A stretch of DNA of 64,000 nt from Sporichthyaceae bacterium (GTDB lineage Bacteria > Actinomycetota > Actinomycetes > Sporichthyales > Sporichthyaceae): the NCBI GenBank assembly GCA_036493475.1, contig DASXPS010000118.1, positions 1 to 64,000 on the forward strand. The letters run 5' to 3'. Position 1 is the stretch's first letter. Every line of letters starts with the position of its first letter. The translations under genes and the position numbers were made by a program. This document shows, piece by piece, positions 1 through 64,000 of the stretch. Below the pieces are notes generated by a model. The model made no database searches. It saw only the letters and a list, made by a program, of their open reading frames with translations, and was not told the origin of the DNA.

Positions 1-630
1 CGCCGGGGCACGCTGGCCGAACACGTGCACCGGCACGGGCCGCTGCCGCCCGCGGAGGCCGCACGGGTGGCCGTTCAACTCGCCGCCGCCCTGGCCGCGG
101 CGCACCGGTTGGAGGTCGTGCACCGCGACGTGCACCCGGCCAACGTGCTGGTCTCCGACCACGGTGGAGCCCTGCTCGCCGGCTTCGGCTCGTCGGACGA
201 GGAGCCCGCCGGAGAACTGGTCGCGCGCGACCCGGCCACGGTGCAATTCACCGCGCCCGAGGTGCTGGACGGGGATCCGGCCGGTCCGGCCGCCGATCTG
301 TACGCCTGGGCGGCCACCGTGTATCACCTGCTGACCGGGCGGCCCCCGTTCCCGGCCCAGCCGGGCGAGGGCTTCACGACGATCTACATCCGCATCGTCA
401 GCCAGCAGGCGCCCGCCCTGTCCGCCGACGTGCCCGCCGTGCTGCGTGATCTGGTCGCGGCCGGGCTGGCCAAGGACGCCGCCGATCGCCCGGCCGACGC
501 GGCCGCAGTGGCCGAGGCGTTGGTGCGAGCCGGTGCGGGCGCGGGCGACCCGGCCGTGCTCACCCAGCACACAGAGACTCCCGATGAGCGCGGCCTGATC
601 CATCTGTTGCCCCGCCCGCGGCGTCGCTGA
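1..630 (+). CDS. Serine/threonine protein kinase-like protein, 3' part
   Basis: The gene enters from the left edge in frame 1 and ends at a TGA, so the start and the glycine-rich ATP loop are missing. What remains is a kinase C-lobe: the catalytic loop reads HRDVHPANVL, the APE motif is present, and the DLYAW segment of helix F with 'LLTGRPPF' follows. Two canonical residues are changed. The lysine expected after HRD is histidine, and the metal-binding DFG aspartate is replaced (AGFG). The family phosphorylates Ser/Thr of partner proteins, but these changes suggest weak or no catalysis. The short Pro/Arg tail has no transmembrane segment in the visible part. A hairpin lies about 35 bases past the stop. 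Confidence 0.85.
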   Translation, partial: RRGTLAEHVHRHGPLPPAEAARVAVQLAAALAAAHRLEVVHRDVHPANVLVSDHGGALLAGFGSSDEEPAGELVARDPATVQFTAPEVLDGDPAGPAADLYAWAATVYHLLTGRPPFPAQPGEGFTTIYIRIVSQQAPALSADVPAVLRDLVAAGLAKDAADRPADAAAVAEALVRAGAGAGDPAVLTQHTETPDERGLIHLLPRPRRR

Positions 631-935
631 GGACTGCGGTTCCGCCGTTGCGCCGTACGGGTGGTCGGTACGGATAGGACCGTACCGGGTCGTCGGCGGG
701 CAATTGCCGCGGAATTCATCGCAACCGTTGTGTCCGGTTCGGCGGCGAATACCGACGTTTTGCCGTACACCCTGACGGACGCGCTCCCTCACGCCTTTCG
801 ATTTCGCCGGCTAACGTCACCAATGCGTTCGGGGGAAGTAATTCGATCGCCTCATTCGAGCAAATAGAGGCGTCGCATTTCTTGGTCAGGAACGCACGGC
901 GGCACCGGGCCTTGCGTGATCAGGGGGACAGCTCA
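631..935. other. Intergenic region, hairpin and CAP-gene leader
   Basis: This 305-base stretch between the kinase-like gene and the CAP-domain gene holds one clear hairpin (666-687) and a more AT-rich leader. A ribosome binding site (AGGGGGA, 922-928) sits seven bases before the ATG at 936. I see no additional gene in it. Confidence 0.6.
666..687. terminator. Hairpin after kinase-like gene
   Basis: Perfect 8-bp stem CGGTACGG / CCGTACCG around a 6-base loop. There is no T-run. It could be a terminator for the upstream gene or a dyad operator for the CAP gene. Confidence 0.4.
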
Positions 936-1772
936 ATGCATCGGCGCAGGGTCTTGCAGGCGGGCGTACTCGCCGCCGCCGTCTCCGCCTCGGTGCTGAT
1001 CGGCCCGGTGTCACAGGCCGCGCCCGGCGCGGTCGGCGCACAACGAGTGGGCCACGCCGCCCGGCTGCACACCGCCCGGCCGGCCAATGGCGCCCCGGTG
1101 CCCACCGGCGGCCTGTACGACGCGGGCGTGCCCACCGTGGCCGGCACCCCGAACCCGGCCCCTCAGCCGGCGCCGCCCGCGCCGGCGCCGGTCCCTTCCC
1201 CGCAGCCGACGCCCATGCCCACGCCCGGGCCGGCCGCGCCCGGCACCTCGGTTCCACCACCTGCCCCTGCACCTGCGCCGACGCCCGGCAACCCGGCCCC
1301 GGCGCCCAATCCCGCCCCGACTCCCACGCCCTCACCGGTGCCCACCCCGCCCCCGGCCGGTCCGGTGGTTCCGCCGCCACCGCCGCCCGCGCCCGGTCCG
1401 TCGCACAACATCACCGAACTGCTTGCGTTGACCAACCAGGACCGGCTGAACAACGGCTGCGCCGCGTTGACGCCCAACCCCGCCCTGATGCGTGCCGCCC
1501 TCGGCCACGCCCAGGACATGGCGCAACGGGACTACTTCTCGCACACCTCGCTGGACGGGCGCACCTACGACCAGCGCATCCGGCAGGCCGGCTTCGACGG
1601 CGACGACATCGGGGAGAACATCGCCTCGGGGTTCCCGGACGCCCGCGGCGTGCAGGATGCCTGGATGGACCACGCGGGCCACCGGCGCAACATCCTGGAC
1701 TGCAACTTCAAATGGGTCGGCATGGCTTATGTGCCCAACGGCCAATACTGGGTCGTGGACTTCGGCGGCTGA
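936..1772 (+). CDS. Secreted CAP (SCP/PR-1) domain protein
   Basis: A 278-residue secreted protein. I chose the ATG at 936 because AGGGGGA lies seven bases upstream and an Arg-rich signal peptide follows directly (MHRRRVLQAGVLAAAV, cleaving near SQAAPG, residues 26-31). Residues ~65-155 are a long Pro/Ala-rich linker, typical of a wall-spanning spacer. Residues ~157-278 form a bacterial CAP domain: ITELLALTNQDR helix, SHTSLDGRTYDQRI, GENIASG, and W-x-DHAGHRRNIL, closing with WVVDFGG. The conserved His and Glu residues of the CAP cavity are present. Bacterial members are often cell-wall or extracellular proteins of unknown biochemical role. It is probably transcribed alone. Confidence 0.85.
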   Translation: MHRRRVLQAGVLAAAVSASVLIGPVSQAAPGAVGAQRVGHAARLHTARPANGAPVPTGGLYDAGVPTVAGTPNPAPQPAPPAPAPVPSPQPTPMPTPGPAAPGTSVPPPAPAPAPTPGNPAPAPNPAPTPTPSPVPTPPPAGPVVPPPPPPAPGPSHNITELLALTNQDRLNNGCAALTPNPALMRAALGHAQDMAQRDYFSHTSLDGRTYDQRIRQAGFDGDDIGENIASGFPDARGVQDAWMDHAGHRRNILDCNFKWVGMAYVPNGQYWVVDFGG

Positions 1773-1805
1773 CCGGGAATTCCTGTCAAGGAATTCGTGG
1801 GGAAT

Positions 1806-4074
<2,269 letters not shown>

Positions 4075-4176
4075 CGCGCGTCCCCGCCTCTGCTCGTCCC
4101 TTGGTCCCGGCAGCGACGCCAGGGCTAATCCCCGATGGTATGGCGCCGCGCCGTCCGCTGCCCCGCGGCGCGACGC

Positions 4177-4878
4177 TCAGTCCGGCTCGGGCACCAAGTG
4201 CAACAGCGCGCTGCGCACACACATCAGCCCGGCGTGGTCGTCCAGGAAGCGGGCCACCACACGGCGGACCTCGGGGGTTCGGTAGTCCTCGATGACGATC
4301 CGACCGCCCTGCGTCAGCCGTGCCGCGACATCGGTCAAGCGGTCCACCGCGGGCCCGGTGAGGTAGACCAGCGCCGCCGAACCATCCGGCAGGGCGCCGT
4401 TGACCGGCACATCCACCCGCTCGGCACCGCCCGCGGCGCCGAGCACCACGGGTACGGCGACCGCGGCCGGGCCCAGCACCAGCAGCCGGCCGGGCACTCC
4501 AAGGACCGCGGCGGCCGCGTCGGCCAACTCCAGCAGTACCCGGGCGGACGGGGCGTCCGGGCCGCGGCGCAGCTGGTTGAGCGCGGTCCGAATCCCCTCG
4601 GGCACCTCATCGGTCTCGTAGAGCCGGTGCAGCGCCTCGGCCTCCGCCCGGGCGTCGGCCAGCTCCGCCCGCAATGGACCCAGCGAGGTGCGTATCTCCG
4701 CGCGTGCCGCGCGGAGCTTCCCGTTCGTCTTGCGCAGGCTGGACTGGACCTCAGCGAGCTGGTTGCGGGCCAGCTCCCGGGCCCGCCGGGCCCGCCGGAC
4801 CTCGGCGGGGAAGGCACGGATCTGACGCAACGTGGTGCCCGGTTGCCGCCAGGCCTGCTGCCAATGCACCCTGCTCAT
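4177..4878 (-). CDS. Coiled-coil protein of unknown function
   Basis: A 233-residue protein I do not recognise. Residues ~20-95 are a heptad-rich Arg/Ala/Glu/Leu stretch likely to form a coiled coil. Residues ~115-230 look like an alpha/beta fold ending in LLHLVPEPD, with a segment (GRIVIEDYRTPEVRRVV) that resembles the last strands of a Rossmann methyltransferase, but no SAM-binding glycine motif is visible. There is no signal peptide or membrane segment. It lies about 100 bases upstream of the site-2 protease gene on the same strand and may be cotranscribed with it. Codon use matches the neighbours. Confidence 0.7.
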   Translation of the reverse strand: MSRVHWQQAWRQPGTTLRQIRAFPAEVRRARRARELARNQLAEVQSSLRKTNGKLRAARAEIRTSLGPLRAELADARAEAEALHRLYETDEVPEGIRTALNQLRRGPDAPSARVLLELADAAAAVLGVPGRLLVLGPAAVAVPVVLGAAGGAERVDVPVNGALPDGSAALVYLTGPAVDRLTDVAARLTQGGRIVIEDYRTPEVRRVVARFLDDHAGLMCVRSALLHLVPEPD

Positions 4879-5073
4879 CCTTCACACCGGGGATCAGAAT
4901 CGGGCGCAGATTACCCGTGCCAGGTAAGCAGAATGCTCGCAAAACGCATCAAGACCTCCGCCATTCGGCGAGTCACCCGAAGACCTTCGGCCTGTTTTTC
5001 GCCGCCCGCGGAGCGCGATCGGCCCCACGCGCGTCGAATCGGCCACAAGTCCCTTCTATCTAGAGGTGTCAGG

Positions 5074-5514
5074 TTGTCGTCGTCTTTCTCCCCGGTCCGC
5101 CAGGTTGCGGCAGTCGCTGCCGGGTTCGTTGTGCTCGGCGCAGTTGCCATCGCCGCCTCGCCGGGCGGTGCGGAGGCGGCATCCACGCACGACAAGGTGG
5201 TCCAGAGTTACAACCAGATCTACGCCGGCCAGCAGCCGATGCTGGCTCCTTCGATGGACCGTTCGCACGTCCTTTTCACTGGGCTGCTGTCCGACCTCAC
5301 GCTGGCCGCTGAGCCGGGCAACGAGGGCGCCTACATCAAGCTGGCCAAAAAGACCTGCGACGCGCTGCCCACCTGGGGTGCGCAGTCCGACCGGATCTCC
5401 CAGAACGTCGCAGCGCTGGTCGGGCACGACGTGGACGCCAACCAGCTGATCACCTTCGTGACCGCGTCGGCTCTCGCCTACTGCCCGGGCATGCAGCACT
5501 TCGCCACGGACTGA
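5074..5514 (+). CDS. Secreted DUF732-family protein
   Basis: A 146-residue exported protein. I chose the TTG at 5074: GAGG lies just upstream and the reading gives a compact signal peptide (MSSSFSPVRQVAAVAAG, cleaving near GGAEAAST). The frame is open further upstream to an ATG at 4933, but that extension has no signal-peptide features and poor coding character. The mature part resembles DUF732 proteins, small secreted actinobacterial proteins, with two conserved cysteines (KKTCDAL and AYCPGM) that could form a disulphide. Its function is unknown. A strong hairpin follows the stop. Confidence 0.75.
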   Translation: MSSSFSPVRQVAAVAAGFVVLGAVAIAASPGGAEAASTHDKVVQSYNQIYAGQQPMLAPSMDRSHVLFTGLLSDLTLAAEPGNEGAYIKLAKKTCDALPTWGAQSDRISQNVAALVGHDVDANQLITFVTASALAYCPGMQHFATD

Positions 5515-5536
5515 GGTCCCCACCGCACCAGACGTA

Positions 5537-5571
5537 CTGATGCCCGTCGGACACGCCCCGACGGGCATCAG
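5537..5571. terminator. Strong hairpin terminator
   Basis: Perfect 14-bp stem (5537-5550 with 5558-5571) around a 7-base loop, 23 bases after the DUF732 stop. There is no T-tract, as is common in high-GC actinobacterial terminators. Confidence 0.75.
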
Positions 5572-5620
5572 TCGCGTCCGCGGGGCCGAGCTTCCCTCCG
5601 CTCATTCATGAGCGCAGAGA

Positions 5621-5692
5621 GCACTGTCATACGCGAGTCGTCGAAATCACGCCCCCGGCGCCCCCGAAAATGACGGCCCACGTATGACAGTG
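5621..5692. promoter_or_regulatory. Long-spaced 12-bp perfect dyad upstream of GCL gene
   Basis: CACTGTCATACG at 5621-5632 is exactly repeated inverted as CGTATGACAGTG at 5681-5692, with 48 bases between. It ends 56 bases before the start of the glutamate-cysteine ligase gene. It could be a paired operator, a long-range mRNA hairpin, or the ends of a tiny insertion; no flanking target duplication is visible. Confidence 0.5.
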
Positions 5693-5748
5693 GCGGTCCG
5701 GCGGGGGTAGAGGAACCGGGCTGGTCTGCCGACGAGGTGCGAGGGGTC

Positions 5749-7224
5749 ATGGGTAAGGACGTCTCCACCGCGGAGTTCACGTCCGCGGATCGTCGCCGGT
5801 TCCGGGACAAACTGGCCCGCTGTCGGTCGGCGCTGGACCGCATGCTGGCCGAGGGCATGTTCCAGGAGGCCGGGTCGAAGGTCGGCATGGAACTCGAGCT
5901 GTACCTGGTAGACGCCGCCTTCGAGCCCAGCCTGAACAACGCCGACGTGCTGGCGGCGATCGACGACCCGCGTTGGCAGAGCGAGTTGGGCAAGTTCAAC
6001 ATCGAGCTGAACACCGACCCCCGCACACCGGCCGGAGACGGCTTCGCCGAGTTCCGCACCGAACTTGTGCAGAGCCTGGAGCACGCCGAGGCGATGGCGC
6101 AGCGGTTGGACACCCATCTGGTGATGGTGGGCATCCTGCCCACACTGCGCGAGGAACACATCGGACCGGCGGCGCTGTCGGAGTCCACGCGCTACGCCGC
6201 GCTCAATGACCAGCTCCTGGCCGCGCGCGGTGAGGAGTTCCGCATCGTCATCGACGGGACGGACCGGCTGGTGATGTCCGCCGACACCGTGGCCCACGAG
6301 GCTGCCTGCACCTCCGCGCAGTTCCACGTGCAGACCGAGCCCGCGGCCTTCGCCGATTGCTGGAACGCCGCGCAGGCCGTGGCGGCGGTACAGGTAGCGG
6401 TGGGCGCCAACTCCCCGCTGCTCTACGGGCATCGGCTGTGGGCGGAGACCCGGGTGCCGTTGTTCGAGCAGGCGGTGGATCCACGCCCGCCGGAGTTGAG
6501 GGTGCAGGGGGTGCGGCCGCGGGTGTGGTTCGGCGAACGCTGGATCGACTCGGTCGACGACCTGTTCGAGGAGAACACCCGCTACTTCCCGCCGCTGCTG
6601 CCGATCTGTGCTGACGAGGACCCGCTGGCAGCGCTCGACGCCGGCGGGGTCCCGTCGCTGTCCGAACTCACCCTGCACAACGGCACCGTCTACCGGTGGA
6701 ACCGCCCGGTGTACTCCGTCGAGGACGACGTGGCGCACCTGCGGGTGGAGAACCGGGTGTTGCCCGCCGGGCCGACGGTCGCCGACACCGTGGCCAACGG
6801 CGCATTTTTCTTCGGCCTGGTGCGCGGGCTGACCGGGCACCGCGGCCGGGTGTGGGCGGACCTGGACTTTGACGCCGCCCGGGCCAATTTCCGAGTCGCG
6901 GCGCGGCACGGGCTGGACGCGACGCTCACCTGGCCCGGACTCGGCGAGGTGCCCGCGGTCGACCTGGTGCGGCACACGCTGTTGCCCATCGCCGCGGCCG
7001 GCCTGGACGACTGGGGCGTCTCCCCCGCCGAACGGGACGCCACCCTGGGCATCATCGAGGGCCGCTGCACCCACCGCCGCAACGGCGCCTCCTGGCAGCA
7101 GGATTTCCTCGCCGCACGGGAGAACGCCGGGCTCGATCGCGAGCAGGCGCTGCACGAACTGACCCAGCGTTACCACCAGTACATGCATGCAGGCGAACCC
7201 GTGCATACGTGGCCCCTGCCCTGA
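5749..7224 (+). CDS. Glutamate-cysteine ligase (GCS2) family protein
   Basis: A 491-residue member of the GCS2-type carboxylate-amine ligases. The nucleotide/metal site is visible as KVGMELELYLVD (residues ~45-56) and FNIELNTDPR, with a later YRWNRPVY region typical of actinobacterial members. The family forms amide bonds such as gamma-glutamylcysteine using ATP. In an organism that makes mycothiol rather than glutathione the true substrate is uncertain. I chose the ATG at 5749; a GTG at 5737 is an alternative. A 12-bp dyad lies just upstream and a GNAT gene follows within 15 bases. A broken second copy of residues ~181-301 sits at 8029-8389. Confidence 0.85.
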   Translation: MGKDVSTAEFTSADRRRFRDKLARCRSALDRMLAEGMFQEAGSKVGMELELYLVDAAFEPSLNNADVLAAIDDPRWQSELGKFNIELNTDPRTPAGDGFAEFRTELVQSLEHAEAMAQRLDTHLVMVGILPTLREEHIGPAALSESTRYAALNDQLLAARGEEFRIVIDGTDRLVMSADTVAHEAACTSAQFHVQTEPAAFADCWNAAQAVAAVQVAVGANSPLLYGHRLWAETRVPLFEQAVDPRPPELRVQGVRPRVWFGERWIDSVDDLFEENTRYFPPLLPICADEDPLAALDAGGVPSLSELTLHNGTVYRWNRPVYSVEDDVAHLRVENRVLPAGPTVADTVANGAFFFGLVRGLTGHRGRVWADLDFDAARANFRVAARHGLDATLTWPGLGEVPAVDLVRHTLLPIAAAGLDDWGVSPAERDATLGIIEGRCTHRRNGASWQQDFLAARENAGLDREQALHELTQRYHQYMHAGEPVHTWPLP

Positions 7225-7237
7225 GGCGGATATTGCG

Positions 7238-7972
7238 GTGCCCCGCTGCCGGCGAGGTGGTTGGATCGCAACGGTGACCATCTCATTGCTTCCGGACGCC
7301 GGACTCGATGATCCGGTCCGGTACGCCCTGAGGGGCCCTCAGCACGCCCTCGGCGTGCACGCCGAGCACTGCGCCGCCTTCCGCGCCGACGTCGGACCGT
7401 TCGCGTTTCTGGACGACCCCGCCGACCCCGAGCACTGGGCGGCGTTGCGGGCATTGCTGCCCGATCGCACGGTCATCGTGCTCGACGTCCCCGACGGGCA
7501 GGTCCCCGCCGACTGGACGGTGCTGCGCCGGATCGTCGGCCGGCAGCTGGTCGACCCCGTCAGGCGGCAACTCGACGACCCCGAACTGGTCGAACTCGGC
7601 GAGGCCGATGGACCGCAGATGCTCGACCTGGTCAACCGCACCCAACCCGGCCCCTTCGCCGAGCGCACCATCGCCTTCGGCGGCTACCTCGGCCTGCGCG
7701 GTCCCGGCGGCGACCTGCGCGCGATGGCCGGGCGTCGGATGTGGTCCGGCAACGCCATCGAGATCAGCGCCGTCTGCGCCGACCCCGCGCACCGCGGCCA
7801 GGGCCTGGCCCGGCGCGTGGTGCACGCGGTATCCGCCGGCATCCAGGCGGACGGCGCGACGCCCTACCTGCACGTCGCGGACGCCAACACCCCGGCCCTG
7901 GGGCTGTACCACGCGATGGGCTTCGTCCTCCGCCGCGAGGTGCACTTCGTGGTGCTGACCCCCGCCGGCTAA
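7238..7972 (+). CDS. GNAT family N-acetyltransferase
   Basis: A protein of about 244 residues. The C-terminal ~110 residues form a GNAT fold: the acetyl-CoA loop reads ADPAHRGQGLARRV (canonical Q/R-x-x-G-x-G/A), followed by YLHVADANTPALGLYHAMGF, the classic beta5-alpha4 region. The N-terminal half is the less conserved, FR47-like type. The family moves acetyl from acetyl-CoA to an amine; the substrate is unknown. GTG at 7238 is favoured by GAGGCGGA seven bases upstream; GTG at 7274 is possible. It is probably cotranscribed with the GCL-like gene. A diverged copy of its last ~35 codons is found at 11724-11830. Confidence 0.85.
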   Translation: MPRCRRGGWIATVTISLLPDAGLDDPVRYALRGPQHALGVHAEHCAAFRADVGPFAFLDDPADPEHWAALRALLPDRTVIVLDVPDGQVPADWTVLRRIVGRQLVDPVRRQLDDPELVELGEADGPQMLDLVNRTQPGPFAERTIAFGGYLGLRGPGGDLRAMAGRRMWSGNAIEISAVCADPAHRGQGLARRVVHAVSAGIQADGATPYLHVADANTPALGLYHAMGFVLRREVHFVVLTPAG

Positions 7973-8028
7973 GGCGTGACCGCGTTCAGGTGCAACGCGA
8001 TCACTTCGGCTGCACCTTCGACGTCGAG

Positions 8029-8389
8029 ACCGTGGCGCACGAGGCCGCCTGCACCTCCGCGCAGTTCCACGTGCAGACCGAGCCCGCGGCCTTCGCCGAT
8101 TGCTGGAACGCCGCGCAGGCCGTGGCGGCGGTGCAGGTTGCGGTGGGCGCCAACTCCCCGCTGCTCTATGGGCATCGGCTGTGGGCGGAGACCCGGGTGC
8201 CGTTGTTCGAGCAGGCGGTGGATCCGCGCCCGCCGGAGTTGAGGGTGCAGGGGGTGCGGCCGCGGGTGTGGTTCGGCGAGCGCTGGATCGACTCGGTCTA
8301 CGACCTGTTCCGAGGAGAACGCCCGTTACTTCCCGCCGCTGCCGATCTGTGGTGACGAGGATCCGTTGGCGGCGCTCGAGGCCAGCGGT
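8029..8389 (+). pseudogene. Truncated second copy of the GCL-like gene
   Basis: The stretch matches 6289-6652 of the intact gene at high identity, with mostly synonymous changes, and covers codons for residues ~181-301. It lacks both gene ends. An inserted C near 8312 shifts the frame and one CTG codon is missing shortly after. Similarity stops abruptly near 8029 and again near 8390, where transposase-like sequence begins. It cannot make a functional ligase. Confidence 0.85.
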
Positions 8390-8580
8390 TACATGGACCG
8401 CGCTCTGAGCGACCTCCGCCGCCGGGGCTACCCGGTGCTCGCGCAGGACGTCCCCCGGCTGTCTCCGGTTCGTGCGCCACCACATCGGCATCGACGGGCA
8501 CTACAGCTTCCACCTACCCGAACTGGGAGGTACCCCATCGACCGCTGCGGGACCCCGACACTCCAGACGATGACGAGTGA
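8390..8580 (+). mobile_element. Remnant of Tn3-family transposase C-terminus
   Basis: Read across two frameshifts, this piece encodes DLRRRGYPVLAQDV, then LSP-FVRHHIGIDGHYSF, then HLPELGG and finally RPLRDPDTPDDDE before a stop. This order (GYPV..DVxRLSPF..HI..xGxYSF..LPE..RPLRDP) is what I expect for the last ~60 residues of actinobacterial Tn3-family transposases. The catalytic DDE region is absent. I do not see terminal inverted repeats. It directly abuts the truncated GCL copy and is a decayed end of a transposon. Confidence 0.65.
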
Positions 8581-8607
8581 GCCAGGAACGCCTGGGCGGA
8601 GCTGGTC

Positions 8608-8700
8608 TTAGCCGACGCAGAACTCATTGCCGTCGGGATCGAGCACGACCGTCCAGCTCCGCCCGTTGCGCTCCAGGTGCTCGCCGCGGCGGAGGGTTGA
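8608..8700 (-). pseudogene. C-terminal remnant of a VOC/glyoxalase-family gene
   Basis: The minus strand encodes SWTVVLDPDGNEFCVG and a stop, the characteristic last residues of small VOC-superfamily proteins (glyoxalase/bleomycin-resistance fold, whose final strand carries a metal-binding Glu). Nothing upstream belongs to the family; within ~90 bases the sequence runs into the 3' end of the HxlR gene in another frame. It is therefore a short relic at a recombination junction. Confidence 0.6.
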
Positions 8701-9322
8701 AGACGGCTCGTACGGCGGCTTCATCGCCTTCGATCTCGACCAGCCCACGGGTGTCGTCAAGGCCGAGCACACCCGCTGCCAGCCCGAGAACGATCGGGGC
8801 GTCAGCGCGCACGACGGCGTCAAGATCGCGACCATCATGCGGGCTCACCTCTGTGCCCGAGCGTGTCATCCGAACCTGGACCAGCACGCCATCGACCGCG
8901 ATCCCCACCGTCGATGACCGGCGTGCGGCTGCCTTGCCAGTGAGTAGGACTGAGAGAGGCAGGACGAGCCATTCGGCGCGGAAGTGGTCGCCGCCTGGCC
9001 CGCGCGTCATGAGCGGCGTGGACCAGCGGATGAGGCCCTCGACCGGCTCCCGCAGCTCGGCGCCCCATGGGGTGAGCGCGTAGACGATGGCGTTGCCCTC
9101 CTCCGCCAGCCGTCGCTCGATGACTCCGGCGGTCTCCAGGTCGCGGAGCCGGTCGGCGAGCAGGTTGGTGGCCACACCGGGGAGCCCTTCGAACAGCTCG
9201 CGGTAGCGCGCGGGAGCCATCAGCAGCTGGCGGACGATCAGCAGGTTCCACCGGTCGCCCACGACATCGAGCGCCCGGGCGAGACCGCAGTAGTGGCCGT
9301 AGTTTCGACTCATCCCAGTCAC
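8624..9322 (-). CDS. HxlR-family transcriptional regulator with SCP2-like tail
   Basis: A 232-residue regulator. Residues ~10-105 are an HxlR winged helix: CGLARALDVVGDRWNLLIV, the recognition helix region GVATNLLADRLRDLE and the wing VYALTPWGAEL. Residues ~150-215 resemble a sterol-carrier (SCP2) ligand pocket, as in other long HxlR proteins. The last ~20 residues read through the VOC relic and are probably not native. ATG at 9313 or GTG at 9322 can start it. It diverges from the haloalkane dehalogenase gene with about 60 bases between, so it likely controls that gene and itself. Confidence 0.85.
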   Translation of the reverse strand: MTGMSRNYGHYCGLARALDVVGDRWNLLIVRQLLMAPARYRELFEGLPGVATNLLADRLRDLETAGVIERRLAEEGNAIVYALTPWGAELREPVEGLIRWSTPLMTRGPGGDHFRAEWLVLPLSVLLTGKAAARRSSTVGIAVDGVLVQVRMTRSGTEVSPHDGRDLDAVVRADAPIVLGLAAGVLGLDDTRGLVEIEGDEAAVRAVFNPPPRRAPGAQRAELDGRARSRRQ

Positions 9323-9382
9323 TTTACAATCTCAAGCACGCCTGACAACATCTAGTAGAGCTGGCCGGAACGAAGGGCAGTG

Positions 9383-10318
9383 ATGGCAGACACGGGAAGA
9401 CCTGCGTGGGTCGACGACGAGCTGTTCCCATTCGAGAGCCGCTTCGTCGATATCGGCGGGCACACGGTGCACTACGTGGACGAAGGATCGGGGCCGACGC
9501 TGCTGTTTCTGCACGGCAACCCGACCTGGTCGTTCGACTATCGCGACGTGGTCCGCGCGCTGCGGGACGAGTTCCGCTGCGTCGCGCTGGACTACCCCGG
9601 CTTCGGGCTGTCCTCGGCTGGGCCGGGCTACCGGTATCTCCCCGAGGAGCATGCCGCCGTGGTCGTGGATTTCCTTGACCACCTGGGCCTATCGGACGTC
9701 ACCCTCGTTGCACACGACTGGGGAGGCCCGATCGGCTTGTACGCGGTCGAGCAGCGACCGGACACGTTCGAACGCCTCGTCCTGGCCAACACCTGGGCGT
9801 GGCCCCTCAACGGCGACCTGGTCGTCGAACTGGCCTCCCGCCTCATGGGTGGACCGATCGGGCGCGAGCTGATCCGGCGGTTCAACCTGTTCGTCAACGC
9901 GATGATCCCCGTCGGGCACCGGCTGCGAAAGCCGACCCCCGATGAGATGGCGCATTACCGGAACGCCCTCGCCACCCACAGCCGGCGCGAGGCATCGGCC
10001 GTATTCCCCCGGCGCATCACCGCCAGCCGCGACTTTCTCGCCGGTATCGAGGCCGGGCTCGCAGACCTCGCGGCACTCCCGACGCTCATCGTGTGGGGCG
10101 ACGCCGACTTCGCCTTCCGAGCCAAGGAACGACAGCGATGGGAGCAGATCTTCGCCGACCACCGCACCGTGATCATCGAAGGCGCCGGCCACTTCGTGCA
10201 GTCCGACGCGCCCGAGGAGTTCGCGGCGGCGATCCGTGGCTGGTGGTCGGCACCGGACGGGCGGCGAACATCTCCGGCTCGCGAGGACATCCGGCGCAAA
10301 ACGCCAAGGCAACCGTAG
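9383..10318 (+). CDS. Haloalkane dehalogenase-type alpha/beta hydrolase
   Basis: A 311-residue alpha/beta hydrolase. The oxyanion loop HGNPTWSF carries the Asn and Trp that bind halide in haloalkane dehalogenases, and the nucleophile elbow is VAHDWGGP with Asp112 in place of the serine of esterases, followed by Trp. The acid is probably in VWGDADF and the base His is in GAGHFVQ. NTWAWP and the whole layout fit the dehalogenase family, which cleaves carbon-halogen bonds hydrolytically. ATG at 9383 has GAAGGG five bases upstream. The stop overlaps the start of the TfoX-N gene (TAGTG). A related epoxide or ester hydrolase role cannot be excluded. Confidence 0.85.
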   Translation: MADTGRPAWVDDELFPFESRFVDIGGHTVHYVDEGSGPTLLFLHGNPTWSFDYRDVVRALRDEFRCVALDYPGFGLSSAGPGYRYLPEEHAAVVVDFLDHLGLSDVTLVAHDWGGPIGLYAVEQRPDTFERLVLANTWAWPLNGDLVVELASRLMGGPIGRELIRRFNLFVNAMIPVGHRLRKPTPDEMAHYRNALATHSRREASAVFPRRITASRDFLAGIEAGLADLAALPTLIVWGDADFAFRAKERQRWEQIFADHRTVIIEGAGHFVQSDAPEEFAAAIRGWWSAPDGRRTSPAREDIRRKTPRQP

Positions 10319-10662
10319 TGGCTTACGACGTACACCTCGCCGACCGTGTCCGGGAGCCGCTGGTGGACGGCTCGCCGGTGACCGAACAGAGGATGTTCGG
10401 AGGACTCGCCTTCCTCGTCGCCGGCAAGATCGCAGTAGCGGCAAGCAGCCAAGGTGGCCTTTTGGTGCGGGTCGATCCGGCACGCACCTACCATCTCCTC
10501 GCCACCACCAACGCGCGGCCGATGGAGATGAGAATCCGAGCGATCCAGGGCTGGCTACACATCGACGGCGACGACCTGCGCACCAAGCGCCAACTGGCCG
10601 AATGGATCGCCGTCGGGACAACCACCGCGAGAAACACGCCCGCCACGGGAGCGAATCGATGA
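10318..10662 (+). CDS. TfoX N-terminal domain protein
   Basis: A 114-residue protein made of a single TfoX-N domain: TEQRMFGGLAFLVAGKIAVA, then GGLLVRVDPA, then a C-terminal helix with KRQLAEWI. The GTG start overlaps the dehalogenase stop by one base, so the two are translationally coupled. TfoX regulates competence in gamma-proteobacteria, but stand-alone actinobacterial copies are common and of unknown role. It belongs to the inserted accessory segment. Confidence 0.85.
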   Translation: MAYDVHLADRVREPLVDGSPVTEQRMFGGLAFLVAGKIAVAASSQGGLLVRVDPARTYHLLATTNARPMEMRIRAIQGWLHIDGDDLRTKRQLAEWIAVGTTTARNTPATGANR

Positions 10663-10716
10663 CCAGCACCCGCCCAGATCCCCGTCCCAGACCCTGATGC
10701 CCAGAAGGGCGCTGAC

Positions 10717-11553
10717 ATGGCCCCAGCCGCGACGCACAGCGGTGCACCCGACACCATGGCCCGGGCTCGCGCCGCGTTGCGCGACGTCGTCCCCAGCCTC
10801 GTCACACTTGTGAGCTGCATCCCTGACGCCAACTCAGCGTCGGTCGGTACCTGGACGGTGGGCGACGTCGCGGCTCACCTGTCCCATTCTTTTCGCGCCG
10901 ACACCGACGCCATCGCCGGAAGGCCAGTCCCGGAAACCGTTGTGACGAAAGCGGGCATAGCCGAGGCCACCGCGAAGCTGCTGGCCGAGGACAGTGAACG
11001 GGACCCAGCTGCACTCGCGGCCCGCATCGGCACACTCGCAGGCGAGTTCGACGACGTCGCGTCGCGTTCGCAATCAGCGACCGTCGATTGGCTTCAAGGT
11101 ACCCGCCTGCCGGTTTCGGCGGTGGCTTGTCACCTGCTGAACGAGTGCCTCATCCACGGCCATGACATCGCCACAGCCACCGGGCGACCGTGGCCGATAC
11201 AGCGCCACCATGCCCTCCTCGCGATCGAGGCCTTCGTGCTTCCACTGATCGCGGCCCTGCCGCCCACCGCTTTCCTGAACCAAGAGAAGGCCGGATCCTT
11301 CCGAGCTCGCATCGAGCTGCGCCTACGCGGAGGCCAACGAACGGTAATGGTCTTCGACCGCGGTTCGCTGACGCTCGACACGGGGCGCGCACCTGAAGTT
11401 GACGCCCACATCTCCGCCGACCCCCAGGCCTTCCAGCTGCTATTCATCGGCCGCCAAGGAATATGGAAACCAATTCTCGAAGGGAAGCTCACCGCGTGGG
11501 GACTGCGTCCCTGGAAGCTCCCCCGCATGCTCACCGTAATGAGCCCCCCGTAA
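10717..11553 (+). CDS. MDMPI-family mycothiol-dependent enzyme with SCP2 domain
   Basis: A 278-residue protein of the maleylpyruvate isomerase family. The N-terminal DinB-like four-helix bundle (residues ~10-155) carries the metal-ligand histidines in TVGDVAAHLSH and CLIHGHDIA. The C-terminal part (~185-278) resembles an SCP2 domain. Family members use mycothiol in isomerase or transferase reactions; the substrate here is unknown. It lies 54 bases after the TfoX-N gene on the same strand. Together with the HxlR regulator and the dehalogenase it suggests a small catabolic or detoxification set, which is inference. Confidence 0.8.
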   Translation: MAPAATHSGAPDTMARARAALRDVVPSLVTLVSCIPDANSASVGTWTVGDVAAHLSHSFRADTDAIAGRPVPETVVTKAGIAEATAKLLAEDSERDPAALAARIGTLAGEFDDVASRSQSATVDWLQGTRLPVSAVACHLLNECLIHGHDIATATGRPWPIQRHHALLAIEAFVLPLIAALPPTAFLNQEKAGSFRARIELRLRGGQRTVMVFDRGSLTLDTGRAPEVDAHISADPQAFQLLFIGRQGIWKPILEGKLTAWGLRPWKLPRMLTVMSPP

Positions 11554-11723
11554 GCCGTTCGACCACCGACCCGGCACGAAGCGCGCGCGATCGTCCACTG
11601 ACCGAGGGGTGCACAACCCGGCAAGAGTCGGGTATCACCGACCGCTCGTACGCCGGGCGGCCGGGTCGCGCTCGGCCTGCCATCTGCCCAAGGCCCCCGC
11701 CGAGACGCGTGCGTACTTGGCCA

Positions 11724-11830
11724 GTGACGACTTGCACGTCGCGGACGCCGACACCCCGGCGTTGGAGCTCTACCGGTCGATGGGGTTCGTGGTCCGCCGC
11801 GAAGTGCACTTCGTGGTGCTGACGCGCTAA
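11724..11830 (+). pseudogene. C-terminal remnant of a second GNAT gene
   Basis: The reading DLHVADADTPALELY.. ending REVHFVVLTR matches the last ~35 residues of the intact GNAT protein ending at 7972, at roughly 80% base identity. The rest of the gene is missing; upstream sequence (11554-11723) is not recognisably GNAT. Its stop overlaps the end of metH, which runs in the opposite direction. It marks the right boundary of the inserted segment. Confidence 0.75.
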
Positions 11831-14800
11831 GCGTTGAAGTACTTCGCCTCGGGGTGGTGCACGATCAGGGCGTCGGTGGACTGCTCCGGGTGCAGCTGTA
11901 GCTCCTCGGACAGCGTGACGCCGATCCGGTCGGGCTTGAGCAGCTCGACGAGCTTGATGCGGTCCTCCAGGTCCGGGCAGGCCGGGTAGCCGAAGGAGTA
12001 GCGCGAGCCGCGGTAGCCCTGCTTGAGCATCGTGTTCAGGTCGCCGTCCTCGTCGCCGAAGCTGAGCTCCTCACGCACCCGCGCGTGCCACATCTCGGCC
12101 AGCGCCTCGGTCAGCTGCACGGACAATCCGTGCAGCTCGACGTAATCGCGGTAGGAGTTGGCGGCGAACAGTTCCTTGGTCACCTCCGCGATCCGGCCGC
12201 CCATGGTCACCAACTGGAAAGCAACCACGTCGATCTCGCCGGACTCCTTGGGCCGGAAGAAATCCGCCAGGCACAGGTGCCGGTCGCGGCGCTGCCGCGG
12301 GAAGGAGAACCGTAGGCGCTCGGTGCCCGGCTCTCCCCCGGACCCCTCGGAGTGCGCCACCACCAGGTCATCGCCCTCGGACCAGCACGGGAAATAGCCG
12401 TAGATGACCGCGGCCTCGAGCATGTTCTCGGTGAGCACCCGGTCCAGCCACATGCGCAGCCGCGGGTGTCCCTCCGTTTCCACCAGTTCTTGGTAGCCGG
12501 GGCCGTCGTCGCGGCCACGCGTGGGCTTGAGTCCCCACTGGCCGAGGAACAGCGCCCGCTCATCGATCCACGAGGCGTAGTCGGCCAACTGGATGCCGCG
12601 CACGATGCGCTCACCCCAGAACGGCGGGACCGGCACCTTGTTGTCGGCGGCCACGTCCGAACGCGCGGGCATGTCCTCCGGCGCGGTCTCGATCAGTTTG
12701 GCCGCGCCGGTCACCCGACGCTTGCGCAGCGGCGGCAACTCCGCGCCGGGTACGCCGCGCTTGACGGCCATGAACGCGTCCATCAGGCGCAGACCCTCGA
12801 ACGCGTCGCGGGCATAGCGCACCTGGCCGGGGAACTGACCGGCCAGGTCCTCCTCGACGTAGGCCCGGGTCAACGCCGCACCGCCGAGCAGAATCGGCCA
12901 TCGGTCAGACAACTGACGACTCGTCAGTTCTTCCAGATTCTCCTTCATGATCACCGTGGACTTCACCAGCAGCCCGGACATGCCGACCACGTCGGCCCGG
13001 TGCTCCTCGGCGGCCTCGACGATCGCCGCGATCGGCTGCTTGATGCCGATGTTGACCACGGAGTAACCGTTGTTGCTCAGGATGATGTCGACGAGGTTCT
13101 TACCGATGTCGTGCACGTCGCCCTTGACCGTGGCCAGCACGACGGTGCCCTTACCGGATTCCTCGCCCTCGACCTTTTCCATGTGCGGTTCGAGGTGGGC
13201 CACTGCGGTCTTCATCACCTCGGCGGACTGCAGCACGAACGGCAGCTGCATCTGCCCCGAGCCGAACAGCTCACCGACTGTCTTCATGCCGGACAGCAAC
13301 GTCTCGTTGATGATCTCCAGCGCCGGACGCTCGCGCAGCGCCAGATCGAGGTCGTCCTCCAGACCCTTGCGGGCGCCGTCGACGACCCGGCGCTCCAGCC
13401 GCGCGAACAGCGGTAGCCCGAGCAGTTCGGACTCCTTCTCCGCGGCCATCGACTTGGAGTCCACGCCCTCGAACAGTTCGAGGAACTTCTGCAGCGGGTC
13501 GTAGGCCGAGGTGTCCGCGGTCGCCGGGCGACGCCGGTCGTAGATGAGGTCCAGCGCGGTGTTGCGCTGTTCCTCGTCCAATCGCGCCATCGGCAGGATC
13601 TTCGACGCGTGCACGATCGCGGAGTCCAGCCCGGCCTTCTGAGCCTCATTCAGATAGACCGAGTTGAGCACCATGCGCGCCGCCGGGTTCAGCCCGAAGG
13701 AGATGTTCGACAGGCCCAGCGTGGTCTGCACCGTGGGATAGCGCTGCTTGAGCAGCCGGATCCCCTCGATGGTTTCCTCGCCGTCCTTGCGCGATTCCTC
13801 CAGCCCGGCGCCGATGGTGAACGCCAGGCAATCCACGAAGATGTCCTCGACCCGCATGCCCCACTTCGCCACCAGGTCGTCGATGGTGCGCGAGGCGATC
13901 TCGACCTTGCGTTCGGCCGTGCGGGCCTGGCCCTGCTCGTCGATGCACATGACCACGACGCCGGTGCCGTGCTCCTGGACCAGCGGCATGATCCGGGCGA
14001 AGCGGGACTCCGGGCCGTCGCCGTCCTCGAAGTTGACCGAGTTGATGATCACCCGGCCGCCGATGCACTCCAGGCCGGCCTGCAGCACCGCGGGCTCCGT
14101 GGAGTCCAGCACCAGCGGCAGCGTGGAGGCCGTGGCGAAGCGCCCGGCCAGTTCCTTCATGTCCGCGACGCCGTCGCGGCCGACGTAGTCCACGCACAGG
14201 TCGAGCAGGTGCGCGCCGTCGCGGGTCTGGGCGCGGGCGATGTCCACGCAGTCGTCCCAACGGCCCTCGAGCATCGCCTCGCGGAACGCCTTGGACCCGT
14301 TGGCGTTGGTGCGCTCACCGATAGAGAGGTACGCGGTGTCCTGCTTGAACGGCACCGTCGTGTAGAGCGATGCGACGCCGGGCTCGGGCCGCGGCTTGCG
14401 CTTGCCCTTCTCGGCCGCGCGGACCCGCTCGACCAGCACGCGCAGGTGCTCCGGCGTGGTGCCGCAGCAGCCGCCGACCAGGGACAGCCCGTAATCCCGG
14501 ATGAAGCCGACGTGCGCGTCGGCAAGCTCATCGGGTCCCAGCGGGTAGTGCGCGCCGTTCGGCCCGAGCACGGGCAGTCCCGCGTTCGGCATGGCGGACA
14601 CCCCGATCCGGGAGTGCTTGGAGAGGTAGCGCAGGTGTTCGCTCATCTCGGCCGGGCCGGTGGCGCAGTTCAGCCCGATCAGCTCGATGCCCAGCGGTTC
14701 CAGCGCGGTCAGCGCGGCGCCGATCTCCGAGCCGAGCAGCATGGTCCCGGTGGTCTCCACGGTCACCTGGGCGAACACCGGCAGGTCCACGCCCATGGCC

Positions 14801-15345
14801 TGCAGTGCGCGCCGCGCGCCGAGGATGGATGCCTTGGTCTGCAGCAGGTCCTGGCTGGTCTCCACCAGCACCGCGTCGATGCCGCCGGCGACCATGCCCT
14901 CGGTCTGCTGCTGGTAGGCATCGCGGAGCTTCGCGTAGGGCGCGTGGCCCAGCGTGGGCAGCTTGGTGCCCGGACCCATCGAGCCGAGCACCCAACGCTG
15001 CTGCCCGGTCTGCTCGGTCCAGTGCTCGGCCGCCTCCCGGGCGATCCGCGCGCCGGCCTCGGCCAGTTCACCGATGCGTTCTGGTATGTCGTACTCACCG
15101 AGATTCGCGAGATTGGCACCGAAGGTGTTCGTCTCCACCGCGTCGACGCCGACCTCCAGATAGGCGTCGTGCACCGAGCGGACCACGTCGGGCCGGGTCA
15201 CGTTGAGGATCTCGTTGCAGCCCTCGTAGCCCTGGAAATCCTCCAGGTGAAGGTCGTGGGCTTGCAGCATGGTGCCCATGGCGCCGTCTGCGACGACAAC
15301 TCGCTCGACCAGGGCCTGGCGCAGGGCGGCAACGGAGGGCTTCAT
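11827..15345 (-). CDS. metH: Cobalamin-dependent methionine synthase
   Basis: A 1172-residue enzyme that transfers methyl from methyltetrahydrofolate to homocysteine through methylcobalamin. All four modules are visible. The homocysteine-binding domain (~1-325) has its zinc cysteines in GLNCATGP and GGCCGTTPEH. The pterin-binding domain is ~345-620. The B12 domain (~650-890) contains GDVHDIGKNLV, with the axial His. The AdoMet reactivation domain is ~910-1172. Length is close to the usual ~1200. There is no room for a cobalamin riboswitch: only ~63 bases separate its start from the divergent PAC2 gene. Its cofactor fits the cob genes at 51-64 kb. Confidence 0.97.
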   Translation of the reverse strand: MKPSVAALRQALVERVVVADGAMGTMLQAHDLHLEDFQGYEGCNEILNVTRPDVVRSVHDAYLEVGVDAVETNTFGANLANLGEYDIPERIGELAEAGARIAREAAEHWTEQTGQQRWVLGSMGPGTKLPTLGHAPYAKLRDAYQQQTEGMVAGGIDAVLVETSQDLLQTKASILGARRALQAMGVDLPVFAQVTVETTGTMLLGSEIGAALTALEPLGIELIGLNCATGPAEMSEHLRYLSKHSRIGVSAMPNAGLPVLGPNGAHYPLGPDELADAHVGFIRDYGLSLVGGCCGTTPEHLRVLVERVRAAEKGKRKPRPEPGVASLYTTVPFKQDTAYLSIGERTNANGSKAFREAMLEGRWDDCVDIARAQTRDGAHLLDLCVDYVGRDGVADMKELAGRFATASTLPLVLDSTEPAVLQAGLECIGGRVIINSVNFEDGDGPESRFARIMPLVQEHGTGVVVMCIDEQGQARTAERKVEIASRTIDDLVAKWGMRVEDIFVDCLAFTIGAGLEESRKDGEETIEGIRLLKQRYPTVQTTLGLSNISFGLNPAARMVLNSVYLNEAQKAGLDSAIVHASKILPMARLDEEQRNTALDLIYDRRRPATADTSAYDPLQKFLELFEGVDSKSMAAEKESELLGLPLFARLERRVVDGARKGLEDDLDLALRERPALEIINETLLSGMKTVGELFGSGQMQLPFVLQSAEVMKTAVAHLEPHMEKVEGEESGKGTVVLATVKGDVHDIGKNLVDIILSNNGYSVVNIGIKQPIAAIVEAAEEHRADVVGMSGLLVKSTVIMKENLEELTSRQLSDRWPILLGGAALTRAYVEEDLAGQFPGQVRYARDAFEGLRLMDAFMAVKRGVPGAELPPLRKRRVTGAAKLIETAPEDMPARSDVAADNKVPVPPFWGERIVRGIQLADYASWIDERALFLGQWGLKPTRGRDDGPGYQELVETEGHPRLRMWLDRVLTENMLEAAVIYGYFPCWSEGDDLVVAHSEGSGGEPGTERLRFSFPRQRRDRHLCLADFFRPKESGEIDVVAFQLVTMGGRIAEVTKELFAANSYRDYVELHGLSVQLTEALAEMWHARVREELSFGDEDGDLNTMLKQGYRGSRYSFGYPACPDLEDRIKLVELLKPDRIGVTLSEELQLHPEQSTDALIVHHPEAKYFNA

Positions 15346-15408
15346 TGGAGTCCTAGCTTAACTAACCCGGTCGGGTAGGTTCGCCGGACAAACGCTGCCG
15401 CGGAGGAG

Positions 15409-16287
15409 GTGCAGGTCAGGGTGATCACGTTCGACGGGGTCGATTCGCTCACCGAGCCGATCCTGCTGGCCTCCTTTGAGGGTTGGAACGATGCGGCGGA
15501 ATCCGCCTCCGGCGCGCTGGGCCACCTGTCCAACGTCTGGCAGGCGGAGTTGATCGGCGAACTCGACCCGGACGATTACTACGACTTCCAGGTCAACCGG
15601 CCCCAGATCAGCGCCGAAAACCCTGGTCAGAGCCTTTCCCGGATCACCTGGCCGACCACTCGCTTCTACCGGGCGCGGCCGAACGGGCGCGATGTGCTGC
15701 TGATGCGCGGTGTGGAACCCAACATGCGGTGGCGGGGCTTCTGTGAGGAGCTGATCGGGGCCTGCCGCGACCTGAAGGTGACCACGGTGGTGACCCTGGC
15801 CGCGCTGCTGGGTGACGCGCCCCACACCCGTCCGGTGCCGGTGCGCGGTACCTCGGTGGATGTGCTGCTCCGCGAGCGGCTGGGCGTGGAGCCGTCCACC
15901 TATGAGGGACCGACGGGCATCGTCGGGGTGTTCCAGGACGCCTGTCACCGAGCCGGGTTGCCCGCGGCGTCGTTCTGGGCCGCGGTGCCGTATTACGTGG
16001 CGCAGCCGCCCTGCCCGAAGGCGACGCTGGCCTTGCTGCAACGGGTCGAGGATGTGCTCGACCTGGCCATCCCCCTGCTGGACCTGCCCGCGGAGGCGCG
16101 GATGTGGCAGGAGGGCGTGGACGAGATGGCCGGGGAGGACAGCGAGGTCGCCGAGTACGTGCGCTCGCTGGAGGAGGCCAAGGACACCGCGGAGTTGCCG
16201 GAGGCCTCCGGTGAAGCCATCGCCAAGGAGTTCGAGCGCTACCTGCGTCGCCGCGACGAAGGTCCGGGCGGCGAGACCCGCTCCTGA
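15409..16287 (+). CDS. PAC2-family protein
   Basis: A 292-residue PAC2 (proteasome-assembly-chaperone-like) protein. Characteristic segments are ILLASFEGWNDAAESAS near the N-terminus, the central VTLAALLGDAPHTRPVPV and the later ASFWAAVPYYVAQPP. The acidic C-terminus (from ~240) is helical. Archaeal and eukaryotic relatives help assemble the proteasome; the bacterial role is not established. In actinobacteria the gene is often close to metH and mshC, as here. It starts 63 bases from metH, divergently, and ends at a strong hairpin. Confidence 0.9.
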   Translation: MQVRVITFDGVDSLTEPILLASFEGWNDAAESASGALGHLSNVWQAELIGELDPDDYYDFQVNRPQISAENPGQSLSRITWPTTRFYRARPNGRDVLLMRGVEPNMRWRGFCEELIGACRDLKVTTVVTLAALLGDAPHTRPVPVRGTSVDVLLRERLGVEPSTYEGPTGIVGVFQDACHRAGLPAASFWAAVPYYVAQPPCPKATLALLQRVEDVLDLAIPLLDLPAEARMWQEGVDEMAGEDSEVAEYVRSLEEAKDTAELPEASGEAIAKEFERYLRRRDEGPGGETRS

Positions 16288-16307
16288 TCACCTCTCGACC
16301 CGCACAA

Positions 16308-16365
16308 CTTCGGGCCGCCAGGGCACGTATCAAGGGGCGCTGATACGTGCCTGGACGGCCCGAAG
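16308..16365. terminator. Long bidirectional hairpin terminator
   Basis: Arms 16308-16332 and 16341-16365 pair along most of 25 bases with a short loop. It lies between the convergent PAC2 and sortase-like genes and can serve both. Confidence 0.8.
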
Positions 16366-16377
16366 ATGCGCGTGGTG

Positions 16378-17004
16378 CTACTGGCTCAGGTCGGCGAAGA
16401 CGATGACGTCGGAGTCATCGCCGGTCGGTGCGACCAGGCGCAGTTGCGGGGTCTTGCTGGGGCCGTAAACGTCATCGGCCGGGACGTCGGCGAGCGCGTA
16501 GGTCTTCACCGACTTGACCACGAAGGTCACCTTGCTGCCGCCGTCGGTCTCGACGACGATCTGGTCCCCGGCCTTGGAGTCGCCCAGGTTGGCGAACACG
16601 TCATCGGCGCCGGTCGCGTCCAGCCGGTGCCCGAGGATCACCGCGCGGCCAACTGTGCCGGGCTTCGGACCCGCCGCGTACCAGCCGGCCTGCCCGTAAT
16701 CCGGGGTGTCCAGCGCACCGGTGCTCGCGTCGGTGGACAACGGCTCGATCGCCGCATCGATGTGCAACCGAGCCATCTCCAGATGGGTCGGCGTCTTGTT
16801 GTTCGGGTCCACCGGCGTGATCGAACTCGCCGCCGGCGTCGTGTCGCTCCACGGCCAGCTGTGCAGACCGCCCCACCACAGCAACGGCAGCGCCGAGGCC
16901 GCGGCCAAGAGGTAATGAAGAGCCTTCCACCAGTTGCGGTGATTCGGCCCGACCAGTTCTTCCTCGTGCTCCGGTGCGCGCACCGGCTCAATCGTCTTCA
17001 CCAT
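16378..17004 (-). CDS. Sortase-fold protein lacking the catalytic cysteine
   Basis: A 208-residue membrane-anchored protein with one transmembrane segment (~28-46) and a class E/F-like sortase domain: GRAVILGHRLDATGADDVF with the family His at residue 126, KAGDQIVVETDGG, and VPADDVYGPS. In active members the last strand reads LRLVTCGG and carries the catalytic Cys, with an Arg further on. Here it reads LRLVAPTGDDSD (188-199) and then ends. The whole protein contains no cysteine and the catalytic Arg region is lost, so it cannot act by the sortase mechanism. Its start overlaps by 7 bases the end of a gene for an LPQTA-tailed secreted protein, the natural type of sortase substrate. Confidence 0.85.
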   Translation of the reverse strand: MVKTIEPVRAPEHEEELVGPNHRNWWKALHYLLAAASALPLLWWGGLHSWPWSDTTPAASSITPVDPNNKTPTHLEMARLHIDAAIEPLSTDASTGALDTPDYGQAGWYAAGPKPGTVGRAVILGHRLDATGADDVFANLGDSKAGDQIVVETDGGSKVTFVVKSVKTYALADVPADDVYGPSKTPQLRLVAPTGDDSDVIVFADLSQ

Positions 17005-17687
17005 GCTCCCCCGATGAATTCGCGGCGCCCCGCGGCCCCGGCGGCCCCCGCCGCCCCGGTCACAGCCACGCCCCCCAACACAATCAATGCCAGCGCCGCC
17101 GCACCCAGACCGGCCTTACCGGCCGCAGTCTGCGGTAACAGCGACGCCACGTTGCGCACGGCCGCCGATGCGCCACCCACCCCGGAGTGGTGCGACGAAC
17201 CGTCGGTCGACGGGACGTTCATCAACCCCGGCGGCTTCGGCGCGGTCCAGGTGGACCCGGTCCGCGCAACCGTCCCCGTGCTCTTGTGGTGACCGGACGG
17301 GGTCGGGCCGGGCTTGCCCGGCGACGACCCCGAACCGGTCGATCCCGCTGCGGGCGCCCCCGAGCCCAACAGCGGCAGCGAGTCCACAACGCCCCCCAGC
17401 GTTGGTCCGAGCAACGGCAGGCCGGAGACGATCTGGGCCAGGCTCGGTGACTCATCGCCTGCGTCGGCCGAGGCCGGCGCGGACGTTTGGAGTCCGAGAG
17501 TGTCGGTCAGCCCGTGCAGCAGCTGACCGAGACCGAGTACATCGGCCTGCGGCTCAGCCGTGGGCACGGTGGCCGCGGACGCCGAACCGGCACCCACCAC
17601 CCCCAACACCGCGACCGAGGCAACCACGATTGCCGCCCGACCCGGGTGGATAGCCACCCGGCGCGGTCGAGCATGACGTGCTGCCAT
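16998..17687 (-). CDS. Secreted protein with LPQTA sorting-like tail
   Basis: A 229-residue protein. The ATG at 17687 has a perfect GGAGG seven bases upstream; the frame is open further 5' but without a signal. A signal peptide occupies ~1-38 (Arg-rich start, hydrophobic core, GSASA-A). The body is Gly/Pro/Ser-rich and low in complexity. The tail is LPQTA (184-188), then a ~28-residue hydrophobic stretch, then GRREF: the layout of a sortase sorting signal, with A instead of the usual G. No enzymatic domain is visible. The downstream sortase-fold gene overlaps it, so both should be made together and may interact. Confidence 0.75.
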   Translation of the reverse strand: MAARHARPRRVAIHPGRAAIVVASVAVLGVVGAGSASAATVPTAEPQADVLGLGQLLHGLTDTLGLQTSAPASADAGDESPSLAQIVSGLPLLGPTLGGVVDSLPLLGSGAPAAGSTGSGSSPGKPGPTPSGHHKSTGTVARTGSTWTAPKPPGLMNVPSTDGSSHHSGVGGASAAVRNVASLLPQTAAGKAGLGAAALALIVLGGVAVTGAAGAAGAAGRREFIGGAW

Positions 17688-18186
17688 TTCTGCCACCTCC
17701 GAACCACACGGTTCTCGAACGCCTTGAGAATGCCGGCTGGAATAGCGCAGAACAGGGTCGGCGACGAACTCGTTCTCAACTCCGGACTCCACGCGCGAGC
17801 AAAACAACGGATCATCCGTCGCGTTCTTTGGCCCCGACGCGAATAGCCCAAGCCGCCCTTCGGGGGTGGATGGGACTTCTCTGCCCGGCGGGCCGGCCCG
17901 CTCCGGATTCCCTCAATCCCCTTGCTGAGCTGGAAAAACGCCGGGGCGGACAACGCTGTGGCAGCCGCCCGGCGGCGGGATGTCGGGTGCGTCGGATTCG
18001 CCGCGATGACCGGGAGCGCACGACATTTTCCGCCGCGATCATCCGCCATGAAATCCTAAAGTCGCCGGCCCGTAGAACCGAAAGACTGGCCGTTCGTATG
18101 ATGCCCGACTCATACGATTGGCAAGCGCGAAATAGTCCACCCGGATAGGTGACAAATCGGAATTGCCACCCGCCGTGAGAGAATTT
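17688..18186. other. 500-base intergenic region, no gene seen
   Basis: It separates the LPQTA protein gene from mshC; both are on the minus strand, so it holds the leader and promoter of the former. Coding character is poor in all frames and AT content rises toward 18050-18180. Apart from the GGAGG site just upstream of 17687 I see no clear regulatory element or RNA. Confidence 0.5.
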
Positions 18187-19410
18187 CTACAACGCGATCC
18201 CGAGTAGGCCGTCGACCGCACGCGAGATCACGCCGGGCGCCGCCGGATCGGCACCGCCCGAGGCAGCCCGCGACGCCCAGTCGTCGATCGCGGCCAGCGC
18301 GCTGGGGGCGTCCAGGTCCGTGGCCAGCGCGCCGCGGATCGCGGCCAGGGTGTCCTCCGCGACAGGCCCATCGGGACGGGACACCGCGGCCCGCCAAGCG
18401 TCCAGCCGCGCCTGCGCCGCGGTCAGGTCCGCGTCGGTGTACTCCCAGTCCGAGGCGTAGTGGTGCGCCAACAACGCCAATCGGATCGCGGCGGGCTGCA
18501 CGCCGGCCCGACGCAGGCCGGAGACGAACACCAGGTTGCCCCGCGACTTGGACATCTTCTCGCCCTGGTAGCCGACCATGCCGGCGTGCATGAACACCCG
18601 GACGAACTCCTCGTTCCCGTTGTGCACGTGCGCGTGCGCGGCGCCCATCTCGTGGTGCGGGAACACCAGATCGCGCCCACCCCCCATGACATCGACAACC
18701 GGACCCAACCGGTCCAACGCGATCGCCGTGCACTCCACATGCCAGCCGGGCCGACCGGAACCCGCCGGGGAGTCCCAGCTGGGCTCGTTCGGGCGGGCGG
18801 CCCGCCACAGCAGCGCATCCAGCGGATCCTTCTTGCCCGCCCGGTCCGGGTCCCCACCGCGTTCGGCGAACAGCGCGAGCATTTCCTCGCGGTTCAGTCC
18901 GGACACCGCGCCGAACGCCGGGTCGGTGCTCACCGGGAAGTACAGGTCACCGTCCAGGTCATAGGCCGCATCGCGGGCGGCCAGTTCGGCGATGAACCGT
19001 CCGATCAGCGGGATCGCCTCCACCGCGCCCACGTAGTGGTCCGGGGGCAGCACCCGCAACGCGGTCATGTCCTCGCGGAACAGTTCGATCTCCCGGCGCG
19101 CCAACGCCCGCCAGTCCTCGCCGGTGGCGTTGGCGCGCTCCAGCAGTGGGTCATCCACGTCGGTGACGTTCTGCACATAGCGGACCTCGACGCCGCTGTC
19201 CCGCAGCGCCCGGCCGAGCAGATCGAAGGCCACGTAGGTATTGGCGTGGCCCAGGTGGGTGGCGTCGTAGGGAGTGATCCCGCATACGTAGATGCGCGCG
19301 ACCGGCCCGACGGCGGCGGGCTCGAGTTCGCCGGTGGCGGTGTTGCGCACCAACACCGCCGACCCGGTGCCGGGCAGCCGCGGAAGTGCCGTGGTCGGCC
19401 AGGCTTGCAT
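18187..19410 (-). CDS. mshC: Mycothiol biosynthesis cysteine ligase MshC
   Basis: A 407-residue class I aminoacyl-tRNA-synthetase-like enzyme. It joins cysteine to 1D-myo-inositol 2-amino-2-deoxy-glucopyranoside using ATP, the penultimate step of mycothiol synthesis. Visible features are [20 protein letters not shown] (zinc-binding Cys and HIGH-like motif), [10 protein letters not shown] (second Cys), [12 protein letters not shown] and the KMSKS-type EKMSKSRGN. Length (~410) and the N-terminus [11 protein letters not shown] match MshC rather than CysS. The downstream flank has no overlap with another gene. Mycothiol would support the MDMPI-type enzyme at 10.7-11.5 kb. Confidence 0.95.
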
Positions 19411-19458
19411 GGTCTCAACCCTAGGTGGCCCGGGCCCCGCCCCGGTCCGGGGCTTCGG

Positions 19459-20187
19459 TCAGAACGGGGGCCAGGGCACCGTGGGCCAACCGTCGTCCCG
19501 TGGGATCGGGTGCACGCCACGGCGCAGCAATCGGGCGATACGTCGCCGGGTCGCGCTGACCTCGTCGGTGGCCAACAACTCCCCGAGCGCGGGCGCCAGC
19601 TCGTCCGACCAGTCGGCGATCAGGCCGGCCAGCACGTCGACCACGTCCTCCGGCAAGGGACTGCCCGCCCAACCCCACAGCAACGTGCGCAACTTGTCCG
19701 GCACCGCGAAGCACAACCCGTGGTCGATGCCGTGCAGCGCGCCGTCCGGAGTGGGCAACACATGACCGCCCTTGCGGTCGGCGTTGTTCACCACCACGTC
19801 GAACACCGCCATGCGCCGCAGCCGCGGGTCGTCGCTGCGCACGAGTGCGATCCGGTCGCAGCGTTGGTCGACCTCCACCCACAGCTGGCACATGCCCGGG
19901 CCCCAGGGTCCCTCACGCATCACCGTCGGCGGCACCACGTCCCAACCGGTGGCCGCGGACACCCGGTAGGCGGCCACCTCGCGCGCGGCCAACGTCCCGT
20001 CCGGGAAGTCCCACAACGGCCGCTCACCGGCGATCGGTTTGTGCACGCAGGCGGCGGTCACCCCGTCCAGGCTCACCGCACAGTAGAGGGTCGCGTTGGA
20101 CGCGTCGACCAGCCGACCGACCACCTCGAGTTCACCGTGGGAGAGCAGGGCCAGCGCACCGGGCAGACCGATCTGGCTGACCGCCAC
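19459..20187 (-). CDS. SCO1664-family protein (PI3/4-kinase-like fold)
   Basis: A 242-residue protein of the SCO1664 family, which has a PI3/4-kinase-like fold. Visible are CVHKPIAGERPLWDFPDG (nucleotide-lysine region), the catalytic-loop-like VVNNADRKGGH, GIDHGLCF (metal-binding Asp) and LRTLLWGWAG. Biochemical function is not established. I chose the GTG at 20187 because it lies downstream of the DUF3090 stop at 20220; a GGAGGAGG site is present but 17 bases away, so the start is uncertain. In actinobacteria this gene regularly sits with mshC and DUF3090, as here. Confidence 0.85.
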   Translation of the reverse strand: MAVSQIGLPGALALLSHGELEVVGRLVDASNATLYCAVSLDGVTAACVHKPIAGERPLWDFPDGTLAAREVAAYRVSAATGWDVVPPTVMREGPWGPGMCQLWVEVDQRCDRIALVRSDDPRLRRMAVFDVVVNNADRKGGHVLPTPDGALHGIDHGLCFAVPDKLRTLLWGWAGSPLPEDVVDVLAGLIADWSDELAPALGELLATDEVSATRRRIARLLRRGVHPIPRDDGWPTVPWPPF

Positions 20188-20219
20188 TGTTGGTACTGCC
20201 GCGACCTCCTCCGGCTGAC

Positions 20220-20783
20220 TCAACGCCGGTGGCCGTTCTGCCGCGGGCAGATATGACCGCCGGCATCCACCGGCAGGCCGCAGAACGGGCACGGCGGGCG
20301 GCCCGCGGACACCACCGACGCGGCGCGCCGGGCGAAGTCGCGGGCCATCTCAGCCGTCAGTCGTACGCGCAACACATCCGGCCCGTCGAGGTCGGTGTCC
20401 TCCTCCTCGATCGCCGGCGCGGAGCCCGCCTCGCCGTCCTCACCGGGTGCCTGGGCGACGATCACCAACCGGTCAACCCGGGGATCCCAGCCCAACGCGA
20501 GCGTTGCGACGCGGAAATCCTCCTCGATGGGGAGCTCGAGCGGATCGAGGTCGGATATCACGGGGACAGCGGTGGGCACCGCCTCCGGGGCGATCCTGCG
20601 CACCTCATCCAGCACTCGGTCGACCTGTTCGGCCAGCAACAGCACCTGCTGCTTCTCCAGGGCGACGCTGGTCAGCCGTCCAGCGGCGCTGGCCTGCAAG
20701 AAGAACGTGCGCTGGCCGGGCTCGCCCACCGTCCCGGCCACGAACCGATCCGGCGGGTCGTAGAGGAACACCTGCCTGGACAT
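20220..20783 (-). CDS. DUF3090-family protein with zinc ribbon
   Basis: A 187-residue protein starting MSRQVFLYDPPDRFVAGTVG, the family signature. The middle has EKQQVLLLAEQVDRVLDEV and an acidic loop (~115-125). The C-terminus ends in a zinc ribbon: CPFCGLPVDAGGHICP. The family is conserved across actinobacteria and unlinked to a known activity. It lies just upstream of the SCO1664 gene and just downstream of the histidine phosphatase gene on the same strand, so the three probably form one operon. ATG at 20783 was preferred over the longer frame because of this conserved N-terminus. Confidence 0.9.
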   Translation of the reverse strand: MSRQVFLYDPPDRFVAGTVGEPGQRTFFLQASAAGRLTSVALEKQQVLLLAEQVDRVLDEVRRIAPEAVPTAVPVISDLDPLELPIEEDFRVATLALGWDPRVDRLVIVAQAPGEDGEAGSAPAIEEEDTDLDGPDVLRVRLTAEMARDFARRAASVVSAGRPPCPFCGLPVDAGGHICPRQNGHRR

Positions 20784-20793
20784 ATGGGGAAGC

Positions 20794-21492
20794 CTACGAC
20801 TTCGGTCCGGCCCCGCCGCCGACCACGGCATCCCCACGGGCGCTACGCCCCCGGCCCGCGGGGGGCCGGTAGGCGGCGGCGTCCCCGCCGGTGTCGTTGA
20901 CCTTGAGCAGGAACGGTCGGCTCTCGGTGTAACGGATCGCGGTGACCGAACCCGGGTCGATCACGATGCGTTGGAAGAGATCCAGGTGCATGCCCAACGC
21001 GTCGGCCACCACGGCCTTGATCAGGTCCCCGTGGCTGCAGGCCACCCAGACCGCGGCCGAGCCGTGTTCGGCGCTCAGGCGCTGGTCCCACTCGCGGATG
21101 GCGTCCACCGCCCGAGCGGCCATTGCGGCCATGGACTCCCCGCCGGGGAACGCCACCGCGCTGGGGTGGGTCTGCACCACCTTCCAGACCTTCTCCTTCA
21201 TCAACTCCTTGATGCTGCGCCCGGTCCAGTCGCCGTAGTCGCACTCGGCCAGTCGCTTCTCCTTCCTTACCCGCCCGCCGGTGGCCGCGAGCAACGGCGC
21301 GACGGTCTCCAGGCACCGCTGCAGCGGGCTGGACACGACCGCGGCCAACGGCAGCCTGGCCAGCCGTTCGGCCACCGCCGCGGCTTGCTCGCGACCCTTG
21401 TCGTCCAAGCCGATGCCGGGGGTGCGCCCGGCCAACACTCCGGAGGTGTTGGCCGTCGACCGGCCGTGTCGGACCAGCAGGACGGTGGCCAC
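20794..21492 (-). CDS. Histidine phosphatase family protein (MSMEG_4193-type)
   Basis: A 232-residue phosphoglycerate-mutase-like phosphatase. The catalytic phospho-acceptor motif is LLVRHGRST near the N-terminus, SSPLQRCLET holds the second Arg, ECDYGDW the acid region, and CSHGDLIKA the second catalytic His. The C-terminal ~30 residues are a Gly/Arg-rich tail. GTG at 21492 is favoured by GAGGGGAA upstream. Substrates of such enzymes range from sugar phosphates to nucleotides; none can be assigned here. It heads a likely operon with the DUF3090 and SCO1664 genes. Confidence 0.88.
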   Translation of the reverse strand: MATVLLVRHGRSTANTSGVLAGRTPGIGLDDKGREQAAAVAERLARLPLAAVVSSPLQRCLETVAPLLAATGGRVRKEKRLAECDYGDWTGRSIKELMKEKVWKVVQTHPSAVAFPGGESMAAMAARAVDAIREWDQRLSAEHGSAAVWVACSHGDLIKAVVADALGMHLDLFQRIVIDPGSVTAIRYTESRPFLLKVNDTGGDAAAYRPPAGRGRSARGDAVVGGGAGPKS

Positions 21493-21584
21493 TGGAATAC
21501 TTCCCCTCACCCTCGCCCGGGCAGGCGCGCCGACACGACCTGCGCTGCCGGGCTCGACGCCCGACGCCGCTTAGCCTTGCCATC

Positions 21585-22559
21585 ATGGAAGCAGCCTCGG
21601 ATTCGATCGCCGGCGGGGGCATGGTGCATCGCCGGGTGGGCCGCAGCGGTCTGAGCGTTTCCCGTCTCGGGCTGGGCACGTCGAGTTGGGGTTCGGTAAC
21701 CGACGCCGCCGACGCCGCGGACGTGCTCACCACGTTCGCCGAGGCCGGCGGCACGCTGATCGACACCGCCCCGCATTACGGCGAGGGCCATGCCGAGGAA
21801 CTGCTCGGCAGCCTGCTGCGCAAGACCGTGCGTCGCGACGAGATGGTCGTGGCCACCAAGGCCGGCCTCGGTCTGCGCGGACCGGATTTGGTGGTGGACA
21901 CCTCCCGGCGCGCACTGCTGGACACCCTCGACCTGTCGCTGGCCCGGTTGGACACCGACCACGTGGACCTTTGGCAGGTGCACGTGTTCGACCCGGCCGC
22001 GCCGCTGGACGAGACGCTCTCCGCGTTGGACCACGCCCTGGCCTCCGGGCGCACCCGTTACGTCGGGGTGTCCAACCACGCGGGCTGGCAGCTGGCCCGC
22101 ACCGCGACGCTGCAGGAGAGCTCGCCGGCGCACGCCCGGATCGTGTCCGACCAGGTGGAGTACTCCCTGCTGCATCGCGGCGCGGAGGCCGAGGTGCTGC
22201 CCGCGGCGGCGGCGTTGGGTGTCGGCGTGCTGGCCTGGGCGCCGCTTGCCGGTGGCGTGCTGACCGGCAAGTACCGCCGCGGGACGCCGATCGATTCCCG
22301 CGCGGGCCGCTCGGACGCCGTGGACCGCTACTTGACGGCGAACGGGCGCCGGGTGGTGGACGCCCTGGTGACGGCGGCCAAGGGATTGGGCGCGACGCCG
22401 CTGGAGGTCGCGCTGGCCTGGGTGCGTGACCACCCCGGCATCAGCTCGGCCATCGTCGGTGCCCGCAGCACCGCGCAGCTGGGTGAACTACTGACCGCGG
22501 AGAAGCTGACGCTGCCCGCGGAGATCCGCACTGCACTGGACGACATCTCCGCGATCTAG
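21585..22559 (+). CDS. Aldo/keto reductase
   Basis: A 324-residue NADPH-dependent aldo/keto reductase with a TIM-barrel layout. The catalytic Tyr is in DTAPHYGEG, the Lys in VATKAG, and the region VDLWQVHVFDP replaces the usual His loop. The cofactor part SSAIVGARSTAQLGE is near the C-terminus. It starts 90 bases from the divergent histidine phosphatase gene. Its stop overlaps by 4 bases the stop of the next gene on the other strand. Substrate unknown. Confidence 0.92.
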   Translation: MEAASDSIAGGGMVHRRVGRSGLSVSRLGLGTSSWGSVTDAADAADVLTTFAEAGGTLIDTAPHYGEGHAEELLGSLLRKTVRRDEMVVATKAGLGLRGPDLVVDTSRRALLDTLDLSLARLDTDHVDLWQVHVFDPAAPLDETLSALDHALASGRTRYVGVSNHAGWQLARTATLQESSPAHARIVSDQVEYSLLHRGAEAEVLPAAAALGVGVLAWAPLAGGVLTGKYRRGTPIDSRAGRSDAVDRYLTANGRRVVDALVTAAKGLGATPLEVALAWVRDHPGISSAIVGARSTAQLGELLTAEKLTLPAEIRTALDDISAI

Positions 22560-23128
22560 TGCGGCGCCGCCCAGCGCACCGGCACGTCGAACCGGCACAG
22601 CACGTCATCCGGGTCCGCCTCGCCGAACGCGTTCTCCATCCAGGTTGCGTCGTCGCCGACCGCGTCGAACGTGGGCAGCACCCAGGTGGTCGCACCGTGC
22701 CAACGCAGACCCACCGCCACGCCGGCGTCCGGGTCGCCCAACGCGCTGTGCCCCCGATCCGCGGCGAGCATGGCCAGCGCCTCGGCGGGGGATCCCGCCT
22801 CCTCGTTGGTCGCCAGGTTCAGCGCCTTCGGGTCGGTGATCGTGAAGTCCCATCGGGCCAACACGGAGAACCGACGTGGGTCGAGGTCCACATCCTCATC
22901 CGCGGATTCCGGTGCCCGGTCCGGCAACTCGAACGGGGTCACCTCATCGTGCTCGCGATACAGCGCGTCGTCATAGGCGGCGGCCGCCGCGCGCACTGCG
23001 CGGTAGGCCGCGGTCACCGCCGGGTCGTTTTCCGAGGCTCGCGCCCCAACCGCAGCCCAGTGCTGTTCCAGCGCCTCGACGAACCCGTTGAGTGCGCTGC
23101 GGGCAACGCCGTTCTCTTCGGTAGACAT
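22556..23128 (-). CDS. Conserved actinobacterial protein of unknown function
   Basis: A 190-residue cytoplasmic protein I cannot assign to a named family. Residues ~15-70 are helical (VEALEQHWAAVGARASENDP), the middle is acidic (SADEDVDLDPRRFSV), and the second half looks like a beta-rich domain with DAVGDDATWMENAFGEADPD. There is no signal peptide or membrane segment. ATG at 23128 (MSTEENG) was chosen because the longer frame adds unlikely sequence. It lies 16 bases after the M20 peptidase gene on the same strand, suggesting one transcript. Confidence 0.75.
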   Translation of the reverse strand: MSTEENGVARSALNGFVEALEQHWAAVGARASENDPAVTAAYRAVRAAAAAYDDALYREHDEVTPFELPDRAPESADEDVDLDPRRFSVLARWDFTITDPKALNLATNEEAGSPAEALAMLAADRGHSALGDPDAGVAVGLRWHGATTWVLPTFDAVGDDATWMENAFGEADPDDVLCRFDVPVRWAAPH

Positions 23129-23144
23129 GAAATCTGATGTCCCG

Positions 23145-24476
23145 TCAGCAGGTGGCCAGGAAGCGGTCGAGCACCCGCACCCCGAAATGCAGGGCATCGA
23201 TCGGCACTCGTTCGTCGACGCCGTGGAACATGGCTGCGAAGTCCAACTCCGGGGCCAGCCGCAGCGGAGCGAAGCCGAAGCAGCGCATGCCCAGCCGGGA
23301 GAACGATTTGGCGTCGGTGCCGCCGCTCATCGCGTATGGGATCGCCCGCGAGCCGGGGTCCTCGGCCTGCAGCGCGGCGACCATGGCGTCCACCAACGCC
23401 CCGTCGAAGGTCGTCTCCATCGCGATGTCGGTGTGGATCATCTCCCGGCGCACCCGGTCGCCGATCAGCTCGTCGATGGTGGCGAAGAACTCGTCCTCGT
23501 AGCCGGGCAGGAATCGCCCGTCCACCACGGCGTGCGCCTCGGTCGGAATCACGTTGGCCTTGTAGCCGGCCTGCAGCATGGTGGGGTTCGCGGTGTTGCG
23601 CAGCGTCGCGCCGATCAGCCGCGACATGGTGCCCAATTTGGACACGGTGGCGTCCAGGTCGTCGGGGTCCAGTGGCACCCCGAGGGCATCGGCGATCTCG
23701 TCGAGGAAGGCCCGCACGGTCTTGGTCATCCGGATCGGGAAGGTGTGGTTGCCGATCGCGGTGACCGCCTCGGCCAGCGCGGTCACCGCGTTGTCCTCGG
23801 CGACCATCGAGCCGTGTCCGGCCCGCCCGGCCGCGACCAGTCGCATCCAGGCCATGCCCTTCTGCGCGGTCTCGATGGCGTAGAGCCGCTTGCCGCCGAC
23901 GGTGATGGAGAAACCACCGACCTCGCTGATCGCCTCCGTGCAGCCCTCGAACAACTCGGGGCGGTTGTCCACCAGGTAGCGAGCGCCCTTGGCGCCGCCG
24001 GCCTCCTCATCGGCGACAAAGGCCAGCACGATGTCCCGCGGCGGCACGCGGCCCTCGGTGCGCCAGGCGCGGATGGTGGACAGGATCATCGCGTCCATGT
24101 CCTTCATGTCCACCGCGCCGCGGCCCCAGATGCAGTTCTCGGCGATCTCGGCGGCAAAGGGTGGGCGGGACCACTCCTCGGCGAACGCCGGCACCACGTC
24201 GAGGTGACCGTGGATCAGCAGGGCGCCACGGGAGGAATCGGCGCCCTCGATGCGGGAAACCACACTGGCCCGGCCGGGGTCGGACTCGATGATCTCGCCG
24301 TCCAACCCGACCTCGGCGAGCTTGCCCGCAACGAACTCGGCGATGCGCCGCTCCCCCGGCCCGGAGGAGTCACCGAAGTTGACCGACTCGATGCGGATCA
24401 GGTCCCGGCACAGGTCGACGACCTCGGCCGCGGCCTTCTCAGCCGTGCTGCTGGGGTCCGGATTACCGCTGTCCAC
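23145..24476 (-). CDS. M20/M25/M40 family metallohydrolase
   Basis: A 443-residue zinc peptidase/deacylase. The first metal-ligand motif is LLIHGHLDVVPA, the second GRGAVDMKDMDA, the catalytic Glu pair is VADEEAGGAKGA, and later ligands fall in the YAMSGGTDAKSF region and GVDERVP. The lid domain with RAGHGSM is present. Such enzymes cleave dipeptides or remove acyl groups from amino acids. GTG at 24476 was chosen because GAGGAG lies about five bases upstream. The frame stays open 5' to 24689, but that part runs antisense through the tRNA-Leu gene and is not real coding. Confidence 0.9.
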   Translation of the reverse strand: MDSGNPDPSSTAEKAAAEVVDLCRDLIRIESVNFGDSSGPGERRIAEFVAGKLAEVGLDGEIIESDPGRASVVSRIEGADSSRGALLIHGHLDVVPAFAEEWSRPPFAAEIAENCIWGRGAVDMKDMDAMILSTIRAWRTEGRVPPRDIVLAFVADEEAGGAKGARYLVDNRPELFEGCTEAISEVGGFSITVGGKRLYAIETAQKGMAWMRLVAAGRAGHGSMVAEDNAVTALAEAVTAIGNHTFPIRMTKTVRAFLDEIADALGVPLDPDDLDATVSKLGTMSRLIGATLRNTANPTMLQAGYKANVIPTEAHAVVDGRFLPGYEDEFFATIDELIGDRVRREMIHTDIAMETTFDGALVDAMVAALQAEDPGSRAIPYAMSGGTDAKSFSRLGMRCFGFAPLRLAPELDFAAMFHGVDERVPIDALHFGVRVLDRFLATC

Positions 24477-24603
24477 ACGCTCTCCTCGCAGGCTTCGGGC
24501 GGGCCGCTGTCCACACCTACCCATACCCAATCCTGCCGTGACGGACGACCGAGAGCGACACCCGCTCGGTGCTAGGGTTCTGCACGGCGTTACGGCGCCC
24601 CAC

Positions 24604-24688
24604 GTCCGGGTGGCGGAATTGGCAGACGCGCTAGCTTGAGGTGCTAGTGCCCCAAAAGGGCATGGGGGTTCAAGTCCCCCCTCGGACA
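24604..24688 (+). tRNA. tRNA-Leu (anticodon GAG)
   Basis: An 85-base class II tRNA. The acceptor stem GTCCGGG / CTCGGAC pairs fully with one G-T. The D-arm contains the TGGCGGAATTGGCAGACGCG element, the anticodon stem CTAGC/GCTAG frames the loop TTGAGGT (anticodon GAG), a long variable arm follows, and the T-arm contains GGTTCAAGTCC. The CCA end is not encoded. Confidence 0.97.
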
Positions 24689-24737
24689 CCCGATTGAGGC
24701 GAGCGGAAAGCGCGAACCGAAGCGTTACGCTCCGCCC

Positions 24738-24887
24738 ATGCAGCTAGCCGTGGCTCTGGTCGGTCTTGCGATCGTGATCCTCCTGGTCGGCCTGGTCGTG
24801 ACCGCGATCAAGGTGCTGTCGCTGATCGCGCTGATGATCCTGGTGCTTGCGATGGCCTACTATTACCGCGACGCGAAACGACAGTAG
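24738..24887 (+). CDS. Small hydrophobic membrane protein
   Basis: A 49-residue reading frame starting MQLAVALVGLAIVILL and ending YYYRDAKRQ. Nearly all of residues 3-40 are hydrophobic, giving one or two membrane segments with a short positively charged tail expected in the cytoplasm. It lies between tRNA-Leu and the APH-fold gene, 11 bases before the latter, and is likely cotranscribed with it. I do not recognise a family. The Shine-Dalgarno site is weak, so translation is probable rather than certain. Confidence 0.6.
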   Translation: MQLAVALVGLAIVILLVGLVVTAIKVLSLIALMILVLAMAYYYRDAKRQ

Positions 24888-24898
24888 CTCGCTCCGCC

Positions 24899-25873
24899 AT
24901 GCCGCTTTCTGAACCGCTGTCCGATCTCCTGGCGCGCGCCGAGGGCCGGGAGCCGATCGATTCGGCGGGTAAGTCCGGGGCTCGGCTGGAGCGGTTGCGC
25001 ATTGACGGCGTCGCCTATGTGCTCAAGGAATTGGATCGTCGGCAGGACTGGACGATGCGGGCGGCGGGTGTGCTGGCCGGGGCGCCCGCGTTGTTGTGGT
25101 CGACCGGGTTGTTGGACCGGTTGCCGGACTGTTTGAACTCCCCGATCGTTGCGGTCGAGGTCGGGCAGACCACCCGGATGCTCATGCACGACGTGAGCGC
25201 CTGGTTGGTGCCGGTGACCGATGAACCGGTGGACCTGGCGATGCATCTGCGGTTCCTGAACCACATGGCGGCCATGCACGCGACCTTCTGGGCCGGCGGC
25301 GCGGAACTCGAGGTGGTGCCGAACATGCACCGATACCTGGAGCTCTCCCCGTGGACCGCGCTGGCCGAGGCCGAGGGTGGTGACCCGCCGTTGGTGCCAC
25401 GCCTGGTCGGTGAGGGTTGGCCGCGGCTGGAGAGCGTCGCGCCGGTCGCGGCGAAAGTCGTGGTGCCCCTCGCCCACGACCCCGGCCCATTGGTCCTGGC
25501 GTTGGACTCAACCCCGCAGACCTTCGTGCACGGCAACTGGAAGCTGGACAACCTCGGCACCGACCCCGACGGGCGCACCGTACTACTGGACTGGGAGTTG
25601 CCCGGCCGTGCGCCGGCGTTGTCCGATCTCGCCTGGTACCTGGCCATCAACTGCCGCCGCCTGCCGCAGTCCAAGGAGGAGACCATCGACGCCTACCGGG
25701 CGGCGCTGGAATCCCGCGGCATAGACACCGCGCCCTGGTGGGACCGCCAACTCACCCTGTGCCTGCTCGGTGCCCTGGTGCAGTTCGGTTGGGAGAAGGC
25801 GCTCGGCGGCTACGACGAGGAACTGGCCTGGTGGGAACAACGCGCGCTGTCCGCGGCCGAGATGTTGACCTGA
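24899..25873 (+). CDS. Aminoglycoside phosphotransferase-fold protein
   Basis: A 324-residue protein of the APH/choline-kinase-like fold. VAYVLKELDR contains a likely ATP lysine. The catalytic loop reads VHGNWKLDNLG; the usual HGD-x(4)-N aspartate is Asn, while the downstream Asn is kept. LLDWELPGRAPALSDLAWYL carries the metal-binding Asp. The catalytic Asp-to-Asn change suggests altered or absent kinase activity. No substrate can be named. It follows the small membrane-protein gene closely. Confidence 0.75.
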   Translation: MPLSEPLSDLLARAEGREPIDSAGKSGARLERLRIDGVAYVLKELDRRQDWTMRAAGVLAGAPALLWSTGLLDRLPDCLNSPIVAVEVGQTTRMLMHDVSAWLVPVTDEPVDLAMHLRFLNHMAAMHATFWAGGAELEVVPNMHRYLELSPWTALAEAEGGDPPLVPRLVGEGWPRLESVAPVAAKVVVPLAHDPGPLVLALDSTPQTFVHGNWKLDNLGTDPDGRTVLLDWELPGRAPALSDLAWYLAINCRRLPQSKEETIDAYRAALESRGIDTAPWWDRQLTLCLLGALVQFGWEKALGGYDEELAWWEQRALSAAEMLT

Positions 25874-25945
25874 TCCCTGATCGGGCATGCCCGGGGTACA
25901 CCGGGGCAGTTCCTGATCATTCATCGTCGGATTCAGGAGTCTGTC

Positions 25946-26362
25946 GTGGCGCTGCTGATCGTGATCGCCCTCATCATCGCGTTGGCCGCTTTCGGTTTCT
26001 TCTGGCACGTGTTGTGGTTGGGCGTGCTGGTGGGCGTGGTCGCGTTGCTGACCCGCCTGGTGCTGATCGGCCTGGACGCGGATCGACCGGCGGGCCGGCT
26101 CAACATCAACGTGCTGCACTCGTTCGGCCGCTACCTGCTGGAGATCAGCGAACGCGCCCGGCGGCGCGGACGCCGCTCTGACGTTGTCGACAATGCCGGC
26201 GCGATGACCGAGGAGAAGACCGACCAGGCGCTGGCCATGGCCCGGGGCGGCATGACGCAAGCGGCCATCGGCCAGGAGCTGGGTGTCAGTTCCTCGACGG
26301 TGTCCCGCCACCTGCGGGCCCGGCGCAAGCAGTCGAAGCAGCGCCGGGCCACCAGCAGTTGA
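25946..26362 (+). CDS. Membrane-anchored helix-turn-helix protein
   Basis: A 138-residue protein joining two parts. Residues ~1-45 are a hydrophobic stretch of two membrane segments (MALLIVIALIIALAAFGFF, then WLGVLVGVVALLTRL). After a basic linker (RARRRGRRSD), residues ~90-125 form a resolvase/Hin-like HTH: GGMTQAAIGQELGVSSS followed by TVSRHLRARRK. This suggests a DNA-binding domain tethered to the membrane. The GTG start has AGGAG seven bases upstream. It stands between the APH-fold gene and the convergent SRPBCC gene; no partner gene is obvious. Confidence 0.75.
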   Translation: MALLIVIALIIALAAFGFFWHVLWLGVLVGVVALLTRLVLIGLDADRPAGRLNINVLHSFGRYLLEISERARRRGRRSDVVDNAGAMTEEKTDQALAMARGGMTQAAIGQELGVSSSTVSRHLRARRKQSKQRRATSS

Positions 26363-26368
26363 CGAGGA

Positions 26369-26824
26369 TCAGCTGCGCGGCACGTCCCCCCGCCACTGCC
26401 CGGTTTCCGAACCGTGGTCCTCCATGAACTTCTTGAACCGCTTGAGATCGGACTTCACCCGGTGGTCGTCCACGCCCACCAGGGCACCGGCCTTCTCCAC
26501 CAAACCCTCGGGCTGCCAGTCGATCTGCGCAGTCACCCGGGAGGACTTGGCGTCCAGCTTGTGGAAGGTGATGACCCCGGCGTGCGTCGTGCCGTCGGTG
26601 CTCTTCCAGGCCACCCGCTCATCCGGGTGTTGCTCGGTGATCTCGGTGTCGAACTCGCGGGTCACACCGCCGATGTTCGTCTTCCAATGCAGGTGGGTGT
26701 CATCGGTCTGCCGGATCTGCTCGACGCCGTCCATGAACTTCGGGAACGACTCGAACTGGGTCCACTGGTTGTAGGCAGTGGTCACGTCCACTGCCACGTC
26801 GATGGTTTCAGTCACACTGGCCAT
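26369..26824 (-). CDS. SRPBCC-family (cyclase/dehydrase-like) protein
   Basis: A 151-residue START-like hydrophobic-ligand protein. Typical features are TIDVAVDVTTAYNQWTQFESF at the start, FPKFMDGVEQIRQ, the central VAWKSTDGTTHAGVITFHKL, and the long C-terminal helix with VKSDLKRFKKFMEDHG. Members act as polyketide cyclases, lipid-binding proteins or stress proteins; this stand-alone type is common in actinobacteria and functionally open. It ends a minus-strand run below phaZ and phaC and may be cotranscribed with them, with about 98 bases between it and phaZ. Confidence 0.85.
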   Translation of the reverse strand: MASVTETIDVAVDVTTAYNQWTQFESFPKFMDGVEQIRQTDDTHLHWKTNIGGVTREFDTEITEQHPDERVAWKSTDGTTHAGVITFHKLDAKSSRVTAQIDWQPEGLVEKAGALVGVDDHRVKSDLKRFKKFMEDHGSETGQWRGDVPRS

Positions 26825-26922
26825 TACTGCACCCCCGATTGCGGGCGGGATGAATCTTCTGTCCCCGAGGGCCTTCCCGGGCCACCTCCGAGCCATGCGC
26901 CACGCCGCGGCACGCAGGAAGC

Positions 26923-27747
26923 TCAGCGATTCAGGAACTCCACAATCACCGGGGCCAATTCCTCGGCGCTGGTCAGCAGACCCAGGTGCCCGTCGCGGTA
27001 GATGTGCAGTTCGCCGTGCGGCAGCAGCGAACTCATCAGGCGCGCGTTCACCAACGGCACGATCGGGTCGTCCTCGCCGGCCACCACCAACGTGGGCTGG
27101 CGGATCAACGGCAACGCGGGCAGGCTCGACCAGCCCGCACCTGCGGCCAACTGCAACGCGTAGCCGCGCTTGGGGCCGACCACATTGCGTTGGTGCAGCA
27201 CCTCGCTGATGCACCCCGGATCCTGGCGCACCTTGCCGCCGTACAACTCCGGCGCCACCGCGCGTGCCCATTGGGGATCGCGGTGCCGGCGCGGGGTGAG
27301 CATCTTGTACAGCACGCCCGGCTTCGCGGGCACCATCAACATCCCGGTGCCGGTGCCGACGAGCACCAGCCGGCGGCAGCACAACGGGTGCTGGAAAGCG
27401 AACTGCTGGGCCAGCGCGCCGCCCCAGGACAACCCGAGGATGTCCACCTGGCGATAACCCAACCGGTCCAACAACCGACGCAGCGTCAGGGCCAAACCGG
27501 CGAAGGTGTAGGGCACATTGGGCAGCGGCGACCCACCGACGCCCGGCACATCGAAGCGGACGACCTCGAGGGACGCGGGCAACGCGGCCACAAAGGGGTC
27601 GAGCACATCCAGGCTGGTGCCGATGCCGTTGCACAGCACCAGCGGACGACGACGAGCGGTGCCGGGGCGCACGCTGTAGCGGATGCGCTGCCCGAACACG
27701 CGCATGCGCTGGTTGGCGACGCCGGTCGCCGGCCCGGGACCGGTCAT
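26923..27747 (-). CDS. phaZ: Intracellular PHA depolymerase-type hydrolase (PhaZ)
   Basis: A 274-residue alpha/beta hydrolase resembling medium-chain PHA depolymerases. PLVLCNGIGTSLDVLDPF is the oxyanion-loop region, the nucleophile elbow is LGLSWGGALAQQFAFQHP (Ser), AGEDDPIVP holds the acid and YRDGHLGLL the His. The GLSWGGALAQQF string is characteristic of PhaZ. Such enzymes release hydroxyalkanoate monomers from stored polymer granules. The ATG at 27747 has GGGGGAG upstream. It lies 44 bases downstream of phaC on the same strand, so storage and mobilisation genes are probably cotranscribed. Confidence 0.85.
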   Translation of the reverse strand: MTGPGPATGVANQRMRVFGQRIRYSVRPGTARRRPLVLCNGIGTSLDVLDPFVAALPASLEVVRFDVPGVGGSPLPNVPYTFAGLALTLRRLLDRLGYRQVDILGLSWGGALAQQFAFQHPLCCRRLVLVGTGTGMLMVPAKPGVLYKMLTPRRHRDPQWARAVAPELYGGKVRQDPGCISEVLHQRNVVGPKRGYALQLAAGAGWSSLPALPLIRQPTLVVAGEDDPIVPLVNARLMSSLLPHGELHIYRDGHLGLLTSAEELAPVIVEFLNR

Positions 27748-27791
27748 TCCGTGCTCCCCCCTGGACCCCCTACTCGGGAGTATAGGGAGCG

Positions 27792-29483
27792 TCAGGCGGG
27801 CTGATGCACGTATGTGCCGGGCGCAGCGCCGAGCACCGGGAACTTGTCGCTGCCCAGCTCCTCGCGGGCCGGACGCTCGTCGCCGGCCCGGGCGATCACC
27901 CAGTCCGCCCAGTGGTCCCACCACGACCCGGCCTGCTTGGTCGCCGCGGCCCGCCACGCCTCCGGGTCCGGGCCCGGCTTGGGGCCGGTGAAGTAGTGCG
28001 CCTTCGGCCCGGGCGGGGAGACCGGGGTTTGGATGTGACCGGTCGGGGACAGCACGAACGTCGAGTCGCCGCCGAGCAATTGCGTGCTCTGATAGCAGCC
28101 CTGCCACGGGGTGAGGTGGTCGGAGAAGCCGCCCACCACGTAGTTGTCGATCTTTACCGCGCTCAGGTCCACGCCGTGACCGAGCACCTCGACCGCGCCG
28201 CCGCGGGTCAGGATGTTGTGCTCGAACATGTCCAGGAATTGCGCGTGCAGCGCGGCGGGCAGGTTCGTCTTGTCCTCGTTCCAGGCGAGGATGTCGAACG
28301 CCGGCGGCTTGTTGCCCATCAGGTAGTTGTTGACCCAGTAGTTCCACACCAGGTCGTTGGGTCGCATCCAGGTGAAGACGCTGCCCAGCGAACGTGCGTC
28401 CAGCACGCCGTTCTTCTTGCCCTTCTTGCGGGTCATGGCCAGGATCCGCTTGGAGCGGAACGCGCCGATCGCCGCGGGCGAGTTCCAGTCCAGCAGGGTC
28501 ACCGCGAACGAGCAGGCGCGCACCCGGCCGGGGTCGTGCTCGGCCAGGTAGGACAGCACGGTGGACGTGGTGATGCCACCGGCACACAACCCCAGCGTGA
28601 TCAGCTCGTCGGCACCGCTGATCTGACGCACCGCATCGGTGGCCTCCAGCAGCGCGGTGGCGTAGGTGTCCAGGTCCCAGTCGCCCTGCGCCGGGCCGGG
28701 GTTGCGCCAGGACACGGTGAAGCAGGTCAGGCCGCGGCCCACCGCGTGCTCCAGCAGGCTGCGGCCGGGCGCGAGGTCGGTGAAGTAGTACTTGTTGATC
28801 TGCGGCGGGATCAGCATGACCGGGGTGGTGCGTACCGCCGCGGTGCTCGGCGCGTACTGGATCAGTTCCAGCACCTCGTTGCGGAACACCACCGCACCCG
28901 GCGTGGCCGCGAGGTTTTCCCCCACCACGTAACCGGAATCGTCGACCTGTTTGGGCATGCCGCCGTTGTGCCGCAGGTCGTCCACCCAGTTGCCCAGGCC
29001 CGTCCGCAGGCTGCCACCCGCGGTCTCGAAGGCCCGCTTCACCGCCGCCGGGTTGCCCAGCAGGGTGTTGGTCGGGGCCAACGAGGAGGTGAGCACGCCG
29101 GCCGCGAAACGCAACTGCTCCTTGGTGCGCCAGGACACGTCGGTGTCCTCGACCACCTTGTCCACCGCGTTGCCGGCCGCCAGGTAACCCTGCATCAGCC
29201 GGTGGTAACCGGGATGGTCGGTCCAGGTTGGATCGGCGAAGCGCCGGTCGCCCCGGCCCGGTTCCACCTCGGACCTACCGACAGTGACCTTCCCCAATTC
29301 CACGGCCAGGTCCGCACCGGCCCGCGCCAGTCGCGGTGACTCGCCGACGACCCGGCCCAGCAGCTTGGCCGCGTCGGTGAGGCGCTCGCGCACACCGCGC
29401 TCCTCGGCCCAGGTCCAGGCCGTCAGGTGACCGTCGTCGGAGTGGTCCGCCGCGCCGTGCTCGGTGGTGATGGTGGCAGTCAT
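27792..29483 (-). CDS. phaC: Polyhydroxyalkanoate synthase
   Basis: A 563-residue PHA synthase that polymerises (R)-3-hydroxyacyl-CoA into storage polyester. The catalytic Cys300 lies in the lipase-like box LGLCAGG, the Asp in VVGGFSDHLTPW and the His in LSPTGHIQ. INKYYFTDLAPGRSL, the conserved segment before the core, is intact. Size and the single-chain layout fit class I/II enzymes, which need no PhaE/PhaR partner. ATG at 29483 is preferred over GTG at 29489. It diverges from the KASIII-fusion gene with a 68-base shared control region. Confidence 0.93.
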   Translation of the reverse strand: MTATITTEHGAADHSDDGHLTAWTWAEERGVRERLTDAAKLLGRVVGESPRLARAGADLAVELGKVTVGRSEVEPGRGDRRFADPTWTDHPGYHRLMQGYLAAGNAVDKVVEDTDVSWRTKEQLRFAAGVLTSSLAPTNTLLGNPAAVKRAFETAGGSLRTGLGNWVDDLRHNGGMPKQVDDSGYVVGENLAATPGAVVFRNEVLELIQYAPSTAAVRTTPVMLIPPQINKYYFTDLAPGRSLLEHAVGRGLTCFTVSWRNPGPAQGDWDLDTYATALLEATDAVRQISGADELITLGLCAGGITTSTVLSYLAEHDPGRVRACSFAVTLLDWNSPAAIGAFRSKRILAMTRKKGKKNGVLDARSLGSVFTWMRPNDLVWNYWVNNYLMGNKPPAFDILAWNEDKTNLPAALHAQFLDMFEHNILTRGGAVEVLGHGVDLSAVKIDNYVVGGFSDHLTPWQGCYQSTQLLGGDSTFVLSPTGHIQTPVSPPGPKAHYFTGPKPGPDPEAWRAAATKQAGSWWDHWADWVIARAGDERPAREELGSDKFPVLGAAPGTYVHQPA

Positions 29484-29551
29484 GGGCACATTCTAGGAAG
29501 GCAGAACCAACCGCCGCGATATGTAGGTCGTCCCGGTTCAGGAGTAATCCC

Positions 29552-31492
29552 ATGAGACCGTTCGAGATCAATCGCCATGGCCGCATCGTGTTCCCGTCCA
29601 GCTACTTCCCGGATATGGACCTGTCGGACTTCCGGACCCTGGAGCAGTTCGAGGCGGCGGTACGCCGTGACTTCGACGAGAAGTCGCCCACCGGGTCGGA
29701 CATCGTCGAACGCGTGGAGGCGGGCAAGTACAGCACCCGCTTCGAATTGCTGCGCGATGTGGCGCTGAACCTGTTCTGGGGCAACCGCTACGTGGTGACC
29801 CTGTACGAGCGCCGCCCCACCCGGTGGCGTGACGTGCCGCGGCACTCCGACGATGTGTTCCTGGGCGTGGCCAAGCCGTGGGTGGACGGGGCCCGCAAGA
29901 TCGCCGCAGTGGCCGAGACCTACCGCGCGCTGCCACCGACCTGGAACGGCCAGAGCGAGGACGCGATCTTCCAGCTGCTGTTTCACATCTTCGGCCACAA
30001 GCGCTACCACGCCAGCGACCTGCCGGCCGTCAAACCGACGGTTGCCGAGCTGCTGGCCAAACCCGAGACCTTGACCTTCGTGCTACCCGGGCACGACCCG
30101 GATTACCCGCGCTACACCGCCCGGCAGATCCTCGACCACTCCGACGAGGTCCCAGAACTGGAGTCGTTGGGCCGCTGGGCGCGGGTGCTGCACAACCTGC
30201 ACCCGTGGGATCAGGCCGCCGCCCGGTTGGCCCCGGCGTCGTCGATCTCCGATGACGATTTCGTGCTGCTGTACGTCCCGCGCAGCGAAGCGGTGACCCA
30301 GTTCATCCATCGGATCAAACAACCGACGCACCAATCGGCGCCGGTCCCCGTGGTCATCGAGGCGCAGCCCCCGGTGCGCCCGTTCCCCGCGCTGGATGTG
30401 CCCCGCACGTTCCGCGTGCAGCCGCGCATCGCCGCGCTCACCGCGTTGCGCGGCGAGCACGTGTGCAGCAACGACGACGTCATCCGCAACTCCGCGATCA
30501 ACTGGTCGCCGATGAGCGCGGCGCAGATCGCCCGCAAGACCGGCATCGATTCGCGCTGCTACACGGCCAAGCCGCTGGAGCAGATCGCGCTGGAGGTGGC
30601 CCGCACGGCGGTCGCCGGCGCCGGCCTGACACCCGGTGAGATCGGCGCGGTGTTGGTGTGCACCTGCACCAGCGACCGGTTGATCCCGTCGGTGGCGTCC
30701 TACATCTCCGGCCAACTGGGCATCCACCGCACCTACATGTCCGCGGACCTGGTCGCCGCCTGCGCCGGATTCCCCTACGGGCTGGCAGAAAGCGTGCGGC
30801 TGCTGCAGGAGGTGCAGCGGCCGGTGCTGCTGGTCTGCGCGGAGAAGTTCTCCAACAAGATCGGCAGCGTGCGCACCTCACGCATGCTGTTCGCCGACGG
30901 CGCCGCGGCACTGGTGCTGGTGCCCGCCCCCGACGGCGAACCGGGCGACATCGAGTACCTGCAGACCTACGCCAGCGGCCCGGTCAGTGAGGTGAACTCC
31001 ATCCTGTGGCCGAACCCGGAGTTCGACGGCAACATCACCGTCTACGGCCCCGAGGTGAAGTCGCTGGCCAAGCGCTACCTGGCGCAGATGCTCGACGAGA
31101 TGAAGGAGATCCCCGGCCCCGACGGCAGCGGAAACCTGTTCGACGCCGTCGATGTGATGGTCCCTCATCAGGCCAACAAGGTGATGGTCGCCGACATCGC
31201 GCGCGGCGTGAACTTCCCCATGGAGCGGGTCTATTTCAACATCGAGCGGACCGGCAACGTCTCCGCGGCGAGCATCCCGTTGGCCATCCACGACGCGGTG
31301 CTGGACGGCGTGATCGACCGCCCGATGCGGGTGTTCGCACCCGGCTTCGGCGCCGGCGCTGTGGCCGGGTACGCGGTGCTGAACCTCGACCCGTCCGTGG
31401 TGGTTCGCACCGACGGCGCCGATGGACCGGCCGAGTCCGCGGTCCAGGTGCGCGGCACCAGCGTCGAGGACGTGGCCCAGGCCTTCAGCTGA
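29552..31492 (+). CDS. Beta-ketoacyl synthase III with large unknown N-terminal domain
   Basis: A 646-residue protein. Residues ~285-630 are a KASIII (FabH-like) thiolase fold with a complete triad: Cys404 in VAACAGFPYG, His539 in VPHQANKV and Asn569 in ERTGNVSAAS; the spacings match FabH. KASIII enzymes condense acyl-CoA with malonyl-ACP, and some accept CoA substrates. Residues ~1-280 belong to no family I recognise. They start RPFEINRHGRIVFPSSYFPD and contain FLGVAKPWVDGARKIAAV, LFHIFGHKRYHASDLPAV and LYVPRSEAVTQFI; there is no membrane segment. Placement next to phaC suggests it makes 3-ketoacyl precursors for PHA monomers, which is inference. Confidence 0.88.
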   Translation: MRPFEINRHGRIVFPSSYFPDMDLSDFRTLEQFEAAVRRDFDEKSPTGSDIVERVEAGKYSTRFELLRDVALNLFWGNRYVVTLYERRPTRWRDVPRHSDDVFLGVAKPWVDGARKIAAVAETYRALPPTWNGQSEDAIFQLLFHIFGHKRYHASDLPAVKPTVAELLAKPETLTFVLPGHDPDYPRYTARQILDHSDEVPELESLGRWARVLHNLHPWDQAAARLAPASSISDDDFVLLYVPRSEAVTQFIHRIKQPTHQSAPVPVVIEAQPPVRPFPALDVPRTFRVQPRIAALTALRGEHVCSNDDVIRNSAINWSPMSAAQIARKTGIDSRCYTAKPLEQIALEVARTAVAGAGLTPGEIGAVLVCTCTSDRLIPSVASYISGQLGIHRTYMSADLVAACAGFPYGLAESVRLLQEVQRPVLLVCAEKFSNKIGSVRTSRMLFADGAAALVLVPAPDGEPGDIEYLQTYASGPVSEVNSILWPNPEFDGNITVYGPEVKSLAKRYLAQMLDEMKEIPGPDGSGNLFDAVDVMVPHQANKVMVADIARGVNFPMERVYFNIERTGNVSAASIPLAIHDAVLDGVIDRPMRVFAPGFGAGAVAGYAVLNLDPSVVVRTDGADGPAESAVQVRGTSVEDVAQAFS

Positions 31493-31501
31493 GCGCTGAG
31501 T

Positions 31502-32245
31502 TCAGGACATGTCCAGGCCGCCGTTGACGGCGATCACCGCGCCGGTGATGTACGCGGCGTCCTCGTGGGCCAGGAAGGACACCGCGCGGGCCACCTCGGA
31601 GGCGTGCCCCAGCCGGCCCACCGGGATGGTCTTGACCACCTTCTCCAGGACCTCGCCGGGAACGGCGGCGACCATGTCGGTGTCGGTGTAGCCCGGCGTC
31701 ACGCAGTTCACCGTGATGCCCTTGCGGGCCACCTCCCGGGCCAGTGACTTGGTCAGCCCGAACTGGCCGGACTTGGACGCGGCGTAGTTGGCCTGCCCGA
31801 TGCCACCGGTGCTGCCGATCGCCGAGGAGATGTTCACGATGCGCCCGTACTCCTGAGCGATCATCTGCTCGAGCACGGCCTTGGTCATGTAGAACGACCC
31901 GGACAGGTTGACCCGCAGCACCGCGTGCCAGTCCTCGACGCTCATCTTGCGCATGGTCTTGTCCACGGTGATGCCCGCGTTGTTGACCAGGATGTCCACC
32001 CGGCCGGCGACGTCCATGACCTCCTCGACCACGCGCACACAGTCCTGTGGTTCGCCGACATTGCCGGCGTGCAGCGAGACCGACATCCCGTCCTTGTTCA
32101 GCCGCTCCACGAACTCCTCGGCGGAGTCACTGACCCGGCTGCAGCCGGCCGCCACGTGAATGCCCTGACCGGCCAGGTTCTCGGTGATGGCAGCGCCGAT
32201 ACCGCGCACGCCGCCGGTGACGATGGCCACCCGCTGATCGACCAT
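31502..32245 (-). CDS. 3-ketoacyl/acetoacetyl-CoA reductase, PhaB/FabG-like SDR
   Basis: A 247-residue classical short-chain dehydrogenase. The NADP-binding motif is GGVRGIGAAI, NNAG is at the end of beta4, and the catalytic Ser-Tyr-Lys lies in NISSAIGSTG and NYAASKSG. The tail ITGAVIAVNGGLDMS is typical of acetoacetyl-CoA reductases such as PhaB. It should reduce 3-ketoacyl-CoA to the (R)-3-hydroxy form used by PhaC. GGAGG lies eight bases before the ATG at 32245. It converges with the KASIII gene, ten bases from its stop, and follows the second SDR gene on the same strand. Confidence 0.88.
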   Translation of the reverse strand: MVDQRVAIVTGGVRGIGAAITENLAGQGIHVAAGCSRVSDSAEEFVERLNKDGMSVSLHAGNVGEPQDCVRVVEEVMDVAGRVDILVNNAGITVDKTMRKMSVEDWHAVLRVNLSGSFYMTKAVLEQMIAQEYGRIVNISSAIGSTGGIGQANYAASKSGQFGLTKSLAREVARKGITVNCVTPGYTDTDMVAAVPGEVLEKVVKTIPVGRLGHASEVARAVSFLAHEDAAYITGAVIAVNGGLDMS

Positions 32246-32322
32246 GGCAAAACCTCCGCGACTCCGGGACAAGGCCAGAGTCGGGAGGTTACGCCCGTTG
32301 TCGGGCGCGCCGGAAGGCCCGG

Positions 32323-33087
32323 TCAGACGGCGGAACGACCGCCGTTGACGTAAATGGTCTGGCCGGTGACGTGGCGGGCGTCCTCGCTGCACAGGAAGGC
32401 GATCACCGTGGCGATGTCCTCCGGTTGCGCGACCCGGCGCAGCGGGTGCGCGGCCGCGGCCCCGCTCACGAACTCCTCGACGCTGACATTCATCCGGGAC
32501 GCTGTGGCCTCGGTCATCGCGGTGTGCACGAAGCCCGGCGCGACCGCGTTCACGTTGATGTTGAACGGGCCCAGTTCCTGCGCCATGGTCGCGGTCAGGC
32601 CCTGCACTCCGGCCTTGGCGGCGGAGTAGTTGGACTGACCGCGGTTACCCAGCGCGGAGATGCTGGACAGGCTGACCACCTTGCCGTACTTGGCGGGCAC
32701 CATGTGCCGCTGCGCGGCCTGGGTCATCAGGAACGCGCCCTTGAGGCTGACGTCGACGCAGAGGTCCCAGTCCTCCTCGGTCATCTTGAACAGCATGTTG
32801 TCCCGGGTGATGCCGGCGTTGTTGACCAGGATGTCGACCTGGCCCCACTCGGTGACCACGCGGGAGATGGCGGCAGCGGCGGAGTCGGCCTTGCTGACGT
32901 CGGCGCCCACCGCAATGGCGATGCCACCGGCGGCCTCGATGGCCACCACGGTGTCCTTGCCCCGCTCCTCGCTGAGGTCGACCACGGCGACCTTCGCACC
33001 CTCGGACGCGAACCGAAGCGCGGTCGCCGCGCCAATGCCCTGCGCCGCCCCGGTGACCACCGCGACCCTGCCGGCGAACCTGCTCAC
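32323..33087 (-). CDS. Short-chain dehydrogenase/reductase (FabG-like)
   Basis: A 254-residue SDR. Cofactor motif TGAAQGIGAAT, NNAGITRDNM, catalytic Ser and Tyr/Lys in SLSSISALGN and NYSAAKAGV, and a C-terminal TGQTIYVNGG. It resembles FabG or beta-hydroxyacyl dehydrogenases and is the paralogue of the SDR 78 bases downstream; the two are only moderately alike. Either can serve fatty acid or PHA metabolism. Its substrate stereochemistry and CoA/ACP preference cannot be told from sequence. Confidence 0.85.
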   Translation of the reverse strand: MSRFAGRVAVVTGAAQGIGAATALRFASEGAKVAVVDLSEERGKDTVVAIEAAGGIAIAVGADVSKADSAAAAISRVVTEWGQVDILVNNAGITRDNMLFKMTEEDWDLCVDVSLKGAFLMTQAAQRHMVPAKYGKVVSLSSISALGNRGQSNYSAAKAGVQGLTATMAQELGPFNINVNAVAPGFVHTAMTEATASRMNVSVEEFVSGAAAAHPLRRVAQPEDIATVIAFLCSEDARHVTGQTIYVNGGRSAV

Positions 33088-33205
33088 CCGTGCCCCCCAC
33101 TGTTGTATGGAGTCGATCGGCGCCCGGACGGGTCGCCGTTGCAGGATGATACTGGCCGGTAGCTAACTCGTGAGTAGCAGGTCCGGCAGCAGCGTTGCGG
33201 CTCCG

Positions 33206-34288
33206 TTACCCCGGGCCCGGGATGTCCACCAGCGTGGCCAGTGTGGCCTTGTGCCGGTCGGCACTGCCCAGGGCAATGGCGTCCGCCGCGGCGCGCTTGA
33301 GGTACAGATGCGCCGGGTGCTCCCAGGTGAAGCCGATGCCGCCGTGCAACTGCACGCCCTCCTCCGCGGTGCGCAGCGCCGCCGGTCCGCAGTGCGCCTT
33401 GGCCAGCGCAATCGCCACCGACAGGTCGTCGGCGTCGGTGGCCGCGCACACCGCGGCGTACCGGGCCACCGCCCGGGCCTGGGTGAGGGCCACCCACAGA
33501 TCCGCGCAGCGGTGCTTGAGTACCTGATAGGAACCGATGATCCGACCGAACTGGCGACGCTCCTTGAGGTAGGCGACGGTCATCTCCAGCACCCGGTCGG
33601 CGATGCCCACCTGTTCGGCGGCGAGCAGCATCGCGCCGATGCGCAGCGCGTGGTCCACCGCCGCGCAGGCCGCCTGCCCGCGAGCCACCACCCGACCGCC
33701 GCCACTGGCATCGATGTCGATGTCGGCCAACGGGCGCGTCATGTCCAACGAGATCACCGGTGTGATCGTCGCCGTGCTCGCCTCGACCGCGATCAACTCC
33801 GCCGAGGCCCCGGTGCCGGCCGGCACCAACAACACGTCGGCGGTGCGCGCGTCGGCCACGCTGGTGGTGCCGACCGACGCCGAGCCGGGCATCGTGCTGA
33901 AGGACACGGCCAGAGTTGCGGTGCGCTCCCCCGCGGCCAGCTCCGGCAGCAGGTCCTCATCGCCGACGGCGAGCAACGCAGCCACCGCCATGCTGTGCCC
34001 GAGGTAGGGCACCGGGGCTAACGCCCGTCCGAGTTCCTCCCCAACAACCGCCGCCTCGCGCCAGGATGCCCCCGCGCCACCGAGTTTCTCCGGCACCGCC
34101 AACCCGGTGATGCCGACCTCGATCAGCGCGGCCCACAGCGCGCGGTCCACGGGTTCGTCGCTCTCCGTACGGCGCAGCACCTCGGCGGGCGATGCGCGCT
34201 TCTCCAACAGCGTGCGCACGGTGGACCGTAGGTCCGCCTCGACCTCGGACTCCAACAGGTCCGGCATCACCGGGTCGACCACACTCAT
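33206..34288 (-). CDS. Acyl-CoA dehydrogenase, short partner-type
   Basis: A 360-residue acyl-CoA dehydrogenase-fold flavoprotein. The N-terminal helical domain begins DLLESEVEADLRSTVRTLL, LKERRQFGRIIGSYQVLKHR marks the FAD/helix G region, and HGGIGFTWEHPAHLYLKRA the C-terminus. The middle beta-domain is short and diverged. The FTWE-H pattern is seen in the partner chains of two-gene alpha2beta2 dehydrogenases such as the FadE pairs of mycobacteria. The ATG at 34288 has GAGGTGGG upstream. It follows the longer dehydrogenase gene by 73 bases on the same strand. Confidence 0.85.
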   Translation of the reverse strand: MSVVDPVMPDLLESEVEADLRSTVRTLLEKRASPAEVLRRTESDEPVDRALWAALIEVGITGLAVPEKLGGAGASWREAAVVGEELGRALAPVPYLGHSMAVAALLAVGDEDLLPELAAGERTATLAVSFSTMPGSASVGTTSVADARTADVLLVPAGTGASAELIAVEASTATITPVISLDMTRPLADIDIDASGGGRVVARGQAACAAVDHALRIGAMLLAAEQVGIADRVLEMTVAYLKERRQFGRIIGSYQVLKHRCADLWVALTQARAVARYAAVCAATDADDLSVAIALAKAHCGPAALRTAEEGVQLHGGIGFTWEHPAHLYLKRAAADAIALGSADRHKATLATLVDIPGPG

Positions 34289-34342
34289 CGACCCACCTCG
34301 TTCCTCGGTGCGCCGATGAGGCACGCCGCACTGTGCTCATTT

Positions 34343-34365
34343 ATGAGCTCGCTTCGCTCGCTCAT
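34343..34365. repeat. Dispersed GAGCGAAGCGAGC palindromic repeat
   Basis: On the minus strand ATGAGCGAGCGAAGCGAGC followed by TCAT. It sits in the 73-base gap between the two dehydrogenase genes and overlaps the end of the upstream one. Related copies are at 53426-53440, 57615-57634 and 60576-60600. Confidence 0.6.
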
Positions 34366-35525
34366 CGCGGCAGGTCCTTCCACGCGATGTCCTTGTCCAC
34401 CCGGACCTCCGGCGGTAGCCCGAGCACCCGCTCGGCGATGATGTTGCGCAGGATCTCCGAGGTGCCGCCCTCGATGGAGTTGCCCCGGGAACGCAGGTAC
34501 CGACGGTTGGCCGCGGGCACGGTGCCCTCCGGCGCGCGTTCCGGACGCCAGTCGGCGTAGCGCAGTCCCTCCGCGCCGAGCAGCTCGGTCTCCACCGCGG
34601 TGATGCGCTGGTTGAGTTCGGAGAAGGACAGCTTGGCCGCCGAGCCCTCGGGCCCGGGCCGGCCGGCGGCCTGCGCCTGGCGCCGCCGCACCCCGGCTAC
34701 CCGGGACGCCTCGGCCTGCACCCACAGCTCCAACACGCGCTCGTGCAACCCCGCGGTGCGCAGCTCCGGTCGGCTCCGCCAGGTGTTCATCAGCGGGGCG
34801 ACCATGGCGTTGCGCGGGCTGTGCCCGCCGCCGATGGTCGTGCGCTCGCTCATCAGCGTGGTCATGGCCACCGCCCAGCCCTCGCCCACCGCCCCGAGCC
34901 GATCGGCGTCCGGGATGCGAACGTCGGTGAGGAACACCTCGTTGAACTCCGATTCGCCGGTGATCTGCCGCAGCGGACGCACCTCCACGCCGGGGGCCTT
35001 CATGTCCAACACGAAATAGGTGAGGCCCTCGTGCTTGGGCACGTTCGGGTCGGTCCGGGTGACCAGAATCGCCCGCCGCGCGAACTGTGCCAGCGAGGTC
35101 CACACCTTCTGCCCGTTGACCACCCAGTCGTCGCCGTCCCGCACGGCGCGGGTAGCAAGTGACGCCAGGTCAGATCCCGCGCCGGGTTCACTGAACAGCT
35201 GGCACCAGATCTCCTCGCCGGTCCACAACGGACGTAACAAGCGCTGCTGCTGCTTCGACGTGCCGTGGCGCAGGATCGCCGGGGAGGCCATGCCCAACCC
35301 GATGATGCCGAGCGCGGGCCGGTTGTTCGGGGCACCCGCGGCGGCGAATGCCGCGTCGACCGCGGCTTGTTCGGCGGGCGAGGCGCCGAGCCCGCCCAAC
35401 CCCTGCGGCCAGTCGATGCGGGCCAGGCCGGCGTCGAACCGCGCGCGCAGAAATTCCCACCGGTCCGTGGCCGCCGGGTCGTGCGCGGCCAGGAATTCCG
35501 TCACGCGCCGCATCAGGTCACTCAT
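34362..35525 (-). CDS. Acyl-CoA dehydrogenase
   Basis: A 387-residue acyl-CoA dehydrogenase. The middle-domain signature WCQLFSEPGAGSDLASLAT is complete, VNGQKVWTSLAQFA follows, the third domain holds RNSIEGGTSEILRNII near the end, where FAD and CoA contacts are expected, and the C-terminus is ERVLGLP. It oxidises acyl-CoA to the 2-enoyl form. GGAGGCAGG lies upstream of the ATG at 35525. With the shorter partner gene it probably forms a heteromeric enzyme. It is divergent from the thioesterase gene, so the pair may share a control region of about 57 bases. Confidence 0.9.
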   Translation of the reverse strand: MSDLMRRVTEFLAAHDPAATDRWEFLRARFDAGLARIDWPQGLGGLGASPAEQAAVDAAFAAAGAPNNRPALGIIGLGMASPAILRHGTSKQQQRLLRPLWTGEEIWCQLFSEPGAGSDLASLATRAVRDGDDWVVNGQKVWTSLAQFARRAILVTRTDPNVPKHEGLTYFVLDMKAPGVEVRPLRQITGESEFNEVFLTDVRIPDADRLGAVGEGWAVAMTTLMSERTTIGGGHSPRNAMVAPLMNTWRSRPELRTAGLHERVLELWVQAEASRVAGVRRRQAQAAGRPGPEGSAAKLSFSELNQRITAVETELLGAEGLRYADWRPERAPEGTVPAANRRYLRSRGNSIEGGTSEILRNIIAERVLGLPPEVRVDKDIAWKDLPR

Positions 35526-35582
35526 TCGCCTGCCTCCATGCCGGGAATTGCCACAGCATGCCTGCCCGTACCATCGCCGCTC

Positions 35583-36359
35583 GTGGCGGGGATCCGGTTC
35601 GACGAGGCCAGCGCGGTGCACCGCACCGTCCCCGGCACCTACCGGGCCGACCTCGACGGCGAGTGGGGGTTCGCCGGCAACGTCAACGGCGGCTACCTGC
35701 TGGCCATCCTGGCCCGCGCGGCTCTGGATTCCACCGGCGCCGCCTTCCCGCACGCCATCTCCGCGTCGTTTCTGCGCCCGGCCGAACACGGACCGATCGA
35801 GGTCGAGGTGATCCCGGTGCGCGCCGGACGCACCGCCACCCATGTGGTGGCGGTGTTGTCGCAGAAGTCCGGGCCCGCGGTGCACGCGACCCTGGTGTTG
35901 GGCGCAGCACCGCAGGGACCGGTGGAGAATCCGGCCACGCCGCCCGCCCTGCCCGCCGAGGAGGAGTGCGCGCCGCTGACCGGCCGCCCGGAGGTCCAGG
36001 GCTTCCTGGAGCGGGTGCAGATCAGCTACGCACCCGGTTTCGGTCCGCATGACCCCGGCAACTCACCGGTGGTGCGTGGCTGGGTGCGGCTTCGGTCCGG
36101 GGAACCGGTGGACGCGCTGGTCGGTTTGTTGGCCACGGACCTGTTGGTGCCCACCGTTGCCCGAATCGGTTATCGCAGTTGGGCACCGACCGTGCAGATG
36201 ACGGTTCAACTGCATCGGGCGCCGGTGGCCGGGCCGCTGGCCGTGGAGGCCGAGGCCGGTGAGCTACGCGACGGCTGGTTTGACGAGGAGGCCCGGGTGT
36301 TCGACGCCGCCGGTCAGCTGATCGCCCGCGGCAGCCAGTTGGCCCGCCTGCCCCGGTAG
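35583..36359 (+). CDS. Double-hotdog acyl-CoA thioesterase-family protein
   Basis: A 258-residue protein of the TesB-like thioesterase family. Typical are the start IRFDEASAVHRT, ADLDGEWGFAGNVNGGYLLA, the SFLRPAEHGPIEVEVIPV strand pair and the second-repeat RSWAPTVQMTVQLHRAP. It would hydrolyse acyl-CoA thioesters. GTG at 35583 was chosen because family members start just before FDEA; an ATG at 35538 is also in frame. It diverges from the acyl-CoA dehydrogenase gene and ends shortly before the convergent membrane-protein gene. Confidence 0.8.
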   Translation: MAGIRFDEASAVHRTVPGTYRADLDGEWGFAGNVNGGYLLAILARAALDSTGAAFPHAISASFLRPAEHGPIEVEVIPVRAGRTATHVVAVLSQKSGPAVHATLVLGAAPQGPVENPATPPALPAEEECAPLTGRPEVQGFLERVQISYAPGFGPHDPGNSPVVRGWVRLRSGEPVDALVGLLATDLLVPTVARIGYRSWAPTVQMTVQLHRAPVAGPLAVEAEAGELRDGWFDEEARVFDAAGQLIARGSQLARLPR

Positions 36360-36367
36360 TCCCGGAA

Positions 36368-37096
36368 TCACCGCGCGGTCGGGGCGGAGCTTGCCGACGT
36401 CGGCTTCTTCGGGGTCTTCTTGGTCGCGGTCTGCGGCTGGGTGTCGGTCGCGGCCGGTGGTGTCCCGGCCGCGGTGATGGAAGGCTGCGGCGTTTCTTTC
36501 GGCGGGCAGGTGCCGAGGCCGAGCAGGCCGCATCCCTGCGTCCCACCGCCGTTGTCGGGGGGCGTCAGGATTGGCGGGGTCCCGGTGCCGGTCGTCGGCT
36601 TGGGGGTCGCCACCGATGTCGGCTGCGGTGCCTTGGTGGCGATCGGGGTCGGCGGGGGCGGCTCCACCGGAACCTCGCCCGGGGTACTGACCAGATTCTG
36701 CGGCGGAATGTACGCGCGCGGCTGCACCTCGCCGGGTTGGATCCCGCCCTTACCGAGGTTGTGCACCTTCATCGTGGTCTTGCCGTAGATCGTGTTGGTG
36801 CGTTCACTGGCGGGCTGGATCGTGTCCACCAGGAACGTCCCGGCCACGATCACCCCGATCAAGCCGAGGACCAGCGCGGTTTCCCCCGTGAGCAGACCCC
36901 AGCGACGTTCGGCGGGCGCGACGACAGGCTCCATCGGCGCCACCACAGGTGGCACCGGCGGCTCGATACGACCGTGTCGCGGCACCGCGTCGATCCTCCA
37001 GCTGGCAGGTTCAAGATCCGAGTGTGCCGCATCCAGTACAGGCAGTTCGAAGAATTGACCCGACCGCCACCCGGGCGAGTCCGGAATGTGGTGCAT
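36368..37096 (-). CDS. Single-pass membrane protein with Pro/Thr-rich outer domain
   Basis: A 242-residue protein I do not recognise. Residues ~1-65 are a cytoplasmic, Pro-rich N-terminus, ~68-90 one transmembrane helix (TALVLGLIGVIVAGTFLV), and the rest is an external Pro/Thr-rich stretch typical of wall-spanning linkers, with a small Gly/Cys island (GCGLLGLGTCPP). The last ~25 residues are Thr/Lys/Ala-rich. It runs convergently to the thioesterase gene with 8 bases between. No catalytic motif is visible. Confidence 0.65.
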   Translation of the reverse strand: MHHIPDSPGWRSGQFFELPVLDAAHSDLEPASWRIDAVPRHGRIEPPVPPVVAPMEPVVAPAERRWGLLTGETALVLGLIGVIVAGTFLVDTIQPASERTNTIYGKTTMKVHNLGKGGIQPGEVQPRAYIPPQNLVSTPGEVPVEPPPPTPIATKAPQPTSVATPKPTTGTGTPPILTPPDNGGGTQGCGLLGLGTCPPKETPQPSITAAGTPPAATDTQPQTATKKTPKKPTSASSAPTAR

Positions 37097-37135
37097 TACC
37101 GAACAAATTTCGCATACGCCGCATGCGAATCCGGA

Positions 37136-38500
37136 TCAGGCCATGCCCTGCAACCGTCGGGCCACCCGGGCATGCCCGGTCAGGGCATCGGGCAAGCCGG
37201 GGTCGGTGGGTCGCCCGTCGCGCACCAGCACCCGCCCGGCGACCACGGTGTGCCGCGCCAGGGACGGTCCGCAGCGCAGCCAGGCCTCCACCGGGTCGCT
37301 GTGCGCGCCGGCGAAGAGCGGGCCCGTCTGGTCCCAGACCACCAGGTCGCCGGCCGAACCCGGCGACAGCTCCCCCAACACCCCGGCTCGCCCCAGGCAC
37401 GCCGCCCCGCCGCGGGTTGCCATGTCCAACACGTCGCGGGCGCTCATCCCGGTGGGTCCACCACGTTGCCGGCCGAGCAACATCGCGGTGCGCGCCTCCA
37501 ACCACAGCGACGACGCGTCGTTGGATGACGATCCGTCACATCCCAGTCCCACCGGAGATCCGGCGGCGCGCAGATCGCGCGCCGGACAGATTCCCCCGCC
37601 ACCCAGGATCATGTTCGAGCTCGGGCAGTGCGCCACACCCACCCCGGCAGCACCCAGCCGGTGTACCTCCACCCCGGACGGGTGCACGCAGTGTGCCACC
37701 CAGCTACGCGGGCCGGCCCAGCCCAGATCCTCGAAATGTTCCACCGGGCTACGGCCGAACCGGGCCCGGCAGTACGCGTCGTCGTCGGGGTCCTCGGCCA
37801 GGTGCGTGTGCAGCCGGACGTCCAACCGCTCGGCCAGTTCGGCGGTGGCGCGCATCAGCTCCGGGTGCACGTTGAACGGGGCGCACGGCGCCAATGCCAT
37901 CTGCACCATCGCGTGCGGGTCCGGATCGTGATGGCGGCGCACCAGCCGCTCGCTGTCGGCCAGCACCTCCTCGTCGTCCTGCACCAGCTCCGGTGGCGCC
38001 AGCCCGTCCTCGGCGGTGGACAGGGTCATCGAGCCCCGGGTGGCGTGCAGTCGCACCCCCGTCGCCCGGGCTGCTTCCACCTGTGCGGTCCACAGATCGC
38101 CCGCACCCCGCGGCGCGATGTACAGGTGGTCACTGGTGGTGGTCACTCCGCCCATGGCGAGTTCCACCAGGCCGACTCGGGTGGCCAAATAGGACGCCTC
38201 GGTGTCGATGCCCGCCCACAACGGGTACAGCCGTTGCAACCAGCCGAACAGGGTGCGGTTCAGCGCGGGTGCGAATGCCCGAGTGAGGTTCTGGAACAGA
38301 TGGTGATGGGTGTTCACCAACCCGGGCGTGACCAAACAACCGTCGGCATCGATGACTTCCGCGGCGTTCGGCAACGGGTCCCCCGCCCCGCCCAGCGCGG
38401 CCACCCGACCGTCGCGGATCGCCACCCAGCCATCGGAAAACTCCTGTCCGGCAGCGTCGCAGGTGGCCAACAGCGCGGCCCGGTGCACCAGCAGATCCAC
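37136..38500 (-). CDS. 8-oxoguanine deaminase-like amidohydrolase
   Basis: A 454-residue metal-dependent deaminase of the amidohydrolase superfamily (COG0402). Metal and catalytic residues are visible: NTHHHLFQNLTRA, RLHTHLAED, VAHCVHPSG and GLGCDGSSSNDAS. The NTHHHxxQxLTRA string and the length fit 8-oxoguanine or related purine deaminases, which act on oxidised guanine from nucleic-acid turnover; an s-triazine or guanine deaminase is possible. It lies alone on the minus strand. Confidence 0.85.
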   Translation of the reverse strand: MDLLVHRAALLATCDAAGQEFSDGWVAIRDGRVAALGGAGDPLPNAAEVIDADGCLVTPGLVNTHHHLFQNLTRAFAPALNRTLFGWLQRLYPLWAGIDTEASYLATRVGLVELAMGGVTTTSDHLYIAPRGAGDLWTAQVEAARATGVRLHATRGSMTLSTAEDGLAPPELVQDDEEVLADSERLVRRHHDPDPHAMVQMALAPCAPFNVHPELMRATAELAERLDVRLHTHLAEDPDDDAYCRARFGRSPVEHFEDLGWAGPRSWVAHCVHPSGVEVHRLGAAGVGVAHCPSSNMILGGGGICPARDLRAAGSPVGLGCDGSSSNDASSLWLEARTAMLLGRQRGGPTGMSARDVLDMATRGGAACLGRAGVLGELSPGSAGDLVVWDQTGPLFAGAHSDPVEAWLRCGPSLARHTVVAGRVLVRDGRPTDPGLPDALTGHARVARRLQGMA

Positions 38501-38707
38501 GCGCCGACGCTAGTGGGCGGAGCCTCCCGAACGGCCCGCAAGGTGCCAGACGATCTTGACCCAATTCGGTACGAAGCCGTACTCGTCCCAAACGGGATGA
38601 CTCTTAGTGTTGCCATTGTCGCGTTGGGTGATTTGGCACCGAATGCGCTGCACCACTGAACATCTGGCTGGGGGAACCGCACAAGTGAACAACCCGGGGT
38701 GGGGGAA

Positions 38708-40276
38708 ATGAACCGCAAGACTGTCGTGATCAACACGAGCCTGGCGCTGGTGCTGCTTGCCGCCGCTGTAGGGGCTGTTATGCAGATCGACAACCCATCG
38801 GCACCGAAGCCGGTTGAGCAGACCGCTGTGGTCACTCAGGGACCGGTGTCGACCACGGTGACCACCACCGGCAACATGGACACGCCGCACACGGTGGGTC
38901 TGCCGTTCTCCGGTCAACCGGGCATCGTCAAGGCGCTCTACACCAAGATCGGCGACGAGGTGAAGGGCGGCGACAAGCTCGCCGCCGTGGACGATCGCGC
39001 CGCCAACGCCCAGTACCAGCACGCACTGGCCCAGCTGCAGCAGGCGCAGGGTCAGCTCGTGACTGCCCAGAGCCCGGAATCCGGCGCGGACTTCGAGCTC
39101 GACCAGGCGAACATCGGCGCCTCCATCCAGGACCTGGCGAACGCCCAGCAGGCCGTGCAGCACGCCCGCCAGACACTGGCCCAGGACACGGTCGAGCAGA
39201 ACCGCTTGGTGCGCGCCGCGGAACGCAACGTCACCCGTACCGCGACCGCGAGTGCCTCGCGGGCGCGGGAAGCCGTCACCTCGACCACCGACCAGCCGGC
39301 GCCCACTACGACGCACAGCAACAGCCTCACCCGCAACCGGTCGCGTGCGCGGCAGATCGAGGCCACGTCGTCGACCAGTGCGGTCGCTCAGGCAACCACG
39401 ACGCGAAACTCCACGTTGCTGACCGACACGCAGGCCGTCAAGCGGCTGAAGAACGAGGCCACGCTGGCCGCGCGCAACCTCTCGGTGGCGCGCGCCCAGG
39501 CGGCGGCGAACGCCGAGGGCAAGCCCGGCGAGGTCGAGACGGCCAGGGGGCAGGTTGCCGATGCGTTGGCGACCGTGAAGGACGCAAAGGACTCGTTGGC
39601 CGACACCGTGCTGCGCGCGCCGTTCGCGGGCAAGGTCGTGGACATCGCCGGTGGCGTCGGGGAAACCCCGGTCGGTGCCGTGCGTGGTACCGCCGCGGCC
39701 TCGGCCTCGCCCAACGGCCCCGGCGCGGTGGAGAACCGCAAGCCGGCCACCCAGTCCGGCTTCATCATCCTGGCCGACCTGACCCACAAGTACGTCACCG
39801 CGCAGGTCGACGAGGCCGACGTGGGCAAGATCCAGCCGGGGCAGCCCGCGAACGTCACGTTCCCGGCCACCGGCGCCAAGGTCAACGGCACCGTGGAGAA
39901 GGTCTACGAGCAGGAAATCGTGATCAACAACGTCGTCGAGTACAACGTCGACATCCTGCTCAACGACGTCGGCCCGACGATCAAGCTCGGTCAATCCGCC
40001 ACGGTTCAGATCGTCACAGCGGCCCAGCAGAACGTACTGTCGGTACCTAACCAGGCGATTATTCACGCCGGGGATCAGAGCATTCTGCAGGTGCGACGTG
40101 GGACGCAGCTCATGAAGATTCCGGTCAAGGTCGGGCTGGTCGGCGACACCAGTACCGAGGTCTCCTCTCCGCTGCTCAAGGCCGGCGACGTGGTTGTGCT
40201 GCCGTCCGCGGGTGGCGGCGGCGGTGGCGGCGGCGGCAAGCGCGGCGGCAGCAGCGGGAAGATCGGCTTGAAGTGA
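38708..40276 (+). CDS. MacA-like membrane-fusion (HlyD family) protein
   Basis: A 522-residue adaptor. A transmembrane anchor at the N-terminus (~5-27) leads to a lipoyl-like half, a long Ala/Gln/Thr-rich helical hairpin (~95-280), a second lipoyl half (ADTVLRAPFAGKVVDIAGGVGE) and the beta-barrel (VTAQVDEADVGKIQPGQ). The C-terminus is a Gly-run plus a basic tail (GGGGGGGGGKRGG). Such proteins couple an ABC permease to extrusion across the envelope. The stop overlaps the ATPase gene start (GTGA). ATG at 38708 was chosen; a GTG at 38699 is possible. Confidence 0.85.
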   Translation: MNRKTVVINTSLALVLLAAAVGAVMQIDNPSAPKPVEQTAVVTQGPVSTTVTTTGNMDTPHTVGLPFSGQPGIVKALYTKIGDEVKGGDKLAAVDDRAANAQYQHALAQLQQAQGQLVTAQSPESGADFELDQANIGASIQDLANAQQAVQHARQTLAQDTVEQNRLVRAAERNVTRTATASASRAREAVTSTTDQPAPTTTHSNSLTRNRSRARQIEATSSTSAVAQATTTRNSTLLTDTQAVKRLKNEATLAARNLSVARAQAAANAEGKPGEVETARGQVADALATVKDAKDSLADTVLRAPFAGKVVDIAGGVGETPVGAVRGTAAASASPNGPGAVENRKPATQSGFIILADLTHKYVTAQVDEADVGKIQPGQPANVTFPATGAKVNGTVEKVYEQEIVINNVVEYNVDILLNDVGPTIKLGQSATVQIVTAAQQNVLSVPNQAIIHAGDQSILQVRRGTQLMKIPVKVGLVGDTSTEVSSPLLKAGDVVVLPSAGGGGGGGGGKRGGSSGKIGLK

Positions 40277-40998
40277 CCTCAAACGCCCGACGCCCGGCCA
40301 TCGCCCTCGAACGCATCCGTAAGACCTACGGCGAGGGCGAGACCGCCGTGCACGCGATTGCCTACGTGGACCTGACCGTGCACGTCGGGGAGTACGTGGC
40401 GATCATGGGCGCGTCCGGGTCGGGCAAGTCCACGCTGATGAACATCGTCGGCTGCCTGGACGCACCGACGGCGGGGCGCTATCTACTCGACGGCATGGAC
40501 GTGCGCCGGCTGGACGACTACCAGCTGTCCACGGTGCGCAACCGCAAGATCGGTTTCATCTTCCAGAGCTTCAATCTGATTCCACGTACCACTGCGTTGA
40601 GCAACGTCGAACTGCCGTTGGTCTACGCGGGCCTGGACCGCCGAACGCGGCGCCGGCGGGCATTGGAGGCACTCGACCGGGTCGGGCTGAGTGACCGTCA
40701 TCATCACCTGCCCTCGGAACTGTCGGGTGGTCAGCAACAGCGTGTCGCGGTGGCCCGGGCCATCGTCACCGACCCGGTGCTGCTGCTCGCCGACGAACCG
40801 ACCGGCGCGTTGGACTCGCACAGCACCGCGGAAGTGCTCGACCTCTTCGACGAGTTGTCCTTCGCCGGACGCACCATCATGGTGATCACGCACGAGGCCG
40901 ACGTCGGCGCCCGCGCCCAGCGGGTGACCCGGATGCGGGACGGCCGGATCATTTCCGATCTGCCGAATCCGCCCAGGGCCGTAGCGGGTGTCTCATGA
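40273..40998 (+). CDS. MacB-type ABC transporter ATPase
   Basis: A 241-residue ATPase of the LolD/MacB/FtsE branch. Walker A is GASGSGKST, the Q-loop FIFQSFNLIPR, the signature LSGGQQQR, Walker B VLLLADEPTG, the D-loop ALDS and the switch His VITHEADV. The GTG start overlaps the adaptor stop and the last codons overlap the permease start (ATGA). It powers the permease below. In the MacB branch this drives mechanical transmission rather than transport through the membrane. Confidence 0.95.
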   Translation: MTSNARRPAIALERIRKTYGEGETAVHAIAYVDLTVHVGEYVAIMGASGSGKSTLMNIVGCLDAPTAGRYLLDGMDVRRLDDYQLSTVRNRKIGFIFQSFNLIPRTTALSNVELPLVYAGLDRRTRRRRALEALDRVGLSDRHHHLPSELSGGQQQRVAVARAIVTDPVLLLADEPTGALDSHSTAEVLDLFDELSFAGRTIMVITHEADVGARAQRVTRMRDGRIISDLPNPPRAVAGVS

Positions 40999-42290
40999 GG
41001 TTCGCCGAGAGCATTCGCTTTGCCCTGCACGGGATCGTGGCGAACAAGATGCGCTCCTTGCTCACCATGCTCGGCATTTTGATCGGCGTGGCATCAGTGA
41101 TCACGCTCGTCGCGGTGGGCACCGGATCCTCCCGCGACGTGCAGACGTCGATCAGTCGACTCGGCTCGAACACGCTGTTCGTTTTGCCGCTGCAGGAGGG
41201 TGGCGGCGGTAGCGGCCGCGGCATCGCGGCGCAGGTGCGCCGACTGCTCGGCATCAAGGCCCCGCCGGTGAACGGCACCCAGGTCCGCAGCGCGGAATTG
41301 ACCTTCGAGGATGCGGAGTCGTTGAAGGATCCGATCAACGCGCCGCACGTGAAGAACGTCGCGCCGGGTGTGCTCATGCAGCGGGTGGAGGCCACGCACG
41401 GCACCTCCTCGCACACCGTGAACCTGCTGATCGGCACCAAGCCGGTGTTCCTCGGCATCGACAACTCCACCATCACCTGCGGCCCGGGCTTCACCGACGA
41501 GGACTACGACGCGCACAAGCACCTGGCACTACTGGGCACCTCGGTGGCACAGGACCTGGCCAGTGGCGACGTGTGCGCCCTGAACGGCGAGCAGATCCGG
41601 ATCAACGGCCAGGCGTTCATCGTGGCCGGCATTCTCAACTCCAAGGGCTACAGCGGTCAGCAGGACCTGGACGACCGCATCCTCGCCCCCGGTACCGCGG
41701 TGCAGGACGCGCTGTACGGCTACAACCCGCCGGGCGCCGGACCGATCAGCGGTATCGCGGTGGAGGCCACCTCCGGGGCGGACACCAAGGCCGCGCAGTC
41801 CGAGGTCACCGCGATCATGATGGCGCGTCACCACGTGAACCTGCTCAGCGCCGACTTCATCGTGTTCAACTCCTCCGCTGTGCTCGACGTGTCCGGATCC
41901 GCGAACCACACGCTGACCATCCTGCTCGCGGCCGTCGCCGGCATCTCGCTGCTCGTCGGCGGCATCGGCGTCATGAACATCATGTTGGTCTCGGTCACCG
42001 AGCGAACCCGCGAGATCGGCATTCGTAAAGCCATCGGCGCCGGACGCATGGACATCATCGGGCAGTTCCTCGGCGAGGCCGTGATCCTGAGCATGGTCGG
42101 CGGGGTGCTCGGTGTGCTCTGCGGATTCGCGGCCGCCCATTTCAAGATCGCCGGCGTGGAGCCGGTGGTCGCGCCGTACTCGGTCTACCTGGCCCTGGCC
42201 GTGTCGCTGTTCACCGGCCTGTTCTTCGGTCTGTACCCCGCCAGCCGCGCCGCGGACCTGCGGCCCATCGACGCGCTGCGCTACGAGTGA
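40995..42290 (+). CDS. MacB/FtsX-type ABC permease
   Basis: A 431-residue permease. One helix (~18-42; MLGILIGVASVITLVAVG), a large extracytoplasmic domain (~43-295) and three C-terminal helices (LLAAVAGISLLVGGIGVMNIML, then MVGGVLGVLCGFAAAH, then LALAVSLFTGLFFGLYP), the MacB topology. The conserved TERTREIGIRKAIGA loop is the coupling helix. With the adaptor and ATPase it forms a tripartite-like exporter without an outer-membrane channel, as expected in an actinobacterium. The stop is followed by the DUF5666 gene after 13 bases. Confidence 0.93.
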   Translation: MRFAESIRFALHGIVANKMRSLLTMLGILIGVASVITLVAVGTGSSRDVQTSISRLGSNTLFVLPLQEGGGGSGRGIAAQVRRLLGIKAPPVNGTQVRSAELTFEDAESLKDPINAPHVKNVAPGVLMQRVEATHGTSSHTVNLLIGTKPVFLGIDNSTITCGPGFTDEDYDAHKHLALLGTSVAQDLASGDVCALNGEQIRINGQAFIVAGILNSKGYSGQQDLDDRILAPGTAVQDALYGYNPPGAGPISGIAVEATSGADTKAAQSEVTAIMMARHHVNLLSADFIVFNSSAVLDVSGSANHTLTILLAAVAGISLLVGGIGVMNIMLVSVTERTREIGIRKAIGAGRMDIIGQFLGEAVILSMVGGVLGVLCGFAAAHFKIAGVEPVVAPYSVYLALAVSLFTGLFFGLYPASRAADLRPIDALRYE

Positions 42291-42303
42291 GGGAGTGGAG
42301 TCG

Positions 42304-43008
42304 GTGAACGATCAGCCCGAGGCCGAGAACAGCGGGGTCGAGCCGCGTCCCGGGGCGGAGCAGCCCGCGGCGGAGGTCCCGCCAATGGACGCCCCCATGG
42401 AGCACCCGCCGACGGAGCTCCCGCCGATGGAACACCCGTCGGCGGCGTACCCGTCGACGGAGTATCCGCCGATGGAGCCGCCCGCTGCCCCGAGCTACCC
42501 CAACTACATCAACCCGGACGCGGGCATGTTGCCGCCGGACGAGGATCCCGACGACATCCCGCTGCCCAAGGGCCGCTCGCCGGCCTCCACCCGTTACCTC
42601 GGGGTCGCCGTGCTGCTCGCGATGGCCTTCGGCGGTGGGGTGGTCGCGCAGAAGCATCATGACAAGGGCTACACGCCCCCGGTCAGCGGAGCGCAGGCGG
42701 CGTTGGCCGCGGGCCTGCAGGGTGGCGCCGGCGGTGCCCCCGGTGCTCCGGCCGGCGGGGCCGGGGGCGGCGCGCCCGGCACGGTCACCTTCACGCCGAA
42801 GGTGATCGGCACCATCACCGACGTCAGCGGCACCGACATAACGGTGATGGGACCGGACGGGGTCAAGCACCTGGTGCACACCAACGCACAGACCGACGTG
42901 CTGCGCAAGGGCGCGGTCAGTGATCTCAAGCCGGGCACCGTGACAGCCGTCGACGGAGACCCCGACGACGCCGGGGTGGTCACCGCCAAGGGAATCATCG
43001 CCCAATGA
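42304..43008 (+). CDS. Membrane-anchored DUF5666-like protein
   Basis: A 234-residue protein. The first ~100 residues are acidic and Pro/Met/Glu-rich with repeated EHPP/EYPPME-like units. A single transmembrane helix (~101-120; YLGVAVLLAMAFGGGVV) follows, then a Gly/Ala linker, then a ~75-residue beta-rich domain with IGTITDVSGTDITVMGPDG, resembling DUF5666. The domain is probably outside the membrane. GTG at 42304 has GAGGGAG eight bases upstream. Its last four bases overlap an ATG at 43005 in the regulator frame, so translational coupling is likely. It may bind exporter cargo or sense it. Confidence 0.7.
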   Translation: MNDQPEAENSGVEPRPGAEQPAAEVPPMDAPMEHPPTELPPMEHPSAAYPSTEYPPMEPPAAPSYPNYINPDAGMLPPDEDPDDIPLPKGRSPASTRYLGVAVLLAMAFGGGVVAQKHHDKGYTPPVSGAQAALAAGLQGGAGGAPGAPAGGAGGGAPGTVTFTPKVIGTITDVSGTDITVMGPDGVKHLVHTNAQTDVLRKGAVSDLKPGTVTAVDGDPDDAGVVTAKGIIAQ

Positions 43009-43052
43009 CCACCCCCCACCGACCCCAACGGGGTCCCGACGGAGGAGCACCA

Positions 43053-44081
43053 ATGCGTGTCCTCGTGGCCCAGCACGACCGGGTCCTCGCCGCCCGCCTG
43101 CGGCGTGGGCTGGCCGAGCACGGCGCGTCTGTCGACATCGCGCACAACACCGCCTCGGTGGTGGCCAACGCGCGGGCCCACGCCTACGACGTGATCGTGC
43201 TGGACCAGGAACTGCAGGAGGTGCCCGGCGCCCCGATGTGCCCGCGGCTGCGGGCGGCGGTGAGCGGCACCCCGGTGCTGATGTTGGTCGGCTCGAGTGC
43301 GGACCGACCGGTTCGGGCGGGCTCCGGGGTGCAGGAGCACCTGCGCAAGCCGGTGGACGTGCCCGACCTGGTCGCCCGGGTACGTGCCATGGCGCGCCGC
43401 CACGACACCTCGACGGCCACGCTGCGTCGCTCCGCCGCCCACGCGCCGGACCGGGTGGAAACCCCGGCCCCGCCGACCACCGCGGTGCTCATCGCGGAGA
43501 ACCTGGCCATGTACGCCCAGGCGTTGACCGCCGTGCTGTCCACCGAGCCGGACCTGCGGGTGATCTCCACCGACGTCTCCGAGCCGGAGATCCTGGCCGC
43601 GGTGCGCCGCGGCGCCGTCGAGGTGCTGGTGGTGGACATCGACGGCGGCGCGCTGGACGCGGTCGCGCTGTGCCGGCGGCTGCGTCAGGAAGTCGCCACC
43701 TGCAAGGTGATCGTGCTCACCGCGAACCTGATGCCCGCCGCGACCTGCCGCACCTGGGAGGCCCAGGCGCACGGCCTGGTCAACAAGAATTCGCAGCTGC
43801 CGGTGCTGATCGAGGCGATCCGCCGGGTCGCCCGCGGGGAACGGGTGGTCGACCCGAAGCTGGCCTCGGCCGCCCGGGAGGCGGACAACGGCGGTCTGAC
43901 GCGGCGTGAGTTGGAAGTGTTGCGCCACGCCGCCGCCGGGGAATCGGTGCGGGAGATCGCGGCCCGGTTGTCCCTGTCCAGCGGGACGGTGCGCAACTAC
44001 CTGTCGCGGATCATGGACAAACTCGGCGCCCGCAACCGCATCGACGCCATCCGCATCGTGCGGGATTCAGGCCTGTTGTAG
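43053..44081 (+). CDS. Tandem-receiver LuxR-type response regulator
   Basis: A 342-residue protein with two receiver domains and one HTH. Receiver 1 (~1-118): MRVLVAQHDRV, phospho-site region DVIVLDQEL, and LRKPVDV with the conserved Lys. Receiver 2 (~140-260): VLIAENLAM, VLVVDIDGG and VNKNSQ. The C-terminal LuxR HTH reads LTRRELEVLRHAAAGESVREI. ATG at 43053 was chosen because GGAGGAG lies about six bases upstream; an in-frame ATG at 43005 overlaps the previous stop. No histidine kinase gene is in the window. It is the last gene of the exporter operon and a hairpin follows. Confidence 0.9.
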   Translation: MRVLVAQHDRVLAARLRRGLAEHGASVDIAHNTASVVANARAHAYDVIVLDQELQEVPGAPMCPRLRAAVSGTPVLMLVGSSADRPVRAGSGVQEHLRKPVDVPDLVARVRAMARRHDTSTATLRRSAAHAPDRVETPAPPTTAVLIAENLAMYAQALTAVLSTEPDLRVISTDVSEPEILAAVRRGAVEVLVVDIDGGALDAVALCRRLRQEVATCKVIVLTANLMPAATCRTWEAQAHGLVNKNSQLPVLIEAIRRVARGERVVDPKLASAAREADNGGLTRRELEVLRHAAAGESVREIAARLSLSSGTVRNYLSRIMDKLGARNRIDAIRIVRDSGLL

Positions 44082-44108
44082 CCCCACGGGGCGCGGCGGT
44101 AGCGGCGT

Positions 44109-44143
44109 CGACCTGTGGCCCGCAGCACCGGGACCACAGGTCG
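44109..44143. terminator. Bidirectional hairpin after the regulator gene
   Basis: 10-bp perfect stem CGACCTGTGG / CCACAGGTCG with a 15-base loop that may pair further. It lies between the convergent regulator and peptide genes. Confidence 0.65.
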
Positions 44144-44152
44144 GCGTCCGGC

Positions 44153-44281
44153 TCAGAACAGGCTGCAGACCGCGTGGAGCACGGTACCCAGGATATTCCC
44201 AACACCGAACAGGATCGCGCCCAGCCCGAAGAACAGGCCGTTGTACTTCGCGCTGCTGTCCAGGTCCTTGGTGAACTTCAT
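44153..44281 (-). CDS. Small hydrophobic peptide 1 (42 aa)
   Basis: A 42-residue reading frame on the minus strand. AAGGAG lies five bases before the ATG at 44281, a good site. The product starts MKFTKDLDSSAKYNGLFF and continues as a Gly/Leu/Val-rich hydrophobic stretch with one Cys near the end. It has no recognisable leader cleavage motif. A plausible promoter is at 44381-44408 and a terminator hairpin follows. It ends opposite the end of the exporter operon, which makes it a candidate cargo or signal, by inference. Confidence 0.6.
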   Translation of the reverse strand: MKFTKDLDSSAKYNGLFFGLGAILFGVGNILGTVLHAVCSLF

Positions 44282-44380
44282 ATCCGCTCCTTGATTGGTT
44301 GGATCCACCTTTCGTCGGGGCAGGCCCGTCCGACATTTCGACTCGGCCGGCGGCGGGCCCGGTGGGTCCCGACGTCGCGG

Positions 44381-44408
44381 ACCCTACCTGAACCTTGGCG
44401 TTATGCAA
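44381..44408 (-). promoter_or_regulatory. Candidate promoter for peptide 1
   Basis: On the minus strand TTGCAT (44403-44408), 16 bases, then TAGGGT (44381-44386), resembling a sigma-70-type promoter about 100 bases before the ATG. Confidence 0.4.
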
Positions 44409-44496
44409 GGAACTCCTTCGCGTTTCCCGGGAACAGGACGTTAACCTGAGGCGGAGCGGAGCCTCGAGCGTCGCGGTGTTTCATCCCGAGATGCCA

Positions 44497-44526
44497 ACGC
44501 GCCCCCGCCGGTGAGCGAGGGCGCGT
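44497..44526. terminator. Hairpin after peptide 2
   Basis: 8-bp stem ACGCGCCC / GGGCGCGT around a 14-base loop, 46 bases downstream of the peptide 2 stop on the minus strand. Confidence 0.6.
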
Positions 44527-44572
44527 CGGTCAGGCAAGCGCAGAGCGCCTCCTGGGTCGAGAGAGCAAAACG

Positions 44573-44683
44573 TTAGCCGCCCAGACCGAGCAGTCCGCCG
44601 AGCAGGCCGTTCGAGAACAAATCCACCGCGAGACCCTTGATCTGCAGGGCAAGTGCAAGACCGTCAAGACCGATATGCAACAT
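44573..44683 (-). CDS. Small hydrophobic Gly/Leu-rich peptide 2 (36 aa)
   Basis: A 36-residue reading frame. GGAG lies six bases before the ATG at 44683. The product begins MLHIGLDGLALALQIKGLAV and ends in a Gly-Leu run (GLLGGLLGLGG). It is nearly uncharged and could lie on or in membranes. Peptide 1 and peptide 2 are 290 bases apart, are not alike in sequence and each has its own hairpin. A cluster of GTGTCA hexamers lies 95-185 bases upstream (44778-44867). I know no family for it. Confidence 0.55.
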   Translation of the reverse strand: MLHIGLDGLALALQIKGLAVDLFSNGLLGGLLGLGG

Positions 44684-45348
44684 GATGAACTCCGTTTATG
44701 TCCGAACCGCTCAGGAACTGAGGATGCGTCGGGCTTACCGCGTTTCCTGTTCCTTGCGGAGCCGCCTGTGTGCTACCTGACACGAGAAGAATTGCGTTCG
44801 TGACAATGCGGCCAACAGTGTCAAGTGTCATCGTTTGAAGAAATCGCCAAGCTTTCACCCTGTGTCATCAAACAACTGCAGACAGTGATATCTACGCGGG
44901 ACTGTCGACCGGGGTCAACGCGCCGGCGGGTCGCGTCGACTCTTACGTCAATCCCCCACAAACCCAGCGGTGCCCAATTCAAGGGCCGCTGCAGCGTGGT
45001 TCTCGCGATCTAACCCACGTTAACCATTACCTCGGAAATCCTGCCCCCAGCGGCTTACCGACGGGGATGTCAATTCGCTCGGGAGGGTGGTTGGGCGCAA
45101 CGAGATTGCGGATTCCCGAAAGAGGCTCAGGATTCTGCCGATCTACGGCACCGCTCCGCGACGCAACTGATCCCAGCGCGAAATAACCCGTGCGTGATCC
45201 CGCCATTATCTATCTCGTGACGTGCTTTATATTTCCATGACGTTCATCGCGGAGAGATCATTCCGTCGCGAGTCGTTCATGATCGCCCGCGACGAGCAGT
45301 TGGGTTTACGCGGAGTTTACGTCCCGCGACGTACGGTGAAGGCGCGGT
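44684..45348. other. AT-richer intergenic region
   Basis: This 665-base stretch is visibly lower in GC than its surroundings. Frames inside it (a plus-strand frame at 44825-45013, a minus-strand frame ending at 44664, a plus-strand frame from 45222) have poor coding character and no good ribosome sites. GTGTCA-type hexamers are concentrated at 44778-44867. I see no tRNA or recognised RNA. Confidence 0.5.
44778..44867. promoter_or_regulatory. Cluster of GTGTCA hexamers
   Basis: GTGTCA occurs at 44818-44823, 44825-44830 and 44862-44867, inverted at 44778-44783 (TGACAC), with a near copy GTGACA at 44800-44805. Two copies are only seven bases apart. It may be a regulator binding array controlling peptide 2. 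Confidence 0.35.
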
Positions 45349-45354
45349 TCACCG
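45334..45354 (-). terminator. Hairpin at end of carboxylase gene
   Basis: 7-bp stem CGGTGAA / TTCACCG with a 7-base loop, overlapping the stop codon of the large carboxylase gene. Confidence 0.4.
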
Positions 45355-48300
45355 GTCAGGCGTTCCCAGAGTGCGCGCCATACCACGCTCTACCGCCAAG
45401 ATCAAATACGGGCGTAGCTCGGCAGCGGAAATAATCGTGTGCACCGAGCCGACCTTTTGGGCGCGTCGGATGTCGTGAATGGCCTCGAACTCCGCGGCCA
45501 CCTCGCCCATCTTTTCCGCCCGCACCACGGTGCGCAGGTCGCCCAGCTCCACCCGCAGCTGAGCGGCTACCGAACCCTCGGCCTCGGCCACCGCGGCCTC
45601 CAAAGCCTTGATCCGCGGGTCGTCGTTGATGCGGTTACGGACCTCACCGGTGAACACCACCGCCGCGGCCGGAGCGCCACCCAGCACCGAGGCATACGAA
45701 CCCTCGACCGCCACGACCTCCATGTTGTCGTTGAGCGTGCCGGAGAACACCACGAACGCACCACCGTGGTAGCGGGAGATCACCGTGAACACAATCGGGC
45801 CGTCGAAGTTGACGATGGCCCGGCCGATCTCCGCGCCGTACTCCAACTGGACGTTGCGCAACGACTCCGGTGAACCGTCGAAGCCGGACAGATTCGCCAG
45901 CACCACCAACGGACGCACACCGGAGGCGGCGTTGATGGCCCGCGCCGTTTTCTTCGACGAGGCAGGGAAAAGCGTGCCGCCGGTCCAGATGTCCGGGCCG
46001 TCCTTGGGCAGTCGACCCCGGCGCGGCACCGGCTTGGATTCGATGCCGATCACGGTGACCGGGTGGCCGCCGAGGTGCGCGTCGAAGACCACCGAGGTGT
46101 CCGCGTCGGCCATACCGGCCCATCGCTCCAGCACCGAATGGTCGATGTCCACCACTGCGCGCATCACGGTTCGAATATCGAATGGCTTCTTACGATCCCC
46201 ATTGCGTTCGGCCGAGAAGATGTCCCCGACCGTGGTGAAGTCACTGCCGGGATGCACATGCGGGTACTCGCGCACGTCGCGCTCGCGCGGGTCCTCGGTG
46301 ATCGCCTGACGGGGGAACCGCTCGCCGGGCGCCACGTAGCAGTGCGCGTAGTGCGCGAACAGGATCTCTACGGCCGCGGTCATGTTCGGCGCCCAGTACT
46401 GCGCCTGCCCGTTGGGGCCCATCACCCGGTCGTAACCACCGATGCCGAAGTTGTCTTCGGCGGACACGCCGCCGGAGTAGTCCAGGGACTGCTTGCCGGT
46501 AAGCACCATCGCCGAATCCGGCGTCATCACCAGGATGCCCTTGGTGTGCATCAGCATGGTGGCCTCGGCGTTCCAGTAGGGCTGGGCGCCGACGTTGATC
46601 CCCGCGACGATCACGTTGATCTCGCCGCCGGCCTGGGTGAACTCGATGATCCGGCGCAACGCGCGGGCGATCCAGTCCATGTTCTCGGTGCCGGAGTCCA
46701 TCGAGATGCGGGCGCCCGAGGACAGCGTCAACCACTCGACCGGGTAGCCCTTCTCCTCGGCCAGGTCCAGCGCCGCGCACACCCGGGCGCACTCGGCCTC
46801 GGCGATCGACCCGAGCGAGCGGGTCGGGTCACCGAGCAGCGCCACCCGGGTCATGCCCTCCGGGTACCGGTCGGTCGGTGTGGTGACCAGACCCATCACC
46901 ACTCCGGCCTTGTTCTTGCCCGGCGGCCGGTGCACCCTCGTCGGCACGCCGTTCTCGTCGAGATCCAACTCGAGAAATGTGCCGCTCGCACCGGCCAACA
47001 AGCCGACGATCTCGTAAGGGTAAATCGCACCCCTGGCGCGGGACTGACGGACCCTCTGGGTGTACTCGTCCAGCGGCGGCAGCGGGTCGGTGGGCCGCTC
47101 GGTCAGCGAGATCTGCACCCCGGCACCATGCTTGTAGGAGATCAGTACGGCGACCTCGCGGGCCTCGTCCTCATCTGACTCCTGCAGGCGCCCGTGGACC
47201 ATGACCTCCTCCAGGCCCGCGCCGGCGGTCATCGGCACCAGGTTGCGGACCACGTGATGCAACTCGTCCAGCGGCACCTTCGCGGTCGGCGACACGCTCA
47301 TCACGATGCGGTTGTTCTCCGTGCGGCGCTTGGCCGGTCGACGTGCGTAGACCTGCCGGATGCCCTCCACACAACCGGCCAGCACCCGCTCCACGGTGGG
47401 CACCGCCAGCACCCGCCCGGCCGCGTCGCGCAGCGGATGCACATCGCGAATCTCCCCGAGCGCAATGAACCGTTCGTCGTCCGGGTTCTCCTTGCCCACC
47501 GCCCGATACAGGTAGATGCCCTCGTCCGCGGGCAACCGGGTGAGGTCGAAGTTCACCAGGCGCTTGAAGTCCAGGCGTTGCGCGACCAACGGGTGCAGAC
47601 CGCGGATCAGCCGGTCCTCCTCCAGGCTTCCATCCACAGCGGGACGGAACGTGAAGTAGTGCGCCCGGGCGGCGATCTCGCCCGCGATGCCCACGGTGAC
47701 CCGACGCAGGGTGTCCGGCAGCGAGAGCTGAGACACCGCGGCCCGCAGCGCCTCGGAGATGGCGTCGTGATCGGCGGGCGCGTCCGCCCACGACAGGAAA
47801 ATGTCGACCACCAGCGTGCGCGGCTCCCACGCGTCGGTACCCGCGGCCACCACGTCCAGCGCGGAGGACAACGCCTCCAACTCGCGGTAGTCCCCCACCG
47901 TGGTGATCAGGTGCAGTCGGTTGCCCTGCAGGTCGAATTCGGCGGTCACGAAGTGCCGGTTGGCGTGCTGGAAAAGCCGCACCTCTTCCAGTTCCCGGGT
48001 GCGGTAGTAACGCCGCGTCAGCACCTCCAGCAGCGGGCCCAGGTCGGCAGTGCCGGTGCCGATCCACTCGCTCATCAGGCCGATGATCGGCTCCGGGGAG
48101 ACCACCATGGCCTCGATGCGCTCGGCCCGATCCGGAGTGTCGGGGTTGAGCACCAGGAAGCCCAACTGGGTGCGCACCTCGGAAATGATCTTCGCGCGCA
48201 GCGCCAGGCTCTGCGGCTGGTCGAAGTAGCGGTACCGCACGCTGCGGGCCAGGTCGCAGATCAGCGGGTAGCGGATCTGGGTGGCCACCACCACCCGTTC

Positions 48301-50853
48301 CAGCACCTCGGCCAATTCGTCGTGGGCCGCGGTGACGTCGGCGACGTCCATCCAACGCTCGAGCAGTGCATTGATCACCGGGATTTGCGGATCGCTGCGT
48401 TCCAGGGCCAGGTACACCCGGTAGACGGCGTCCTTCAATGCGCCGGTGGGCTCCAGGTCGGTGATCCCGTAGTGGGTCAGCGCCCGGATGAGTCGATTAC
48501 GGAAGGACTCCGGTAGGCCCTCGCGCTCCAGGTCGAAGGAACGCAGGTAGGTGTGCAGGTGCTCGCGGGGGCTGTGCACCCGGGTCTCGGAGTTCTCCTC
48601 CTCGCCGCTGGGGCGGTTGCGGGACAGCTCACAGATGTCGGCGAACACGCGCAGCAGGTTCAACTCGGCGGACACCAACTCGCGGTCATCGGCCGGAAGT
48701 TGCTTGCGGATCGCGGAGTAGTCCGCGACCAGCTTGCGTCCCTCCAGGGCGTTGACGTCGTAACCGGTGAGCAGGGCGCCCAACCCGCGCAGTACCTCCA
48801 GCGCACGGGTGCGCGGGTCGGCGGCGGCCTCGCCGTCCGCGGAGAACACGACGGTCGGCGCGTCGGACGGTCCGGTCTCCGCGGTGTCCGGGTCCAACCG
48901 CACCAGCGGGGCCCCGGCCGGCACCTGGGAGTTGACCGTGGCGAAAACCTCGCGCACCCGCCCGGCCACCGGCGCGGTCACCGGGGTCTCCATCTTCATG
49001 GCCTCGAGCACGGCCACCGTGGCACCTGCCTCGACGGTGTCGCCCACCCGCACCGGCAGCGCCACGATAACCGCCGGCGCAGTGGACCGAATCACCCCGC
49101 CGGAGTCGCGGGCCACCCGATGGCTGACCCCGTCCACCTCGACCAGGTGGTCGGCCGGACCGGCGGCGAGAACCACCCGGTACACCTGGCCGCGAACGGT
49201 CATGCGGTAGGAGAAGCGGCCGATGCGGTCCACGCGGACGTCGGTCGCCACGTTGTTCACGTCGACCCGATACCGGTCCGGACCGAGCTGATGTACCGTC
49301 AGTTTGTAATTCTGTCCGTGATAGCGCACCTCCACGTCCCCGCCGATAGCATGGTCGGCCTGCGGCCGGCCGCCGCGCGCGGCGGCCAGGAAGGTCTCCC
49401 GTTCGGTGGCCTCGTCGTGCGCGTAGACGTCGATGGCCACCGCGTACAACGCGATGTCGGCGTGCGCGGGCAATGCGCCGCCGTCCAGCGGACCGGTGCG
49501 GTCCAACCAGGCGGTGTCCGCCGACCCGGTCAGCACCTCCTCGCGGCCGAGCAGGTTGAGCACGAAGGACTTGTTGGTGGTGCCGCCCTGAATCACCACG
49601 GTCGTGTCGCGTAGCGCGCGGCGCAGCCGCGCGATCGCCTCGGCACGGTCCTTCCCGGCTGCGATGATCTTGGCGACCATCGAGTCGAACTCCTGCGGGA
49701 TCGTGTCGCCCTGCGCGATGCCGGAGTCCACCCGGATGCCCGGACCCTGCGGGAATTCCAGGAATTCGACCTTTCCCGGTGCGGGTGCGAATCCGTTGTC
49801 CGGGTCCTCGGCGTTGAGTCGGATCTCGATCGCGTGACCGATCTCCGGCGGACACTCGCCGGGCAGCGGCTCGCCCGCGGCGGTGAGGATCTGCAACTTG
49901 ACCAGGTCAATGCCGGTGGCCGCCTCGGTGATCGGGTGCTCGACCTGCAGACGGGTGTTCACCTCGAGGAAGGCGAAGGCGTGGCGGGCCGGATCGTAGA
50001 GGTATTCCACGGTGCCCGCGCCGTGGTAGCCCACCTCGCGGATCAGGTCCATGGAGACCTGGCGCAAGTGCAGGGATTGCTCGGTGCTGAGCACCGGGGA
50101 GGCGGACTCCTCGATGATCTTCTGGTTGCGCCGTTGGATCGAGCAGTCCCGCACGCCGGGCGCCCACACATTGCCGTGCTTGTCGGCGATGATCTGCACC
50201 TCGACGTGCCGGCCGCCGGTGACCAGGGCCTCCAGGAACACCCCGTCGTCCCCGAAGTAGCGCGCGGCGTCGGCCCGGGTGCCCTCGAACGCGGCCTGCA
50301 GTTCCTCCGGGGCCATCACCTTGCGGATACCACGACCGCCACCGCCGGCCTTGGCCTTGATGATGAGCGGATAGCCGATGGCCGAGGCGTGCCGTTGCGC
50401 GTCGGCGTAGGACGCCACCCCGCCGGCCCCGCTCCAGGCGGCGACCGGGACACCGACCCGTTCGGCGACCAGCTTGGCCTCGATCTTGTCGCCGAGCAGC
50501 CGCATGGCGCTCGCGGACGGACCGAGAAACGCGATGCCGAGCCGGTCGCACACCTCCACGAAGGCGGGGTGCTCGGAGACGAAGCCCCAGCCCACCCACA
50601 CCGCGTCGGCGCGGCCGGCAACCAGCGCCCGCTCCAGCTCGACATAGTCCAGGTAGGGCACCGAAGCGGTCTTGCTCGGGTTGAGCGCGACGGCCTCGTC
50701 GGCCTGACGCACGAACATCGCCGTGCGCTCGCCCTCGGTGTGCAGCGCCACCGTGCGGATGGACAGGTTTCGTTCCTCGTTGAGCTCCCGCACCGCCCGG
50801 ATCAGGCGGACCGCCGCCTCACCCCGGTTGACGATGGCAATCCGCTCGAACAC
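45349..50853 (-). CDS. Single-chain acyl-CoA carboxylase (BC-BCCP-central-CT)
   Basis: An 1834-residue biotin-dependent carboxylase carrying all activities on one chain. The biotin carboxylase part (~1-450) begins FERIAIVNRGEAAVRLIRAV, with KAKAGGGGRGIRKV (ATP loop) and LEVNTRLQVEHPITE. The biotinyl domain holds AVLEAMKMETPV, biotin lysine near residue 610. A ~600-residue central region resembles the ACC-central domain of eukaryotic acetyl-CoA carboxylase. The carboxyltransferase (~1250-1834) has ISMDSGTENMDW, YWNAEATMLMHTKG and ISRYHGGAFVVFSGTLND. It makes malonyl-CoA or a longer homologue. GTG at 50853 has AGGAG eight bases upstream. Acetyl-CoA versus another substrate cannot be told. Confidence 0.88.
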   Translation of the reverse strand: MFERIAIVNRGEAAVRLIRAVRELNEERNLSIRTVALHTEGERTAMFVRQADEAVALNPSKTASVPYLDYVELERALVAGRADAVWVGWGFVSEHPAFVEVCDRLGIAFLGPSASAMRLLGDKIEAKLVAERVGVPVAAWSGAGGVASYADAQRHASAIGYPLIIKAKAGGGGRGIRKVMAPEELQAAFEGTRADAARYFGDDGVFLEALVTGGRHVEVQIIADKHGNVWAPGVRDCSIQRRNQKIIEESASPVLSTEQSLHLRQVSMDLIREVGYHGAGTVEYLYDPARHAFAFLEVNTRLQVEHPITEAATGIDLVKLQILTAAGEPLPGECPPEIGHAIEIRLNAEDPDNGFAPAPGKVEFLEFPQGPGIRVDSGIAQGDTIPQEFDSMVAKIIAAGKDRAEAIARLRRALRDTTVVIQGGTTNKSFVLNLLGREEVLTGSADTAWLDRTGPLDGGALPAHADIALYAVAIDVYAHDEATERETFLAAARGGRPQADHAIGGDVEVRYHGQNYKLTVHQLGPDRYRVDVNNVATDVRVDRIGRFSYRMTVRGQVYRVVLAAGPADHLVEVDGVSHRVARDSGGVIRSTAPAVIVALPVRVGDTVEAGATVAVLEAMKMETPVTAPVAGRVREVFATVNSQVPAGAPLVRLDPDTAETGPSDAPTVVFSADGEAAADPRTRALEVLRGLGALLTGYDVNALEGRKLVADYSAIRKQLPADDRELVSAELNLLRVFADICELSRNRPSGEEENSETRVHSPREHLHTYLRSFDLEREGLPESFRNRLIRALTHYGITDLEPTGALKDAVYRVYLALERSDPQIPVINALLERWMDVADVTAAHDELAEVLERVVVATQIRYPLICDLARSVRYRYFDQPQSLALRAKIISEVRTQLGFLVLNPDTPDRAERIEAMVVSPEPIIGLMSEWIGTGTADLGPLLEVLTRRYYRTRELEEVRLFQHANRHFVTAEFDLQGNRLHLITTVGDYRELEALSSALDVVAAGTDAWEPRTLVVDIFLSWADAPADHDAISEALRAAVSQLSLPDTLRRVTVGIAGEIAARAHYFTFRPAVDGSLEEDRLIRGLHPLVAQRLDFKRLVNFDLTRLPADEGIYLYRAVGKENPDDERFIALGEIRDVHPLRDAAGRVLAVPTVERVLAGCVEGIRQVYARRPAKRRTENNRIVMSVSPTAKVPLDELHHVVRNLVPMTAGAGLEEVMVHGRLQESDEDEAREVAVLISYKHGAGVQISLTERPTDPLPPLDEYTQRVRQSRARGAIYPYEIVGLLAGASGTFLELDLDENGVPTRVHRPPGKNKAGVVMGLVTTPTDRYPEGMTRVALLGDPTRSLGSIAEAECARVCAALDLAEEKGYPVEWLTLSSGARISMDSGTENMDWIARALRRIIEFTQAGGEINVIVAGINVGAQPYWNAEATMLMHTKGILVMTPDSAMVLTGKQSLDYSGGVSAEDNFGIGGYDRVMGPNGQAQYWAPNMTAAVEILFAHYAHCYVAPGERFPRQAITEDPRERDVREYPHVHPGSDFTTVGDIFSAERNGDRKKPFDIRTVMRAVVDIDHSVLERWAGMADADTSVVFDAHLGGHPVTVIGIESKPVPRRGRLPKDGPDIWTGGTLFPASSKKTARAINAASGVRPLVVLANLSGFDGSPESLRNVQLEYGAEIGRAIVNFDGPIVFTVISRYHGGAFVVFSGTLNDNMEVVAVEGSYASVLGGAPAAAVVFTGEVRNRINDDPRIKALEAAVAEAEGSVAAQLRVELGDLRTVVRAEKMGEVAAEFEAIHDIRRAQKVGSVHTIISAAELRPYLILAVERGMARTLGTPDR

Positions 50854-51009
50854 GAATGTCACTCCTTGCGCCGCCCGTCGAGCCCGCGGATCGCGCAGGG
50901 CTCCCATCCGACCCTAGGCGGCCCGGCAAGACCGGCGCAGTGTGGGCGAGGACAACAAACGGGCCCCGGCGTTGTGAAGCCGACAACTGGGGGCCGGCAG
51001 GGTGGGGCG

Positions 51010-51777
51010 GTGCGCAGCGTCCATGTGATCGGCATCGGCTCCGGGGACCCCGAGCAACTCACCCTGCAGGCGGTCCGGGTACTGGCCGATCTCGACGTGG
51101 TCCTGGTGGTGGACAAGGGCGAGGCCACCGGGGAACTGGTGGAGTTGCGCGAGTCGATCTGCCGCACCCACATCCGGCGGCCCTACCGACTGGTAGGTGT
51201 GCCCGAACAACGACGCGACCGCGCGGCGGCCGACTACCCGGGCGCGGTGAAGAATTGGTACGACCTGCGGGCGGCGGCCTTCGCCGAGGCGTTGAGCACG
51301 CAGGTCGGCCCGCAGGAACGGGTCGGCATCCTGGTCTGGGGTGACCCGGCGCTCTACGACAGCACGCTGCGGGTGCTGGACCGGGTCCGTGAGTTGGGCC
51401 GGGTGGAGTGCACGGTGGAGGTGGTGCCCGGCATCACCAGCCTGCAGACGTTGGCCGCCGCGCACCGAGTGACGTTCACCGGCGTGGGCGCTGCGGTGCA
51501 CGTGATCCCCGGCCGTCGGTTGGCGGCCGGGCTGCCCGAGGGCCTGGACGATGTGCTGGTGATGCTGGACGGCGGGTGCGCGTTTACCCAGTTGCCGGAC
51601 ACCGACCTGGACATTTACTGGGGCGCCTATCTGGGCATGCCGGATCAACTGTTGGTGTCCGGGGACCTGCAGGAGTGCAAGGCGCAGATTCTGGCCGCCC
51701 GCGCAGCCGCCCGCGAGCGCAAGGGCTGGATCATGGACAGTTATCTGCTGCACCGCCGGCCGCAGGCCGGAGGATGA
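51010..51777 (+). CDS. cobF: Precorrin-6A synthase (deacetylating) CobF
   Basis: A 255-residue SAM-dependent methyltransferase of the cobalamin pathway (C1 methylation with loss of acetate, giving precorrin-6A). Typical tetrapyrrole-methylase features are VHVIGIGSGDPEQLTLQAVR, VLVVDKGEA, the WGDPALYDST loop and VVPGITSLQTLAA. The GTG at 51010 gives the family N-terminus. Its stop overlaps an ATG of the next frame, and the gene is the first of a forward cob run. No cobalamin riboswitch consensus is visible in the ~155 bases upstream. Confidence 0.93.
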   Translation: MRSVHVIGIGSGDPEQLTLQAVRVLADLDVVLVVDKGEATGELVELRESICRTHIRRPYRLVGVPEQRRDRAAADYPGAVKNWYDLRAAAFAEALSTQVGPQERVGILVWGDPALYDSTLRVLDRVRELGRVECTVEVVPGITSLQTLAAAHRVTFTGVGAAVHVIPGRRLAAGLPEGLDDVLVMLDGGCAFTQLPDTDLDIYWGAYLGMPDQLLVSGDLQECKAQILAARAAARERKGWIMDSYLLHRRPQAGG

Positions 51778-51812
51778 CGCTCGAGGCACGCCGTCGCAGG
51801 AGGTCGCACACG

Positions 51813-52202
51813 TTGGACCCGACCGCGCCCGACGTGCTCGGTTTCTGGACCGAGCGGCACCTGTGCACGCTGACCACCATCGGTCCGGACGGCCGTCCGC
51901 ACGTAGTGCCGGTCGGTGCCACCCTGGATGCCGCGGCCGGCCTGGTCCGGGTGATCACCTCGGGCACCTCTCTGAAGGCCCGTCAGATCGCTGCGGTGGG
52001 CGCGGCCGGGGCGCCGGTCGCGGTGTGCCAGGTGGACGGCCGCCGGTGGGCCACCGCCGAGGGCACGGCCACGGTGTCCGCCGACCCGACGGAGGTCGCC
52101 GAAGCGGAGCGTCGGTACGCCCTGCGCTACCGGCAGCCGCGGCCGAACCCGGAGCGGGTGGTGATCCTCATTCGGTTGGATCGCATGCTGGGCAACGCAT
52201 GA
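51813..52202 (+). CDS. PPOX-class (F420/flavin-binding) oxidoreductase
   Basis: A 129-residue split-beta-barrel protein of the pyridoxamine-phosphate-oxidase/F420 class: FWTERHLCTLTTIGPDGRPH, VVPVGATLDAAAGLVRVITS, TSLKARQIAA and ERVVILIRLDRMLG. The TTG at 51813 has AGGAGGT eight bases upstream and gives the usual family N-terminus; an ATG at 51774 overlaps the cobF stop and would add 13 residues. Actinobacterial members use F420 or flavin to reduce diverse compounds. Its place inside the cob operon (overlapping the cobL start) is the only hint of role. Confidence 0.85.
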   Translation: MDPTAPDVLGFWTERHLCTLTTIGPDGRPHVVPVGATLDAAAGLVRVITSGTSLKARQIAAVGAAGAPVAVCQVDGRRWATAEGTATVSADPTEVAEAERRYALRYRQPRPNPERVVILIRLDRMLGNA

Positions 52203-53416
52203 CGGCGGTCAGCGTGGTGGGCATCGGCGCGGACGGTTGGGAGGGCCTGTCCCCCGCCACCCGGGCGCTGGTCGGTTCGGCCGAGGTGTTGCTCGGTGCC
52301 GAACGTCACCTGGATTACCTGCCGTCGGGCCTGCCGGGCGAGCGCAGGTTCTGGCCGAGCCCCCTCACCCCGAATCTCCCCGACCTGTTTGCCGGGCTGG
52401 CAGGGCGGCGGGTATGCGTGGTGGCCAGCGGGGACCCCATGCACTACGGGATCGGCGCGACGCTGGTCCGCCTGCTCGGGCCGGACGCGGTGACGGTGAT
52501 CCCGCAACCCTCGTCGATGTCGTTGGCGTGTGCCCGGCTGGGTTGGCCGGTCGAGGGCACCCGGATCCTCAGCGCGGTGGGGCGCCCGGTGGCCCGGCTG
52601 GTCGGCTGGCTGACGCCCGGTCAGCGGCTGCTACTGCTCAGCCCGGGCGCGGAAACCCCGGCCGCGGTGGCCGCCACCCTCGTCGCGGCCGGGTACGGCG
52701 CCAGCGCGTTGACGGTGCTGGAGCAGCTGGGCGGACCGGGTGAGCGGCGCACCGAACACCGGGCCGCCGACCTGGCCGGCGCGCCGGCGATGACACCGTT
52801 CGATCCCCTGAACATCGTCGCGATCTGCGCGGTGCCCGACCCCGGCACCCGGCCGTTGGGCCGCACGCCGGGCCTACCGGACGACGCCTTCGAACACGAC
52901 GGGCAGATCACCAAGCGGGAGATCCGCGCGGTGAGTCTGGCCCGGCTGGCGCCCCGGCCGGGGGAACTGCTCTGGGATATCGGTGGCGGGTCCGGCAGCG
53001 TGAGCATCGAGTGGATGCGCGCCGCCCGGGGCGCCCGGGCGATCGCGGTGGAACGCCGCGCGGACCGGGCCGCGCGGATCGCGACCAACGCCCTCGCACT
53101 CGGGGTACCCGACCTGCAGGTGGTGCAGGGCGCGGCGCCGGCGGCGCTGGCCGGGTTGCCCGCGCCGGACGCGGTGTTCGTCGGCGGCGGCGGGTCGAAC
53201 CCGGCCGTGCTGGACGTGTGTTGGGCGGCGCTGTCGCCCGGCGGCCGACTGGTGGCGAACGCGGTGACCCTGCAGACCGAGGCGGCGCTGGTGGCCCGGT
53301 GTGCGCAGCTGGGCGGCGATCTGGTGCGGCTGGAGATCTCCCACGCGGTGCCGCTGGGTCGGTTCACCGGGTGGCATGCCGCGCATCCGGTAACCCAGTG
53401 GACGGTGACCAAGTGA
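52199..53416 (+). CDS. cobL: Precorrin-6Y C5,15-methyltransferase (decarboxylating) CobL
   Basis: A 405-residue bifunctional enzyme. The N-terminal tetrapyrrole methylase (~1-205) begins VSVVGIGADGWEGL and has VVASGDPMHYGIG. The C-terminal class I methyltransferase (~215-405) carries LWDIGGGSGSVSIEW and VFVGGGGSNP. It methylates C5 and C15 and removes the C12 acetate carboxyl, giving precorrin-8x. The ATG overlaps the stop of the PPOX gene by 4 bases. A GAGCG-type repeat lies between its stop and cobM. Confidence 0.95.
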   Translation: MTAVSVVGIGADGWEGLSPATRALVGSAEVLLGAERHLDYLPSGLPGERRFWPSPLTPNLPDLFAGLAGRRVCVVASGDPMHYGIGATLVRLLGPDAVTVIPQPSSMSLACARLGWPVEGTRILSAVGRPVARLVGWLTPGQRLLLLSPGAETPAAVAATLVAAGYGASALTVLEQLGGPGERRTEHRAADLAGAPAMTPFDPLNIVAICAVPDPGTRPLGRTPGLPDDAFEHDGQITKREIRAVSLARLAPRPGELLWDIGGGSGSVSIEWMRAARGARAIAVERRADRAARIATNALALGVPDLQVVQGAAPAALAGLPAPDAVFVGGGGSNPAVLDVCWAALSPGGRLVANAVTLQTEAALVARCAQLGGDLVRLEISHAVPLGRFTGWHAAHPVTQWTVTK

Positions 53417-53425
53417 CGGTGCACC

Positions 53426-53440
53426 GCGAGCGGAGCGAGC
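53426..53440. repeat. GCGAGCGGAGCGAGC dispersed repeat
   Basis: A 15-base near-palindromic element in the short gap between cobL and cobM; related to copies at 34343-34365, 57615-57634 and 60576-60600. Confidence 0.6.
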
Positions 53441-53441
53441 C

Positions 53442-54182
53442 GTGACCGTTCACTTCATCGGGGCCGGTCCGGGGGCGGCGGACCTGATAACGCTGCGCGG
53501 CCGCACTCTGATCAAGTCCTGCCCGGTGTGCGTGTACGCGGGCAGCCTGGTCTCGGCCGAACTCCTGGCCTGGTGCCCGCCGGGCGCCCGACTGGTGGAC
53601 TCCTCGCGGCTGGACCTGGATGCGATCACCGAGGTGTTGGTGAACGCGCATCGCTCCGGGTCGGACGTGGCCCGGCTGCACTCCGGGGACCCGTCGGTGT
53701 TCTCCGCGATGGCCGAACAGATGCGCCGACTCCAGGCGGCGGGCGTGCCCTACGACGTGACCCCCGGAGTGCCCGCGTACGCCGCGGCGGCGGCCACCCT
53801 GGGGCGCGAACTGACCGTGCCCGGCGTCGGTCAGACCCTGGTGCTCAGCCGCATCTCCTCCTCGTCCACCCCGATGCCCGACGGCGAGGACCTGTCCTCG
53901 CTGGGCGCGTTGGGCGCCACCCTGGTGCTGCACCTCGCGGTGCAGCGCATCGAGGAGGTGGTGGCGGCGCTGCTGCCGCATTACGGTCCGACAACCCCGG
54001 TGGCAGTGGTGGCTCGGGCCAGCCGGCCCGACGAGGTGATCCTGCGCGGCACCCTCGCCGACATCGCCGAGCAGGTGCAGGCAGCCGCACTGGTGCGCAG
54101 CACAGTGATCATCGTGGGCAGCGTGCTGACAGCTGATCAGTTCTGCGACAGCCATCTGTACAGCCCGCAGCGTCCGCGATGA
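53442..54182 (+). CDS. cobM: Precorrin-4 C11-methyltransferase CobM
   Basis: A 246-residue tetrapyrrole methylase: VHFIGAGPGAADLITLRG at the start, CVYAGSLV, RLHSGDPSVFSA, and DVTPGVPAYAAAAATLGREL, which is typical of CobM. It methylates C11 of precorrin-4. The GTG start follows cobL by 25 bases and the ATGA overlap joins it to cobK. Active-site loops appear complete. Confidence 0.95.
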   Translation: MTVHFIGAGPGAADLITLRGRTLIKSCPVCVYAGSLVSAELLAWCPPGARLVDSSRLDLDAITEVLVNAHRSGSDVARLHSGDPSVFSAMAEQMRRLQAAGVPYDVTPGVPAYAAAAATLGRELTVPGVGQTLVLSRISSSSTPMPDGEDLSSLGALGATLVLHLAVQRIEEVVAALLPHYGPTTPVAVVARASRPDEVILRGTLADIAEQVQAAALVRSTVIIVGSVLTADQFCDSHLYSPQRPR

Positions 54183-54913
54183 CCCTGCTGATCCTCGGCG
54201 GTACCGGGGAGGCCCGGACGCTGGCCGCGGCCGTAATCATCGGCAGTAACCGACGGGTCGTCAGTTCGCTGGCGGGCCGCGTATCCGACCCGTTGCTGCC
54301 CGCGGGCGAGGTGCGGTTGGGCGGGTTCGGCGGACCGGACGGATTGGCGGCCTGGATGCGCGCCGAGAGCGTGACGGCGGTGGTGGACGCCACCCATCCG
54401 TTTGCGGCGCGGATCAGCGCGTCGGCGGTGGTCGCCACGCGGTTGGTGGGCACGCCGCTGCTGGTGCTGCGCCGGCCGGGCTGGCAGGCGGAACCGGGCG
54501 ATGATTGGACCCGGGTGGCCGACGTGCCGGCCGCCGCGGCCGCGCTGATGGAGCGAGATGGCCCGGTGTTCCTCACCACCGGCCGCGGCGGGCTGGCCCA
54601 CTTCGCGAACCTGCCGCACCGATTCGTGATCCGTACCGTCGATCCGCCGGACCCGCCGCTGCCCGCCGACGCCGTGCTGGTGTGCTCCCGCGGTCCCTAC
54701 CGGCCGGCAGGCGAGCGGGCGCTGTTGGCCGAGCACGGCATTCGGGTCCTGGTGACCAAGGACAGCGGTGGGGAGATGACCAGTGCGAAACTCACCGCTG
54801 CCCGCGAACTGGGCGTGCCGGTGGTGATGGTGGATCGTCCGCCGTTGCCCGACCCGAACGTGGCGGCCGTGGCCGACCCGCAGGCCGCACTGGCCTGGGT
54901 ACTGGCGCGCTAA
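54179..54913 (+). CDS. cobK: Precorrin-6A reductase CobK
   Basis: A 244-residue NADPH-dependent reductase converting precorrin-6A to dihydroprecorrin-6. Visible are LLILGGTGEARTLAAAV, VVDATHPFAARIS, FLTTGRGGLAHF and VTKDSGGEMTSAKL, all characteristic of CobK/CbiJ. Its ATG overlaps the cobM stop by four bases. It is the last gene of the forward cob run and overlaps the stop of the convergent NmrA-type gene by four bases. Confidence 0.95.
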   Translation: MTLLILGGTGEARTLAAAVIIGSNRRVVSSLAGRVSDPLLPAGEVRLGGFGGPDGLAAWMRAESVTAVVDATHPFAARISASAVVATRLVGTPLLVLRRPGWQAEPGDDWTRVADVPAAAAALMERDGPVFLTTGRGGLAHFANLPHRFVIRTVDPPDPPLPADAVLVCSRGPYRPAGERALLAEHGIRVLVTKDSGGEMTSAKLTAARELGVPVVMVDRPPLPDPNVAAVADPQAALAWVLAR

Positions 54914-55920
54914 CCGGCTTTGGGAGCCGGGCCGCCGGTCGGGCCGGGGCCGGCGTTGCGCTGCTGCTCCTTGGCGGCGTCCCGCTCGGCAGCGCGGGCA
55001 TCGCGCTCGGCGTCCCTGGCCGACCGTTCGGCGTCCTTGGCCGCACGATCGGCCGCCTTCGCCTCGGCGTTTGCGTGCTTGGCCACCTCACGCGCAGCCG
55101 CCTTGTCCGCCTTCAGCGAGGCGTCCTCGGCGATGCGGGTCTCCCGCTGCGCGATCAAGTACTCCGCGAAAGTCTGGTCGCCGACCGCACGATCCGGGGT
55201 CAAATGCGCGCCGGCCCGCCACCCGTCGTGCTCGCCGCCGCGCTTGTTCACCACCAGCAGTTTGCGGCTGCGCTTGTGCTCGTACAACCACGCGGTGGCC
55301 AGTTCGGTGGTGGTGAGAATCTCCGGGCCGCCGAACAACGGCATGTGGTGACCCTGCAGACCGCTGCACAGGTCCACCAGTCGGTAGGCCACCTCGTCGG
55401 CCGCGACCGGCTGGAACTTCTCGTTCTTGGCCAGCAGCATCACCGGGAACCGGGACTGCATGTGCAGGCCGGCGTCGATGAACTCGTGGAAGTGCGTGGT
55501 GCGCAGCACGGTCCAGGGCAGGTCGCCGTCCTCCAGCAACCGCTCGATGGCGCGCTTGTCCCGGTAGTAGCGGCTGCGGATGGTCTCCGCGCCGACCACG
55601 GACGGGAACACAATGTGTGGCCGACCGGCGCGGGCCGCCGCGATCATCAACTGGGCGCCCATCTGCGCCTCGCCGCGAGCGGAGGTCGCGCAGTGCGCGA
55701 CGGTGGTGACCCCGTCCAACGCAGCGGCCAGTCCGATACCGGTGTGCAGGTCACCGACGAACCACTCCGCCTCGCCGGGCTGGGCGGGCGTGCCCTCGGG
55801 TACGCCGGGACGCGGCTTGCGGCTGAACGCCCGCACCTCGCGACCGTGCGCCAACAGCTCGCGCACCAGCAACCGGCCGAGAGTCCCCGTCGCACCGGTG
55901 ACCAGGATCGGCGAACTCAT
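54910..55920 (-). CDS. NmrA/SDR-fold NAD(P)-binding protein with charged tail
   Basis: A 336-residue protein. The Rossmann part (~1-250) starts ILVTGATGTLGRLLVREL; atypical SDRs of this kind are dinucleotide-binding sensors or reductases. Residues ~255-325 are a highly charged Ala/Glu/Arg/Lys/Asp helix (AAREVAKHANAEAKAADRAA) likely forming a coiled coil, then a Gly/Pro tail. The canonical catalytic Tyr/Lys is not obvious. It interrupts the cobalamin genes and has no evident role in the pathway. Confidence 0.75.
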   Translation of the reverse strand: MSSPILVTGATGTLGRLLVRELLAHGREVRAFSRKPRPGVPEGTPAQPGEAEWFVGDLHTGIGLAAALDGVTTVAHCATSARGEAQMGAQLMIAAARAGRPHIVFPSVVGAETIRSRYYRDKRAIERLLEDGDLPWTVLRTTHFHEFIDAGLHMQSRFPVMLLAKNEKFQPVAADEVAYRLVDLCSGLQGHHMPLFGGPEILTTTELATAWLYEHKRSRKLLVVNKRGGEHDGWRAGAHLTPDRAVGDQTFAEYLIAQRETRIAEDASLKADKAAAREVAKHANAEAKAADRAAKDAERSARDAERDARAAERDAAKEQQRNAGPGPTGGPAPKAG

Positions 55921-56034
55921 CGGGGGACGGCTCCATTCCTGACCGTATGCGTTCTGAACATCCAGAGTGACAGCAAGATCGAGTGATCGCTGGCGAACGC
56001 CGTTGTCCGCAGCTTGCCCCAGGCTGGCACGCCT

Positions 56035-57633
56035 TCAGCCGTTTCGGTAGTGACGTGGAGTGAAAACTGTGAGAAGCCCATCACCGCGAGTAACCACACG
56101 AGTAAAGTTCGACCCCACGATCACCAGGCAGCGCATGTCCACCAGAGCGGTGTCGAGATCCCCCAACGTCGTCACCCGCACGCTCTCCGCGGGTCCGCCA
56201 ACATCGCGACCGATCACCACGGGGGTGGCGGCGCTGCGGTGGCCGAGCAGGATCTCGCGAGCTTTGTCCAACTGCCAGGTGCGCGTCTTCGAGGCCGGGT
56301 TGTAAATGGCCAGCACCAGGTCGGCGGCAGCGACGGCGGCCAACCGGGCCTCGATGACCGCCCAGGGCTTGAGCCGATCGGACAGGGACAGCACACAGAA
56401 GTCATGACCCAGCGGGGCGCCGATCCGGCTGGCCACCGCGGATGCCGCGGTAACGCCCGGCAGCACGCGCACCGGCACGTCCTTCCAGCGCTCCTCGGCG
56501 GCCACCTCCAGCACCGCGGCCGCCATGGCGAACACCCCCGGGTCACCGGAGGACACCACGGCCACCCGCCTGCCACGCCGGGCGAGTTCCAGGGCGAACT
56601 CCGCGCGCTCGGCCTCCACCCGATTGTCCGAGGAGTGCCGGACCTGACGCGGGTTGGGCGGCACCCGGTCCAGGTACGGGCCGTAGCCGACCAGATGCTG
56701 CGCGGCGGCCAACGCCGCCTGCGCCTGGGGGGTGAGCCACTCCCGACCGGCCGGGCCCAGTCCGACGACCACCACCTCGCCGCGCGCGGTGGCGCTGTGT
56801 TCCTCCGGCGTGGCCAGCGCGGCCTTGGTTTCCGCGTGCACCCGGCTGGGCAGCAGGGCGACGGAGAAGTACGGCACCGTGGCGGGGTCCACCTCGCTCA
56901 GCGGCGCGACTCGTTGTCGATCGGTGGTGGCCCGCTCCACGTACCAGGCCTCGTCCAGTCGGCCCGCGACGGCCAGCGCGTCGCGCACCCCGCTGAACGT
57001 GCGGCCGAGCTTCAGAATCGCCGCGGAGTCGGTGTCCGTCAATCGGCGGGCGAGGACATCCGGGGCCAACGTGCCGGGCAGCACGGTGAGGACCTCCTCG
57101 CCCTCCACCAGTGGCGTACCGAGTTCCGCGGCGGCCCCGGCCACCGAGGTCACCCCGGGCACCACCTCGACGTCATACCGCCCGACCAATCGTTTGTGCA
57201 GGTGCATGAACGAGCCATAGAAGAAGGGGTCACCCTCGCAGAGCACCACCACGTCACGATCGGCATCGAGGTGCGCGGCCAGTCGAGCGGCCGCGTGGTC
57301 GTAGAACTCCTCGAGCGCGCCGCGATAGCCACCGGGGTGATCGGTGGTTTCCACGGTCACCGGGTAGTGCAGCGGCTCCTCGACCTGATGACCACTCAGG
57401 TAGCCACGGGCAATGGACATCGCGACGCTGTTGCCGTGCCGTGCCGCGTGGTAGGCGACCACCTCAGCGGCGGCCAGCAGACGCGCGGCCTTGACCGTGA
57501 CCAGTTCCGGGTCGCCGGGGCCCAGTCCAACCCCGTAGAGCGTTCCGCTGGTGTGCAGCACAACGTCCGGCTCTGGTGGCGCAAGAAAGCCGTCAGAGCC
57601 GGACGTTGGGATCACCTCGCTGCGCTCGGTCAT
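56035..57633 (-). CDS. cobIJ: CobI-CobJ fusion: precorrin-2 C20- and precorrin-3B C17-methyltransferase
   Basis: A 532-residue fusion of two tetrapyrrole methylases. The N-terminal CobI-like half (~25-280) has [20 protein letters not shown] and [11 protein letters not shown]; the C-terminal CobJ-like half (~285-532) has [31 protein letters not shown] and [13 protein letters not shown]. They carry out C20 methylation of precorrin-2 and C17 methylation with ring contraction of precorrin-3B. The fusion is common in actinobacteria. Its ATG overlaps the cobH stop (ATGA), and its first residues MTERSEV come from the dispersed GAGCG-type repeat. Confidence 0.93.
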
Positions 57634-57634
57634 T
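57615..57634. repeat. GAGCG-type repeat within the cobIJ start
   Basis: The minus strand reads AATGACCGAGCGCAGCGAGG. The repeat overlaps the cobH stop and supplies the first codons of cobIJ. Confidence 0.5.
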
Positions 57635-58259
57635 CATCCTCACTCGCGATCGCGTTGACGGCGGCCACGGCCATTGCCGACCCGCCGCGCCGCCCGCGCA
57701 CCACCAGATGCGGCAGGCCGGAGGCGACCAGGGCCGCCTTGGACTCGGCGGCACCGATGAAGCCCACCGGTAAACCGAGGACCGCCGCCGGCGCCGGGGC
57801 GCCATCGGCGAGTAGTTCGAGCAGGCGGAACAGCGCGGTGGGCGCGTTGCCCACGGCCACCACGGCGCCCGCCAGGTGCGGCAGCCACAGATCCACGGCG
57901 GCAGCGGAGCGGGTGGTGCCGAGTTGCTCGGCAAGCGCGGGTACCTCGGAATCGTTGAGCATGCAGCGGATCGGGTTGTCCGCGGGTAGCCGACGGCGGG
58001 TGATGCCGGCGGCCACCATCTGCGCGTCGCACAGGATCGGCGCGCCGGCCAGCAACGCGCCCCGGGCGCGGGCGACCACGTCCTGACTGAAGCTCAGATC
58101 CTCGACCAGATCGACCATGCCGCAGGAGTGGATCATGCGTACGGCCACCCGGGCCACGTCGCCGGGCAGTCCGTCGAGCGCAGCCTCGGCGCGGATGGTG
58201 GCGAACGACCGACGGTAGATCTCCGCCCCGTCGCGGACGTAGTCCAATTCATGACTCAT
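57630..58259 (-). CDS. cobH: Precorrin-8X methylmutase CobH
   Basis: A 209-residue enzyme moving the C11 methyl to C12 to make hydrogenobyrinate. Conserved features are [17 protein letters not shown], the catalytic-His segment [26 protein letters not shown], and [15 protein letters not shown]. It overlaps cobG upstream (its ATG falls at the cobG stop) and cobIJ downstream, giving a tight three-gene minus-strand set. Confidence 0.95.
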
Positions 58260-59239
58260 GCCAACACCCGATCCGGATCGGTATGCAGGTCGTGCCGGCG
58301 CAACATGGCCAGCACACCCTGCACGTCCGCGGGTTTGAGGTCGGGCAGCACCACGCTGCGCCACGGGGTGATGCGCAGGCCGCTGACCGTCGCCGCGGCG
58401 GCCAGCGCGTGCAGTGCCGCCGCGGACAGTTGTCCGCCCGGCGCGGCCACCGTCAGCGCGATGCGGCCATCATGCTGGCGCGTCGGTCCGAGTGCGGTCG
58501 GCCGCGGACGGGTCGGCACCTCGATGGGCGCCGCCGACTCCCCCGGCGCCGCACCCGCGGCCCGCAGTCGGGCAGCGACCCGAGCGGGGCCCCCGCCGAG
58601 TTCGGCCAACCGCCAGGCGGACGAGTGCTGCGCGGCACGTTCGTCGAGGAAGGCGCCGGCCGCCGCGACCGCCACTGCGGCCGCGGCGAGGTCCGCTACC
58701 GCGATGCACACGTCCACCCCGGCCAACAACAGCGACCAGCGGTCGGCGCCGGCCAGCAGGGTCACGTCGCCACCCAGGGCCGCCACATCCCCGCCGCCGT
58801 CGTCCAGGCAGAACAGGAAGCGGCCCGGCAGCGCGCCGAGGGCATCGTCATCGATCAGGGCCGCGTCCAGCGCGGCCAGCAGCGGCCCGACATCCGGTCG
58901 ATGTGGATCGAGCAATCCGCTCAGCGGCGAAGCGAGAATATTGCGCACCCGGTCGTGCCGGTCGCTGGGCAACAAGCCGGCCACCCGCAACCGCGCCGCC
59001 AGGTCGGCCTCGGCGTTGGTGGGCAACCCACGGATCTGGATGTTGCCGCGGACAGTGAATTCCAGCACGCCGGAGCCCAGGTCCGCAGCGGCGTCGGCGA
59101 GCACCCGGGCGGCCGCGGCGTCCACCCGACCACCGGGCAGTCGCACCCGCGCCAGGCCACCGTCGGCCGCCGCCCACACCGACAGCACACCCGGGCAGGC
59201 ATCCGGTCCGGGGCGGCGCGTGGGGGAAGCGGCAGGCAC
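58256..59239 (-). CDS. cobG: Short CobG-like precorrin-3B synthase lacking the Fe-S region
   Basis: A 327-residue CobG-like protein of the sulphite/nitrite-reductase fold: [20 protein letters not shown] (ferredoxin-like half), [12 protein letters not shown], and [15 protein letters not shown] near the end. CobG normally continues with a segment that supplies cysteines for a [4Fe-4S] cluster (CTGxPGC-like pattern). Here the frame stops right after [12 protein letters not shown], and the protein has only three cysteines (15, 144, 178), none in that pattern. The stop overlaps cobH, so this is a true truncation rather than a visible frameshift. Without the cluster it may be inactive or work differently. 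Confidence 0.8.
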
Positions 59240-59396
59240 CCCGTGATCCTACGAACACGACGTCAGGGCCTCGGCAGGGTCCCGGTTTACCGCCGGCTGG
59301 GATCGCGCTAACCAGTTGGTGCGCCTGGACCCTGACTCACGACCTGAGGTCCAGTCAGATCGGTTCTGATCAGCGGGGGACGGTTACATTCGCGAC

Positions 59397-60578
59397 GTGT
59401 CGCTGACCGGCTTCCCGCTGCTGATCGTGCTCGTCGCGCTCACCCTCGTCGTCCCGGTACTGACCCTGCGCCATCGGCCGGGCGCCCGGCCGCTGCTCAC
59501 TATCGTCGGCGCACAACTGGCCGCGGTAGCCCTGACCGCCGCTCTGGCCAATGACTACGGCGACTTCTATCCCAAATGGCGCGACCTGGTCGGCAGCGTC
59601 CACGTGGGGGCGGATACCCCGACCATCACTTTCGGTGGACGCCCGGCCACGCCGAACCCCGGTTCGACCCGGCACGATCGGGCCGCGGCCACCACGGACC
59701 CGGACGCGTTGGACGCCACCTCGGCCACCACGCTGGCGGAAAGCCTGCACCCGACGAACTGGGCGCCGCGGGCGCAGTGGGCCGACCGTGGCGCCGTGGT
59801 CAGCCTGCCGGTCCCCGGCGACGTCGGCGGACCGGCCCAGGACGTGCTGGCCTATCTGCCGCCGCAGTGGTTCGCGGGCGGCCCGGCGGCGTCCCGGCTG
59901 CCGATGGTGGAGGTACTCACCGGCTACCCCGGCACCCCGCACACCGTGGTGGACAAGCTGCACGCCCCGCAGGTGCTGCTCGACGATGTCAACGCGGGCA
60001 CCGTGCACCCCATGGTGTTGCTGATCACCCGTCCGGTGGAGCCGTTCCCGCGGGACACCGAATGCGTGGACGTGCCCAACGGGCCACGCACCTTCAACTA
60101 CCTGGCCACCGACCTGCCGAACACGGCCGCCACGATTCTGCATCTGCACCCCGCAGCGCTGGGCGCAATGGGCTACTCGACCGGGGGTTACTGCGCGCTG
60201 AAATTGGCCATGATGCGCCCCCACGAGTTCACCGCCGGCGCCTCGATGTCCGGGTACTACCACGCGATCCCGCAGGCCAACAGCGGCAACCTGTTCGGGC
60301 CCTACCCGGTCGCCGACCGCGAGCGGAACGACCTGGACTGGCGCCTGGACCATCTGCCCGCGCCGGACACCTCGGTGATGATCGCCACCTCGCACGACGA
60401 GCGCTACGACGACGGGTATGCGGCCGCGCAGTCCTTCCTGGCCCTGGTGCACGCCCCGATGTCCGCCACCGAAATCGTGCTGCCGCACGGCGGGCACAAC
60501 TTCCCCACCTGGACCGCTGAGTTCCCCCGACTGCTGACCTGGATGGACCAACGCCTGCAGGCGGCCGCCGCGCAGTGA
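59397..60578 (+). CDS. Membrane-anchored alpha/beta hydrolase, esterase/mycolyltransferase-like
   Basis: A 393-residue protein with an N-terminal membrane segment (~4-23; LTGFPLLIVLVALTLVV, then a second hydrophobic stretch) and an external esterase-D/antigen-85-type hydrolase domain. The nucleophile elbow is GYSTGGYCALK (Ser), an Asp is likely in SHDERYDDG, and the His is in PHGGHNFPTW. There is no reductase or cobalamin motif. It separates cobG from cobN and probably acts on envelope lipids or esters. GTG at 59397 is the apparent start. Confidence 0.8.
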   Translation: MSLTGFPLLIVLVALTLVVPVLTLRHRPGARPLLTIVGAQLAAVALTAALANDYGDFYPKWRDLVGSVHVGADTPTITFGGRPATPNPGSTRHDRAAATTDPDALDATSATTLAESLHPTNWAPRAQWADRGAVVSLPVPGDVGGPAQDVLAYLPPQWFAGGPAASRLPMVEVLTGYPGTPHTVVDKLHAPQVLLDDVNAGTVHPMVLLITRPVEPFPRDTECVDVPNGPRTFNYLATDLPNTAATILHLHPAALGAMGYSTGGYCALKLAMMRPHEFTAGASMSGYYHAIPQANSGNLFGPYPVADRERNDLDWRLDHLPAPDTSVMIATSHDERYDDGYAAAQSFLALVHAPMSATEIVLPHGGHNFPTWTAEFPRLLTWMDQRLQAAAAQ

Positions 60579-60600
60579 GCGAGCGCAGCGAGCTCATCAA
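60576..60600. repeat. TGAGCGAGCGCAGCGAGCTCAT repeat
   Basis: The repeat begins at the esterase stop. Together with the following bases it resembles the longer copy at 34300-34365: both continue with an AAT..GCACAGTG-like segment. Confidence 0.6.
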
Positions 60601-60697
60601 TAGGCACAGTGGCAACGTGGTCCCCGAGCCGCACGAGTGCAGCGAGGCACGCCGGTGAGCTGACACCATGGCCGGGCCTACCCGAGGAGCCCCGCCC

Positions 60698-63600
60698 GTG
60701 ACCGGCCTGCACCTGCTCTTGTCCACCTCCGACACCGATCTGCTCTCCGCGCGCTCCTCCGGTGCCGGCTGGCGGTTGGCCAACCCGGCCCGGCTCACCC
60801 CCGACGACCTGCGGCCGTTGCTGGACGGAGTCGATCTGGTGGTGCTGCGCTACCTCGGCGGCTATCGGGACTGGTCGGACGGCATCGACGCGTTACGCGC
60901 GTCCGGGCGGCCCTTGGTGGTGCTGGGCGGCGAGCAGGCCCCCGACGCGGACCTGATGGCCGCCTCGACGGTGCCCGCCGGGGTGGCCGCGCAGGCGCAC
61001 GCGTACCTGGCGCACGGCGGCGCGACCAACCTCGCCGAGCTGCACCGGTTCCTGTCCGACACCGTGCTGCTGACCGGTCACGGATTCTCCCCGCCGCAGG
61101 CATTGCCGGTCTGGGGCGAGTTGTCCCGGGTGCCATCGCGAGAGCTGCCGGAGAACGCCCCGCGGGTGGCGGTGCTGTACTACCGCGCCCATCACGTGGC
61201 CGGGAACACCGCGTTCGTCGAGGCGTTGTGCGGGGCGATCGAGGGCGCGGGCGCCCGCCCGATGCCGGTGTACTGCGCATCGTTGCGCACCCCGGAGCCG
61301 GCCATGCTGGCCCGGTTGGCCGAGGTCGATGCGCTGGTGGTGACCGTGCTCGCGGCGGGCGGGACCCGGCCGGCCACGGCGAGCGCCGGTGAGGAGGACG
61401 AATCCTGGGACGTGGCCGCGTTGGCCGCGTTGGACGTGCCGATCCTTCAGGGCCTGTGCCTGACCTGGTCGCGGGCCGCCTGGCTGGCCGCCGACGAGGG
61501 GCTGTCGCCACTGGACACCGCCACCCAGATCGCGGTGCCGGAGTTCGACGGCCGGCTGATCACCGTGCCGTTCTCGTTCAAGGAGATCGACGCGGACGGG
61601 TTGACTGTGTACGCCGCGGATCCCGAGCGATGCGCCCGGGTGGCGGGCATTGCGGTGGCGCACGCACGGCTGCGGCACGTGGCGCCGGCGAACAAGAAAC
61701 TGGCCATCATGCTGTCCGCGTACCCGACCAAGCACTCCCGGATCGGCAACGCGGTGGGCCTGGACACCCCGGCCAGCGTAATCGATCTGCTGCATGCGCT
61801 GCACGCCGCGGGTTACAACATCGGCCCGTTGGACTCCCGGGGCCTGCCCGGCGTCGCGGCCCGGGACGGCGATGCCCTCATGCACGGGTTGATCGCGGCC
61901 GGCGGGCAGGACCCGAATTGGCTGACGGAGACTCAGCTGACGGCCAATCCGGTGCGGATGTCCTCCGGCGGGTATCGGGCCTGGTTCGACATACTGCCCG
62001 CTGCGTTGCGGGACGCCGTCGAGGAGCACTGGGGTCCGGCGCCGGGTGAATTGTTCGTGGACCACTCGGTGGACCCCGATGGGGAGATCGTGCTGGCCGC
62101 GATCACCGCGGGCAATGTGGCACTGATGGTGCAGCCGCCCCGGGGTTTCGGGGAGAACCCGGTGGCGATCTATCACGACCCCGACCTGCCGCCGTCGCAC
62201 CACTACCTGGCGGCCTACCGCTGGCTGGGCAGCACCGGGCCCGGTTGTTTCGGGGCGCACGCGATGATCCACGTCGGCAAGCACGGCAACCTGGAGTGGC
62301 TGCCGGGCAAGGCGGCGGGCATGTCCGCGGCGTGCGCCACCGACGCCGCGATCGGCGATCTGCCGCTGATCTATCCGTTCCTGGTCAACGACCCCGGCGA
62401 GGGCACCCAAGCCAAACGCCGCGCGCACGCCACGCTGGTGGACCACCTGGTGCCGCCGATGGCCCGCGCGGAGAGCTACGGCGACATCACCCGCCTCGAG
62501 CAGCTGCTCGACGAGCACGCGCAGATCGCCGCGATGGACCCGGCCAAGCTGCCCGCCATCCGCGCCCAGATCTGGACCCTGATCCAGGCCGCCAAACTCG
62601 ACCACGACCTGGGCCTGGACGATCGCCCGCACGACGCGGAGTTCGACGAGTTGATCCTGCACGTCGACGGCTGGCTGTGCGAGATCAAGGACGTGCAGAT
62701 CCGCGACGGCCTGCACACCCTGGGCCGGGTCCCCGTCGGCGAAGGGCGCATCGACCTCGTCCTCGCCATGCTGAGGGCCCGTCAGATGTGGGGCGGCCAC
62801 GTCTCCGCCCTCCCCGGCCTGCGCGAAGCCCTCGGCCTCGCCGAGGACGGCACCGCCTCCCGCGAGGACACCGACCGCACCGAAGCCCTCGCCCGCACCC
62901 TCGTCTCCGCCATGGAGTCCCATGCCTGGAACCCCGACAAAGTGGACGAAATCGTCGCTGACGTCATCCTCCTCGACCACCGAAACGCCCCGTCAGTGGT
63001 CAACGAGGATGACATCAGCGCGGTACTGCGGTTCGCGGCGACGGAGATCGTGCCGCGGCTGGAGCGGACCGGGGACGAGATCGGGCATGTGTTGCACGCA
63101 TTGGCGGGCGGGTACGTGCCCGCCGGGCCGTCGGGGTCGCCGCTGCGTGGGCTGATCAACGTGCTGCCCACCGGGCGCAACTTCTATTCGGTGGATCCGA
63201 AGGCGGTGCCGTCGCGGCTGGCCTACGCCACCGGCGCGGCGATGGCCGACTCACTGCTGGAGCGCTACCGGGCCGAGCACGGCGAATGGCCGCGCTCGGT
63301 GGGGCTGTCGGTGTGGGGCACCAGCGCCATGCGCACGTCCGGCGACGACATCGGTGAGGTGCTGGCGCTGCTCGGGGTGCGCCCTGTGTGGGACGAGGCC
63401 TCGCGTCGGGTGGTGAATCTGGAGGTGATCGAGTCGGCGGAACTCGGCCGTCCGCGCATCGACGTCACCGTGCGCATCTCTGGGTTCTTCCGGGACGCCT
63501 TCCCGCACGTGGTCGCGTTGCTCGACGACGCCGTCGCGCTGGTCGCCGGCCTGGACGAGGACCCGGCGCTCAACTACGTCCGCGCGCACGTAGAGACCGA

Positions 63601-64000
63601 TCTCGAGCAGCACGGCGACGTCCGACGCGCCACCGTGCGGGTGTTCGGTTCCAAGCCGGGCGCCTACGGGGCGGGCCTGCTCCCGCTGATCGACTCCGGC
63701 AACTGGCGCACCGACGCCGACCTCGCCGAGGTCTATGCGATCTGGGGCGGCTACGCCTACGGCCGCGACCTGGACGGGGTGCCCGCACGAACGGACATGG
63801 AGCAGGCATACCGGCGCATTGCCGTAGCTGCCAAGAACACCGATACCCGTGAGCACGACATTGCCGATAGCGACGACTATTTCCAGTATCACGGAGGCAT
63901 GATCGCGACGGTGCGGGCGCTGACCGGGAAAGACCCGGCCGCCTACGTCGGTGACTCCACCAATCCCACCGCGGTGCGCACCCGCACGCTGTCGGAGGAG
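60698..64000 (+). CDS. cobN: Cobaltochelatase subunit CobN, 5' part
   Basis: The reading frame is open for 1101 codons from GTG 60698 to the right edge, so the C-terminus is missing. GAGGAG lies eight bases upstream. It is the large subunit of the aerobic ATP-dependent cobaltochelatase that inserts cobalt into hydrogenobyrinate diamide with CobS/CobT-type partners. Characteristic segments are AIMLSAYPTKHSRIGNAVG, MIHVGKHGNLEWLPGKA, AGGYVPAGPSGSPLRG, LPTGRNFYSVDP and SVWGTSAMRTSGDDIGEVL. Family length is ~1200-1250 residues, so little is missing. No CobS/CobT or cobA gene is in the window. Confidence 0.96.
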   Translation, partial: MTGLHLLLSTSDTDLLSARSSGAGWRLANPARLTPDDLRPLLDGVDLVVLRYLGGYRDWSDGIDALRASGRPLVVLGGEQAPDADLMAASTVPAGVAAQAHAYLAHGGATNLAELHRFLSDTVLLTGHGFSPPQALPVWGELSRVPSRELPENAPRVAVLYYRAHHVAGNTAFVEALCGAIEGAGARPMPVYCASLRTPEPAMLARLAEVDALVVTVLAAGGTRPATASAGEEDESWDVAALAALDVPILQGLCLTWSRAAWLAADEGLSPLDTATQIAVPEFDGRLITVPFSFKEIDADGLTVYAADPERCARVAGIAVAHARLRHVAPANKKLAIMLSAYPTKHSRIGNAVGLDTPASVIDLLHALHAAGYNIGPLDSRGLPGVAARDGDALMHGLIAAGGQDPNWLTETQLTANPVRMSSGGYRAWFDILPAALRDAVEEHWGPAPGELFVDHSVDPDGEIVLAAITAGNVALMVQPPRGFGENPVAIYHDPDLPPSHHYLAAYRWLGSTGPGCFGAHAMIHVGKHGNLEWLPGKAAGMSAACATDAAIGDLPLIYPFLVNDPGEGTQAKRRAHATLVDHLVPPMARAESYGDITRLEQLLDEHAQIAAMDPAKLPAIRAQIWTLIQAAKLDHDLGLDDRPHDAEFDELILHVDGWLCEIKDVQIRDGLHTLGRVPVGEGRIDLVLAMLRARQMWGGHVSALPGLREALGLAEDGTASREDTDRTEALARTLVSAMESHAWNPDKVDEIVADVILLDHRNAPSVVNEDDISAVLRFAATEIVPRLERTGDEIGHVLHALAGGYVPAGPSGSPLRGLINVLPTGRNFYSVDPKAVPSRLAYATGAAMADSLLERYRAEHGEWPRSVGLSVWGTSAMRTSGDDIGEVLALLGVRPVWDEASRRVVNLEVIESAELGRPRIDVTVRISGFFRDAFPHVVALLDDAVALVAGLDEDPALNYVRAHVETDLEQHGDVRRATVRVFGSKPGAYGAGLLPLIDSGNWRTDADLAEVYAIWGGYAYGRDLDGVPARTDMEQAYRRIAVAAKNTDTREHDIADSDDYFQYHGGMIATVRALTGKDPAAYVGDSTNPTAVRTRTLSEE

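Follow-up and report, generated by a model that had tools for sequence, protein, structure and literature searches.

The window, a 64,000-nucleotide stretch of Sporichthyaceae DNA, encodes a class F sortase-like protein without a single cysteine (the pseudosortase) and, upstream of it and overlapping it, a secreted protein that carries a membrane helix at its C-terminus (the partner). Together the two genes are a conserved pseudoenzyme version of an already known cassette. Sortases are studied as cysteine transpeptidases, and a search of open-access papers turned up no account of a dead sortase or pseudosortase that is conserved. The explanation that we favor, and consider probable, is that the pseudosortase keeps its former substrate in the membrane by non-covalent contact and that the pair derives from a class F cassette.

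The pseudosortase and its partner

An earlier note on this DNA had described a sortase-fold gene lacking cysteine, and that description is confirmed. The pseudosortase matches Pfam PF04203 with an E value of 4.9e-16, which is better than the curated cut-off, and its cysteine count is zero; His126 lies within GHRLD, and the segment around the nucleophile position reads LRLVAPTG. The AF2 model has a sortase fold with a block-mean pLDDT of 89–98 over residues 71–208, and the best solved-structure (PDB) matches to the model are all sortases, with a probability of 1.00. The overlapping upstream gene is likewise present as had been described, and its secreted product has a hydrophobic helix and RR at the C-terminus; the overlap reads ATGGTGA (Table 1). 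The partner start codon sits after GGAGGTGG, the signal peptide ends in SASAA and the ectodomain is of low complexity. A search of Pfam with the partner returned no match, and the structure predicted for it has a pLDDT of 41, a very low confidence, and is uninformative apart from a few helices. On the other side of the pair, a long hairpin separates the convergent pseudosortase and PAC2 genes and is a probable two-way terminator.

Table 1. Features of the pseudosortase–partner pair, in coordinates of the window
Feature	Position	Strand	Remarks
Pseudosortase (Cys-less class F sortase-like)	16378..17004	-	208 aa; stop at 16380-16378
Pseudosortase membrane helix			approximately residues 28-47
Sortase domain of pseudosortase			approximately residues 69-206
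GHRLD segment of pseudosortase	16618..16632	-	residues 125-129
LRLVAPTG of pseudosortase	16420..16443	-	residues 188-195; AP at the catalytic TC position
Upstream partner	16998..17687	-	229 aa; secreted; C-terminal membrane helix, then RR
Partner C-terminal membrane helix and tail	17001..17102	-	AAALALIVLGGVAVTGAAGAAGAAGRREFIGGAW; best conserved stretch of the partner
LPQTA of partner	17124..17138	-	residues 184-188
ATGGTGA, partner stop/pseudosortase start overlap	16998..17004	-	7 nt
Long hairpin between the pair and the PAC2 gene	16296..16377		-60.8 kcal/mol; z -9.4

Loss of the catalytic residues

Pseudosortase orthologues are present in all four of the other Sporichthyaceae genomes searched (G001–G004), with 42–51% identity to the window protein in local alignments. 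Alignment with class F enzymes places Pro or Ser at the nucleophile position of these proteins. Unlike class F sortases, none of the five pseudosortases has the catalytic Cys, and the His and TC/Asn positions are altered. Active class F enzymes read LRLITCGG where the window pseudosortase has LRLVAPTG. The TC motif is replaced by AP in the window and G001 and by TS in G002, G003 and G004 (TSTG), which leaves the Cys position as Pro in the first two proteins and Ser in the other three. The His position is occupied by His in the window (His126) and in G001 and by Arg in G002, G003 and G004 (GRRSQ), and the Asp of GHVDS is gone in 5/5. The position of the triad Arg holds Asp in the window and G001 and Asn in G002–G004, and the loop preceding this Asp in the window protein, at the class F Asn position, is shortened. 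The relatives were searched for a Cys retained elsewhere in the fold; relocation of the nucleophile is ruled out by the finding that not one of the five proteins contains any Cys. The pseudosortase is nearly certainly catalytically dead.

His and Thr-Cys are invariant in 36/36 class F comparators. In a wider alignment the three catalytic positions read H-C-N in 102 rows, H-C-S in 3 and H-C-D in 1, and the 14 rows with H-C-R are all of the class E type. Apart from the five pseudosortases, no complete class F domain in this alignment lacks Cys; the other Cys-less rows are truncated or are class E sequences misaligned at the Cys column. The wider sample favors genes near the pseudosortases, and its counts show that Cys loss is rare but do not yield an exact rate. 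Absence of the final Arg had also been taken as a sign of death, an argument that fails: the sampled active class F enzymes have Asn at this position, and Arg absence is therefore no mark of death.

To our knowledge, the His-Cys-Arg triad is described as universal for sortases, and the Asn found at the triad Arg position of the sampled class F-type enzymes contrasts with this description. The window's own genome also encodes three divergent sortase-like proteins (L005, L006 and L007, on contigs C58 and C32) with low PF04203 scores and active sites of the NAHTWPDGSALGN and LIVCSGKR type, two of the three being neighbors on one contig.

Origin within the class F sortases

The five pseudosortases group in one clade (support 100/98), which in turn lies inside a larger clade (100/99) shared with Cys-bearing class F sortases from Sporichthyaceae (L048, L051 and L054). 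At the level of sequence phylogeny, the tree establishes a single origin for the pseudosortases. The best NCBIfam match of the window protein is the class F model NF033748, with an E value of 1e-29 and a score below its cut-off; the pseudosortases score 103–109 bits against a curated cut-off of 166, and the close active paralogues score 162–175. Class F sortases (NF033748; PF04203) have the same fold, are nearest in the tree and are likewise preceded by a tailed secreted protein. At L048 (approximately 586–1452 on contig C11 of G004) three class F sortase genes lie in tandem, and the middle one is apparently frameshifted before its TC motif, through either decay or assembly error.

The combination of a substrate-type gene and a sortase gene is not peculiar to this pair; it is the usual actinobacterial class F arrangement. 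A membrane-tailed gene lies upstream of most of the active class F sortases sampled, and the motifs are mostly GGVDTG-like. An automatic tail criterion was passed by 92 of 115 sampled rows, pseudosortases and non-class F rows included, and by 87 of 99 after removal of the five pseudosortases and 11 non-class F rows, approximately three of the 87 being spurious frames. The NCBIfam model NF058571 describes the GVDTG-type tail that precedes class F sortases and matches neighbors of the active enzymes, with three of four class-wide examples scoring above its cut-off. Upstream of each of the active L048, L051 and L054 genes lies a gene for a secreted protein that combines a membrane helix and a basic tail with a G-rich motif (GGVETGGGG, GGVAAGGG or GGVATGGGG). 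The layout of a secreted tailed protein followed by a class F sortase is therefore already known, the window pair being a derived version of it.

At loci L002, L048, L050–L059 and L142–L206, the gene immediately upstream of most active class F sortases codes for a secreted protein whose tail is GGVDTG-like, and such neighbors would make it possible to match class F enzymes with their substrates. Tail variants include GAPATGGGG, which falls below the NF058571 cut-off, and GGAAAGGGQ, which NF058571 does not match. In two genomes (L003 and L059) the class F sortase adjoins a YcnI-like protein with the tail VEAGTGGQ or VKAGTGGQ. In Actinoplanes missouriensis, AMIS_11010 and AMIS_36440, unknown proteins with a signal peptide and a tail, adjoin srtF1 and srtF4 and were suggested by the authors to be possible SrtF substrates, and loss of the complete set of four class F genes had no phenotypic effect (PMC13251363). 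These two proteins are the same sort of class F neighbor as the window partner, and the A. missouriensis class F sortases, unlike the window pseudosortase, are not described as Cys-less (PMC13251363).

The partner tail

The features common to the tails of the partners are a hydrophobic residue followed by Pro (LP, VP or FP), a membrane helix and RR. The helix and RR are 76–78% identical, compared with approximately 40% identity over the whole protein. The partner is similar to the GVDTG_CTERM proteins (NF058571) in being secreted, in ending with a helix and basic residues and in being encoded directly upstream of the sortase-type gene, often with an overlap. It differs from them in that the GGVDTG motif is absent from the window partner and the three relatives tested, and NF058571 gave no match to the window partner or three orthologues at E values up to 10.

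The main rival explanation concerns this tail and holds that another active sortase, of class E or F, anchors the partner in trans via LPQTA, the pseudosortase being a helper or a bystander. The machinery is at hand, as the window genome encodes Cys-bearing sortases of both class E and class F as well as ordinary LPxTG proteins, for example with LPHTG tails, and LPXTA is counted among the possible sorting motifs (PMC13251363). However, LPQTA occurs in the window species only; the aligned region reads VPHIS in G001 and FPSNA in G002–G004, and LPQTA, part of what the earlier note had called a sorting-signal-like tail, is accordingly rejected as a conserved sorting signal. The LPXTG-type models PF00746 and TIGR01167 also reported no match to the partner, in line with the silence of NF058571. 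The distance from LPQTA to RR is 37 residues, compared with approximately 30 from motif to RR in the ordinary LPHTG tails of the same genome. The non-conserved motif and the long spacing weaken anchoring in trans, which we judge to be unlikely.

Conservation of the pair

The locus order mshC/pair/PAC2/metH is common to 5/5 Sporichthyaceae genomes, and in all five the partner gene lies upstream of the pseudosortase gene and overlaps it. The suggestion that substrate-type and fold-type genes are kept together thus holds throughout the set. A contig scan with the alignment as the query returned two proteins, a pseudosortase orthologue from Sporichthya sp. MGR_bin378 and a class E enzyme that reads TCNP; the scan with the single window pseudosortase as the query returned no matches. 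A profile search of 394 genomes of the class confined true partner orthologues to the five Sporichthyaceae genomes and gave marginal matches, restricted to the N-terminal part, in three further genomes. The partner was never found apart from the pseudosortase in these genomes.

The tight association bears on a second alternative, in which the pseudosortase acts as a decoy or regulator, either binding the substrates of active class F sortases or competing with these enzymes, and the partner is a mere neighbor. Pseudoenzymes often regulate their active relatives, and candidates for such regulation exist in the Cys-bearing class F paralogues encoded in 5/5 genomes. The inseparability of the partner from the pseudosortase, its conservation and restriction to these genomes, and the gene overlap in 5/5 argue against this role, and we regard it as quite improbable.

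Selection on the pair was estimated as dN/dS (NG86) between G002 and G003, the one informative comparison, as substitutions at synonymous sites have reached saturation across the two genera. The pseudosortase has a value of 0.11 and the partner one of 0.18, compared with 0.09 for PAC2. Frames for the pair are intact in 5/5 genomes, the exception being the G001 partner, which is incomplete because the contig ends inside the gene. The best conserved parts of the pseudosortase are the helix with GGLxxWPW and the domain core, and in each of the two proteins the membrane helix ranks with the most conserved parts. Ordinary LPxTG tail helices are also conserved between these genera, so helix conservation fits a pairing of the two proteins and is no proof of it.

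The earlier note had itself raised decay of the gene in a single strain as an objection, which is met by the orthologues in 4/4 relatives and the purifying selection: a pseudosortase dN/dS of 0.11 indicates a conserved pseudoenzyme and no relic. The broader possibility that the whole pair is a functionless, decaying remnant of a class F cassette would agree with catalytic residues that vary by genus (AP or TS; His or Arg), as expected without constraint, and with an identity to the window pseudosortase of just 42–51%. It is opposed by conservation of the fold, the membrane helix, the GGLxxWPW motif and the overlap, and on the intact frames and the low dN/dS it is rejected as very unlikely. A different chemistry in the domain, such as that of a Ser-based hydrolase or transpeptidase, is extremely unlikely and is also rejected: the Ser of the three TSTG relatives might conceivably act as a weak nucleophile, but their His position is Arg and the two His-bearing members have Pro, so that Ser and His never co-occur in one pseudosortase as a nucleophile–base pair.

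A proposed non-covalent membrane pair

Non-covalent retention of the partner by the pseudosortase, the explanation favored here, would start from a normal actinobacterial cassette in which a secreted substrate with a GVDTG-type tail was served by a dedicated class F sortase. In the Sporichthyaceae ancestor, the copy beside mshC would have lost covalent anchoring. The sortase nucleophile was probably changed from Cys to Ser and then, in one genus, from Ser to Pro; a direct replacement of Cys by Pro requires two codon changes and TCN differs from CCN by a single one, which points to Ser as the intermediate. The catalytic His would have been lost in the other genus, and the partner would have lost the GVDTG cleavage motif. 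We infer both this ancestral motif and this order of losses.

Both genes would have been retained as an overlapping and presumably translationally coupled pair. The pseudosortase domain would lie outside the membrane, over the juxtamembrane hydrophobic-Pro segment of the partner, where it may hold, stabilize or position the partner, and the partner, rather than being cleaved and attached to the wall, would stay in the membrane through a helix of its own. The reading in the earlier note, a dead sortase repurposed to bind, hold or present the tail, is supported in part; that the dead domain binds the tail is plausible, and we infer a physical complex of the two proteins with such a binding site and a role at the surface. 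The stronger proposition, that enzyme and substrate both lost their anchoring chemistry and became an obligate non-covalent membrane pair with the dead domain as the receptor or clamp, is one that we hold to be evenly balanced.

A dead sortase that is conserved across a family and shares an operon with its one-time substrate would demonstrate that this fold can be put to another use, that of holding a membrane protein. The pair also offers a simple genetic handle on the role of the class F cassette, a question that is still open (PMC13251363).
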